DNA from: Dongia deserti | GTDB taxonomy: Bacteria > Pseudomonadota > Alphaproteobacteria > Dongiales > Dongiaceae | Length of the DNA stretch: 42,886 nucleotides | Reading direction: 5' to 3' | Assembly: GCF_003574735.1 (NCBI RefSeq) | Contig: NZ_QORW01000006.1 | Coordinates: 1-42,886, forward strand | In this document: positions 1 to 42,886 of the stretch, piece by piece | How positions within the stretch are numbered: the first letter of the stretch is position 1 | How the letters are laid out: each line of letters opens with the position of its first letter | Program-made: the position numbers and the translations under genes | The notes under the pieces: model-generated | What the model was told of the DNA's origin: nothing | Databases searched by the model: none | The model's input: the letters and a program-made list of their open reading frames with translations, nothing else

Positions 1-101
1 GTCACGATCGCACCAACAGGCCGGACATATGGACGCAAGCGATCGGACCTGCTCAACCATCCAATCAACCTTGCAGGCAAAGGGCCGTCCACATATGGAT
101 G

Positions 102-118
102 GTCGTGCCAAGCACGAC
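102..118. terminator. Small perfect hairpin after the GNAT gene
   Basis: GTCGTGC and GCACGAC form a perfect 7-bp stem with a 3-nt loop. The hairpin lies 34 bases past the stop of the minus-strand GNAT gene, so it could end that transcript. There is no T-run on either side, so a classical intrinsic terminator is not proven. The rest of bases 1-151 shows no gene I can support. Confidence 0.3.
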
Positions 119-151
119 TATGACAATGGGAGAGTGAAGCCAGCGCCTCAA

Positions 152-736
152 CTACGCCTTCGCCCGTCGCTTCACCCACACCCGTTCGTTGTCGACGCTT
201 GGCTTGAATCCCGCCTTCTTGAACAGCGTGCGGGTGCCGGTCCAGGCGAAAGCGGCGACGAGGTTCTGTTCCGGCTTCTGCGGTGTGGGATAGGCTTCGA
301 GCACGCGGGCGCCACGTTCGAACGCAGCCTTCACCGCCGAGTTGAGCAGCGCGCTCGCAATGCCGCGCTTGCGCCAGCCCGCGGCCACGAAAAAGCAATT
401 GATGCTCCACGTGCTGGGCGCCGCCTTATAGATCAGCACGCGCGAACGCTTGAGGCGCGGGAAGTCCTCGCGCGGGCCGAAGTTGCACCAGCCGACCGGC
501 TTGTCCTTGGCAAAGGCGAGGGCGCCCTGCACGCGGCCTTGGCGCAGCAACTTCAGGAAGGTGCGGCGGTTGGGGTCGCCCCAGCAGGCATTCCAGGTCT
601 TCCCGCCTTTCTCCACGCGCCAATGCATGCACCAGCAACCGCGGCATACGCTATTGGCGCTGAAGAGCTGCGTGATCAATCCAGTATCGTCCGGTGTCAC
701 GGGCCGGCACGCGATCGGCGGATTGCGGTTGTTCAC
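152..736 (-). CDS. GNAT family N-acetyltransferase
   Basis: Predicted acetyl-CoA-dependent N-acetyltransferase of 194 residues; substrate unknown. The acetyl-CoA binding signature (motif A, RKRGIASALL) lies at about residues 122-131, followed by the usual helix. A Cys-rich patch (CRGCWCMHW, about residues 31-39) precedes the fold and could bind a metal, which is inference. I chose the GTG at 734-736 because it overlaps the stop of the upstream patatin-like gene in a GTGA junction. The 47 extra residues of the longer frame are Arg/Cys-rich out-of-frame readthrough of that gene. It is the last gene of a likely ATP-grasp/patatin/GNAT transcript. Confidence 0.85.
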   Translation of the reverse strand: MNNRNPPIACRPVTPDDTGLITQLFSANSVCRGCWCMHWRVEKGGKTWNACWGDPNRRTFLKLLRQGRVQGALAFAKDKPVGWCNFGPREDFPRLKRSRVLIYKAAPSTWSINCFFVAAGWRKRGIASALLNSAVKAAFERGARVLEAYPTPQKPEQNLVAAFAWTGTRTLFKKAGFKPSVDNERVWVKRRAKA

Positions 737-1914
737 TCGGCCGCCTCCGGTTCCGCTTTCGCAGCTTCGCGCGCTGCACGGTGCACATCGTGGGTGACGA
801 CACCAAGGCCGCGCGGCCGTTCCAACCATTCCGGATGCTTCAGCGTGCGGCGGATGTCGGCGAGGCCGGCCTCCCAATGCTCCCGCATCGTGGGCAGGCT
901 GAACTCGTAGTCCTTGTGCTGCGCCTCATAGTGCTTCTCGCGATAGATCAGGTGAATGATGTTGTAGACCTTGGAGCAGGAGAGATCCCGCAGGTTCGCG
1001 ATCTCCGGATCGGAAGCGGTTTCCGGGGGCAGGCAGTCGAGCGCGCGCTTCAACGCGCGGCGCAGGCGCTGCAAGTCGGTTGCCGCATCGGTCGCCATGC
1101 GGGTGCGGCTGGAATAGCGGATGTCCTTTTCGCGCTCCGCGACGTCCAGAATATTCTGCGGCTGGGGGCCATCAGCACTCCACAGATCGACCTGGAAGGC
1201 GATCGTGTCGCGGCGCGGCGTGTGGCCCAGGACTTCGGTCAGCGGCGTGTTGGAGACGAGGCCGCCGTCCCAGAAATAGCGCCCCTCGATCTCCACCGCC
1301 GGAAAGCCGGGCGGCAAGGCGCCGGATGCCATGATGTGCTCCGGCACGATCTTGATCGCGGCGTTGTCGAAGTAGGCGAAGTTGCCGGTCTCGATGTCGA
1401 CGGCGCCGACGGAGAGCCGCGTCTCGCGCGCGTTGATGCGGTCGAAGTCGACCAGCCGTTCCAGCGTCTGTTTGAGCGGCGCGGTGTCATAGAAGCTGGT
1501 CGCCGCAATGCCGCCGAACGGCCAGAGGAACGGCGGCGGCACGCGCGGGGTGAAGAATCCATCCTGCCCGCCGAGCAGGGCGCGACCGGCCGCCAACGCG
1601 CTGATGGCGGCGCGGCCCGGACCGTCACCGGCCAACGCCGTGATCCGCTCCTCCAGCATCGCATCCGACAGCAGCGCGGAGCGGCAGATGGTCTCCCAGA
1701 ATTCGGTGAGGCGCGGCACCCGCTGGTCGGGCGCGTTGCCGGCCATGATGGCGGCATTGACCGCGCCGATGGAAATGCCGGCGAACCAATTGGGCTGGAT
1801 GCCGGCTTCGTGCAGGCCCTCGTAGACGCCGGCCTGATAGGAGCCGAGCGCGCCGCCGCCCTGCAGCACCAGGGCGACGGTCTCATAGGGCGGCAATTCG
1901 ATCCTGTCCGTCAT
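733..1914 (-). CDS. Patatin-like phospholipase family protein
   Basis: Predicted serine lipid acyl hydrolase (393 aa) with a Ser-Asp dyad. The glycine-rich oxyanion loop (GGGALGSYQAG) is at residues 20-29, the nucleophile elbow GISIG has Ser48, and the DGG motif has Asp216. The sequence after about residue 270 resembles the DUF3734 region often fused to this family. There is no signal peptide, so it is probably cytoplasmic or membrane-peripheral. The start ATG has no clear Shine-Dalgarno. It overlaps the downstream GNAT gene by 4 bp and sits 57 bp after the ATP-grasp-like gene. Possible roles are phospholipid turnover or polyhydroxyalkanoate metabolism; the sequence does not decide between them. 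Confidence 0.88.
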   Translation of the reverse strand: MTDRIELPPYETVALVLQGGGALGSYQAGVYEGLHEAGIQPNWFAGISIGAVNAAIMAGNAPDQRVPRLTEFWETICRSALLSDAMLEERITALAGDGPGRAAISALAAGRALLGGQDGFFTPRVPPPFLWPFGGIAATSFYDTAPLKQTLERLVDFDRINARETRLSVGAVDIETGNFAYFDNAAIKIVPEHIMASGALPPGFPAVEIEGRYFWDGGLVSNTPLTEVLGHTPRRDTIAFQVDLWSADGPQPQNILDVAEREKDIRYSSRTRMATDAATDLQRLRRALKRALDCLPPETASDPEIANLRDLSCSKVYNIIHLIYREKHYEAQHKDYEFSLPTMREHWEAGLADIRRTLKHPEWLERPRGLGVVTHDVHRAAREAAKAEPEAAE

Positions 1915-1971
1915 GGGGGTAAATGTAGAACGCGACCGCGGGCACCGCCAGCAGATTGCCGGTGGGGCGGA

Positions 1972-2934
1972 TCAAATCACCCAGCGGCCCTTTGTCATCC
2001 AGCGGTCATGACGCCGCTGCTCCTTGAGCACGCTGCTCTTGATCGGCACACGTTCCGCACTGTCCGGCGTGTCGATCCTTCTAAGCGCAGCGGCGAACTT
2101 CTCCTGGAACAACCTGTCCGCCTTGATGCGAACCGCAAACGGATGCTTCTCGAGGATGCCGATGGTCGGGTTGGTGTTGATCTCGTAGACCTGCGGTCGC
2201 CCGTCAACCATCCCGAAATCGGCGCGGCCGAACTCGATCTCGCCGATCTCGAACGCTGGCCGTATCTCAGCGCAATGGCGATCCTCGGCGACGATCCGGT
2301 ACTCGTCATCGTATAGGTCCTGGCCGGCGATGCCCATCTCGCCATCCTTGGCCACCCAGCTCGATTGATGGACGCAGAGCGCCGGCACCATGACGGCGCC
2401 CACGCGATAGCTCGCCAGTTTTCGGAACAAGCCCTCGCGAACCGCCTCCGCGCAATACTCCACCACCATCAGCTCGCGCCGTGGCACACCCCGGCCGATG
2501 CGCTCGGCAATCGCTGCTTCCAACGCGGCGCGGTCCCCCAGCAGTCCGCTGAACGATCCGCGATGGGCGGATTGGGCGCGCAGGAAGACGGGATAGCGGT
2601 CGGGCCATTCGCCGGCGTCCACGCTCCACACCGCGAAGCGGTTGAAACCCTGCTCGCGAAGGCGGCGCAGCAACGTGAAACGCTGGCAGACGATGGCAGG
2701 ATCGTTGAGCACCGTGAGGCCGGCAGCCTTCAGGCTGCGATAGGCGCGCGCGGCCAACTCCAACTCCCACGCGCCGAGCCGGTCGAAATCAGTGAAAACC
2801 CAGGTTCCCCTTGGCACGCGCCGCGACCGGAACAGCCGGTCATAGGTATAGGACGCGGTCTTTGGCACCCCCGGGAAGCCCAGCAGGCGCCGAAAGGTGT
2901 AAGCATGTGCAGCGGTGCTGACGAAAAAGATCAC
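1972..2934 (-). CDS. ATP-grasp fold protein of unknown substrate
   Basis: A 320-residue protein I recognise as ATP-grasp-like from its C-terminal half: a stretch ending FGRADFG, then VYEINTNPTIG, the acidic/Asn metal-binding signature that closes an ATP-grasp active site. The N-terminal half begins with a hydrophobic strand (MIFFVST) and an Arg/His-rich segment, as in a pre-ATP-grasp domain. Such enzymes join a carboxylate to an amine or thiol at the cost of ATP; the substrate is unknown here. The start is a GTG at 2932-2934 with only a weak ribosome binding site. It is divergent from the small peptide gene at 3038, with a shared 103-bp intergenic region. A role in modifying that peptide is possible but not shown, because it may instead belong with the downstream patatin/GNAT genes. 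Confidence 0.7.
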   Translation of the reverse strand: MIFFVSTAAHAYTFRRLLGFPGVPKTASYTYDRLFRSRRVPRGTWVFTDFDRLGAWELELAARAYRSLKAAGLTVLNDPAIVCQRFTLLRRLREQGFNRFAVWSVDAGEWPDRYPVFLRAQSAHRGSFSGLLGDRAALEAAIAERIGRGVPRRELMVVEYCAEAVREGLFRKLASYRVGAVMVPALCVHQSSWVAKDGEMGIAGQDLYDDEYRIVAEDRHCAEIRPAFEIGEIEFGRADFGMVDGRPQVYEINTNPTIGILEKHPFAVRIKADRLFQEKFAAALRRIDTPDSAERVPIKSSVLKEQRRHDRWMTKGRWVI

Positions 2935-3037
2935 AATTTCTGCGCTGGCCCCAAGGATAAATGCCGCATAAGAATTGCAAAGTCAGTTCAGGCTAGTAAA
3001 GTCTGTTTGACCAAGCTTATCCATCGGGGGATTTCTC
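2935..3037. promoter_or_regulatory. Divergent promoter region, ATP-grasp gene / peptide gene
   Basis: This 103-bp gap is clearly more AT-rich than its surroundings and separates two divergent starts, so it should hold both promoters. I cannot assign confident -35/-10 boxes. Just before the peptide gene there is a strong purine-rich ribosome binding site (GGGGGA, 3026-3031) 6 nt from its ATG. Confidence 0.5.
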
Positions 3038-3205
3038 ATGAATGGCGTGCAACTCGACGTGACCCGATTGTTGGGGTTCAAGATCGTGGTCAGCGGCCAG
3101 AACGTCAGGACCGCGAAAATTGGCGGCAAGCCCGACATCACCGAGCGCGCGGTGGCGGTTTCCACCGCCAAGATCGGCGCAAAGATCGGGGTTAAGGCCG
3201 GCTGA
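3038..3205 (+). CDS. Small Lys/Gly/Ile-rich peptide, candidate RiPP precursor
   Basis: A 55-residue ORF with a strong ribosome binding site (GGGGGA, 6-nt spacer) and stop TGA at 3203-3205. The N-terminal part (LDVTRLLGFKIVVSG) is amphipathic and could be a leader. The C-terminal part carries a repeated unit: TAKIGGK at 25-31, TAKIGAK at 43-49 and AKIGVK at 48-53. It has no Cys, Trp, Tyr or His, no signal peptide and no long hydrophobic helix, so it does not look like a membrane toxin. I recognise no family. Its position just before a HExxH peptide-hydroxylase-like gene suggests it is that enzyme's substrate; this is inference. Confidence 0.6.
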   Translation: MNGVQLDVTRLLGFKIVVSGQNVRTAKIGGKPDITERAVAVSTAKIGAKIGVKAG

Positions 3206-3228
3206 TCTGGCAGCTTCGTCGGGCGTGA

Positions 3229-3245
3229 ACCGGTTGAGATCCGGT
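3229..3245 (+). other. Short inverted repeat between peptide and HExxH genes
   Basis: ACCGG and CCGGT are separated by 7 nt in the gap between the peptide stop and the enzyme start. It could reduce transcription into the enzyme gene so that peptide exceeds enzyme. The stem is only 5 bp, so this is a weak call. Confidence 0.2.
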
Positions 3246-3280
3246 CCCCCATAGTGGCAGGCGGTCGGCTGCGCTCGCGT

Positions 3281-4267
3281 ATGTCTGAAGCGGCTCCTTT
3301 CGATCCGGATCCCGGGCGCGCAATTGCGTGCGACCGCGCGATGCAGAATGGCCTGGCCGAAAGTCTGTGTCATATCCAGGAACGATGCGTCGGCAAGCTG
3401 CCCTTCGACCACGCCGGAGTCATGCGCATTGTGGCCGAGATCCAGAGAGGGCGGCGCTTTCCGCCCTCGACCTTCGCGCTGTACTATGACTTGGTTCCGG
3501 CGCTCCTGGGCGATGACGAGGCAACCGTCCTGGCGCTCTTCGACGCGCTGGCGCGTGAGCGCCCCGTCGATGCGTCGCTCCAGGTGCTTGGCCTTGACGA
3601 TCCGGCGCTCAGAGCCTGCAGAGAGCGCTATGTGCGCTTCATGAACAGCGATCCGTCGTGTCCGTTCGATTTCCTGCCGCCGGCGCCGGAGCAGATCGAC
3701 GCTTTCAACCGCCAGTTCGACCGCGCGTGCGACCTGCTCAGACAGGCGAGTCCGAAGTTGCTGGAGGAGATGCGCGCCATCATCAGCCAGGTCATTCTGG
3801 TCATGGGGTCGAAGGGCGCGAGAATGCAGTTCGACGGCGGATCGGCCTACCGCTTGTGGGGGGCCCTGTTCCTGAATGCCGAACGCCATCAGACCCGGAT
3901 AGAATTGGCGGAGGTGCTGGCGCATGAGAGCGGGCATAGCGTGCTGTTCGGGCTCAGCACCGAAGAGGTGCTCGTGCTCAATCCCGACGAGGAACTTTTC
4001 GACTCTCCACTTCGGATCGAACCACGGCCGATGGATGGCGTGTTTCACGCCACCTATGTCTCTGCCCGCATGCACTGGGCGATGTCCCGGCTGATCGCCA
4101 GCGGGCTTCTGACCGAGGAGGAGTGTGCGCAAGCGGTGAAGGCGCGCGCCGAGGACCGGCGAAATTTCGAGAACGGCTACGCGATCGTTGCGGCCCATGC
4201 TCGGCTCACGAAGACAGGCCGCACGGCCATCGAGTCCGCGCTTTCCTACATGAGACAAGCTGCCTAG
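3281..4267 (+). CDS. HExxH motif protein, putative alpha-KG-dependent peptide beta-hydroxylase
   Basis: A 328-residue protein with a HESGH motif (His215, Glu216, His219, counted from the ATG at 3281). It is followed by a PSPLR-like segment ([13 protein letters not shown]) and a further conserved histidine in GVFHATYV (His256). This arrangement matches the family annotated as HExxH motif-containing putative peptide modification proteins (TIGR04267-like). As I recall, some members are now known to be iron/alpha-ketoglutarate-dependent peptide beta-hydroxylases rather than proteases. No signal peptide or membrane segment is seen. A GTG at 3254 would add nine residues; neither start has a clear ribosome binding site. 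It follows the 55-aa peptide gene on the same strand. Its stop is 6 bp from the convergent purH stop. Confidence 0.75.
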
Positions 4268-4273
4268 CGCGCT

Positions 4274-5857
<1,584 letters not shown>

Positions 5858-5894
5858 GAAGGGCTGTTCCCTGCGCTGTCGGATGGCGCGCCAG

Positions 5895-7658
5895 TTATCG
5901 CTTCGCGCTTTCCTTTTGCAAGGCCCATTTGACCTGGGTGGTGTCGTCCTCGATCGCGCCTTGCACCACCAGTTGCTGGGTGCGCCGCGCCGCGCCCGCC
6001 TGGCCGAGATAGATGCTGTCGGCCAGCGACAAGTCGCCGCCCTGCACCCGTAGGCGCCAGCCGCCACCCTGCGGCAGTTTCAAGAGCGCGGACTGGCTGC
6101 TCTGGCTCACCGAAACCTGCACATTCGGATGCAGATGGAAACGCAGGGCGAAGGTCCTGCCGCCGCGACCGGTCAGGGTCTCTTCGCCGATCAGCTCCAG
6201 GCCGTCCGGGGTCAGGAACAGGCGCCGCCGGTGGACCAGGTCGAACGGCTCTTCATAGCCATTGTGACGCGCATCCAGCCATTGCCCGGCCCCCGTCGCC
6301 TCGCGCCGCACCACCACGGCGCGTGGCGTCAAGGCGAGGCCGCCGCCATAGGGTCCGTCGGGCGGCAGCAGCATGCTGGAATTGGTGTCGTCCACCACCA
6401 GCGTCGAGTGCGCGGCGGTCGCGCGCTGGACCTGGCGCCATTCGGCTGCCGTCGGGTGCGCGCCGCAATTGACGATCATGCGCTCGCCGCCGTGGCTAAA
6501 CTCGAAGGACAGCGTGCCGGCATGGGCGTGACTATCGAGCCCGTGCGGCGGTGGCGCGCCGGTGTCGGAGATGAGGACGCTCCGCCCCGCGACCATGCGC
6601 TGGAATCCGGTGTGCGGCAGTTGCACCAGATCGCGCGCCTCGACACCGCTCGCGGCATCGGCACGCATCAGCGCCAGCAGGACGGCGGAGGACTTGCTCT
6701 CGGTCGAATCATTGAACAAGGCGAGGCCGCCATCGGGATGGGTCAGCAGCTTCAGCGCCGACGCGAGATTGCCGATGGTGGCGATAAGCTGATCCGGCAG
6801 CTTGCGCCCGGTCAACGCCAGCGCATGGTGCAGATCGAGCAGATGCTGCAGCAGGTCCAGCATGACGGACGGGCTGCGCTCGACATGGCCACCATCGGGC
6901 AGGATCTGCGCGTGCAGCTCGCGGTCAAGCAGCAGGCTGGCCTTGCGCAGCCACTTCTCACCCTGCGGCAGTAAGGCGCCGGCCAGCATGAGTGCGATGC
7001 AGGCTTTCAGCAGGTCGGAACCGTTGAGCCCATCCGGCAATGCCCGCGACAGATGCTCCGCCTGGCGATTGAGAGACCGCAGCAGGTGCGCGCGGAACAG
7101 GGCGTCGGTGTTGGTCTCGAGAAACACGCTGTTGAGCAGGCAGCGCCGCAGCCGCGCTGCCAGCACGTCGCTCGACCAAGTGAGGGAATCGTACGCCGCC
7201 GTGTCGGTGAACCAGGCGAGGACCGCGTGACGCGCGAATTGCCGCGCCTGCACGCCGCCGAAGGCGCGCAGCGTATCCAGCCAGACGAAGTTCGCCATCT
7301 GCCGCTGCCACGCTTCGGTCGCGCCGAGCGGGTTGTGCAGCGGCTTCGGATTCTTCACCACATCGGCGCCGAAGTGGAACTCGCCATTGAGCAGCGCCAG
7401 CGCCGGACGCGAATCGGCCGGCCAGATCTCCGTCGGGACGGCGGCCAATTCGCCGCTCGAGCGCTTGCCGAGGGTCGAGCCGTAGAGCCGACTGCGATAG
7501 AGCGGCTGCAGGAGCCGGCGCACTGCACGATGGGCCAGCAGCTTGGGCGGCAGCGCAAACAAGGTCTGCAGGCGCGGCGCCAGCAATTTGGGCCGGCGAT
7601 TGCCGCGCCGCGCCCTTTGCGGCGAAGGCTTGCGGAGCGTCTCAGCGAGGGCCGTCAT
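5895..7658 (-). CDS. Heparinase II/III family protein
   Basis: A 587-residue protein with the architecture of heparinase II/III-like proteins: an N-terminal all-alpha toroid (about residues 90-330) and a C-terminal beta-sandwich with [13 protein letters not shown] and VNCGAHP, which carry the conserved His and Asn of the lyase-like half. Family members cleave uronate-containing glycans by beta-elimination; the substrate of the chromosomal alphaproteobacterial version is not known to me. No obvious signal peptide. An AGAGG ribosome binding site precedes the ATG. It sits 11 bp after rpe and 37 bp before purH. This gene beside purH is, as I recall, a common alphaproteobacterial arrangement, which supports vertical inheritance. 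Confidence 0.9.
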
Positions 7659-7669
7659 CGGCCTGCCTC

Positions 7670-8344
7670 TCAGCCGCGCAACGCGGCGATGTTGGCGGCG
7701 TACTTGCTCGTGCCGCCCTGGAACGTCGCGGTGCCCGCCACCAGCACGTCCACACCGGCCGCGATCGCCCGCTTCGCAGTTTCAACGTTGATGCCGCCAT
7801 CGACCTCCAGGTCGATCGGCCGGCCACCCTGTTTCTCCGACACTGCGTCGATGCGCCGGCGCAACTCCTTGATCTTGTCCAGGCTGGACTCGATGAAGCG
7901 CTGGCCGCCGAAGCCGGGATTGACGCTCATCACCAGCACCAGATCGATTTCAGGCAGCAGCCACTCGATGGCAGAGATCGGCGTGCCAGGGTTGAGCGAC
8001 AGCCCCGCCTTCTTGCCGAGCGACTTGATGAGCTGGATGGTCCGGTGCGGGTGCGGCCCGGCTTCTGGGTGGAAGGTAATGATGTCGGCGCCGGCCTGCG
8101 CGAACTCCGCGACATAGGGGTCGACCGGCGCAATCATCAAATGGACATCGAACGGCAGCTTGGCGTGGGGGCGCAGCGCCTTCACCACCATCGGCCCGAT
8201 GGTCAGGTTCGGGACAAAATGCCCGTCCATCACATCCACATGGACATAGTCGGCGCCGGCCGCCGCAATCGCGCTCACTTCCGCGCCCAGCTGGGCGAAG
8301 TCGGCGGAGAGGATCGAGGGAGCGATGCGCGTCGTCTGCTGCAT
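7670..8344 (-). CDS. rpe: Ribulose-phosphate 3-epimerase
   Basis: Interconverts D-ribulose 5-phosphate and D-xylulose 5-phosphate in the pentose phosphate and Calvin pathways. The 224-residue TIM barrel has all the family signatures: APSILSADF at the N-terminus, [12 protein letters not shown] with the metal-binding His and catalytic Asp, [15 protein letters not shown], and EVDGGIN with the second catalytic Asp. It is the first gene of a minus-strand run with the heparinase-like gene and purH. The 204-bp region upstream is shared with the divergent response regulator gene. Confidence 0.98.
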
Positions 8345-8455
8345 GGCGGATGCTTACCACCCGCGGAGAGTCGAGGGCAAGGAACGGGACGCGCCCGTTT
8401 CCTCGGTCGTCCCCCGAAAGGTCTAGGTCGAATGCATACAGGTAAAGGTTGTGGC

Positions 8456-8474
8456 GGGTAATCAATTGTTACCC
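8456..8474. promoter_or_regulatory. Inverted repeat upstream of the response regulator gene
   Basis: GGGTAA and TTACCC flank the self-complementary-like spacer TCAATTG, giving a 19-bp dyad 75 bases before the response regulator start. It is in the divergent rpe / response regulator gap (8345-8548). The spacing and symmetry fit an operator for a dimeric regulator; the regulator is unknown. I see nothing else in this gap. Confidence 0.35.
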
Positions 8475-8548
8475 ACCTAGCCAACAGGATAGGGGGCTAG
8501 TGGCCCAATTCATGCTGCGACCCACAAGCCGGCCATCCGAGGTGAGTA

Positions 8549-8926
8549 ATGCGCGTATTGCTGATCGATGACGAACCGATGGTGCGCAAGATCGTGCGCC
8601 GGATGCTCGAACGTCTCGGGCACACGGTCGTGGAGGCGGAGAATGGCCGTTTCGGGCTTAACGAACTCGCCAAGAGTGCCGTCGATCTCGTCGTCACCGA
8701 CATCATCATGCCCGAAGTGGAGGGGCTCGAGGTCCTGATGGCGATACGACAGCAATATCCCTCGGTCGCGGTGGTTGCGATGTCCGGCAGCGGACACGCG
8801 AGCGCATTCAACACGCTTGATTTCGCGAGCAAGCTCGGGGCCACGGCGACTCTCGAGAAACCTTTCACCTGCGACGCGCTCGCGCGCGCGATCAATCAAA
8901 GCGCCGGCCATCAGATGGTGGCATAG
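8549..8926 (+). CDS. Single-domain response regulator (CheY-like receiver)
   Basis: A 125-residue protein that is only a receiver domain. The acidic pocket is Asp7/Asp8, the phospho-acceptor is Asp51 (VVTDIIMP), the switch residue is Ser79 and the conserved lysine is Lys104 (LEKPF). It lacks a DNA-binding or enzymatic output domain, so it must act through protein contact, like CheY or DivK, or as a phosphorelay intermediate. GAGGTGAG just before the ATG is an excellent ribosome binding site. No histidine kinase gene is nearby, so its partner is encoded elsewhere. Confidence 0.95.
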   Translation: MRVLLIDDEPMVRKIVRRMLERLGHTVVEAENGRFGLNELAKSAVDLVVTDIIMPEVEGLEVLMAIRQQYPSVAVVAMSGSGHASAFNTLDFASKLGATATLEKPFTCDALARAINQSAGHQMVA

Positions 8927-8999
8927 CCTACCAGGAACGGCCGTCCCTGAAGGGGGCGCACGCCGAAGAACGGAGGGCGAACGGCAAAGCCTTCGGCGG

Positions 9000-9344
9000 C
9001 TAATCACCGCGGGCGGGCACCACGCAGAACCGCTGGCCGGTCGGCGCTTCCATAACGACCCAATCCCTGACCTGTGAGACCGGCTTGGCGCCAAGCCGTT
9101 CGAGCCGCTGCACCTCTGCCTCGACGTCGGTAGACTCAATGTCGAGATGTACCCGGCTGGGATGGTCCACCTGCTGGACCTCGATGTTCAGGCCGCCTGG
9201 GCCCTTGGCGAGCTTGCGATACCCGGGATCGCCACCACCTTCTTCCAGCGGCAGGCGCAGAGCCTCGGACCAGAATTGCGCCGCAGCGTCCAGATCCTCC
9301 GTATTGCAATCGATGATGAATCCGACCAGTCCGCTCTTGTGCAT
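9000..9344 (-). CDS. VOC family (glyoxalase/bleomycin resistance fold) protein
   Basis: A 114-residue vicinal-oxygen-chelate fold protein. The two beta-alpha-beta-beta-beta halves can be traced: VGFIIDCNTEDLDAAAQFW at the start and RVHLDIESTDVEAEVQRL in the middle, ending with a TGQRFCVV strand. Possible metal ligands are His69 (in SRVHLD) and acidic residues in the strands. The enzymatic activity cannot be told from sequence; members include dioxygenases, lyases and resistance proteins. GGAGGCGGAG precedes the ATG. It appears monocistronic and is divergent from kbl. Confidence 0.85.
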   Translation of the reverse strand: MHKSGLVGFIIDCNTEDLDAAAQFWSEALRLPLEEGGGDPGYRKLAKGPGGLNIEVQQVDHPSRVHLDIESTDVEAEVQRLERLGAKPVSQVRDWVVMEAPTGQRFCVVPARGD

Positions 9345-9474
9345 CTCCGCCTCCGTCGTATTTCATCCCATGGATTAACGAATACGCCACTCCGGCCGCC
9401 GGAATTGGAATTTGAGCCCGCCGGGCTGGCAGCCTAAAGTCCGGGCAAACCCAGCCAGTCATGAGGTATCGGCC

Positions 9475-10698
9475 ATGCAGGCCGCATTCTATCAACAGCT
9501 CGACCAGATCCTGTCACAGATCAGGGCCGATGGGTTCTGGAAGGCGGAGCGGCTGATCGGCACGCCGCAAGGCCCCGCCATCCACCTGGCGGACGGGCGC
9601 GAGGTCCTGAACTTCTGCGCCAACAACTATCTGGGTCTGGCGGACGATCCGCGGCTGGTCGATGCGGCGATCGACGGCATGCGCAGCCATGGCTTCGGCA
9701 TGGCCTCGGTCCGCTTCATCTGCGGCACCCAGGATATCCATCGCGAGCTGGAAGAGGCGCTGGCCAAGTTCCTCAAAATGGAGGACGCCATCCTCTATTC
9801 CAGCTGCTTCGACGCCAATGGCGGCCTGTTCGAGACCATCCTGGGGGAGAACGACGCCGTCATTTCCGATGCGTTGAACCATGCCTCGATCATCGACGGC
9901 ATCCGCCTATGCAAGGCCAAGCGCTTCCGCTACCGCAACAACGACATGGACGATCTGGAGGCGCAGCTGAAAGCCGCCGACCAGGCCGGCGCCAAGGTCA
10001 AGCTGATCGCCACCGATGGCGTGTTCTCCATGGATGGGATCATCGCCGACCTGAAGGGGATTTGCGATCTGGCGGATCGCTACGGCGCGCTGGTGATGGT
10101 GGATGACAGCCATGCCGTCGGCTTCGTAGGGCAGCATGGCCGCGGCGCGCCGGAATATTGCGGCGTCGAAGGTCGCGTCGACATCCTGACCGGCACGCTG
10201 GGCAAGGCCATGGGCGGCGCCAGCGGCGGCTACGTAGCCGCGAAGAAGCAGGTCGTGGAGCTGCTGCGCCAGCGCTCGCGGCCCTATCTCTTTTCCAATG
10301 CCCTGGCGCCGAGCATCGTGAGCGCGTCGCTCAAGGTGCTCGAGTTGGTGCAAAGCGAGGACGGAGCGGAGCGGCGCGCCCGCGTCATCGCCAATGGCCG
10401 CTCCTTCCGGCAGAAGATGAGCGTGCTGGGCTTCGAACTGGTGCCGGGCGATCATCCCATCATTCCGGTGATGCTGGGCGATGCGGCATTGGCGACGCGC
10501 ATGGCCAATGCGCTGCTGGACGAGGGGATTTACGTGATCGGCTTTTCCTTCCCTGTGGTGCCCAAGGGGCAGGCGCGCATCCGCACGCAGATGAGCGCCG
10601 CGCACACCGACGAGCATATCAACAAGGCCGCGGAAGCCTTCGCCAAGGTCGGCTTGGCACTGGGCGCAATCGGCGGCAAGAAGAAAGAGGCGATCTGA
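9475..10698 (+). CDS. kbl: Glycine C-acetyltransferase (2-amino-3-ketobutyrate CoA ligase)
   Basis: PLP enzyme that cleaves 2-amino-3-ketobutyrate with CoA to glycine and acetyl-CoA, the second step of threonine breakdown after Tdh. It has 407 residues, close to the usual 398. The PLP-binding lysine is Lys244 in [14 protein letters not shown], and the substrate loop NNYLGL and the VDDSHAVGF strand are present. I use the ATG at 9475 because GAGG lies 8 bases upstream; the longer frame adds 21 unrelated residues. The tdh start follows its stop by one base, so the two are co-transcribed and probably translationally coupled. Confidence 0.98.
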
Positions 10699-10699
10699 G

Positions 10700-11725
10700 A
10701 TGCGCGCGCTCGCGAAGCTGGAACGAGGACCCGGCCTCTCCCTCACGGACGTGAGGAAGCCGGAGGTCGGTCACAACGACGTGCTGATCAAGATCAAGAA
10801 GGCCGCGATCTGCGGCACCGATTGCCACATCTGGAAATGGGACGAGTGGGCGCAGAAGACCATCCCCGTTCCCATGCAGGTCGGCCATGAATATGTCGGC
10901 GAGGTGGTCGACATGGGAACCGAGGTGCGCGGGTTCGAGATCGGCGACCGCGTCTCCGGTGAAGGCCACATCACCTGCGGCCATTGCCGCAATTGCCGCG
11001 CCGGACGGCGGCATCTGTGCCGCAATACGGTCGGCGTGGGCGTCAACCGCGCGGGCGCTTTCGCGGACTACCTCGCGATCCCGGCGGTCAATGCCTTCAA
11101 GATCCCGGACGGCATCAGCGACGAGATGGCTGCCATCCTTGATCCGTTCGGCAACGCGACCCACACCGCGCTCAGTTTCAACCTGGTGGGCGAGGATGTG
11201 CTCATTACCGGCGCCGGGCCGATCGGCATCATGGCGGCCGCGATCTGCCGCCATGTCGGCGCTCGCTACGTCGTCATCACCGACGTGAACGACTACCGCC
11301 TTGACCTCGCGCGCAAGATGGGCGCCAGCCGTGCCGTCAACGTGGCGCGCGACACGCTGAAGGACGTCATGAGCGACCTCGGCATGGTGGAAGGCTTCGA
11401 CGTCGGGCTCGAGATGTCCGGCGTGCCGACCGCCTTCTCGCAGATGCTGGAGCACATGAATCACGGCGGCAAGATCTCGCTGCTCGGCATTCCGCCTGCC
11501 AACACCGCGATCGACTGGAACCAGGTGATCTTCAAGGGCCTGGAGATCAAAGGCATCTACGGCCGCGAGATGTTCGAAACCTGGTACAAGATGATCGCCA
11601 TGCTGCAATCCGGCCTCGACCTCTCACCCATTCTCACCCACAGCTTCCCGGTCGGCGATTTCAAGAAGGGCTTCGAAATCATGCTTTCCGGCCAGTCGGG
11701 CAAGGTAATCCTGGACTGGGCCTAG
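10700..11725 (+). CDS. tdh: L-threonine 3-dehydrogenase
   Basis: Zinc- and NAD-dependent dehydrogenase that oxidises L-threonine to 2-amino-3-ketobutyrate, the substrate of the adjacent Kbl. The length of 341 residues matches the family. The catalytic zinc site is Cys38 and the nearby GHEYVGEVV segment. The structural zinc lobe has four Cys in [16 protein letters not shown]. The Rossmann nucleotide site is TGAGPIGIM. It starts one base after the kbl stop. An 11-C tract follows its stop. Confidence 0.98.
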
Positions 11726-11729
11726 GCGT

Positions 11730-11740
11730 CCCCCCCCCCC
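11730..11740 (+). repeat. Run of eleven C residues
   Basis: An uninterrupted homopolymer just after the tdh stop codon (11723-11725) and about 40 bases before the Zur-type operator. Such tracts are slippage-prone, but this one lies outside any coding sequence. It may vary in length or reflect a sequencing or assembly ambiguity. Confidence 0.9.
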
Positions 11741-11754
11741 GGCGCTGCTGCCCC

Positions 11755-11784
11755 TTGCGCCGCCTGCAGATATCGGGATAGATA
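11755..11784 (+). promoter_or_regulatory. Candidate sigma-70 promoter for the zinc-response operon
   Basis: TTGCGC (11755-11760) and TAGATA (11779-11784) are 18 bp apart, a workable -35/-10 pair. The -10 box overlaps the Zur-type operator, which fits repression. The match to consensus is partial. Confidence 0.4.
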
Positions 11785-11798
11785 TGTTATAACATAAC
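11781..11798. promoter_or_regulatory. Zur-type operator
   Basis: The 18-mer GATATGTTATAACATAAC differs at one position from the palindrome GATATGTTATAACATATC that I recall as the Zur consensus of the Agrobacterium group. Its core TATGTTATAACATA is a perfect 14-bp palindrome. It lies 20 bp before the start of the 90-aa gene and overlaps a plausible -10 box, so zinc-loaded Zur would repress the downstream genes and zinc shortage would switch them on. The downstream DUF1826 gene is, as I recall, a family found in zinc-limitation gene sets, which agrees. Confidence 0.75.
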
Positions 11799-11817
11799 CA
11801 TATCGTGAGGGGGTCGG

Positions 11818-12090
11818 ATGATCGAAGACGAGAATCTCACGGAGATCGCGTTCTCGGGCGGCCACGTCGCACTGCTTCCCAAGTTCAATGACGCCCGGGT
11901 TCTCTTCCAAGAAGCGTTCGCGCGCTGCGATGGTGAACGGATCCCGCTCGGCAGCGCGACGGCGGCTGCCATGACGGAGTTCTTGCCGCGCCTGACTCTC
12001 GCCTACGGCACACAGCGCGCAGCCTTCCTGTTGCGGCGGCTAGCTGATGCGATCGTCGCGGAGGGGCCGCCGGATCCATCGTGGCAGTGA
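11818..12090 (+). CDS. Hypothetical protein, first gene of a Zur-type operon
   Basis: A 90-residue soluble protein I do not recognise. It has an acidic N-terminus (MIEDENLTEIAFSGGHVALLP) and a helical, Leu/Ala/Arg-rich second half. Only one His and one Cys are present, so it is unlikely to be a metal store. GAGGGGG lies 5 bases before the ATG, a strong ribosome binding site. It overlaps the DUF1826 gene by 10 bp, so the two are coupled. The operator upstream suggests expression under zinc limitation; the function is unknown. Confidence 0.75.
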   Translation: MIEDENLTEIAFSGGHVALLPKFNDARVLFQEAFARCDGERIPLGSATAAAMTEFLPRLTLAYGTQRAAFLLRRLADAIVAEGPPDPSWQ

Positions 12091-12776
12091 GCGTAGTTCC
12101 GCCGGCGCAGTCGGCCTGGCTGACGGACCTCGGCACTGGCCAGCCCGGCATTCTGCGCGGCGATTCGCCGGCGATTCTGCATCGCATCGGCGAGCGCGAC
12201 GTCGGCCTCTGCATCTGGCGGCGCACGGCACCGGTGGAAATCATCCAGGCGTTGGAGGCGCTGGCACCCGGCGACCTGCCGAACGGTCGCGCGCTGGCGC
12301 AGCGTCGCCACGTCGAACCGGTGATCGCTTCCATCCTGGAGGGCACGAGACTGGCGGGCGCGCCGCTCGAGCGCTTCCTCGTCGAGGATATTGCTATGCT
12401 CGCCGCGTGCTACGCCCGCGTTGCCGCGAGCGAGATCATCGATGTGCGGCTTGAAGCGGTCAATCATGACGCCTGCTGGAAATTCCATCGCGACCGGTCG
12501 CGTTTGCGCCTCATCACGACCTATCGCGGCGCAGGCACGCAGATCGTGCCGGCCAGCAATGTCGATGAAGCACTGCAGGCTCAGCGCGCCTATCTCGGCC
12601 CGATCGTGCAGCTGCCGGCCTTTGCCGTGGCTGTGTTCAAGGGCGAGCAGACCATCGACGGTGGCGGCGTTCTGCATCGCTCGCCGCCGATTGCCGGCAC
12701 CGGCATGACGCGGCTTGTGCTGTGCATGGATGGCCCATCCGCAGCCTCGCCGCCCGTGTGGACCGGGCGGTCTTGA
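12081..12776 (+). CDS. DUF1826 domain-containing protein
   Basis: A 231-residue protein that I recognise as DUF1826 from its block order: a CIWRR strand near the start, the FHRDRSRLRLITTYRGAGTQ block with FH-x-D, a FKGE segment, and the terminal HRSPPIAGTGMTRL signature. The conserved His/Asp residues and the late His-Arg resemble a cupin-like or 2-oxoglutarate-oxygenase-like metal site; this is inference. The start is a GTG inside the end of the preceding gene. The Zur-type operator before the pair suggests a role when zinc is scarce. The biochemical function of DUF1826 is not known to me. Confidence 0.88.
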   Translation: MAVSVVPPAQSAWLTDLGTGQPGILRGDSPAILHRIGERDVGLCIWRRTAPVEIIQALEALAPGDLPNGRALAQRRHVEPVIASILEGTRLAGAPLERFLVEDIAMLAACYARVAASEIIDVRLEAVNHDACWKFHRDRSRLRLITTYRGAGTQIVPASNVDEALQAQRAYLGPIVQLPAFAVAVFKGEQTIDGGGVLHRSPPIAGTGMTRLVLCMDGPSAASPPVWTGRS

Positions 12777-12820
12777 GACGACCGGCGACGGAACCGCCGG
12801 CGGTCACTACAATGGCGTCC

Positions 12821-13405
12821 ATGAGCGCCATGATCTACACCATCGGCCATTCCAATCATTCCGCCCTGCGCTTCATCGACCTGCCTCGGGGTGCCGGAAT
12901 AGCCTGCGTGGCCGACGTGCGCTCGACACCATTCTCGCGGCGCAATCCGCAATTCAGCCAGAAGGCGCTCGCGGCGTCGCTCAAGGACGCCGGGATCGAA
13001 TACTGGTTCCTGGGCGATGCGCTGGGCGCCCGGCCGAAGGATCCCGGTTGCTACGAACATGGCAAGGTCAGCTACACGCGCATCGCTGCGACACCGGCCT
13101 TCCAGGAAGCGATCAATGCGCTGATCGACGAGTCGCACGCCAAGCGCACTGCCTTGATGTGCGCGGAGAAAGAGCCGCTGGACTGCCACCGCACCATTCT
13201 GGTGGGGCGCGCCCTGGCTCAGCGCGATACCGAACTCGGCCATATTCTGGCGGACGGGCGGATCGAACCGCACGCCGAGCTGGAGGAAAGATTGCTGCAT
13301 ATCGCCAAGGAGCATATCGACCTGCTCTCCAGCCGCGACGCAGCCCTGGCGCGCGCCTATGACAAGCGCGGCCAGCAGATGGCGTTCTCGCTCACGTCCG
13401 GTTGA
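12821..13405 (+). CDS. DUF488 family protein
   Basis: A 194-residue DUF488 protein. The family signatures are visible: IYTIGHSN at the start, VADVRSTPFSRRNPQFS, a GDALGARP loop, and the CAEKEPLDCHR motif with two cysteines and a histidine that may bind a metal or act catalytically. Its function is not established. Three in-frame ATGs (12812, 12821, 12830) are possible and none has a clear ribosome binding site; the conserved part begins right after the last. It follows the DUF1826 gene by about 44 bp and may be in the same transcript. Its 3' end overlaps the convergent SDR gene by 14 bp. Confidence 0.88.
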   Translation: MSAMIYTIGHSNHSALRFIDLPRGAGIACVADVRSTPFSRRNPQFSQKALAASLKDAGIEYWFLGDALGARPKDPGCYEHGKVSYTRIAATPAFQEAINALIDESHAKRTALMCAEKEPLDCHRTILVGRALAQRDTELGHILADGRIEPHAELEERLLHIAKEHIDLLSSRDAALARAYDKRGQQMAFSLTSG

Positions 13406-14156
13406 TCGACACGCCGCCATCCACCAGCATCGCCGTGCCGGTCGTGAAGCTCGACGCGTCGGAGGCGAGATAGAGCGCGGATTTCGCGATCTCCTCCGGC
13501 GTGGCGATGCGCTTCAAGGCGTGCATGTTCTCAACGAACTGACGGCCTTCCGGCGTGCCGATCATGGCCTGGGCCATCGGCGTGTCAGTTCCGCCGGGCA
13601 GCAGTGCGTTGACGCGGATGCCTCTGGGGCCGAACTCCGTCGCGAGCGCCTGGGTCAGTCCGATCAAGCCGGCCTTGCCCGCGGCATAGGACGCGACGCC
13701 CGGCATGCCGGCGGTGTAGCCGACGAAGGTCGAGGTGAAGATGAGGGAACCGCCGCCGCGATCGAGCATCAACGGGATCTGATATTTGGCGGCCAGGAAT
13801 GCGCTGGTCAGATTGGTTTCGAGCGCGTCGTTCCATCCGGCGAGGGAGATCTGCGGCGTTGGTCCCATCTCACCCAAGGTGCCGGCATTGTTGAAAGCGG
13901 CGTCCAGCCCGCCGAACGCACGCTGCGCAGTCTCGACGAGGTGTTGATGCAGGCCTTCATCCTTGACGTCACCGGCATAGGCGATTGCTTCGCCACCCCA
14001 TGCCGCAATCTCGGCAACCAGCGTGTCCAGCGCGTCCTTGCGGCGCGCGGCAACGACAAGCTTGGCGCCTTCTTCGGCGAACAATTTCGCAGCTGCGCGT
14101 CCGATTCCGGAGCTGGCACCGGTGATGATGACAACCTTGCTCATGAGCGCGCGCAT
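13392..14156 (-). CDS. SDR family oxidoreductase
   Basis: Classical short-chain dehydrogenase/reductase of 254 residues. The nucleotide motif TGASSGIG is at 12-19, NNAG is present, and the catalytic Tyr157-x3-Lys161 is in SYAAGKAGL; the C-terminal VDGG strand is normal. An Arg-rich segment after the second strand (AARRKD) suggests NADP preference, which is inference. I start at the ATG at 14154-14156 because GGAG lies at proper spacing; another ATG is four codons later. The substrate is unknown. The gene ends convergently into DUF488 and is preceded by a palindromic repeat. Confidence 0.93.
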   Translation of the reverse strand: MRALMSKVVIITGASSGIGRAAAKLFAEEGAKLVVAARRKDALDTLVAEIAAWGGEAIAYAGDVKDEGLHQHLVETAQRAFGGLDAAFNNAGTLGEMGPTPQISLAGWNDALETNLTSAFLAAKYQIPLMLDRGGGSLIFTSTFVGYTAGMPGVASYAAGKAGLIGLTQALATEFGPRGIRVNALLPGGTDTPMAQAMIGTPEGRQFVENMHALKRIATPEEIAKSALYLASDASSFTTGTAMLVDGGVSINRT

Positions 14157-14225
14157 CGTGTTCTCCATTCTGTGACGAAGACATAATGCAGAGCACGTGC
14201 GCGGACTCACTCCGCTTCTTGCTCA

Positions 14226-14343
14226 CATACACGAACTGTCGCCCCGGCCTTGAGCCGGGGTCCATCCTGCAGTCGCACGTGCGGCGGGGATCCCGGCTCA
14301 AGGCCGCGATGACGAGCGAGGGAAGGGCGACATACGAACTGTC
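14226..14343. repeat. REP-like palindromic element with flanking direct repeats
   Basis: Two inverted copies of a GC-rich unit (14238-14263 and 14286-14313) share GGCCTTGAGCCGGG. The first unit is itself a hairpin, CCCCGGC with GCCGGGG. The element is bracketed by near-direct repeats, CATACACGAACTGTC (14226-14240) and CATACGAACTGTC (14331-14343). Similar CCCCGGC..TTGAGCCGGGG units are scattered in many alphaproteobacterial genomes, as I recall. It fills the gap between the SDR and rsmB genes. Confidence 0.75.
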
Positions 14344-14349
14344 TTTACG

Positions 14350-15726
14350 TCAGCTCTGCTTCAGCAGCCTTGCAGCATAGAAGCCGTCGATGCCGCCGAG
14401 CTGTGCGAGATGCGACGGCAGCGAGCGCAGATCGCCCTCCGGCGTCACCAGTTCGGTGAAGCCGAACAGCTCCTCTGCGCGGATCGGCACGCGTGCGAGT
14501 GAAGGATGGCGACTGAGCGCGGCGGCGACGCGGTCCGGCCCTTCTTCAGGTTGCAGGGAGCAGGTGCAATAAAGGATGGTGCCGCCCGGCCGCACCAGTC
14601 GCACGGCGGTGTTCAGCAGCGCATCTTGTGTCGCGGAGAGCTTGGCGACGTCGCGCGGATCCTTCAGCCACGCCACGTCGGGGTGGCGGCGGATGGTGCC
14701 GGTGGCGGTGCAGGGCGCATCGAGCAGCACGACATCGTAATCCTTGCCCTTCTGCCACAGCGTCGCGTCGGCCACCTCGCAATCGACCGCAAAGCGCAGG
14801 CGCTTCATGTTCTCCGCCACGCGCGCCAGGCGCTTGCGCGAGCGGTCGAGCGCGGTCACCTGCGCGCCGGCCAATGCCATCTGCGCCGACTTGCCCCCGG
14901 GCGCCGCGCACATGTCGATCGCGCGCTTGCCGGTCAGGTTGCCGAGCAGTTTCGCCGGCAGGCTGGCGCCGAGATCCTGCACCCACCACATGCCTTCGGC
15001 ATAGCCAGGCAAATCCTCGATGCGCGGCGAAGGTCGGTAGTTGTCCGGCGCATGGGCCGCGCGCCGCACCGTGCCGCCGGGCAGGACCGTGCCGCCCAGC
15101 ATCTTGGCCCAGTGGTCGGGATCGCGCCGGACCGTGAAATCGAGCGGCGGCTCCTCCAGATGCGCGATCGCGATCTGCGTCGCCTTGGCGACCCCATAGG
15201 CTTTCACCCAACTCTGCCACAGCCAGTCGGGCAACGAGATCGCGCCTGTGAAATTGCCGCTACCCGGCGCGAACTGGCGGAACAGGTCCGCCTCGCGCGC
15301 GATCCGGCGCAACACGGCGTTGACCAGGCCCTTGTAGCCGGCTTCGCCGCCGCGCTTGCCGGCGAGCGTCACCATCGTGTCGACCGCGGCATGCGCTGGC
15401 GTCTTCAGGAACAGGGTCTGCGCTGTGCCGAGGCGCAGGATGTTGCGGATGGCGCTGGCGCGGGCGGGCAGCGGCTTCTCCAGGCACTGCGCCAGCACGT
15501 GATCGATTTGCCCCAGATGCCGCAGCGTGCAGGTGACGAGCGCGCGCACGAACTGGCGATCCCGGTTGACCAGCTTGTCGAGATCCGGCTGCTCCGCCAG
15601 CGCGTCATCCAACGGCTTGCGCCGCTTCAGGACCGCTTCCAGCAGCTCAATTGCCACAGCACGCGCCGACAGCACGACACTGCCGGACTCCGGCGGCTTT
15701 TCAGCGGGCGAGGGCGGGTTGGCCAT
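14350..15726 (-). CDS. rsmB: 16S rRNA m5C967 methyltransferase, RsmB/Sun family
   Basis: SAM-dependent methyltransferase that makes 5-methylcytosine (C967 in E. coli 16S rRNA). The 458-residue protein has an N-terminal NusB-like RNA-binding domain (about residues 20-150, with ILRLGTAQTLFL) and a C-terminal Rossmann methyltransferase domain. The SAM motif is DMCAAPGGKS, and the two catalytic cysteines are in DAPCTATG and YCTCSLQPEEG. I start at the ATG at 15724-15726; the longer frame adds 20 residues without homology. A long hairpin lies 55 bp upstream. In many relatives this gene sits next to DUF1674/htpX, which here lie about 8 kb away. Confidence 0.95.
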   Translation of the reverse strand: MANPPSPAEKPPESGSVVLSARAVAIELLEAVLKRRKPLDDALAEQPDLDKLVNRDRQFVRALVTCTLRHLGQIDHVLAQCLEKPLPARASAIRNILRLGTAQTLFLKTPAHAAVDTMVTLAGKRGGEAGYKGLVNAVLRRIAREADLFRQFAPGSGNFTGAISLPDWLWQSWVKAYGVAKATQIAIAHLEEPPLDFTVRRDPDHWAKMLGGTVLPGGTVRRAAHAPDNYRPSPRIEDLPGYAEGMWWVQDLGASLPAKLLGNLTGKRAIDMCAAPGGKSAQMALAGAQVTALDRSRKRLARVAENMKRLRFAVDCEVADATLWQKGKDYDVVLLDAPCTATGTIRRHPDVAWLKDPRDVAKLSATQDALLNTAVRLVRPGGTILYCTCSLQPEEGPDRVAAALSRHPSLARVPIRAEELFGFTELVTPEGDLRSLPSHLAQLGGIDGFYAARLLKQS

Positions 15727-15780
15727 GGGCCGCCTTATGCACGATTGCGGCGGGGCTGTCCAAGGGGTGTCTTGAAGCGA

Positions 15781-15820
15781 GATCACCGGGTCGGCGCCTC
15801 AGCGCCGAAGCCCGGTGATC
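15781..15820. terminator. Long perfect-arm hairpin, likely terminator of the ABC operon
   Basis: GATCACCGGG pairs with CCCGGTGATC (10 bp), and inside it TCGGCGC pairs with GCGCCGA (7 bp) around the 4-nt loop CTCA. A 2-nt bulge separates the two stems. It lies 60 bp past the stop of the substrate-binding protein gene on the minus strand and 55 bp before rsmB. There is no U-run, so it may act by Rho-dependent or RNA-stabilising means. Confidence 0.6.
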
Positions 15821-15879
15821 CAATTAGCAGGACTGCCGTTCAGTCCCCGCAAGAGCGGAAGACTGTAGTGCAGGAGGCC

Positions 15880-17394
15880 CTACATTTTCTTCGTATCTTC
15901 TAGGAAGAACCGGCCGAGGGGGTTCTGGTAGAACTCCACGACATGCTTCCCGCAGGCATTGCGGTAGGGGCTGTAGTAGAGGTCGATCCAGTTCACGTCC
16001 TCCTTCGCCATTTTCTGCAGGTCGATATACATCTGCTCGCGCTTCTCGGGATCGAACTCGATGCGAGCCTTCTCAACAAGCTCCTTTACCTCATCGTTTT
16101 TGTAGCGCGTCATGTAGTTCATGTTGGCATCGTGGCCGAGCACGAACGTGGTCTTCTGGTCCGGGTCGATGATGTCGTTGGTCCAGTAGTTGACCGAAAT
16201 GTCGTAGTTGCCGGCCACCAGCTCGTCCCAGCCGGCGGCGGGATCGATCTTGACGATGTTGATGTTGATGCCGGCCTGGGCGGCCTGCTGCTGGATCAGC
16301 ACCGCGATCTGCTCGTCCACCTCGTTGCCGGCCTCGACATTGTACTGCAGCGTCATGCCGGCGGCGCCAGCCGCTTCCAGCATCTCCTTTGCCTTGGCCG
16401 GATCGTACGGCCGCTTGAGGTTGTCGGCGTGGTAATAGAGCGCGCCGGCCGGAACGTAGGAATTGGCGACGGTGCCGACGCCGAAGGTGATGGTATCGAC
16501 AATGGCCTGCTCGTCGATGGCGTAGTCGAGGGCCTGGCGGACCTCCTTCTTGTCCAGCGGCGGATGCTCATGGTTGATCAGCAGGTGATCCTCGCGCGTG
16601 GACGGATCCAGCAGCACGTTCAGCTTACCGTCTTGCTTGAGCTCCGCGATGCGCGAGAAGGGGATGAAGATGCCGCAATCGAGCTCGCCCGCCTGCAGCT
16701 TCAGCACGCGGGTGTTGTCGTCCGGCACCGAGATCCACTGGACGCCATCCAACGACACGCGCTCTGCCTCCCAGAACGACCGATTCTTCTCCAGGATCAC
16801 CTTGTCGCCGCGGCGCCACTCTTTCATCACGAAAGCGCCGGACGAGACCGGATGATCGGACACGCCGGCCTCGTCGGCTTCCACCGCTTTCTTGGACAGG
16901 ATGGAGATGCCGGGCATGGCCAGCGTCGTGAGGAACGGCGCAGTCGGCTGATTGAGCGTGACGACCAGGGTCTTGTCGTCGGTGGCGACGGCGTCCTTGA
17001 TCACGGTATAGGTGTCGCTCCACAGCGATTCCGGATGGTCGCGGATGCGCAGCAGGTTCCAGGCGGCATCGCCCGCCGTGATCGGCGAGCCGTCGGAGAA
17101 CTTCGCGTTCCGCATCTTGAAGGTGTAGGTCATCTGGTCGTCGGATACGGTCCAGCTTTCCGCCAGGCCGGGCTCCAGCTTGGTGCCTGTCTTGTCGACG
17201 CGGACCAGCACGTCATACATGTTGGAGAAGACCCAGAAATCGACGTTCTGCGCCGACTTGATGGGGTCCATGGTGGTGCCGTCCTCGCGCCGGCCGATGG
17301 TCAGGACGCCGTCGGCTGCAGCAATGGTGATATCGCCCGCCAGGATGGCGAGCGCGCCGGCCAGCATCAGGCCGTATTTCAGTTTTCCTTTCAT
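15880..17394 (-). CDS. ABC transporter periplasmic substrate-binding protein (peptide/nickel type)
   Basis: Family 5 solute-binding protein (SBP_bac_5/DppA-like) of 504 residues. A Sec signal peptide spans about residues 1-27 (KGK, hydrophobic core, then AAADG). The mature protein shows the expected blocks: TMDPIKSAQ near the start, PGLAESWTVSDD, FSDGSPITAGDA and VRQALDYAID. No lipobox cysteine is seen, so it should be a free periplasmic protein. The ligand is probably a di- or oligopeptide, given the peptidase in the same operon; this is inference. Its ATG overlaps the stop of the upstream ATPase gene. It is the last gene of the operon, whereas binding proteins are usually first. Confidence 0.93.
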   Translation of the reverse strand: MKGKLKYGLMLAGALAILAGDITIAAADGVLTIGRREDGTTMDPIKSAQNVDFWVFSNMYDVLVRVDKTGTKLEPGLAESWTVSDDQMTYTFKMRNAKFSDGSPITAGDAAWNLLRIRDHPESLWSDTYTVIKDAVATDDKTLVVTLNQPTAPFLTTLAMPGISILSKKAVEADEAGVSDHPVSSGAFVMKEWRRGDKVILEKNRSFWEAERVSLDGVQWISVPDDNTRVLKLQAGELDCGIFIPFSRIAELKQDGKLNVLLDPSTREDHLLINHEHPPLDKKEVRQALDYAIDEQAIVDTITFGVGTVANSYVPAGALYYHADNLKRPYDPAKAKEMLEAAGAAGMTLQYNVEAGNEVDEQIAVLIQQQAAQAGININIVKIDPAAGWDELVAGNYDISVNYWTNDIIDPDQKTTFVLGHDANMNYMTRYKNDEVKELVEKARIEFDPEKREQMYIDLQKMAKEDVNWIDLYYSPYRNACGKHVVEFYQNPLGRFFLEDTKKM

Positions 17395-18398
17395 GGTCCC
17401 TCTCCCTGTTGTGAGTTGAGTGGCAGATCGAAATGGCAGGCGAGTTCGCGGGTGCCTGAAGCGCGCAGCATCGGTGCCTCACCGCGGGCGCACACCTCTT
17501 GTGCGTGCGGGCAGCGCGGATGGAACGGACAGCCGGTGGGCAAATCGAGCGGGCTCGGCGGCTCGCCCCGCAACTGGGCAGGATTGAGCGTCCGGTCGGG
17601 ATCGATGTCCGGCACGGCGGCCAGCAAGGCGCGGGTGTAGGGATGCTGCGGCGCCGCAAACACCTGCTCGGTCGGACCGAGCTCCACGATCCGCCCGAGA
17701 TACATGACGGCGACGCGCCGGCAGAGATGCCGGACGACACCGAGGTCGTGCGAGATGAAGATGAGCGACAGATTCATCTGCCGCTGCAGCTCCATCAGCA
17801 GATTGAGGATCTGCGCCTGGATGGAGACGTCGAGCGCCGCCACGCACTCGTCGGCGATGATAAGCCGCGGCTCAATCGCGAGCGCTCGCGCAATGCCGAC
17901 ACGCTGGCATTGCCCGCCGCTCAATTGGTGCGGCTTGCGTGCGGCCAGCTCCGGCGACAGGCCGACTAGGTACAGCAGTTCGGCTACCCGCGCGGCGACC
18001 TTCTCCGGCTGGGTCTTGCGATGGACGCGCAGGACCTCGGCTATCGCCTCGCCGATGGCGAGCTTCGGATTGAGCGAGGCATAGGGATCCTGGAAGATCA
18101 TCGCCGCCCGCGCGCGCAGCTTGGCAATCGAGGATGGGTCGTGCGAAGAAACGACATCGCCCTCGAAGCGCACTTCGCCGCCTTGCGCATCCACCAGATT
18201 GAGGATGGCGCGGCCCAACGTGCTTTTGCCACAGCCGGATTCGCCGACCACACCGAGCGTCTCGCCCGGCGCGATCGATAAGCTGACATGGTTGACCGCG
18301 TTGACGTAGCGCGCCCCGAATCCTGGCAGTCCAACGCCGCCTGCGCGGAAACGCACTGCCAGATCGCGTACCTGCAACAGGGGCAATGGTGCACTCAT
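17391..18398 (-). CDS. Oligopeptide/dipeptide ABC transporter ATP-binding protein (DppF/OppF type)
   Basis: A 335-residue ATPase of a peptide importer. The Walker A motif is GESGCGKST, the signature is LSGGQCQRVGIA and Walker B is LIIADECVAALD; a Cys stands where most relatives have Pro after the catalytic Glu. The C-terminal oligopeptide-transporter domain has CPFHPRCPHAQEVC, the cysteine-rich segment that binds an Fe-S cluster in some homologues. I start at the ATG overlapping the stop of the preceding ATPase gene (ATGA); the longer frame adds 70 residues that shadow its neighbour. Confidence 0.95.
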   Translation of the reverse strand: MSAPLPLLQVRDLAVRFRAGGVGLPGFGARYVNAVNHVSLSIAPGETLGVVGESGCGKSTLGRAILNLVDAQGGEVRFEGDVVSSHDPSSIAKLRARAAMIFQDPYASLNPKLAIGEAIAEVLRVHRKTQPEKVAARVAELLYLVGLSPELAARKPHQLSGGQCQRVGIARALAIEPRLIIADECVAALDVSIQAQILNLLMELQRQMNLSLIFISHDLGVVRHLCRRVAVMYLGRIVELGPTEQVFAAPQHPYTRALLAAVPDIDPDRTLNPAQLRGEPPSPLDLPTGCPFHPRCPHAQEVCARGEAPMLRASGTRELACHFDLPLNSQQGEGP

Positions 18399-19363
18399 GA
18401 CGCAGCTCGCAATGCGGACGTGAAATGGCAGGCAGCGACCCGCGGCCCTTGCGCTGGTGACAAGGCCGGCCGCTCGCGCCGGCAGATGTCGGCCACGCGG
18501 GGGCAGCGCGGGTGGAACCGGCATCCGGGCGGAAACGCGCCCGCGAGCGGTGGCTGGCCGGGAATGGCCGGGAGCTGGGCTGCGGGCTTGGCCGATCCCG
18601 GCTGGCACTTCAGCAGCGCCTCGGTGTAAGGGTGCGCCGGCGCCCGCAGCAGGTCGCGCTTCGGACCTCGCTCCATGATGCGGCCAGCATACATCACGGT
18701 GAGGGAATCGCAGGTCTGCGCCACCACGCCGAGGTTGTGCGTCACCAGCAGGATGGCGAGCCCGAGCCGATCGCGCAGGTCAAGCAGCAGGCGCAGCACC
18801 TGGGCCTGCACCGTCACGTCGAGCGCTGTGGTCGGCTCGTCGGCGATCAGCAGCTTGGGCCGGCAGGCCAGCGCCACCGCGATCATCGCCCGCTGGCGCA
18901 TGCCGCCGGAGAATTCATGGGGATAGGCGCTCACCCGGCGCACCGGATCGGGTATGCCGACCTGCCGCAGCAGCTCGACCGCGCGACCCCGCGCCTCCTT
19001 CGTACTCGCGCCTTCGTGATAGCGTACGCTCTCGGCGATCTGATCGCCAATGCGCATGACCGGGTCGAGATGCGAGCTCGGGTTCTGGAAGATCATGCCG
19101 ATCTCCACCCCGCGCACCTTGCGCATCTCCGCTTCATCCAGACGCGCGAGATCGCGCCCTTTCAGTGTGACGCTGCCACCCGCGATGTGCAGCTGATCAT
19201 GAGGAAGCAGCCGCATCAGGGCGCGACACGTGATCGATTTGCCTGATCCGCTCTCACCGACCAGGCCCAGAACCTCGCCTTCGGCAAGATCGAGATCGAC
19301 CTCCTCCACCAGGAGGCGCTCGCCAGCCGCGATCGAGAGGTTGCGGACGATCAGCAGACTCAT
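18395..19363 (-). CDS. Oligopeptide/dipeptide ABC transporter ATP-binding protein (DppD/OppD type)
   Basis: The first ATPase subunit of the importer, 322 residues. The motifs are Walker [10 protein letters not shown]-loop [11 protein letters not shown], signature [12 protein letters not shown], Walker [13 protein letters not shown] and the switch histidine in LLVTHNLG. The C-terminal extension carries [14 protein letters not shown], as in OppD. The start (ATG 19361-19363) overlaps the stop of the permease gene upstream; the longer frame runs over the permease. It would pair with the DppF-type subunit encoded next. Confidence 0.95.
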
Positions 19364-20229
19364 GGCTGCCTCAATCCAAAACGCTCTGCAAGCCCGTCGG
19401 CCAGCAGGCTGAAGCCGAAGGCCATCAGCACGATGGCGAGGCCGGGAAAGGTGGTGATCCACCAGGCTGTGGTGATGAAGTTCTGGCCTTCCGCGATCAT
19501 GACGCCCCATTCGGCGGTCGGCGGCTGGACGCCGAGGCCGAGATAAGAAATGGACGAGCCCGCCAGCACCACCAGCACCACGTCCGACATCGAGAAGACG
19601 ATCGAACCGGCGATGCAGTTGGGCAGGATGTGGCGGAACAGGATGCGGAAGCGCCCGAAGCCGAGGGAGCGCGCGGCGGTAACGAAGTCGCTTGTCTTCA
19701 GCACCAGCACCTGCGCGCGCACCAGCCGCGCATAGGACACCCAGCCGACCAGCGCCAGTGCGATGTAGAAGCTGGTCAGTCCCGGTTGCAGGATGGCGAT
19801 GATCGCCAGCATCAGCACCAGAAACGGGAACGCCAGGACGACGTCCAGGATGCGCATCAACAGGATGTCGACCCAGCCGCCGGCATAGCCGGCGATCGCG
19901 CCGAGAGTCGTGCCGATGAGGAAGGGGAACAGGACGCCAAGCACGCCCATCTGCAGGTCGATGCGCGCGCCGTATATGACACGTGAAAGGATATCGCGCC
20001 CGAAATTGTCGGTGCCGAGCGGATGAAGCAGGCTGGGGCCTTGCAGCTTGTCGGCCAGGTTGTGCGTGATCGGATCATAGGGCGCGATCCACGGCGCAAA
20101 CACCGCAATCAGCGCCCAGCCCACGATGATGGCCGCTCCCAGGCGCAAATTGAGATTGGCGCGGCCGAGCCCCAGCGCGCCGAATCCCCGCGCCAGCCAG
20201 TTGCCGCGCGAGAGGGCTTCGACACTCAT
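19360..20229 (-). CDS. Peptide ABC transporter permease (DppC/OppC type)
   Basis: Inner-membrane permease of 289 residues. The N-terminal OppC-type segment has a first helix (AAIIVGWALIAVFAPWIAPYDP), the GTDNFGRDILSRVIYGAR block that marks DppC proteins, and five further hydrophobic helices. The EAA-type cytoplasmic loop (VTAARSLGFGRFRILFRHILPN) contacts the ATPases. ATGA overlaps join it to the DppB-type gene upstream and the ATPase gene downstream. Confidence 0.95.
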   Translation of the reverse strand: MSVEALSRGNWLARGFGALGLGRANLNLRLGAAIIVGWALIAVFAPWIAPYDPITHNLADKLQGPSLLHPLGTDNFGRDILSRVIYGARIDLQMGVLGVLFPFLIGTTLGAIAGYAGGWVDILLMRILDVVLAFPFLVLMLAIIAILQPGLTSFYIALALVGWVSYARLVRAQVLVLKTSDFVTAARSLGFGRFRILFRHILPNCIAGSIVFSMSDVVLVVLAGSSISYLGLGVQPPTAEWGVMIAEGQNFITTAWWITTFPGLAIVLMAFGFSLLADGLAERFGLRQP

Positions 20230-21164
20230 ATCTTGACCCTGGGATCGGCCGCGACCGTCAGCAGGTCGGCGACGAAGTTCAACACAACCGTGGCGCACGC
20301 GAAGACCAGCGTGACGCCCTGAACCACCATGTAGTCGCGCGTGAAGATCGCGCGCACCAGCAGCTGCCCCATGCCGGGCAACGAGAACACCGTCTCCACG
20401 ACAACGCTGCCGCCGATCAGCCAGCCGACATTGATGGCCAGAAGATTGATGGTGGGGATCAGCGAGTTCGGCAGAACATGGCGGCGGAATACCCAGCTCT
20501 CCGGCAAACCCTTGGCCCGTGCCGCCGTGGCATGATCGGACGCAAGCTCCGCGATCATGCTGGCGCGCAGGTTGCGCGTCACGATCGCCGACAAGGCGAG
20601 CGCAACCGTGAGGCACGGCAGCACCATGTGGTGGAGCTTGCTCAGCCAGCTCTCGCCGAAGCCCGCCACGGGGAACAGGCCCAGCTTCACGCTGAAGACG
20701 ATGATGAGCATGATGCCGAGCCAGAAGGCCGGAAAGCCGAGACCGGCGGTGGTAAAACCGCGAATGGCATGATCGGTGGCCGTCCCGCGCTTCAACGCCG
20801 CAAGGCTGGCCAGCGGCACCGCGATGAGCAGCGTCAGGAGCACGCTGCCCACGACCAGCATCAGTGTCGGCACGACGCGCTCGGCGATCAGCGGCAGCAC
20901 CGGCATCTTATACAGGAGCGAATGCCCCATCTCGCCAGCGGAGAGATTCTTCAGAAAATAAATGTATTGGGTCAGAAGCGGCTCATCCAGCCCGTACTGG
21001 GCGCGGATACGCGCGACTGCCTCCGGCGTCGATTTGGTGCCGAGCAGAAGCCGCACCGGATCACCCGGGATCGACTTCACGAGGAAGAAGCAAAGCACGC
21101 TGATGCCGAACAGCACGGGAATGAGCTGCAGCGGTCGCGTGAGGATGAAGGCGTAACGATGCAC
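20226..21164 (-). CDS. Peptide ABC transporter permease (DppB/OppB type)
   Basis: A 312-residue inner-membrane permease. It opens with a typical DppB start (HRYAFILTRPLQLIPVLFG), has the periplasmic block SIPGDPVRLLLG, and a late EAA loop (HATAARAKGLPESWVFRRHV). The start is a GTG at 21162-21164, preceded by a GGGGG run at good spacing; the longer frame adds 21 Cys-containing residues without similarity. It follows the S33 peptidase gene by 80 bp and begins the chain of ATGA-coupled importer genes. Confidence 0.95.
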   Translation of the reverse strand: MHRYAFILTRPLQLIPVLFGISVLCFFLVKSIPGDPVRLLLGTKSTPEAVARIRAQYGLDEPLLTQYIYFLKNLSAGEMGHSLLYKMPVLPLIAERVVPTLMLVVGSVLLTLLIAVPLASLAALKRGTATDHAIRGFTTAGLGFPAFWLGIMLIIVFSVKLGLFPVAGFGESWLSKLHHMVLPCLTVALALSAIVTRNLRASMIAELASDHATAARAKGLPESWVFRRHVLPNSLIPTINLLAINVGWLIGGSVVVETVFSLPGMGQLLVRAIFTRDYMVVQGVTLVFACATVVLNFVADLLTVAADPRVKI

Positions 21165-21244
21165 CGGACTACCCCCGCAACACGGAACTACCGTTCCGCA
21201 TGAAGAGATAGTCAGTCGCTGGCGCAACGCAGGCCATGCTGCCT

Positions 21245-22132
21245 CTAACCCCGATGCCGCCCCAGAAAGTCCAGTAGGGCGGGATAGTAGGCCTGTGGTT
21301 CCTCATAGAAAGGCATGTGCGAGGAATTGGGGAACACCTTCAGCTCGGCATTGGGAAGGTGCTGCTTCAGGCGCAACGCGCAGGCCGGTGTCAGCTCGTC
21401 ATGTTGCCCGCAGGTGATCAAGACCGGCACGGTGATTCGATGCAGGTCGGGGACTCGGTTCCAGTCCTTGAGATTGCCGGTGTAGAGGAACTCGTTGGGG
21501 CCCTGCATGGTCATGTAGGGGCCCATGTTCCAGTCGTCGAGCGAGCGCTTGACGGGCGCCGGCCATTCCTCCAGCCGGCAGACGTGGCGGTAGTTCAGGA
21601 TCGTAATTGCCGCCATGTATTCCGGATGATTGATCGTGCCCTGGGCCTCGTGGCGCTGCATCATCGCCACCGTCTCGGAGCCGAGTGCGCCGCGCAACCG
21701 TTCCAGCTCGCTGATGAGATGCGGCATATCGGCGACGGTGTCTTCCAGCAACAAGGTCTTCAGCTTGTCGCCATGATGGAGAGCGTATTCGATTGCCAGC
21801 CAGCCGCCCCAGGAATGGCCGAGCAGATGCACCCGCCCGAGATCGAGGGCGGTACGGATCGTCTCCACCTCCTCGACGTAGCGCGCGATGCTCCAAAGTG
21901 ACTCGTCGGTCGGCCGGTCCGATCTGCCCGTGCCAAGCTGATCGAACGTCACGGCGCGATAGCCGTGGTCCGCGAGAAAGGAATGCGCTTCGCGCAGATA
22001 GTCGCACGGAAGGCCCGGACCACCGTTCAGCAGCATGACGACGTCATTGCCGCTGCCGAAACTGTACGTGACTACACGGTATTTGCCGACCGCGACCTCT
22101 TCGGTCCGATCGGGCGCGCGCTCACCCCACAT
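21245..22132 (-). CDS. Proline iminopeptidase-type alpha/beta hydrolase (peptidase S33)
   Basis: A 295-residue alpha/beta hydrolase. GGPG (residues 37-40) is the S33 oxyanion loop, Ser107 in GHSWGG is the nucleophile, the acid is in CGQHDELTP and the histidine in NSSHMPFY. S33 enzymes remove N-terminal proline or hydrolyse amino acid amides. There is no signal peptide, so it acts in the cytoplasm. I start at ATG 22130-22132, which has AGGGGTGG upstream; an ATG seven codons earlier is possible. As the promoter-proximal gene before a peptide importer, it probably hydrolyses what the importer brings in. Confidence 0.9.
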   Translation of the reverse strand: MWGERAPDRTEEVAVGKYRVVTYSFGSGNDVVMLLNGGPGLPCDYLREAHSFLADHGYRAVTFDQLGTGRSDRPTDESLWSIARYVEEVETIRTALDLGRVHLLGHSWGGWLAIEYALHHGDKLKTLLLEDTVADMPHLISELERLRGALGSETVAMMQRHEAQGTINHPEYMAAITILNYRHVCRLEEWPAPVKRSLDDWNMGPYMTMQGPNEFLYTGNLKDWNRVPDLHRITVPVLITCGQHDELTPACALRLKQHLPNAELKVFPNSSHMPFYEEPQAYYPALLDFLGRHRG

Positions 22133-22281
22133 CGTGCCACCCCTGTCCAGCACCGGACCGGATAGCCGCCGGGCCGAGCGTGATAGTGTATTGTTATCCG
22201 ATACTTCTTATTGCACCATACTACATGATCGATTCGGGGCTGACAATCGGGCTAGGCTGATTCGGAGCCGAACGGGGCGTC
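22133..22281. promoter_or_regulatory. Divergent regulatory region, peptidase/ABC operon and IclR gene
   Basis: A 149-bp gap with an AT-rich middle (about 22181-22235). GTAT (22188-22191) and ATAC (22201-22204) flank a 9-nt spacer and could be part of an IclR-type operator, but the dyad is short. The promoters of both divergent transcripts should be here; I cannot fix the boxes. Confidence 0.4.
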
Positions 22282-23157
22282 ATGGGAACGGCCAGTTATC
22301 GTATCGCAAGGGGCACGGCGCAGGGCGGGCATGCCGGTCAGCTGCGCGCGCCCATGCATCGCGCGCAGCGTGAGGACGCCCTTTTCGTTGGTTCACTGGA
22401 AAAAGGTCTCAGGGTGCTGAATGCCTTCCTGACGGGAGAACCGGACCTGGGGCTCAGCGACATCTGCCGCCTGGCCAGTCTCGACAAGAGTGCGGCCCAG
22501 CGCTTCGCCCACACGCTCATGGTGCTGGGCTATCTCGAGAAGGACCCGCGCACCCGCCGCTATCGCCCGTCAACTCGCATGCTCGACTGGTCGGTCGCGT
22601 ATATGCGCTCCGATCCGTTGATCCAGGTTGCCGGGCCGCATCTCGTCGAGCTGCACGAGCAGACACGCCAGGCCGTCAACCTCAGCCGCCTCGTCGACAC
22701 CGATGTCAGCTACGTCGTGCGCATCCCGGCGCGCCGCGCGCGGCTACTGAGTCCGATTGTGGGCGAGCGAGTCCCGGCCTTCTGCACGGCCAGCGGCCGA
22801 GCCATCCTGTCCGGTCGGCCCGATGATGAAGTGGCTGCGATCCTCGATCGTTCGGACATGCTGCCGTTCACGGAACGCACGATCTGTGATCGCGGCGAAA
22901 TCCTCGCCCGGATCGCCGCGGCGCGCCGGGTTGGCTACACGATCGCGGAAGAGGAGTGCCTGCCCGGCGAGCTGACGATTGCCGCGCCCATCCTCAATGC
23001 CGAGGGGAGGTCGATCGGCGGCGTGAACATGTCCATGACGACGCGAGACTGGACGCCGAAGCGCATGCGCATCGAGCTTGCGCCGGCGCTGCTGCGGACG
23101 GTCACCATCCTGTCAAGCCTGCAGGGCTACCGGCCATCATCCGCGGTGCCGGCCTGA
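22282..23157 (+). CDS. IclR family transcriptional regulator
   Basis: A 291-residue regulator. An N-terminal winged helix-turn-helix (about residues 35-95) has SLEKGLRVLNAFL, LSDICRLASLDKSAAQRFAHTL and LGYLEKDPRTRRYRPS. It is followed by the IclR effector domain (about 110-280) with PAFCTASGRAILSG and the late CLPGELTIAAPILN block. The effector is unknown; ring-cleavage or peptide-derived metabolites are possible. The ATG at 22282 has GGGGCG before it; a later ATG at residue 25 is possible because the first 24 residues lie outside the domain. It probably controls the divergent peptidase/importer operon. Confidence 0.93.
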   Translation: MGTASYRIARGTAQGGHAGQLRAPMHRAQREDALFVGSLEKGLRVLNAFLTGEPDLGLSDICRLASLDKSAAQRFAHTLMVLGYLEKDPRTRRYRPSTRMLDWSVAYMRSDPLIQVAGPHLVELHEQTRQAVNLSRLVDTDVSYVVRIPARRARLLSPIVGERVPAFCTASGRAILSGRPDDEVAAILDRSDMLPFTERTICDRGEILARIAAARRVGYTIAEEECLPGELTIAAPILNAEGRSIGGVNMSMTTRDWTPKRMRIELAPALLRTVTILSSLQGYRPSSAVPA

Positions 23158-23172
23158 CGGAGCGGGTGAGTT

Positions 23173-24102
23173 CTAGCTCCAGGGCCCGCGCACTGTGGAA
23201 TTGGGGATGGTTGATCGCCGCACGCGGGCCTGAGGCACAGGGCTTTCTGTGGTCATGATGTCGCCGTCCATCGCCAGCAGGCGGTCGACGCGCTCCTGCG
23301 TGTTCGGGTGGGTGGAGAACAGACTATCTGCGCCACGTCCGTGCAGCGGGTTGATGATGAAGAGGTGCGCGGTCGCGGGATTTGCTTCCGCGTTGTGGTT
23401 CGGAATCTGCGCCGCGCCGTTGGAGATCTTGACGAGCGCTGATGCGAGGGAGCGCGGCCGGCCGCAGATCGCCGCGCCAATCCGGTCCGCCTCGTATTCG
23501 CGCGAGCGCGAGATCGCGAACTGCACCAGCATCGCGGCCAACGGTGCCAACAGCATCACCAGCAGCGCACCGAAACCGCCGAGCGGCGCTTCGCGATCGC
23601 GGCCGCCGCCGAAGAACAACGCGAAATTCGCCAGCATGCCGATGGCGCCGGCCAGTACCGCCGTAATGGTCATGATCAGGGAGTCACGATTTTTCACGTG
23701 CGCGAGCTCGTGCGCCATCACGCCTTCGATCTCGTCGCGGCTCAGCATCTTGATGAGCCCGGTGGTGGCGGCGACCGCGGCATTCTCCGGATTGCGGCCG
23801 GTCGCAAAGGCGTTCGGCTGCGGATTCTCGATCAGGTAGACCTTCGGCTTGGGCAGGCCCGCGCGTGCGGCCAGGTCGCTCACCAGGCGATGGAACTCCG
23901 GCGCGGTCGTCTCGCCGACCGGCTCGGCGCCATACATGCGGAGCACCAGCTTGTCCGCGTTCCAATAGGCGAACAGGTTCATGCCACAGGCGATCACGAA
24001 TGCGATCACCATGCCCTGCTGCCCACCGATCAGGAAGCCCGCTGCCAGGAACAGCCCGGTCAGAGCCGACAGCAGCAAGCCCGTCCGCATATAACCGCTC
24101 AT
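23173..24102 (-). CDS. htpX: M48 zinc metalloprotease HtpX
   Basis: Inner-membrane protease for quality control of membrane proteins. In this 309-residue protein the zinc site is His131-Glu132-x2-His135 ([12 protein letters not shown]) plus Glu204 in YEADRIG. Two N-terminal helices (about 6-27 and 30-48) and two more after the active site (about 143-165 and 178-200) give the usual topology with a cytoplasmic catalytic domain. AGGAGG lies 12 bases before the ATG. It ends 15 bp from the convergent IclR gene. It is divergent from the DUF1674 gene, a pairing common in alphaproteobacteria as I recall. Confidence 0.96.
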
Positions 24103-24218
24103 CCGTCTTGGCCCCTCCTGAGGCCCTATCATCCGTCCGGTTATGAAATGGTCTTTCCGCGTCGGGAATCAAGGCGAACGCTTGGCCGGACCAGGCCGAT
24201 GCGTATATCATTAACAGC

Positions 24219-24410
24219 ATGACAAAGCCTGATGCCAATGCACCAAAGGCAGCCGATCCGGTGACAGATGCACCGGCTGGCGGAGCGTCCAAATCGCCGA
24301 ACGATGCCCACAAGGCATCAAAGCGGCCGCGCGAGATCGGCGGGCCGAGTGGGCCCGAGCCAACACGCTATGGCGATTGGGAGCGCAATGGCCGCGTGAG
24401 CGACTTCTGA
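24219..24410 (+). CDS. DUF1674 protein, SDHAF4-type succinate dehydrogenase assembly factor
   Basis: A 63-residue protein with a low-complexity Ala/Pro/Lys N-terminus and the diagnostic C-terminal block [17 protein letters not shown] followed by RNGRVSDF. That block defines DUF1674, the bacterial relatives of mitochondrial SDHAF4, which binds flavinylated SdhA before succinate dehydrogenase assembly. The bacterial function is inferred from the mitochondrial one. It is divergent from htpX by about 116 bp. The 126 bases after it hold no gene I can see. Confidence 0.93.
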
Positions 24411-24536
24411 AGGCATGCACGAAATGGTGCACATGGCAGCGCTCGATGGAGCCAGCCAGGGCGATCCATCGAGCCAATCCGACGTCTCACCCCTTCGTGA
24501 TTCGCCCTGGCGCCAGCGCAATTCCATTCTGTTCCT

Positions 24537-25442
24537 ATGAAAATCCGCGTGGCCATCCTGTCGGCAATTTTATTGGTATTGGGCCTAGTGCTTGGCTCGG
24601 CGGCTGCCCGCGCCCAAAGCCTGGATGTGGATCTGGATGGGACCGGCGGCAGCACTGGCCCCCGGTTCGGCCAATCGCTGGTAGCGCCGAATTCGCCCGG
24701 CGCCGGATCGCCGGGGGTCGACACCGGCCCGCTGGCGGCGCCGAAGCAGGAATACACGCCAATCATCCTCACCACCGTGCCGGCCCCGATGGTGGTGGAA
24801 CTGTTCACCTCGGAAGGCTGCTCTTCCTGTCCGCCGGCGGATGCGTTGCTGGGCGAGTTGACGCAGCGTCAATATGTGCTGCCGCTCTCGTTCCACGTCG
24901 ATTACTGGGACTATATCGGCTGGAAGGATCGCTTCGCAGATCCCGTCTTTACCAAGAGACAGCGCGCCTATGCGGAGGCGCAGGGCTCTTCGATGGTCTA
25001 CACGCCGCAGATGATCGTCGCTGGTGCTATCGATGTCGTCGGCTCCGACCGCAAGGCGGTCGAGAAGGCGCTGAAGAAAGCCTACACGCGCAACACAATG
25101 TATCGCATCCAGGTGATGCGCGAGAAAGATGGCCGCGTGATGGTGCAATTCCCGGAGGCGCCGATCGGCGTGCCGGCGACCGTGTGGTTGGTGACCTATC
25201 AGAAGAGCGCGGAGAGTCATGTGAAGGCCGGCGAGAATGCCGGGCGCAGCCTGATGACGTACAACGTGGTGCGCTCGCTGCAGAAGGTCGGCATGTGGTA
25301 CGGACCCGCGACCGAGATCGAATTGAAACTGAACCCGGCCGCCAAGGCCAACTCGCCCGACGCTTGCGCCATCATCGCCAATCAGGCCGAGCATGGGCCG
25401 ATCATCGCCGCCGCCGCCTTCAATTTCACCAAGGCGTGGTAG
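24537..25442 (+). CDS. DUF1223 domain-containing exported protein
   Basis: A 301-residue DUF1223 protein. A signal peptide covers about residues 1-26 (MKIRV, hydrophobic core, AAARAQ). A Gly/Pro/Ser-rich linker follows, then the thioredoxin-like DUF1223 domain from about residue 84 with VVELFTSEGCSSCPPAD; Cys95 and Cys98 form a CxxC pair. HVDYWDYIGWKDRF is the second conserved block. Periplasmic redox activity is a reasonable inference, but the family's function is not known to me. The 60-residue linker makes it longer than typical members. Confidence 0.92.
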   Translation: MKIRVAILSAILLVLGLVLGSAAARAQSLDVDLDGTGGSTGPRFGQSLVAPNSPGAGSPGVDTGPLAAPKQEYTPIILTTVPAPMVVELFTSEGCSSCPPADALLGELTQRQYVLPLSFHVDYWDYIGWKDRFADPVFTKRQRAYAEAQGSSMVYTPQMIVAGAIDVVGSDRKAVEKALKKAYTRNTMYRIQVMREKDGRVMVQFPEAPIGVPATVWLVTYQKSAESHVKAGENAGRSLMTYNVVRSLQKVGMWYGPATEIELKLNPAAKANSPDACAIIANQAEHGPIIAAAAFNFTKAW

Positions 25443-25467
25443 CAACTGCCATCGAACGGCAGCGGTT
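25443..25467 (+). terminator. Imperfect hairpin after the DUF1223 gene
   Basis: CAAC-TGCC pairs with GGCA...GTTG with a 3-nt bulge, directly after the stop codon. There is no T-run, so it is only a possible terminator. The rest of the gap up to 25570 shows no gene and no clear promoter. Confidence 0.25.
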
Positions 25468-25570
25468 GATCCCTGGGCAACCCTCCGATAGGCTCGCCAC
25501 TTCCTGATCGGATCGAGCCGGCCCCAAACGGGTACGTCGAAGCCGCGAACCCCGCCTGGTAGCGCCGCTT

Positions 25571-26080
25571 GTGACGTACGATTCTGTCCGCCTCGACCTC
25601 TTCCTTGCCCATCGCAGCGCGCTGATCGACTACGCCCAGCCGATCGTCGGCTGCAGGGCGCGCGCGGAAGACGTCGTGCAGGAGGCGTATCTGCGCTTCG
25701 CCGCTGCGACCGAGCGGGCGGATGACACGATTCTGCAGCCGGTCGGCTATCTCTATCGCATTGTGCGCAACCTGGCGCTGGACTGGGCGCGGCACCTGGC
25801 GCAGGAGGATCGGCCGCCGCCGGGGGCCATGGAACGGCTTGCATCCGCCGCTCCATCGCCGGAGCAGGCGACTGTGGATCGCGACCAGTTGCGCATCGTC
25901 ATCGCGGCGCTGGATGAATTGCCGCCGCGCACGCGCCGGGCGTTCGAATTGAACCGGTTGCAAGGCGAGACGTTTCCCGCGATCGCCAGGCAGCTCGGCA
26001 TCTCGGTCGGCTTGGCGCACCGGTTGGTGAAGGACGCGCTCACCCACTGCGCGGACCGCCTCGGCGGATTCGAGTCGTGA
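25571..26080 (+). CDS. ECF sigma factor, FecI type
   Basis: A 169-residue RNA polymerase sigma factor. Region 2 is at about residues 10-80 (DVVQEAYLRFA; YLYRIVRNLALDWARH) and region 4 at about 105-160 (LDELPPRTRRAFELNRLQGETFPAIARQLG). The adjacent FecR and receptor genes assign it to the FecI/iron-starvation group. The start is a GTG with a weak ribosome binding site. Its stop overlaps the GTG start of the FecR gene, so sigma and anti-sigma are translationally coupled. It should direct transcription of the receptor gene once released by FecR. Confidence 0.93.
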   Translation: MTYDSVRLDLFLAHRSALIDYAQPIVGCRARAEDVVQEAYLRFAAATERADDTILQPVGYLYRIVRNLALDWARHLAQEDRPPPGAMERLASAAPSPEQATVDRDQLRIVIAALDELPPRTRRAFELNRLQGETFPAIARQLGISVGLAHRLVKDALTHCADRLGGFES

Positions 26081-27057
26081 AAATCCGCAGAGCTGGAGCG
26101 TCTTCTCCTCGCATGACCTTCAAGCCTTCACCATCGGATCCAAAGCTGGCCGGCCCGATCTGGGATCGCGCGCTCGATTGGCTGCTACGCGTCCAGGCTG
26201 CACCGGAGGACCGGCAGCTGCGGGCGTCGCGCGATGCCTGGCTGGCGCAGGACGCGAGCCATCTCCAAGCCTATCGGCGTGCGGAGCAGGTCTGGCGTGT
26301 GACCGGGGCCGTGCCACGGCCTGCGCAGCCGAAGCCATCGGGGAAATGGTGGCGTCAGGGGTTTACGCTCGCGGCTGCGGCGCTTGCCGCCTGCCTGCTC
26401 TTGTGGCTGGCGTCGGATCTCGGCGTTCTGCTCCGGGCGGACTACCGCACCGGCGCGGGCGAAGTCCGTGACGTGCCGCTGCCGGATGGTTCGATCGTAT
26501 CGCTCGACGCGGATAGCGCGATTGCCGTGCCGGCAGACCGTGCGGTGGCCCTGCTCGACGGGCGCGCCTTCTTCCAGGTGACGCGCGACGCGGTTCACCC
26601 GTTCACGGTGGCCGCCGGCGCGGCAAAGGTGACCGTGCTCGGCACCGCGTTCGACGTCCTGCTGTCCGACCGCGCGGTGACGGTTTTCGTTCAGAGCGGG
26701 TCGGTCTCGGTGACCGCCGATCCCGCACGTGCTGTCACATTGCAGGCGGGACAACGCGCGATCGTCGATCGCGCCGACGGCAGCATCGAAACCAGCACGA
26801 TCAGCACTGCGGGCATTGCCGCGTGGCGCAGGGGCAAGCTGGTGGTTGATGGCGCACCGGTTGCCGACGTGCTGGAGGAGCTGTCGCGGCATTACAGCGG
26901 CGTTATCCTGTTGCGCGATCCAATCCTCGGCGCCCGCCGCATCACCGGCGTGTTCGACCTCCGCGACCCCGACGCCGCCCTGCGCGCCGTGCTGCAGCCG
27001 TATGGCGGCCGGATCCTCCGTCTGACGCCCTATCTGCTGGTGGTCGACGGCCGCTGA
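26077..27057 (+). CDS. FecR family anti-sigma factor / signal transducer
   Basis: A 326-residue single-pass membrane protein. The cytoplasmic N-terminus (about residues 27-75) is a DUF4880-type sigma-binding segment (ALDWLLRVQA; WLAQDASHLQAYRRAEQVW). One transmembrane helix lies at about 92-112. The periplasmic FecR domain follows (GEVRDVPLPDGSIVSLDADS; VLGTAFDVLLSD). The C-terminal STN-like domain (about 250-325) should contact the receptor's N-terminal domain. The GTG start overlaps the sigma gene stop. The receptor gene begins 113 bp later, after a Fur-like site. Confidence 0.94.
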   Translation: MKIRRAGASSPRMTFKPSPSDPKLAGPIWDRALDWLLRVQAAPEDRQLRASRDAWLAQDASHLQAYRRAEQVWRVTGAVPRPAQPKPSGKWWRQGFTLAAAALAACLLLWLASDLGVLLRADYRTGAGEVRDVPLPDGSIVSLDADSAIAVPADRAVALLDGRAFFQVTRDAVHPFTVAAGAAKVTVLGTAFDVLLSDRAVTVFVQSGSVSVTADPARAVTLQAGQRAIVDRADGSIETSTISTAGIAAWRRGKLVVDGAPVADVLEELSRHYSGVILLRDPILGARRITGVFDLRDPDAALRAVLQPYGGRILRLTPYLLVVDGR

Positions 27058-27125
27058 GCCCGCCGCCGTCATGAAAATCGCCGCTGCCCGTGAAAATCCT
27101 GGTGCCCCATCCGTCTGTTGCCAAG

Positions 27126-27146
27126 TGCAAATGCGAATTGTTTGCA
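27126..27146. promoter_or_regulatory. Fur-like operator before the receptor gene
   Basis: TGCAAA and TTTGCA are perfect inverted arms separated by 9 bp, with an inner TGCGAAT half-site. The dyad resembles alphaproteobacterial Fur boxes. It lies 24 bp before the receptor's first ATG, where a repressor would block transcription. Iron as the signal is inferred from this and from the gene content. Confidence 0.55.
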
Positions 27147-27169
27147 CTCTAGGGTATGTTGGGGCATAG

Positions 27170-29578
27170 ATGGGGGACGGAATGACGAGGCAGGGGCGCG
27201 GCCGGTCCGGCGCGCGCAGATGGCGTTTGGCGCAACTGGTGGGCATAACCGGCTTGGCTGTTTCGTACGCCGCGACGGGAGCGGCGGCCAGCGATTGGCA
27301 GAAGCGCCTGCAACAGCTGGAGCAGGGGGCGGCGGCCTATAAGCAGATCGCGCAGGCCGGGGTCGCACCCTACGACATTCCCGCCCAGCCTCTATCGAGC
27401 GCGTTGACCGCGTTCGGCCAGCAATCCGGCCTGCAAGTCGCGGTCGACAGCGCCATTCTCGAGGGCCTCCAATCACAGCCGGTCTCGGGCACCCTGACGC
27501 CGGAGGAAGCATTGGGCCGGCTGCTCAGCGGGACCGACGTCACGTGGCGGATGAGCGAGCCCAACATCGTCATGCTGGAGCGGGTGGTGCCGCTCGAGCC
27601 GCGCGCCATGACCTTGCAGCCTTTGACCGTGACGGCGGAGCGCACCGAGCGCTCGATCATGGACACAGCCACCAGCGTCGTCGTGCTCGATGCCGACACG
27701 ATCGAGCAGCGGCCTGGAATGAAATCGACGAACGATATCATGTCCAGCATTCCCAACGTCGTCGCGCCCTCCACCAGCAACATTGCGCCCGCGGTGCGCG
27801 GAGTCGACGGCACCGGTCCCGCACAGGGCGCGGACGCGTTCCTCGCCGGTACGCGGCCCCGGCTCAACGTCCAGATCGACGGGCGGCCGCAGAGCTACAA
27901 CGAAGTGGTGTTCGGTGATGTCTCGCTCTGGGACGTTGAGCAGGTTGAAGTTCTTCGTGGCGCGCAAAGTACGCTGCAGGGCCGCAACGCCATCGCCGGC
28001 ACGGTCGCCGTCAAGACAAACGACCCGACCTACGACTTCGAGGTCGGCGCACGCGCGATCGGCGGCGACTATGACCGGCAAACGCTTTCCGGCATGGTGT
28101 CGGGTCCGCTGATTGAAGATCAACTCGCGTTCCGCGTGGCCATCGACCAGCAGCTGAGCGAGAGCTATGTCGATTTCGAAGACGACGTCGAGAATGTCGG
28201 CGATCCGGGCGACTCCGAATTCCTGAACGCCCGCGCCAAGCTGTTGATCGAACCGAAGGCGTGGGAGGGATTCTCCAGCACGATCACGCTGACACATTCC
28301 GACTATCTCGCGCCGCAGACGGAGAGCGTGCTGCGGCCGGCCGACGAGCATGAGTCCTCGTATCCGCTCATGCCGACATTCAACCCGGTCTCGACCGGCG
28401 GCATCGTCGATACCAAGTGGCAGATCAATGACAACTGGGCGCTGGAGAACACCACGTCCGTCACCAGCATCGAGATCACGCGCAAGGCGGTTCCGGGTGA
28501 CGGCAACGCGGAAATCGAAGCGACCGAGATTGTCAGCGAGCCGCGGGTCCGCTTCACGGGATTGGACGGCCGGCTGAATGCGCTCGGCGGGATCTACGTC
28601 TTCAACAACGAACAGGACGAGTTCATCGACCTGTTCGGTGGAGGGACATTCCACGACGAAACGACGACGCTCGCCGTGTTCGGCGAGGGCACTCTGACTG
28701 TCTTCGAGGACTTCGATATCACCCTCGGGGCGCGTTATGAACGCGAGGAGCGCCGCCGCACCGGGGCACTCTTTGTGTTCGAAAACGATCTCGACGAGAC
28801 CTATGACGCATTTCTGCCCAAGATCGGCTTGGCCTGGCACCCGACGGACCAGCTCACCTTCGGCGCCGTGGTTTCGCGCGGCTACAACGGAGGCGGTGCC
28901 GGCTTCACTTATGACGTGCCGTTCGAGAGCTATACCTTCAAGCCGGAGTATGTCTGGACGTACGAGACCTATGCACGGGCGGAGCTGCTGAACAAGACGC
29001 TGACCCTGACCGGCAACCTGTTCTATTCCCGCTACAAGGACATGCAGGTCCCGCTCGATCTCAATCCCGACCCGAGCGTCTGGTCTTACGTCATTCGCAA
29101 TGCGGACCGGGTCGACACGTACGGCGCGGAGCTTGGCGCGCGCTGGCTGGCGGCGCCCGGATTGACGCTGTTCGGCGAAGTCGGGTTGCTGGAAACCGAT
29201 ATCAAGGAGTATCGCAACTCCCCGTTCGAGGGCAACGATCTGGCGCTGGCGCCGAACGTGACTGCCGACTTCGGAATTCTCTATCGCCATGAGAGCGGCT
29301 TCGAAGTGAGCGCCGATGCACGCTATTCCGGCGATTACTTCTCGACCGTCGAGAACCTGAAGGAGGCAGAGGTCGACTCCTACTGGCTGCTCAACGCGCA
29401 GGTTGGATACACGTTCGGCGCCGACGCGAACGTGCGCATATTCGGCTTCGTCAACAACATCCTCGATTCCGACGATCCGACGCTGATCGATCCGGGCAGC
29501 GTCGCCACGACATCCGACGACGTGCTGAACGTCGTGCACCCACGCAGCTTCGGCGTCGGCGTGGAGGCTCATTTCTGA
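27170..29578 (+). CDS. TonB-dependent receptor with STN signalling domain (FecA type)
   Basis: Outer-membrane receptor of 802 residues. A signal peptide ends near residue 40 (GAAASDW). The STN domain follows at about 65-140 (YDIPAQPLSSALTAFGQQSG; LLSGTDVTWR), which contacts FecR. A TonB box-like LQPLTVTAER is next, then the plug (DVEQVEVLRGAQSTLQGRNAIAGTV) and a beta-barrel ending in the aromatic terminus VEAHF. The STN domain plus the upstream FecI/FecR pair makes it a transducer that senses its own ligand, likely a ferric siderophore or heme. An ATG four codons later has a better placed GGGGGA. The PepSY gene follows by 6 bp. Confidence 0.95.
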   Translation: MGDGMTRQGRGRSGARRWRLAQLVGITGLAVSYAATGAAASDWQKRLQQLEQGAAAYKQIAQAGVAPYDIPAQPLSSALTAFGQQSGLQVAVDSAILEGLQSQPVSGTLTPEEALGRLLSGTDVTWRMSEPNIVMLERVVPLEPRAMTLQPLTVTAERTERSIMDTATSVVVLDADTIEQRPGMKSTNDIMSSIPNVVAPSTSNIAPAVRGVDGTGPAQGADAFLAGTRPRLNVQIDGRPQSYNEVVFGDVSLWDVEQVEVLRGAQSTLQGRNAIAGTVAVKTNDPTYDFEVGARAIGGDYDRQTLSGMVSGPLIEDQLAFRVAIDQQLSESYVDFEDDVENVGDPGDSEFLNARAKLLIEPKAWEGFSSTITLTHSDYLAPQTESVLRPADEHESSYPLMPTFNPVSTGGIVDTKWQINDNWALENTTSVTSIEITRKAVPGDGNAEIEATEIVSEPRVRFTGLDGRLNALGGIYVFNNEQDEFIDLFGGGTFHDETTTLAVFGEGTLTVFEDFDITLGARYEREERRRTGALFVFENDLDETYDAFLPKIGLAWHPTDQLTFGAVVSRGYNGGGAGFTYDVPFESYTFKPEYVWTYETYARAELLNKTLTLTGNLFYSRYKDMQVPLDLNPDPSVWSYVIRNADRVDTYGAELGARWLAAPGLTLFGEVGLLETDIKEYRNSPFEGNDLALAPNVTADFGILYRHESGFEVSADARYSGDYFSTVENLKEAEVDSYWLLNAQVGYTFGADANVRIFGFVNNILDSDDPTLIDPGSVATTSDDVLNVVHPRSFGVGVEAHF

Positions 29579-29584
29579 GGTCGC

Positions 29585-30736
29585 ATGCGGGCACGTACCA
29601 TCAAGACCTGGCATCTGGTGCATAAGTGGACAAGCCTCGTCTGCACCTTGTTCCTGCTGATGCTCTGCATCACGGGGCTGCCGATCATCTTCTATGAGGA
29701 GATCGACCACGCCACCGGCAACGTGCCTGACCTGCCGCCGCTCGAAGGTAATGCGACGCCGGCCGGGACGGATGCGATCGTCGCGGCCGCGCAGCGGCTC
29801 TATCCGGGCGAACAGGTGAAATACCTGATCTGGGACGATGAGGAACCGAACCTGGTCTATGCAAGCCTGCAGGGGCCAAATTCGGCGCCGGATGATTTCC
29901 GGACCCTGGCGTTTGACGGGCGCACCGCCGCTCTGCTCAAGGAGCCGAACTACAATTCCGGCTTCATGTATGTGATGGTGACGCTGCACATCGATCTGTT
30001 CGCCGGATTGCCCGGGACACTCTTCCTCGGCTTCATGGGGTTGCTGTTCGTCGTTTCGATCGTCTCCGGCACCGTTCTCTATGCGCCCTTCATGCGCAAG
30101 CTGACCTTCGGCACCGTGCGCCACGACAAGGCGCCGCGCGCCAAATGGCTCGACCTGCACAATCTGCTGGGCGTGGTGACGCTCACTTGGGCGTTCGTGG
30201 TGGGCGGAACCGGAATCATCAACGCCTTGGCAGAACCGATGCTGGCGCTCTGGCGCATGGACCAACTGGCGGAGATGACCGCGCCGTACCAGGGCAAGCC
30301 GCCGTTGCAGGAACCCGGCTCCGTCGACCGTGCGCTGGAGACGGCGTTGGCCGCGGCGCCGGGCATGAAACCCGACTTCGTGGCGTTCCCGGGCACCGAT
30401 TTCTCCACCGATCACCACTATATGTTCGCCATGCTCGGCGATACGCCGCTGACCTCCCGGCTCATCCAGCCTGTGCTGGTCGATGCCGAGACTGGCGGGC
30501 TGATCGAGACGCGCGAGCTGCCGTGGTATCTGACGGTCCTGCTGATCTCTCAGCCATTGCATTTCGGCGACTATGGCGGCATGCCGTTGAAGATCCTGTG
30601 GGCCGCCCTCGATGTCGTAACCATCATCGTGCTGGGCAGCGGCGTCTATCTATGGCTGGCGCGCCGGCGCTCTTCGTCGATCGAGGCGGAAATTGCCGAA
30701 CTGGAACGGGCGGAAGCCCGCCTCGCGGCGCAATAG
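29585..30736 (+). CDS. PepSY-associated transmembrane (PiuB-like) protein
   Basis: A 383-residue inner-membrane protein. Transmembrane segments are at about 16-38 (WTSLVCTLFLLMLCITGL), 140-165 (FLGFMGLLFVVSIVSGTVLY), 190-212 (LGVVTLTWAFVVGGTG) and 335-357 (ALDVVTIIVLGSGVYLWLA). Large periplasmic loops lie between the first two and the last two. Conserved histidines (HKW, LHIDLF, LHN, PLHFGDY) could bind heme or metal. This family often accompanies TonB-dependent receptors and may reduce imported ferric complexes; the exact activity here is inference. It is co-transcribed with the receptor gene. Confidence 0.92.
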   Translation: MRARTIKTWHLVHKWTSLVCTLFLLMLCITGLPIIFYEEIDHATGNVPDLPPLEGNATPAGTDAIVAAAQRLYPGEQVKYLIWDDEEPNLVYASLQGPNSAPDDFRTLAFDGRTAALLKEPNYNSGFMYVMVTLHIDLFAGLPGTLFLGFMGLLFVVSIVSGTVLYAPFMRKLTFGTVRHDKAPRAKWLDLHNLLGVVTLTWAFVVGGTGIINALAEPMLALWRMDQLAEMTAPYQGKPPLQEPGSVDRALETALAAAPGMKPDFVAFPGTDFSTDHHYMFAMLGDTPLTSRLIQPVLVDAETGGLIETRELPWYLTVLLISQPLHFGDYGGMPLKILWAALDVVTIIVLGSGVYLWLARRRSSSIEAEIAELERAEARLAAQ

Positions 30737-30737
30737 C

Positions 30738-30938
30738 ATGGCCATCAACGGATCGGCCCCCGGCGGGCGCCTCAGCCTGCGCCAGGTTTTCGCGGCGCCG
30801 CTGGCGATCGCCATCGTCAGCATCATCGGGCTCGTGTCGGCCCTTGTGGGCGACGACATCTGGGATGTCTTGTCCTGGCTGACACTGGCAGTGCCGGTCG
30901 CCGTCATCCTGTGGTACTGGTTGCGTCGGCCCACATAG
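30738..30938 (+). CDS. Small two-helix membrane protein of the receptor operon
   Basis: A 66-residue protein starting one base after the PepSY gene stop. A short polar N-terminus leads to two hydrophobic helices (about 17-37, FAAPLAIAIVSIIGLVSAL, and 42-60, LSWLTLAVPVAVILWYW) ending in RRPT. It has no recognisable domain. Its coupling to the PepSY gene suggests an accessory subunit of that membrane protein, which is inference. Similar short two-helix proteins are, as I recall, found after PepSY genes in other Proteobacteria. Confidence 0.8.
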   Translation: MAINGSAPGGRLSLRQVFAAPLAIAIVSIIGLVSALVGDDIWDVLSWLTLAVPVAVILWYWLRRPT

Positions 30939-30996
30939 ACTCTTCCCAGATAGCCTCTTCCAGCCTGGGCGCCGAAATCGTAAGGTCCGGCGCATC

Positions 30997-31953
30997 ATGA
31001 CCGATGTTCCTTATGTGAGTGCGGCGGAGCTCGAGCATTTGCTCGACTATCCCTCGTTGGTGGATGCGCTGGCGGAAGGCTTCGCGGCCGATTGGACCGT
31101 GCCGGTCCGTCATCATTATTCGATCCCGATGCCGAACGGCGAGCCGGACCAGACACTGCTGCTGATGCCGGCCTGGGAAGCGGGGCAGGCGATCGGGATG
31201 AAGCTCGCCACCATCACACCCGGCAACGGGCCGCGTGGCCTTCCCGCTGTGAACGCCGTCTACCTGCTGGTCGATGGCCCGACCGGCCAGCCGCGCGCCT
31301 TGATCGAAGGGGCCAGCCTGACGGTGCGGCGCACCGCCGCCGCCTCCGCGCTGGCGGCGCGCTATCTGGCGCGGACGGATGCCTCGCGCATGCTCATGGT
31401 CGGGGCTGGCGCGCTCAGCCGGCCGCTGATCGAGGCGCATTGCTCACAGCATTCCATCAAGCGCGTGCAGCTCTGGGCGCGCGACGCTAAGAAGCGTGAT
31501 GCTAAGGTGAGAGAGCTGGCCGCCCTCGGCCTGCCGGTGGAGCCGGCCGACGATCTGGAACAATGCGCGCGCGAAGCCGACCTCATCTCCTGCGCGACGT
31601 TGAGCAAGGAGCCACTGATCCGTGGCGCCTGGCTGAAATCGGGGGGGCATCTCGACCTGGTCGGCGCCTTTACGCCCGAGATGCGCGAAAGCGACGATGC
31701 CGCGATCGGCCGGGCATCCTTGTTCTGCGACACCCGCGCCGGTGCGCTCAAAGAGGGCGGCGACCTGGTCATTCCGCTCAAGGCCGGCCTCATCACCGAG
31801 GCGGCGATCAAGGCGGATCTGGCTGATCTGACCCGCGGCAAGCACAAGGGCCGCATGAGTGCGGACGAAGTGACGCTCTTCAAGTCGGTCGGCACCGCGA
31901 TCGAGGATTTCGCGGCGGCGCGCCTGGCGATGCAACGCCTTCAGGCGCGCTAG
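30997..31953 (+). CDS. Ornithine cyclodeaminase / mu-crystallin family protein
   Basis: A 318-residue NAD(P)-binding enzyme of the OCD/mu-crystallin family. The substrate-side lysine is in MKLATITPGN (about residue 69), the RTAAASALAARYLAR helix is typical, and the Rossmann motif is MVGAGALS. The GAFTPEMRESDD block carries the conserved acidic residue. Members include ornithine cyclodeaminase, alanine dehydrogenase and delta1-pyrroline-2-carboxylate (cis-3-hydroxyproline pathway) reductases; sequence alone does not decide. It begins 58 bp after the receptor operon and may be separate. Confidence 0.92.
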   Translation: MTDVPYVSAAELEHLLDYPSLVDALAEGFAADWTVPVRHHYSIPMPNGEPDQTLLLMPAWEAGQAIGMKLATITPGNGPRGLPAVNAVYLLVDGPTGQPRALIEGASLTVRRTAAASALAARYLARTDASRMLMVGAGALSRPLIEAHCSQHSIKRVQLWARDAKKRDAKVRELAALGLPVEPADDLEQCAREADLISCATLSKEPLIRGAWLKSGGHLDLVGAFTPEMRESDDAAIGRASLFCDTRAGALKEGGDLVIPLKAGLITEAAIKADLADLTRGKHKGRMSADEVTLFKSVGTAIEDFAAARLAMQRLQAR

Positions 31954-32061
31954 TTCCATATCGGTCGGTTCACAAGTCCATACGCGTTCGGCATTGGAGG
32001 AGTGGCTCGCAGGCTCCCATCCTCGATCGTAGGCCATGCCTATGAACGAAAGGATGCCCCG

Positions 32062-32394
32062 ATGTACGAGATGAAGAACTTGGCCCGCCTATCCGCCCTC
32101 AAGCGTACAATCCCTGACACAATGGCGGCTTTCGATGCGTTTGGTGACGCTGCGCTCGCTGAGGGTGCCTTGCCGCGCAAGGTGAAAGAGCTGATCGCGG
32201 TGGCTGTGGCGCTCACCACCCAGTGCCCCTATTGCATCGAGATCCACAGCAAAGAAGCGCGCAGTGCCGGTGCAACCGATCTGGAACTGGCGGAGACTGC
32301 AATGCTCGCGGCGGTGATGCGGGCTGGCGGCGCGATCACCCACGCCGCCCACTTGTTTCCTGCGGCGGAGCGAATCGCGCAGGCAGCAAAATAG
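32062..32394 (+). CDS. Carboxymuconolactone decarboxylase (AhpD-like) family protein
   Basis: A 110-residue all-helical protein. The AhpD motif is present: a Lys/Glu-containing helix (KVKELIAVAVAL), then TTQCPYCIEIHSKEA with a CxxC pair and the following His. These proteins reduce peroxides or act on lactones; the CxxC points to a redox role (alkylhydroperoxidase-like). AAAGGA precedes the ATG at 32062; the longer frame starts in the intergenic region. Its stop lies about 26 bp from the convergent copZ-like gene. Confidence 0.93.
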   Translation: MYEMKNLARLSALKRTIPDTMAAFDAFGDAALAEGALPRKVKELIAVAVALTTQCPYCIEIHSKEARSAGATDLELAETAMLAAVMRAGGAITHAAHLFPAAERIAQAAK

Positions 32395-32420
32395 GCGAAG
32401 TTAGTGGCTAGGAGGGGTGG

Positions 32421-32624
32421 CTAAGCCGCCTCTCCAACCACGTCGAAGCCGGCGTCCTCGATTGCGCTGACCACGGTCTGCTTGGCGGTAGCGCCGTCGA
32501 TCGCGACCTCGCCCGACTGCAGGTCGACGGTGACCTTGACGCCCGGAGCAGCCGCGGTAATCGCGCGCTCCACGGATTTGGCGCAGCCGCCGCAGGTCAT
32601 GCCCGATACTTTCAGCTTCATCAT
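32421..32624 (-). CDS. copZ: CopZ-like heavy-metal-associated (HMA) copper chaperone
   Basis: A 67-residue HMA-domain protein. GMTCGGC near the start holds the CxxC that binds Cu(I), and the beta-alpha-beta-beta-alpha-beta ferredoxin-like fold is complete. It would carry Cu(I) to CopA, encoded divergently. AGGAG sits 7 bases before the first of two adjacent ATGs; the second ATG (32619-32621) is also possible. The longer frame to 32777 runs through the promoter region and is not coding. It is controlled by its own CueR-type promoter. Confidence 0.92.
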   Translation of the reverse strand: MMKLKVSGMTCGGCAKSVERAITAAAPGVKVTVDLQSGEVAIDGATAKQTVVSAIEDAGFDVVGEAA

Positions 32625-32652
32625 GGGTGGCTCCTCGGATCCAGATGTCCGC

Positions 32653-32683
32653 AATATGGACCCTCCCATCATGGGAAGGTCAA
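32653..32683 (-). promoter_or_regulatory. CueR-type promoter of the copZ-like gene
   Basis: Read on the minus strand, -35 TTGACC (32678-32683) and -10 CATATT (32653-32658) are separated by a 19-bp spacer holding the dyad CCTTCCCATGATGGGAGGG. An overlong 19-bp spacer with a dyad inside is the hallmark of MerR/CueR-activated promoters. The transcript would start near 32646, giving a leader of about 22 nt with the ribosome binding site. Confidence 0.85.
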
Positions 32684-32709
32684 GGGAAGCGGCCGCGGCA
32701 AAATCGCGC

Positions 32710-32740
32710 TTGACCTTCCAATGATGGTAAGGTCCATCTA
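32710..32740 (+). promoter_or_regulatory. CueR-type promoter of copA
   Basis: -35 TTGACC (32710-32715) and -10 CATCTA (32735-32740) are separated by 19 bp containing ACCTTCCAATGATGGTAAGGT-like arms, the same design as the opposing promoter. The copA ATG is at 32747, 7 bases after the -10 box, which is where transcription should begin, so the mRNA is probably leaderless. Confidence 0.85.
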
Positions 32741-32746
32741 GGCACC

Positions 32747-34972
32747 ATGACATCCTTGGAAGCTGCCGCTCCGGCACAAACCTCCGTCCAATCGCCGCGT
32801 GCCGCCGACCGTCATGTCACCATCGGCGTCACCGGCATGACCTGCGCAGCCTGCGTCGGCCGTATCGAGCGGGTCTTAAAGCGCGTGCCCGGCGTTGCCG
32901 CCGCCACCGTCAACCTCGCGACCGAGATCGCGTGGATCGAGGGCGACGCGCGCGTCACGCCCGCCGCGATCGAGGCGGCGATCGCCAAGGCCGGCTACGG
33001 CACGCGTCCGGTCGACCATGGCGGCGTGCCGGAGGATCAGGGCAAGCTGCGGCGCGAATTGGCCTGGATCCTGGCGGGCGTTGCGCTCACGACTCCCTTG
33101 ATCGTGCCGATGCTGGGGGCGCTGCTCGACCGTCACGTCATGCTGTCGGCCTGGTGGCAATTGGCGCTGGCGGCGCCGGTGCAATTCTGGCTGGGCGCCC
33201 CATTCTATCGCGGCGCGTGGAAGGCGTTGCGTGGCGGAACGGCCAACATGGATGTGCTGGTGGCCCTCGGCACCAGTGCTGCCTTCGGCCTCAGCCTCCA
33301 TCTGATGACGACCGGGACCGTTCACCTCTATTTCGAAACGGCGGCGGTCATCATCGTGCTGGTGCGCCTCGGCAAATGGCTGGAGGCGCGGGCCAAGCGC
33401 CGCACCTTGAAAGCGCTGGAGGCGCTCGAATCGCTTCGTCCGACCGAGGCCTTGGTGCGGCGCGATGGGCAGGATGTGGTTGTTGCCGTCAACGCTTTGC
33501 GTCTGAACGAGCTGCTGGTGGTGAAGCCGGGCGGCCGCATCGCGGCGGACGGCGTGGTGGCGGAGGGGCGATCCGCCGTCGACCAGTCGCTGCTGACTGG
33601 AGAAAGCAAGCCAGTGGATGTCGAGCTGGACGATCATGTGATCGGCGGCGCGGTCAACGGCGACGGCCTGCTGCTGGTGCGCGTGACCGCCATCGGCGCG
33701 GAATCCATGCTGAGCCGCATTGTGCGCATGGTGGCGGAGGCGCAAGGTGCCAAGGCCCCCATCCAGCGCCTGGTGGACAAGATCAGCGCCGTGTTCGTGC
33801 CGGTGGTTCTGGTCATCGCCGCGATGACGGTCGCGGGCTGGGTGATTGCCGGGCATGGGTGGGAGCCGGCGATCCTGCACGCTGTCGCGGTCCTGGTCAT
33901 CGCTTGTCCCTGTGCGCTGGGCCTGGCGACGCCGACCGCCATCATGGTGGGGACAGGAGTCGGTGCGAAGAACGGCATCCTGATCCGCGATGCCGTCGCG
34001 CTAGAGACGGCCGGCGCTACCACCATCATGGCATTCGATAAGACCGGCACGCTGACCGTCGGCAAGCCGCACCTGACCGATATCGTGACGACGGAAGGTC
34101 TGCCGCGCGACCGCCTCCTGGCGCTTGCCGCCGGTTTGCAGCAGGGCGCCAATCACCCGTTGGCGCACGCGGTGACCGAAGCTGCGGCGCACGTCACGCC
34201 GCTGACGATGTCAGACCTGCGCACGTTGCCCGGACGCGGAGTCGCCGGCTGCGCGGACGGACGCAGCCTGTTGCTCGGCAACGGGCGCCTGATGCAAGAG
34301 CAGGGCATCGACCTTGCCGCCTTGAGCGCGGCTGCGACGAGGTTGCAAGCCCAGGGCTATTCCGTCTCCTATCTCGCTGACGTCGATGCCAAGCGCGCGC
34401 TCGCGGCACTGGCCTTCGGCGATGCGCCAAAGGCGAGCGTGAAGCAGGCCTTGGCGGCTTTGCATAAGCTGGGCGTGCGCACCCTGATGCTGACCGGCGA
34501 CAATGTCGCCGCTGCGCGTCATCTGGCGGCTGAAATCGGCATCGACGATGTGCGCGCCGAATTGCTCCCGGCAGATAAGGTCGGTGCGGTCACGGAGTTG
34601 AAAAGCAAGGGTGAAACCGTCGCCATGGTGGGCGACGGCGTCAATGACGCGCCGGCGTTGGCGGCTGCCGATCTCGGGATCGCCATGGCGACCGGCACCG
34701 ACGTTGCAATCGAGACCGCGGGCGTTGCGCTGATGCGGGGCGATCCGCTGCTGGCCCCAGCTGCTATCGACTTGGCGCGCGCGACCAGGCGCAAGATCGT
34801 GCAGAACCTGGTCTGGGCCTTTCTGTTCAATGTGCTGGGGATTCCGCTGGCGGCGATGGGCGGCCTGACGCCGATCGTGGCGGGCGCGGCCATGGCGCTC
34901 AGCAGCGTCACCGTGGTGACCAACGCGCTCAGTCTCAATCGTTGGCGATTCCGAGTCTCGGGAGGTGCGTAA
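32747..34972 (+). CDS. copA: Cu(I)-exporting P-type ATPase CopA
   Basis: P1B-type ATPase (741 aa) that pumps Cu(I) out of the cytoplasm. It has one N-terminal HMA domain with GMTCAAC (Cys33, Cys36), eight expected transmembrane helices, the intramembrane metal motif Cys387-Pro-Cys389, the phosphorylated Asp431 in DKTGT, the P-domain GDGVNDAPALAAADLG and a C-terminal membrane pair. The ATG lies only 7 bases after the -10 box and has no ribosome binding site, implying leaderless translation. Its stop overlaps the cueR start (TAATG), so pump and regulator are co-expressed. An in-frame internal start is less likely because the HMA domain begins by residue 23. Confidence 0.97.
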   Translation: MTSLEAAAPAQTSVQSPRAADRHVTIGVTGMTCAACVGRIERVLKRVPGVAAATVNLATEIAWIEGDARVTPAAIEAAIAKAGYGTRPVDHGGVPEDQGKLRRELAWILAGVALTTPLIVPMLGALLDRHVMLSAWWQLALAAPVQFWLGAPFYRGAWKALRGGTANMDVLVALGTSAAFGLSLHLMTTGTVHLYFETAAVIIVLVRLGKWLEARAKRRTLKALEALESLRPTEALVRRDGQDVVVAVNALRLNELLVVKPGGRIAADGVVAEGRSAVDQSLLTGESKPVDVELDDHVIGGAVNGDGLLLVRVTAIGAESMLSRIVRMVAEAQGAKAPIQRLVDKISAVFVPVVLVIAAMTVAGWVIAGHGWEPAILHAVAVLVIACPCALGLATPTAIMVGTGVGAKNGILIRDAVALETAGATTIMAFDKTGTLTVGKPHLTDIVTTEGLPRDRLLALAAGLQQGANHPLAHAVTEAAAHVTPLTMSDLRTLPGRGVAGCADGRSLLLGNGRLMQEQGIDLAALSAAATRLQAQGYSVSYLADVDAKRALAALAFGDAPKASVKQALAALHKLGVRTLMLTGDNVAAARHLAAEIGIDDVRAELLPADKVGAVTELKSKGETVAMVGDGVNDAPALAAADLGIAMATGTDVAIETAGVALMRGDPLLAPAAIDLARATRRKIVQNLVWAFLFNVLGIPLAAMGGLTPIVAGAAMALSSVTVVTNALSLNRWRFRVSGGA

Positions 34973-35382
34973 TGGTGATGTCGATGAACCGGGAAATGAC
35001 CATCGGGCAAGCGGCCAAATCCTCCGCCATCTCGGCCAAGATGATCCGGCACTACGAATCGATCGGCCTCCTGCCGAAGGCGCAGCGCACGGAGTCAGGC
35101 TACCGGCTCTATGACGACAACGACGTGCACACGCTGCGCTTCATCCAGCGCGCGCGGTCGCTCGGGTTTCCTTTGGAGACGATACGCACTTTGCTTGCTT
35201 TGTGGCGTAATCGCCGGCGCTCCTCCTCCCATGTGAAAGATCTGGCGGAACGTCACATCGCGGATCTCGAGCGCAAGATCGCGGAAATGCAGTCGATGGT
35301 GCGCTCGCTGAAGCATCTGGCGCACCATTGCCACGGCGATGACCGGCCGGAGTGTCCGATCCTGGACGATCTCGCTGGATGA
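34972..35382 (+). CDS. cueR: MerR family copper-responsive regulator CueR
   Basis: A 136-residue MerR-type activator. The N-terminal winged helix-turn-helix has IGQAAKSSAISAKMIRHYE and GYRLYDDNDV; a dimerisation coiled coil follows (about residues 75-110). The Cu(I)-binding loop has two cysteines spaced C-x7-C (C-HGDDRPE-C), the signature of CueR. It should act on the two 19-bp-spacer promoters between copZ and copA. GGAGG lies 6 bases before the ATG, which overlaps the copA stop. Its own stop overlaps the start of the next gene. Confidence 0.96.
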   Translation: MVMSMNREMTIGQAAKSSAISAKMIRHYESIGLLPKAQRTESGYRLYDDNDVHTLRFIQRARSLGFPLETIRTLLALWRNRRRSSSHVKDLAERHIADLERKIAEMQSMVRSLKHLAHHCHGDDRPECPILDDLAG

Positions 35383-35813
35383 GCCTGGAATTCGCTGGCC
35401 TCGGTGGCCTCTTCCTCGCGGCCCTCATTGCATCGACGATCGTTCCGGCTTCCTCCGAAGCTGTTCTGGCCGGCCTGGTCGCGAGCGGCGCCTACGCGCC
35501 TTGGATGCTGGTTGCCACGGCCAGTCTTGGCAATGTGTTGGGCGCCACGATCAACTGGGCGCTGGGCCGCTGGGCGGCCGAGTCGCGCTGGGTGCGGGAG
35601 AATGCGCGGCTGGCGCGCGCAAGCCTTTGGTTCCGGCGCTACGGCGCTTGGTCGCTGCTGCTGTCCTGGTTGCCGATCATCGGCGATCCGCTGACCCTTG
35701 CCGCGGGCCTTGCGCGCTTGCGCTTCTTGTTCTTCCTGCTTCCCGTCGCGGTCGGAAAGGTCGGCCGCTACCTCGTGGTGTTCTATCTGGCGGACTGGAT
35801 ATCGAGACCGTAA
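35379..35813 (+). CDS. YqaA/DedA family membrane protein
   Basis: A 144-residue inner-membrane protein with four or so hydrophobic segments. It has the small-DedA (YqaA) signatures: FLAALIASTIVPASSEAVL near the start, GNVLGATINWALGRWA, FRRYGAWSLLLSWLPIIGDPLT with the conserved Gly-Asp-Pro, and a final helix. DedA-like proteins are implicated in lipid flipping and membrane homeostasis. The ATG overlaps the cueR stop (ATGA), so it belongs to the copper operon; a direct copper role is only inferred. Confidence 0.9.
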   Translation: MSLEFAGLGGLFLAALIASTIVPASSEAVLAGLVASGAYAPWMLVATASLGNVLGATINWALGRWAAESRWVRENARLARASLWFRRYGAWSLLLSWLPIIGDPLTLAAGLARLRFLFFLLPVAVGKVGRYLVVFYLADWISRP

Positions 35814-35824
35814 GGTGCCGCGCC

Positions 35825-38314
35825 ATGAGCGCGCGCATTGTGACCGATCTGCCGATCGAGCCGTTGGTTCCGGAGATTCTGGAGGCGCTCGCGGCTGTGC
35901 CGAACCTGGTGCTGGAAGCGCCGCCCGGCGCGGGCAAGACGACGCGCGTGCCGTTGGCCCTGCTCGATGCTGCCTGGGCGAAAGGCGGAAAGATCATCGT
36001 GCTGGAGCCGCGTCGGCTCGCAGCGCGTGGCGCCGCGGCCCGCATGGCAGCGATGCTGGGCGAGGAGGTCGGAGCGACTGTCGGCTACCGCGTGCGCCTG
36101 GACCGGAAGGTAGGGCCGAAGACCCGTATCGAGGTGGTGACCACTGGCCTTTTCCTGCGGCAGCTGCAGGGTGATCCTGCCCTCCCGGGCGTGGCCGCGA
36201 TCCTGTTCGACGAGTTCCACGAGCGCACCATCGAAGGAGACATGGCGTTGGCCTTCGCGCTGGAGGCGCAAGTCGGCCTGCGCGAGGATCTGCGGCTGGT
36301 GGTGATGTCGGCAACGCTTGATGGCGAAAGCGTTGCGCAGCGGATCACCGGCGCGCGGCGCCTGCGCAGCGAAGGACGCGCCTTTCCGGTCGACACGCGC
36401 CACCTGGGTGACGATCCCAATGCGCGGCTGGAGGATCGGATGGCCTCTGCCATCCGCCGCGCCCTCAGCGAGGAAAGCGGTGACGTACTGGCGTTCCTGC
36501 CCGGCACAGCCGAGATCCGCCGCACGCAGGATCGGCTGGGGGGCGAGGACCGCGCCATCGTGCTGCCGCTCTATGGCGATCTGCCTCTGCCGGAGCAGGA
36601 CAGGGCGATCCGCCGCGATCCGCTAGGCCGGCGCAAGATCATCCTCGCGACCTCCATCGCCGAGACCTCACTGACCATCGATGGCGTGCGGGTAGTGATA
36701 GATAGCGGCTTGCGGCGCAGCCCGGGCTTCGACCCCAACAGCGGCATGTCGCGCCTCGTCACCATCAAGGCATCGCTCGCCGCGACGGCGCAGCGCCGCG
36801 GCCGCGCAGGCCGCACGGAACCCGGCGTGTGCTATCGCCTATGGAGCGCGGCCGGCGAGCGGGCCTTGCCCGCATTTGATGCGCCGGAGATCGAAGCCGC
36901 AGATCTCGCGCCCCTTGCCCTGGAGCTGGCGGTTTGGGGCATCGCAGATTCCACCTCGCTAATGTTGATGACGCCGCCACCCGCGGCTGCGCTTGCCCAG
37001 GCGCGCACGCTGCTGCGCCAACTGGACGCGATCGATGCGAACAACCTGGCGACGGCGCATGGAAGGCGCATGGCGGAGCTGGGCGTGCATCCGCGCCTGG
37101 CGCACATGATGGTGCGGGCGAAGGAGCGTGGGCTCGGTGATCTTGCCTGCGACATCGCGGCCATCTTGAGCGAGCGCGACCTGCTCAAGGGGCGCGAGAG
37201 CGACGCCGATCTGCGTCATCGCGTGCAACTGCTTCGGCGCGAGTCGAATGATCCGGCGCTCGATCGCAATCAGCGCGCTCGTGTCTGGCAATCGGCGCTG
37301 GATTGGCGGCGGCAACTCGGCGTGAAAAAGGAGGCGGAATCGTCGATCGCGCAGTGCGGGCAGGTGCTGGCGCTCGCTTATCCCGATCGCCTGGCACAGA
37401 AGCGCGGCGGCGTGGGCCAGTTCCGCCTCAGCAACGGCCGCGGTGCCATGCTCCGAGCGCACGACCCGCTTGCGGCTGAGGATTTCCTGGCGGTCGGGTC
37501 TCTGGATGGGGAAGCGCGCGAGGCTCGAATCTTCCTGGCAGCGCCGATCGCACTGGCTGAGATCGAGGAGGATTTCGCCGACGCGATCAAAGAGCAAGAT
37601 GTGCTCGCCTGGAATCCGCGCGCCGAAATGGTGGAGGCGAAGCGCGAACGCCGGCTGTGGTCGCTGGTGCTGGATGAGAAGCCGCTGAAGGCTCCGCCGT
37701 CCGATCGGGTGATCGCGGCGATGATCAAAGGCATTCGTGCGATGGGATTGGCCGTGCTGCCCTGGACCGACAACGCGCGCAACCTGCAGGCGCGCATCGC
37801 CTTCCTGCGCCGAACCAGCGGGGACTGGCCCGATCTCAGCGATGAAGCGCTGCTGGCGAGCCTGGAGGATTGGCTGGCGCCCTGTCTCTCCGGCATGACG
37901 CGCCGCGCGCATCTTGCCAATGTTGATCTCATGGATGCGCTGCTGTCGCAGCTCGACTGGAAGCAGCGCCAGGCTCTCGACGCGCTGGCGCCGACCCATC
38001 TGGTCGTGCCCAGCGGCTCGCGCGTGCCGCTCGATTATCAGTCGGGCGAGGTGCCGGTGCTGGCGGTGCGCTTGCAGGAGATGTTCGGCGCGACGGACAC
38101 GCCCGCGATCGCGGGCGGCAAGGTGCAGGTGTTGTTGCATCTACTCTCCCCCGCGCGGCGGCCCGTCCAGGTGACGCGCGACCTCAAGAGCTTCTGGGCC
38201 AACTCCTATCGCGCGGTGAAGGCGGACCTCAAAGGCCAATATCCGAAGCACTACTGGCCCAACGATCCCCTGCAGGCGGAGCCGACGGCGCGGGCGAAGC
38301 CGCGGCCGCGCTAG
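35825..38314 (+). CDS. hrpB: ATP-dependent RNA helicase HrpB
   Basis: DEAH-type helicase of 829 residues, normal for HrpB. Walker A APPGAGKTT is at about 32-40, motif II DEFH starts at Asp129, motif III is SAT, and motif VI is QRRGRAGRT. The helicase-associated and HrpB C-terminal regions complete the protein. Its cellular role is poorly defined in bacteria. It starts 11 bp after the YqaA gene and may be read with the copper operon. The stop codon overlaps the convergent exoD-like stop: both use the same CTAG. The longer frame upstream shadows cueR and the YqaA gene. Confidence 0.97.
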   Translation: MSARIVTDLPIEPLVPEILEALAAVPNLVLEAPPGAGKTTRVPLALLDAAWAKGGKIIVLEPRRLAARGAAARMAAMLGEEVGATVGYRVRLDRKVGPKTRIEVVTTGLFLRQLQGDPALPGVAAILFDEFHERTIEGDMALAFALEAQVGLREDLRLVVMSATLDGESVAQRITGARRLRSEGRAFPVDTRHLGDDPNARLEDRMASAIRRALSEESGDVLAFLPGTAEIRRTQDRLGGEDRAIVLPLYGDLPLPEQDRAIRRDPLGRRKIILATSIAETSLTIDGVRVVIDSGLRRSPGFDPNSGMSRLVTIKASLAATAQRRGRAGRTEPGVCYRLWSAAGERALPAFDAPEIEAADLAPLALELAVWGIADSTSLMLMTPPPAAALAQARTLLRQLDAIDANNLATAHGRRMAELGVHPRLAHMMVRAKERGLGDLACDIAAILSERDLLKGRESDADLRHRVQLLRRESNDPALDRNQRARVWQSALDWRRQLGVKKEAESSIAQCGQVLALAYPDRLAQKRGGVGQFRLSNGRGAMLRAHDPLAAEDFLAVGSLDGEAREARIFLAAPIALAEIEEDFADAIKEQDVLAWNPRAEMVEAKRERRLWSLVLDEKPLKAPPSDRVIAAMIKGIRAMGLAVLPWTDNARNLQARIAFLRRTSGDWPDLSDEALLASLEDWLAPCLSGMTRRAHLANVDLMDALLSQLDWKQRQALDALAPTHLVVPSGSRVPLDYQSGEVPVLAVRLQEMFGATDTPAIAGGKVQVLLHLLSPARRPVQVTRDLKSFWANSYRAVKADLKGQYPKHYWPNDPLQAEPTARAKPRPR

Positions 38315-38946
38315 CCAAACATCGCGAACGCGATCTTGCCGATTCCGAACACGACCGCCGTCAACCAGGCGATGGCTGCGATGGAAGCGAGATAGCCGAG
38401 GACTGCCATCAACCCATCGAGCTCGATCAGCGCGAGGGCGAACAGGATGAGCGCGACGGCTTGCGGCAGATTGCCCATGGGGATCGGCAGCGCCAGCGTC
38501 AGCGCGTGGATCAGAGCCACCACGCCAATCGCGCGCTCCCCGATCCCCACGACGGCCGGCGTCCAGCGCGGCCGTATTGGTTTCTCCAGCCAGCGCAGGA
38601 ATGGGTTGGTCTTCACGATGAAACGCGAGAGCTGGCCGCGCGTGAAGCTCTTCTGGCCGATCCATTTCGGCAACGCGGGCTCGTCCTTTGCCAGTATGAG
38701 CTGGATGGCGATGTAGAGGATTGCCATGCCGGTAACGAAACTGACGCCTGGCACGCCGGGAAACGGCAGCAGGTTCGGCACGGCAAACGCGATCAGCAAT
38801 ACGCCGAAGCCGCGCTCGCCCAGCACATCCAGCATCTCGCCGAGCGAGACCTTGTCCTCCGGCTTGCCGATGCTGAGGCGATGCAAGACCTGGGACGCGG
38901 TCTCGCGCGGGTTCAGTTCTGAAGCGGCGGCAAATGGCTGATCCAA
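38311..38946 (-). CDS. ExoD family exopolysaccharide-synthesis protein
   Basis: A 211-residue membrane protein of the ExoD family (named for Sinorhizobium ExoD). It starts with a polar segment (GEMLDVLGERGFGVLLIAFAVPNLLPFPGVPGV spans the first core block), followed by several helices, with ALPIPMGNLPQAVAL and LIELDGLMAVLGY typical. The start is uncertain: no ATG precedes the conserved region, so I use a TTG at 38944-38946 with a weak GGGACA upstream. The family is linked to exopolysaccharide production and alkaline tolerance; the mechanism is unknown. It ends tail to tail with hrpB. Confidence 0.85.
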   Translation of the reverse strand: MDQPFAAASELNPRETASQVLHRLSIGKPEDKVSLGEMLDVLGERGFGVLLIAFAVPNLLPFPGVPGVSFVTGMAILYIAIQLILAKDEPALPKWIGQKSFTRGQLSRFIVKTNPFLRWLEKPIRPRWTPAVVGIGERAIGVVALIHALTLALPIPMGNLPQAVALILFALALIELDGLMAVLGYLASIAAIAWLTAVVFGIGKIAFAMFG

Positions 38947-39028
38947 GGCAAGACTGTCCCAAGGAATTTCCTTGTGTAAACAGTTGATCGCGCCTGGAAT
39001 TGCAGCGCCAACGAAGGTGTGAGCGCTG

Positions 39029-39589
39029 CTAGAAGTCGCCCGTCTCGCCCGGCGGGTTGGTATAAGCCGCGAAGCTGTCAAGGTGCCGGCTTTCCTGGAA
39101 CTGGTGTAGGGCCCAGTGCACCGAAGGGAAGGCGATGTCGCTCCAGGGGATTTCGTCGAACTCAAACAGGCGAGCGTCCAGGCTCTCCGGCCCGGCGCTG
39201 ATCTCGTCAGTCAACAGCCGCGCACGATACATGAGCTGGACCTGGCTGATGCGCGGGACCGTATAGACAGCGAGCAATGTCTCGATTTCGATCCTCGCGC
39301 ACGCTTCCTCCCATGCCTCGCGCGCCGCGCCGGCCGTGGTCGTTTCGTGCAGCTCCAGGAATCCCGCCGGCAAGGTCCAGTGCCCGCGGCGCGGATTGAT
39401 GGCGCGCCGGCACATCAGGATGCGCTCGCCCCAATGACAGACCGAGCCGACGACGATCTTCGGATTCTCGTAGTTGATGAAGCCGCACTCGGCGCACACC
39501 TGGCGCGTGCGCGTGTCGCCTTCCGGGATGGCGCTGATGAAGTTGGTGCCGTGTTGCGGCGCGGGGACAATGTTGGTCTTTTCAGACAT
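39029..39589 (-). CDS. Nudix hydrolase with N-terminal zinc ribbon
   Basis: A 186-residue Nudix protein. A zinc-ribbon-like N-terminus has CAECG (Cys32, Cys35) with Cys51 as a possible further ligand. The Nudix box runs from Gly76: G-x5-E82-x7-R90-E91-x2-E94-E95, with a Cys where the consensus Gly would be. Nudix enzymes cleave nucleoside diphosphates linked to another moiety; NADH, ADP-ribose and FAD are possible substrates. The C-terminal part (FEFDEIPWSDIAFPSVHWAL) is typical of the zinc-ribbon ADP-ribose pyrophosphatase-like subgroup. The 82-bp gap to the exoD-like gene holds no visible feature. Confidence 0.92.
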   Translation of the reverse strand: MSEKTNIVPAPQHGTNFISAIPEGDTRTRQVCAECGFINYENPKIVVGSVCHWGERILMCRRAINPRRGHWTLPAGFLELHETTTAGAAREAWEEACARIEIETLLAVYTVPRISQVQLMYRARLLTDEISAGPESLDARLFEFDEIPWSDIAFPSVHWALHQFQESRHLDSFAAYTNPPGETGDF

Positions 39590-39668
39590 TGGAACAGTCT
39601 GGCGAACCAGGTGCGGCGTGGCAAGCCCATGAACTCTTTCTTAAGGCGGGCATGGGTGTAATGAAGCC

Positions 39669-40490
39669 ATGTATGCCCGACAATATTCCCGGATCGAGCT
39701 CGTTGCGCTCACTTTCGCTGCCCTGACGCTATGGCCGGTGGTGGCGCGCGCGGAGGTCGCGATTGGCACCGCGCGTGTCGTCGTCGCGGATGTCTCAGCC
39801 GAGACCGCTGTTGCGAACCGCCGTCTCGCGACCGCGGACGAGGTGCGGTACCAGGAACTCATCGCGACCCAGGGTAGCTCCGCTGCCGTCATCCAGTTCG
39901 TCGACGAGACGGAACTGGCGATCGGCGAGCGCGCACGTGTGAGGCTGGACGAGTTCGTGTTCGATCCGGGCGCCGCCGGCGTGTTGGATCTCACGCTGGA
40001 ATTCGGCGCGCTGCGGTTCTCGACCGGGACGATGCAGAAGCCCGCCTACAAGGTTTCCACACCCAGCGCGACGCTCGCCGTCCGCGGGACAGAGTTCGAC
40101 CTGGCGGTGGACGATACTGGTGTGACATATCTGCTCGTACGCCACGGCGCTGTCGAGGTCCTTGGCAACAATGGCGAGCGCAAGCAGGTCGGCGCCGGCC
40201 AGTCGCTGACGGTCAGCGACGCCGGCGTGCCGACGGACCCGCGCATTGCCGCTGCCTTGCCCGTCGGCGCGTTGCCGGCCAAGATTGCCGCGATGGACGC
40301 AACGTTGGCCGGCGCTCTCGCCGGTGCAGGTCTCTCCGCCGACGGATTGAGCCATCTTTCCGTGCTTGCCAAGGCACGTTCGCTGTCCTCTGGTTCGCCT
40401 CCCGATGGAACGCGGCCCGATGTCGGCAAGGCGGGCAAGCCCGGCCGCGACGGCAAGGACGGAAAAGGCGGCAAGCGCGGCCGGCCTTAG
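39669..40490 (+). CDS. Exported FecR-domain protein with collagen-like C-terminal tail
   Basis: A 273-residue exported protein. A signal peptide ends near residue 28 (VVARAEV). A FecR-type beta domain spans about 60-170, with RVRLDEFVFDP and STPSATLAVRGTEFDL; there is no sigma-binding N-terminus and no ECF sigma gene beside it, so it is not a classical anti-sigma factor. The last 21 residues are seven perfect Gly-X-Y triplets rich in Lys and Arg (beginning GKAGKPGRDGKD). Such a tail could form a short collagen-like trimer or bind polyanions; it is too short to be sure. It ends 15 bp from the convergent pgk. Confidence 0.85.
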   Translation: MYARQYSRIELVALTFAALTLWPVVARAEVAIGTARVVVADVSAETAVANRRLATADEVRYQELIATQGSSAAVIQFVDETELAIGERARVRLDEFVFDPGAAGVLDLTLEFGALRFSTGTMQKPAYKVSTPSATLAVRGTEFDLAVDDTGVTYLLVRHGAVEVLGNNGERKQVGAGQSLTVSDAGVPTDPRIAAALPVGALPAKIAAMDATLAGALAGAGLSADGLSHLSVLAKARSLSSGSPPDGTRPDVGKAGKPGRDGKDGKGGKRGRP

Positions 40491-40505
40491 CGCGCCCCTG
40501 TTATT

Positions 40506-41702
40506 TCACTTCTGCGCCAGGGCCGCGACGCCAGGCAGTTCCTTGCCTTCCAGCCATTCCAGGAACGCACCGCCAGCTGTCGAGACATAGGAGAATTGCT
40601 CCTCCACGCCTGCTGCCACCAATGCCGCGACCGTATCGCCGCCGCCCGCGACCGACAGCAGGGATTTGGCTCCGGTGAGCGACGCGGCTTCCTTCGCGAC
40701 AGCGACGGTTGCGCGCTCGAAGGGCGGCGTCTCGAAAGCACCGAGCGGGCCGTTCCACACCAGAGTCTTGCAGGTCTTCATCTCGGCAACGATTGCTTCG
40801 ACCGTCTTCGGCCCGACGTCGAGGATCATCTTGTCGCTCGGCACGGCCGTGGCTGCGATCGTCGCGACCGTTGGGTTGGCCTTGAACTCGGTCGCCACCA
40901 CGGCATCTGCGGGCAGCAGAATCTTGCACTTCCTGGCTTGCGCCTTGCTCAGGATCTCGCGCGCGGTGTCGGCCATCTCGCGCTCCGCCAGGGATTTGCC
41001 GATCTCCGCACCCTGCGCGAACAGGAAGGTGTTGGCCATGCCGCCGCCGATCACCAGCCGGTCCACCTTGCTCACCAGGTTGCCGAGCAGGTCCAGCTTG
41101 GTGGAGACCTTGGCGCCACCGACGATCGCCATCACCGGGCGCTTGGGATCATCGAGCGCCGCCTGCAGATGATCGAGTTCCGCCTGCATCAGGCGTCCCG
41201 CCGCCGCCGGCAACAGATGGGCGACACCTTCCGTCGAAGCATGGGCACGATGGGCGGCGGAGAAGGCGTCGTTCACATAGAGATCACCGAGCGCGGCCAG
41301 CTGCTTCGCAAAGCCCGTGTCGTTCGCTTCCTCCTCATTGTGGAAGCGCAGGTTCTCCAGCAGCAGGACATCGCCGTCCTTGAGCGCCTTGACCGCCTGT
41401 TCGGCGCTCGGGCCGATGCAATCGTCGGCAAAGGCGACCTTGCGGCCCAATGCCTTGGCCAGCGGCTCGACCAGCGGCGCCTGGGAGAATTCTGACGCGC
41501 GCTTGCCTTTGGGTCGGCCGAAGTGCGACAGCACGATGATCCGAGCACCCTTGCCGCTCAATTCCTTCAGGGTTTCTGCCGAACGTTCGATGCGGGTCGC
41601 GTCGGTGACCTTGCCGTCCTTCATCGGGACATTGAGGTCGCAGCGCACCAGCACGCGCTTGCCGGTCACAGAGAGGTCATCGAGGGTGCGGAACTTGGGC
41701 AT
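40506..41702 (-). CDS. pgk: Phosphoglycerate kinase
   Basis: Glycolytic enzyme that transfers phosphate between 1,3-bisphosphoglycerate and ADP. The 398-residue length is standard. The motifs are [28 protein letters not shown], the hinge region [13 protein letters not shown] and the nucleotide loop [10 protein letters not shown] start at the ATG at 41700-41702, preceded by GGAGGATC at proper spacing; the longer frame adds 28 residues with no similarity. It is divergent from an SDR gene. No gap or fbaA gene is in the window, so the usual gap-pgk arrangement may lie elsewhere. Confidence 0.98.
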
Positions 41703-41821
41703 TCGGATCCTCCAATGTGAAGCAGCAGGCGATGTTCCACAGGACCCGTTGAATTGCAATGCGCCAATGGTGCGAATTTGCGGCATGGCCTATCTTGGCG
41801 CGCGAATTCGAGAGGGGTCGA

Positions 41822-42595
41822 ATGACATATCGTTGTGCTCTGATCACCGGCGCGTCCAGCGGGATTGGCGAAGCGTTCGCGCGCGCCCTGCCCAGATCCA
41901 CATCCCTGCTGCTGACCGGTCGCGACCGGATGCGCCTCACGCATCTGGCCGGGGAGCTGGCAAATGCCGATCGCACGGTGCGCAGCATCGCCGCCGATCT
42001 GGTGACGGCGGAGGGGCGGCGGGCGGTACTCGGCTTCGCTGAGGGGCAGCCAATCGACCTCCTCATCAACAATGCCGGCATCGGATATCTGGGCCGGGTG
42101 GCGGACAATCCGCCGGAGCGGGAAAGCGAGATGGCGCAGCTCAACATGGTTGCGCCGGTGGAGCTGACCCGCGCCTTGTTGCCCGGAATGCTGAAGCGCG
42201 CGGAGGGCGGGCAGCGCGCCGGCGTGATCTTCGTCGCCAGCGCCGCTGCTTTTCTGCCCATTCCCTTGTTCGCGACCTATGCCGCCAGCAAGGCGTTCCT
42301 GCTGCACTACGCCGAGGCTTTGGCAGAGGAATTGTCAGACGACCCGATCGATATCCTGGCGCTCTGTCCCGGCGCGACCCGGACGCGGTTTTTCGAGCGG
42401 GCAAACGTGAACCGCGCCAACTTGCCGCAGCTGGATGACGCCGAACGGGTGGCGCGGCAAGGATTGCAGGCACTCGGCCATCGCGTGGTCCATGTGGTCG
42501 GTCCCGCGACCTATCTGGCGACTGCCGCGGCGCGCTTCCTGCCCCGCCGCTTCGTCGCCGCAGCGGCCGAGCGCGCAATGCGGCGGTGGCAGTGA
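41822..42595 (+). CDS. SDR family NAD(P)-dependent oxidoreductase
   Basis: Classical short-chain dehydrogenase of 257 residues. TGASSGIG lies at 9-16, NNAGIGYLG follows the fourth strand, and the catalytic Tyr153-x3-Lys157 is in TYAASKAF. The C-terminal half (ALCPGATRTRFF) resembles the DltE/YqjQ-type SDR subgroup, which often uses NADPH and acts on lipids or hydroxy acids; the substrate is unknown. GAGAGGGG lies 5 bases before the chosen ATG, which settles the start against a 21-codon extension. The gene stands about 97 bp before the acyl-CoA ligase gene on the same strand, and the two may work on acyl chains together. Confidence 0.92.
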   Translation: MTYRCALITGASSGIGEAFARALPRSTSLLLTGRDRMRLTHLAGELANADRTVRSIAADLVTAEGRRAVLGFAEGQPIDLLINNAGIGYLGRVADNPPERESEMAQLNMVAPVELTRALLPGMLKRAEGGQRAGVIFVASAAAFLPIPLFATYAASKAFLLHYAEALAEELSDDPIDILALCPGATRTRFFERANVNRANLPQLDDAERVARQGLQALGHRVVHVVGPATYLATAAARFLPRRFVAAAAERAMRRWQ

Positions 42596-42692
42596 CTGAT
42601 TACTGGCCTCTGTTAACCAAACATTTGTCTATTATCTAACAGGATGCGACCATAGCCGCGCCGCGCCGGCCCATGGTGGGCCAGGAGGCCGA

Positions 42693-42886
42693 ATGACACA
42701 TGTTTCGTCGAAACCGGCAGCGTCGTGGCCCTGGCTGAGATCCTATCCGCCGGGCATCGACTGGCACACCAGGTTCACCCCACGCCCGCTCTACCGCTTG
42801 CTGGATGAGGCGGCCGGGCACTATGGCCCGAAGCCTTGCATCGATTTCCTCGATCGGCGCTGGAGCTTCACCGAAATCCGGCAGCT
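42693..42886 (+). CDS. Acyl-CoA synthetase (FadD-like), 5' end only
   Basis: Only the first 64 codons are in the window; the gene continues past the end. AGGAGG lies 4 bases before the ATG. The visible N-terminus (WPWLRSYPPGIDWH, RPLYRLLDEAA, then PCIDFLDRRWSFTEI) matches the start of long-chain-fatty-acid-CoA ligases of the AMP-binding family. This would activate fatty acids with ATP and CoA. The catalytic motifs are beyond the window, so the assignment rests on the N-terminal blocks alone. Confidence 0.8.
   Translation, partial: MTHVSSKPAASWPWLRSYPPGIDWHTRFTPRPLYRLLDEAAGHYGPKPCIDFLDRRWSFTEIRQ

What the first reader, a model, noticed from the sequence alone, without database searches (positions are those of the whole stretch)
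3038..4267. Minimal peptide / HExxH-hydroxylase pair: a possible two-gene RiPP locus
A 55-aa gene with a strong ribosome binding site directly precedes a HExxH protein with the layout of the alpha-KG-dependent HExxH peptide beta-hydroxylases (HESGH, then PLR-x-n-RP-x2-GVFHATYV). Most loci of this enzyme family that I recall also contain a radical SAM enzyme; none is here. If the peptide is the substrate, this would be a very small, apparently undescribed pathway using hydroxylation alone, or hydroxylation plus the divergent ATP-grasp protein.
Basis: partly seen in the sequence, partly recalled or inferred. Interest (0 to 1): 0.8.

Follow-up and report, generated by a model that had tools for sequence, protein, structure and literature searches.

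The report
Peptide, oxygenase and ligase cassette
A tiny gene next to an unusual iron oxygenase and a ligase turns out to be one example of a widespread, apparently unnamed family of peptides with repeated lysine-glycine units that these enzymes probably modify chemically.

Summary
The HExxH protein is an aKG-HExxH peptide hydroxylase (TIGR04267, 103.6 bits, cut-off 40; its modelled fold matches only 8s5f and 22ob below E 0.001). The 55-aa ORF is real: a profile trained on peptides from outside the Alphaproteobacteria finds it at E 4e-11. It belongs to a precursor family without Pfam or NCBIfam entry: a leader (consensus LDxSKLLGFK) and a core of repeated K-x-G units. Such a precursor was found in 65 of 81 loci. 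The unit is not two genes: 76 of 81 loci also carry one local carboxylate-activating enzyme: the window's kind of ATP-grasp (53), a cyanophycin-synthetase-like ATP-grasp (16) or an adenylation-type protein (7, two weak), never two kinds. The oxygenase tree needs 9 changes of kind. Best explanation: a leader-guided pathway in which the oxygenase hydroxylates the repeats and an exchangeable ligase loads a small acid, most likely onto the lysines. Substrate and architecture are well supported by sequence; the chemistry is inferred. I saw no description in the open papers searched.

The parts
1972..2934 (-). Type A ATP-grasp ligase, 320 aa, GTG start, divergent from the peptide gene
   Evidence: 407 bits to a family model that includes it; G236, R237, D239, E251, N253, P256 invariant in 47 members; model pLDDT 95.8, best PDB folds LysX/ArgX and RimK; no Pfam match in 47 members at E 0.01
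2935..3037 (.). Divergent intergenic region between ligase and precursor; presumably holds the promoters (inference)
   Evidence: Gene layout; the consensus promoter and terminator scan found nothing in 1900-4350
3026..3031 (+). GGGGGA, Shine-Dalgarno-like, 6 bases before the ATG of the precursor
   Evidence: Sequence
3038..3205 (+). Precursor peptide, 55 aa (stop codon included in the coordinates)
   Evidence: Held-out profiles: E 3.5e-12 and 4.4e-11 with a training set without Alphaproteobacteria
3053..3085 (+). Conserved leader motif LDVTRLLGFKI (residues 6-16)
   Evidence: Alignment of 52 precursors, consensus LDxSKLLGF
3116..3124 (+). First core unit K27-I-G29
   Evidence: K-x-G repeat of the family: 224 in 72 cores against a shuffled mean of 66
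3170..3202 (+). Core block KIGAKIGVKAG (K45, K49, K53, spacing 4)
   Evidence: Spacing 4 is the commonest distance between K-x-G units (94 cases)
3281..4267 (+). aKG-HExxH peptide hydroxylase, 328 aa (alternative GTG start at 3254)
   Evidence: TIGR04267 103.6 bits, cut-off 40; profile of relatives matches 8s5f ChlH at 1.6e-11; fold match to 8s5f E 1.1e-9
3923..3937 (+). HESGH motif (H215, E216, H219 from ATG 3281)
   Evidence: H224, E225, H228 in the GTG numbering are invariant in the 63-row alignment

Best explanation
A leader-guided peptide-maturation cassette (a RiPP-like pathway) of three genes. The LDxSKLLGFK leader of the 55-aa precursor is bound by the aKG-HExxH enzyme, which uses Fe(II), O2 and 2-oxoglutarate to hydroxylate residues of the repeated K-x-G units, most likely the beta-carbon of the lysine or of its hydrophobic neighbour. 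The divergent ATP-grasp ligase activates the carboxylate of a small molecule (amino acid or other acid) and joins it to the peptide, most likely to the lysine side-chain amines. In other loci a cyanophycin-synthetase-like ATP-grasp or an adenylation/thiolation/thioesterase protein does the corresponding job. Shown by sequence: the peptide family, its place next to this enzyme subfamily, the K-x-G repeats, the presence of one exchangeable ligase near the enzyme. Inferred: leader function, hydroxylation site, lysine as acceptor, order of steps, release of the core, and biological role (unknown; no dedicated protease or exporter stood out within about 6 kb).
For: Precursor in 65 of 81 loci (62 by the small-ORF search; 3 more in longer frames; 75 precursors). 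Held-out: trained on one taxonomic part and tested on the other, 69 of 70 hits fall in the 5' zone that holds 1,289 of 20,134 segments; the one exception, in L073, has the same layout about 1 kb upstream. K-x-G: 224 seen in 72 cores, shuffled mean 66, maximum 87 of 500. Ligase: 53 type A, 16 type B, 7 type C, 5 none, no locus with two kinds. A quick oxygenase tree needs 9 changes of kind (shuffled mean 20.6); well-supported branches alone force at least 5 for A, 5 for B and 2 for C. In a separate phylum-wide draw, the 5 matches that score as this subfamily all have precursor and ligase (3 A, 1 B, 1 C); the 11 distant ones have no ligase match within about 1.5 kb. Lysine as acceptor: it is the side-chain nucleophile of the repeat unit; C-termini vary (16 different last residues in 75); 4 of 55 type A precursors have no Asp/Glu in the core and 20 of 55 none from the first K-x-G on, so at least there the acid must come from outside. 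Precedent: a lysine carbamoylated on its side chain and then hydroxylated by an iron oxygenase in the std pathway (PMC13174530, passages).
Against: No chemistry was measured. The seed peptides were picked near the enzyme by a leader pattern and for at least one [KR]-x-G, so leader and repeat frequencies are partly by construction; the held-out tests are the cleaner evidence. 16 of 81 loci gave no precursor: L021 and L059 are cut just upstream of the enzyme, L029, L051, L058, L088 have K-x-G-rich ORFs with weak or no profile match, but L069, L071, L074, L081, L082 and L086 showed nothing convincing. 5 of 81 have no ligase hit (L057, L068, L073, L084, L088); type C hits of L081 and L089 are weak, L089 perhaps a thioesterase only. 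One kind per locus is local: type A relatives lie elsewhere in the genomes of L023, L058, L069, L076 (the last weak, all type B locally) and L057, that is 5 of the 20 genomes searched whose locus lacks type A. In 385 class genomes 2 of 5 with a type A relative have no oxygenase. 51 of 55 type A cores have at least one Asp/Glu. LysX and RimK act on protein C-termini, not lysines (recalled). Glycine is as constant as lysine in the unit by construction of the count, so glycine could be the oxidised residue.
Confidence: 0.6

Rival explanations
1. The oxygenase attacks the alpha-carbon of the repeated glycines and cleaves the backbone there, cutting the multi-unit core into short amidated peptides such as x-K-hydrophobic-amide; the ligase then acts on the fragments.
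For: PflC and PosC, of the same enzyme family, cleave oxidatively at a small residue and leave an amide (PMC12636437, abstract and discussion). The unit has a constant glycine two residues after the lysine and usually one two residues before it (68%).
Against: PflC/PosC did not cut ARMD motifs placed towards the centre of the peptide; the other characterised members in the passages read hydroxylate. It would not explain the constant lysine.
Confidence: 0.17
2. Hydroxylation-only two-gene pathway, the ATP-grasp being an unrelated neighbour.
For: 5 of 81 loci have no detected ligase.
Against: 76 of 81 loci have one kind of ligase nearby, repeatedly exchanged; 11 of 11 distant family members of a separate sample show no such ligase within about 1.5 kb.
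Confidence: 0.06
3. Graspetide: the ATP-grasp makes side-chain lactone or lactam rings within the core.
For: ATP-grasp gene beside a precursor with a conserved leader; lysines could form lactams; 51 of 55 type A cores have at least one Asp/Glu.
Against: 4 of 55 type A cores have no Asp/Glu, 20 of 55 none from the first K-x-G on; the ligase family matches no Pfam family and only sub-cut-off NCBIfam ones; in other loci its place is taken by an adenylation-type protein.
Confidence: 0.07
4. Carrier-peptide system like LysW: the ligase loads a metabolite onto the C-terminus of the peptide, where the oxygenase works on it before release.
For: Closest folds of the ATP-grasp include LysX/ArgX with LysW, and RimK.
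Against: C-termini are not conserved (16 different last residues in 75 precursors, Ala commonest with 21; no three-residue ending occurs more than twice), while the internal K-x-G units are.
Confidence: 0.1
5. The HExxH protein is a metalloprotease and the ORF a chance frame.
For: HExxH motif.
Against: TIGR04267 match; the fold matches 8s5f and 22ob below E 0.001, the next hit APN1 has 0.58; held-out profile tests of the ORF.
Confidence: 0.01

Closest known systems
aKG-HExxH peptide beta-hydroxylases (TIGR04267/IPR026337): ChlH, BpmH, PesO, PflC/PosC
   Same: Same family by profile and fold; HExxH and the SPxRxDxRPxxGxxHAxFV block are shared with ChlH.
   Different: In the passages read, those sit with radical SAM, MNIO, MNIO-nitroreductase, JmjC or asparagine-synthetase-like partners; here the partner is an ATP-grasp ligase and the substrate a K-x-G repeat peptide.
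Graspetides (ATP-grasp RiPPs)
   Same: ATP-grasp gene next to a precursor with a leader.
   Different: A minority of cores have no acidic residue at all, and there is an extra oxygenase. The graspetide survey reports metallopeptidases in one group of its loci, but with a T/D core signature (PMC8939145, passage).
LysX/ArgX and RimK ATP-grasp ligases
   Same: Closest solved folds of the window's ligase (E about 1e-9, TM about 0.5 to 0.6).
   Different: 13 to 17% identity; they act on protein C-termini (recalled), which are not conserved here.
Cyanophycin synthetase (for the type B ligases of other loci)
   Same: Five type B representatives match NF010623 at E 5e-36 to 9e-103.
   Different: 124 to 345 bits against a cut-off of 877; matches end before the last third of the profile; not in the window.
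std pathway (Streptomyces)
   Same: Lysine side chain acylated (carbamoylated), then hydroxylated by an iron oxygenase (PMC13174530, passages).
   Different: Other enzyme families (NodU-like carbamoyltransferase, MNIO).

Membership tests
aKG-HExxH peptide beta-hydroxylase (TIGR04267) | Profile match above the curated cut-off | tested here: met
   103.6 bits, cut-off 40
aKG-HExxH peptide beta-hydroxylase (TIGR04267) | HExxH plus downstream R/RP/H block | tested here: met
   H224, E225, H228, R254, R258, P259, H265 invariant in the 63-row alignment and shared with 8s5f; which residues bind 2-oxoglutarate was not checked
aKG-HExxH peptide beta-hydroxylase (TIGR04267) | Distinct zincin-like oxygenase fold | tested here: met
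   Model pLDDT 95.4; 8s5f (four chains) and 22ob are the only matches below E 0.001
aKG-HExxH peptide beta-hydroxylase (TIGR04267) | Fe(II)/2-oxoglutarate-dependent hydroxylation of a peptide | not testable with these tools
   Needs biochemistry
RiPP biosynthetic cassette | Gene-encoded precursor with conserved leader and variable core beside the enzymes | tested here: met
   65 of 81 loci; held-out test 69 of 70 hits in the zone
RiPP biosynthetic cassette | Modified peptide demonstrated; leader removed | not testable with these tools
   No protease cluster stood out among the 25 most widespread neighbour clusters
Graspetide | Core acidic residues that form ester/amide rings | tested here: not met
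   4 of 55 type A cores have no Asp/Glu and 20 of 55 none from the first K-x-G on; the rest have some
Graspetide | Ligase of a graspetide-associated ATP-grasp family | tested here: inconclusive
   No Pfam match in 47 members, only sub-cut-off NCBIfam matches; graspetide ligases were not compared directly
LysX/RimK-type carrier ligase | ATP-grasp fold of that type | tested here: met
   Best Foldseek hits 5k2m and 7qys, E about 1e-9; D-Ala-D-Ala ligases follow closely
LysX/RimK-type carrier ligase | Conserved acceptor C-terminus on the carrier | tested here: not met
   C-termini variable in 75 precursors
Radical-SAM-linked HExxH loci | Radical SAM gene or fused domain at the locus | tested here: not met
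   No such Pfam match in the enzyme or among seven neighbours tested in 155-9344

The most novel reading that the evidence does not exclude
A new class of ribosomal peptides, spread over several phyla, in which one conserved oxygenase and one K-x-G repeat scaffold are combined with interchangeable ATP-dependent ligases of different origin, each loading its own carboxylic or amino acid onto many hydroxylated lysines of one peptide: a peptide scaffold decorated in modular fashion.
Probability: 0.42. Interest if true: 0.88.

Novelty: new variant of a known kind. Interest (0 to 1): 0.74.

Why it matters
aKG-HExxH enzymes are a recently recognised oxygenase family with few known substrates. A defined, repeated substrate motif and a regular ligase partner make dozens of loci directly testable in E. 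coli with only three small genes. If lysine loading is right, it would be a compact peptide-decoration system whose ligase can be swapped, and it would give a function to an ATP-grasp family without a Pfam entry.

Tried and rejected
Metalloprotease reading: rejected by profile and fold. Two-gene reading: rejected by the ligase tally. Graspetide reading: disfavoured. Carrier-peptide reading: disfavoured. Plasmid-borne kin: only distant matches (3 of 72,556 records, at most 29% identity). Large antisense ORF 3017-4258 (-): antisense frames opposite the enzyme form one cluster in 49 loci; I take them as a high-GC artefact of the coding strand. Other recurring neighbours: among the 25 most widespread clusters only ABC-type ATPase frames at varying places (8 loci) and the shared surroundings of one Burkholderiales clade. 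Promoter, terminator, tRNA and Rfam scans gave nothing. The substrate of the type C adenylation domain could not be told (best PDB relatives 6ulw/6ulx). A class-wide search for all three parts gave numbers too small to weigh.

Rows dropped before counts: L005 (same locus as L036), L006 (same as L058) and L007-L010 (distant, about 1.0 to 1.5 kb flanks) are not in the 81-locus tally; L001-L004 are slices of the window and its congener. One search kept 80 of the 81 relatives it confirmed. Many loci are cut by contig ends, so absence of a part is weak evidence. In the tree L089's weak type C hit was left unjudged, L081's weak one kept as C, and the second oxygenase of L072 was set to A by hand from the ATP-grasp beside it. 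The repeat statistics use 72 precursors; three more were added later. The line between 'this subfamily' and 'distant' was drawn after seeing the scores (E below 1e-80 against above 1e-63).

Full report
What is there. The window's left part holds three small genes: a divergent ATP-grasp gene (1972-2934, -), a 55-aa ORF (3038-3205, +) with a GGGGGA site at 3026-3031, and an HExxH gene (3281-4267, +, likely ATG 3281). The neighbours tested between 155 and 9344 are a GNAT acetyltransferase, a patatin phospholipase, PurH, a heparinase II/III-like protein, ribulose-phosphate 3-epimerase, a response regulator and a glyoxalase-like protein; no radical SAM match.

The enzyme. It matches TIGR04267 (aKG-HExxH-type peptide beta-hydroxylase) at 103.6 bits, cut-off 40. 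A profile of 63 rows matches ChlH (8s5f) at 1.6e-11 and 22nu, deposited as a radical SAM core domain protein, at 1.2e-10. Its model (pLDDT 95.4) matches, below E 0.001, only chains of 8s5f and 22ob (SjiH); the next hit, APN1, has E 0.58. HExxH and the R/RP/H block are invariant in the 63 rows. So it is a member of this oxygenase family by every feature that could be tested; catalysis was not.

The peptide. It has no Pfam or NCBIfam match, and 52 relatives have only isolated weak hits. Relatives came from scanning genome contigs with the enzyme (80 loci). With the window this makes 81 loci. By record title the 80 are Pseudomonadota 73, Verrucomicrobiota 4, Planctomycetota 1, Acidobacteriota 1 and one without a phylum; the two single-phylum records are MAGs. 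A profile of the small ORFs found 72 hits, 71 of them just 5' of the enzyme on the same strand and the 72nd about 1 kb upstream. As the seeds were taken from that zone by a leader pattern, I held data out. Trained on alphaproteobacterial peptides and tested on the other 40 loci, 37 of 37 hits lie in the zone (35 loci). Trained on the others and tested on 41 alphaproteobacterial loci, 32 of 33 do (24 loci), with the window's peptide at 4.4e-11. The zone holds 1,289 of 20,134 segments. In all there are 75 precursors in 65 of 81 loci. L047 has six; L016, L028, L072, L078 and the congener L011 have two each.

Anatomy of the peptide. A leader near the N-terminus (LDVTRLLGFKI in the window; consensus LDxSKLLGF) and a core rich in Gly (17%), Lys (13%) and Ala (12%). 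K-x-G occurs 224 times in 72 cores against 66 after shuffling (maximum 87 of 500 shuffles); the 57 seed peptides had been required to hold at least one [KR]-x-G, which accounts for a part of this. The residue before K is most often Ala, Ser or Gly, two before usually Gly (68%), between K and G most often Val, Ile or Leu, and the next K-x-G follows at distance 4 in 94 cases. The window's core has four units: K27-I-G, K45-I-G, K49-I-G, K53-A-G.

The ligase. The window's ATP-grasp belongs to a family without Pfam match in 47 members, distantly like D-Ala-D-Ala ligases in sequence (1e-4) and like LysX/ArgX, RimK and Ddl in fold. In loci without it, neighbour clustering turned up a roughly 500-700 aa ATP-grasp related to cyanophycin synthetase (five representatives searched) or an adenylation/thiolation/thioesterase protein (three searched, one of them a fragment with the adenylation part only). 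Tally over the 81 loci: 53 type A, 16 type B, 7 type C (two weak), 5 none, none with two kinds. This holds for the DNA fetched, up to 6 kb a side. In whole genomes, 5 of 20 whose locus lacks type A have a type A relative elsewhere (L023, L057, L058, L069, and weakly L076). A quick oxygenase tree needs 9 changes of kind, against a shuffled mean of 20.6; well-supported branches force at least 5 for A, 5 for B and 2 for C. So the kind follows the phylogeny in part but was exchanged several times.

A separate sample. In a draw of 398 genomes of the phylum, TIGR04267 appeared in 16 genomes including the window's. Of the 16 matches other than the window, five score as this subfamily and all five have precursor and ligase within about 1.5 kb (3 A, 1 B, 1 C); two of them carry peptides identical to those of L070 and L087. 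The other eleven have no ligase match and one weak, wrongly placed precursor hit.

In a class-wide draw of 385 genomes, the oxygenase was found in 7, type A relatives in 5 and precursor hits in 3. Three of the 7 oxygenase genomes have a type A relative; the window genome and G353 have all three parts. Two type A genomes (G094, G245) lack the oxygenase, four oxygenases are distant members, and the third precursor hit (L131) is a repeat without the leader. These numbers are too small to weigh.

How it probably works. Substrate identity is strongly supported by co-conservation; the role of the leader is inferred from it. Hydroxylation of His, Asp, Phe, Gln and Pro is reported for the family (PMC13060819, passages). 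The site here is inferred: the constant lysine or the hydrophobic residue after it. The ligase must activate a carboxylate. Since 4 of 55 type A precursors lack any acidic core residue and 20 of 55 lack one from the first K-x-G on, the acid is most likely a small molecule, though 51 of 55 do have at least one acidic core residue. Since C-termini vary, the acceptor is most likely the lysine side chain. An acyl-lysine later hydroxylated by an iron oxygenase has a precedent with other enzymes (PMC13174530, passages). The strongest rival puts the oxygenase on glycine with backbone cleavage, as PflC/PosC do at alanine (PMC12636437, abstract and three sections).

What is known. Nine literature searches (several lists capped) gave no listing or passage that describes an aKG-HExxH enzyme with an ATP-grasp or a K-x-G precursor. 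One paper holds HExxH, ATP-grasp and precursor peptide together (PMC13039773, on a microviridin protease; seen in the listing only). The genome-mining paper on this family has no 'ATP-grasp' in its main text; the graspetide survey has no 'hydroxylase' in its main text and one passage on metallopeptidases beside another kind of core. The founding paper on ChlB is not held and most subscription journals are missing, so prior description cannot be excluded.

Verdict. Confirmed observation, partly supported interpretation: a member of a widespread, apparently undescribed precursor-oxygenase-ligase class. New variant of a known kind (RiPP pathway with a known oxygenase family).

Noticed in passing
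L132 and L133 (genome G353, contigs C1 and C12): Orphan precursors with the leader motif and no oxygenase or ligase within about 1.5 kb, in the genome that also holds L005/L036; the enzymes may act in trans on unlinked precursors.
   Followed up: partly
G000 C51:141512, C44:64082, C33:36664, C33:68849 (L116-L119): Four further ATP-grasp genes of the window ligase's wider family in the same genome, lower scoring, with no convincing precursor hit nearby; by eye the neighbours include glycosyltransferase-like and transporter-like genes.
   Followed up: partly
L084, L088, L090 upstream of the oxygenase: Small ORFs with another leader (L-x-PYG type) but AKVG/AKIG/TKVG units, perhaps a second precursor family of the same oxygenase subfamily.
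   Followed up: no
L029, L061, L063 upstream of the oxygenase: The leader-like motif LDxxKLxG is itself repeated within the peptide, alternating with K-x-G units.
   Followed up: no
L077, L079, L080: Core units lengthened to K-hydrophobic-x-G, often with period 6, in one well-supported clade with type B ligases.
   Followed up: no
L047 4746-5977: Six precursor genes in a row with two type A ligases nearby in Histidinibacterium lentulum.
   Followed up: no
window 3017-4258 (-): 413-aa open frame antisense to the oxygenase; similar antisense frames in 49 loci of the clustering, probably a high-GC artefact.
   Followed up: partly
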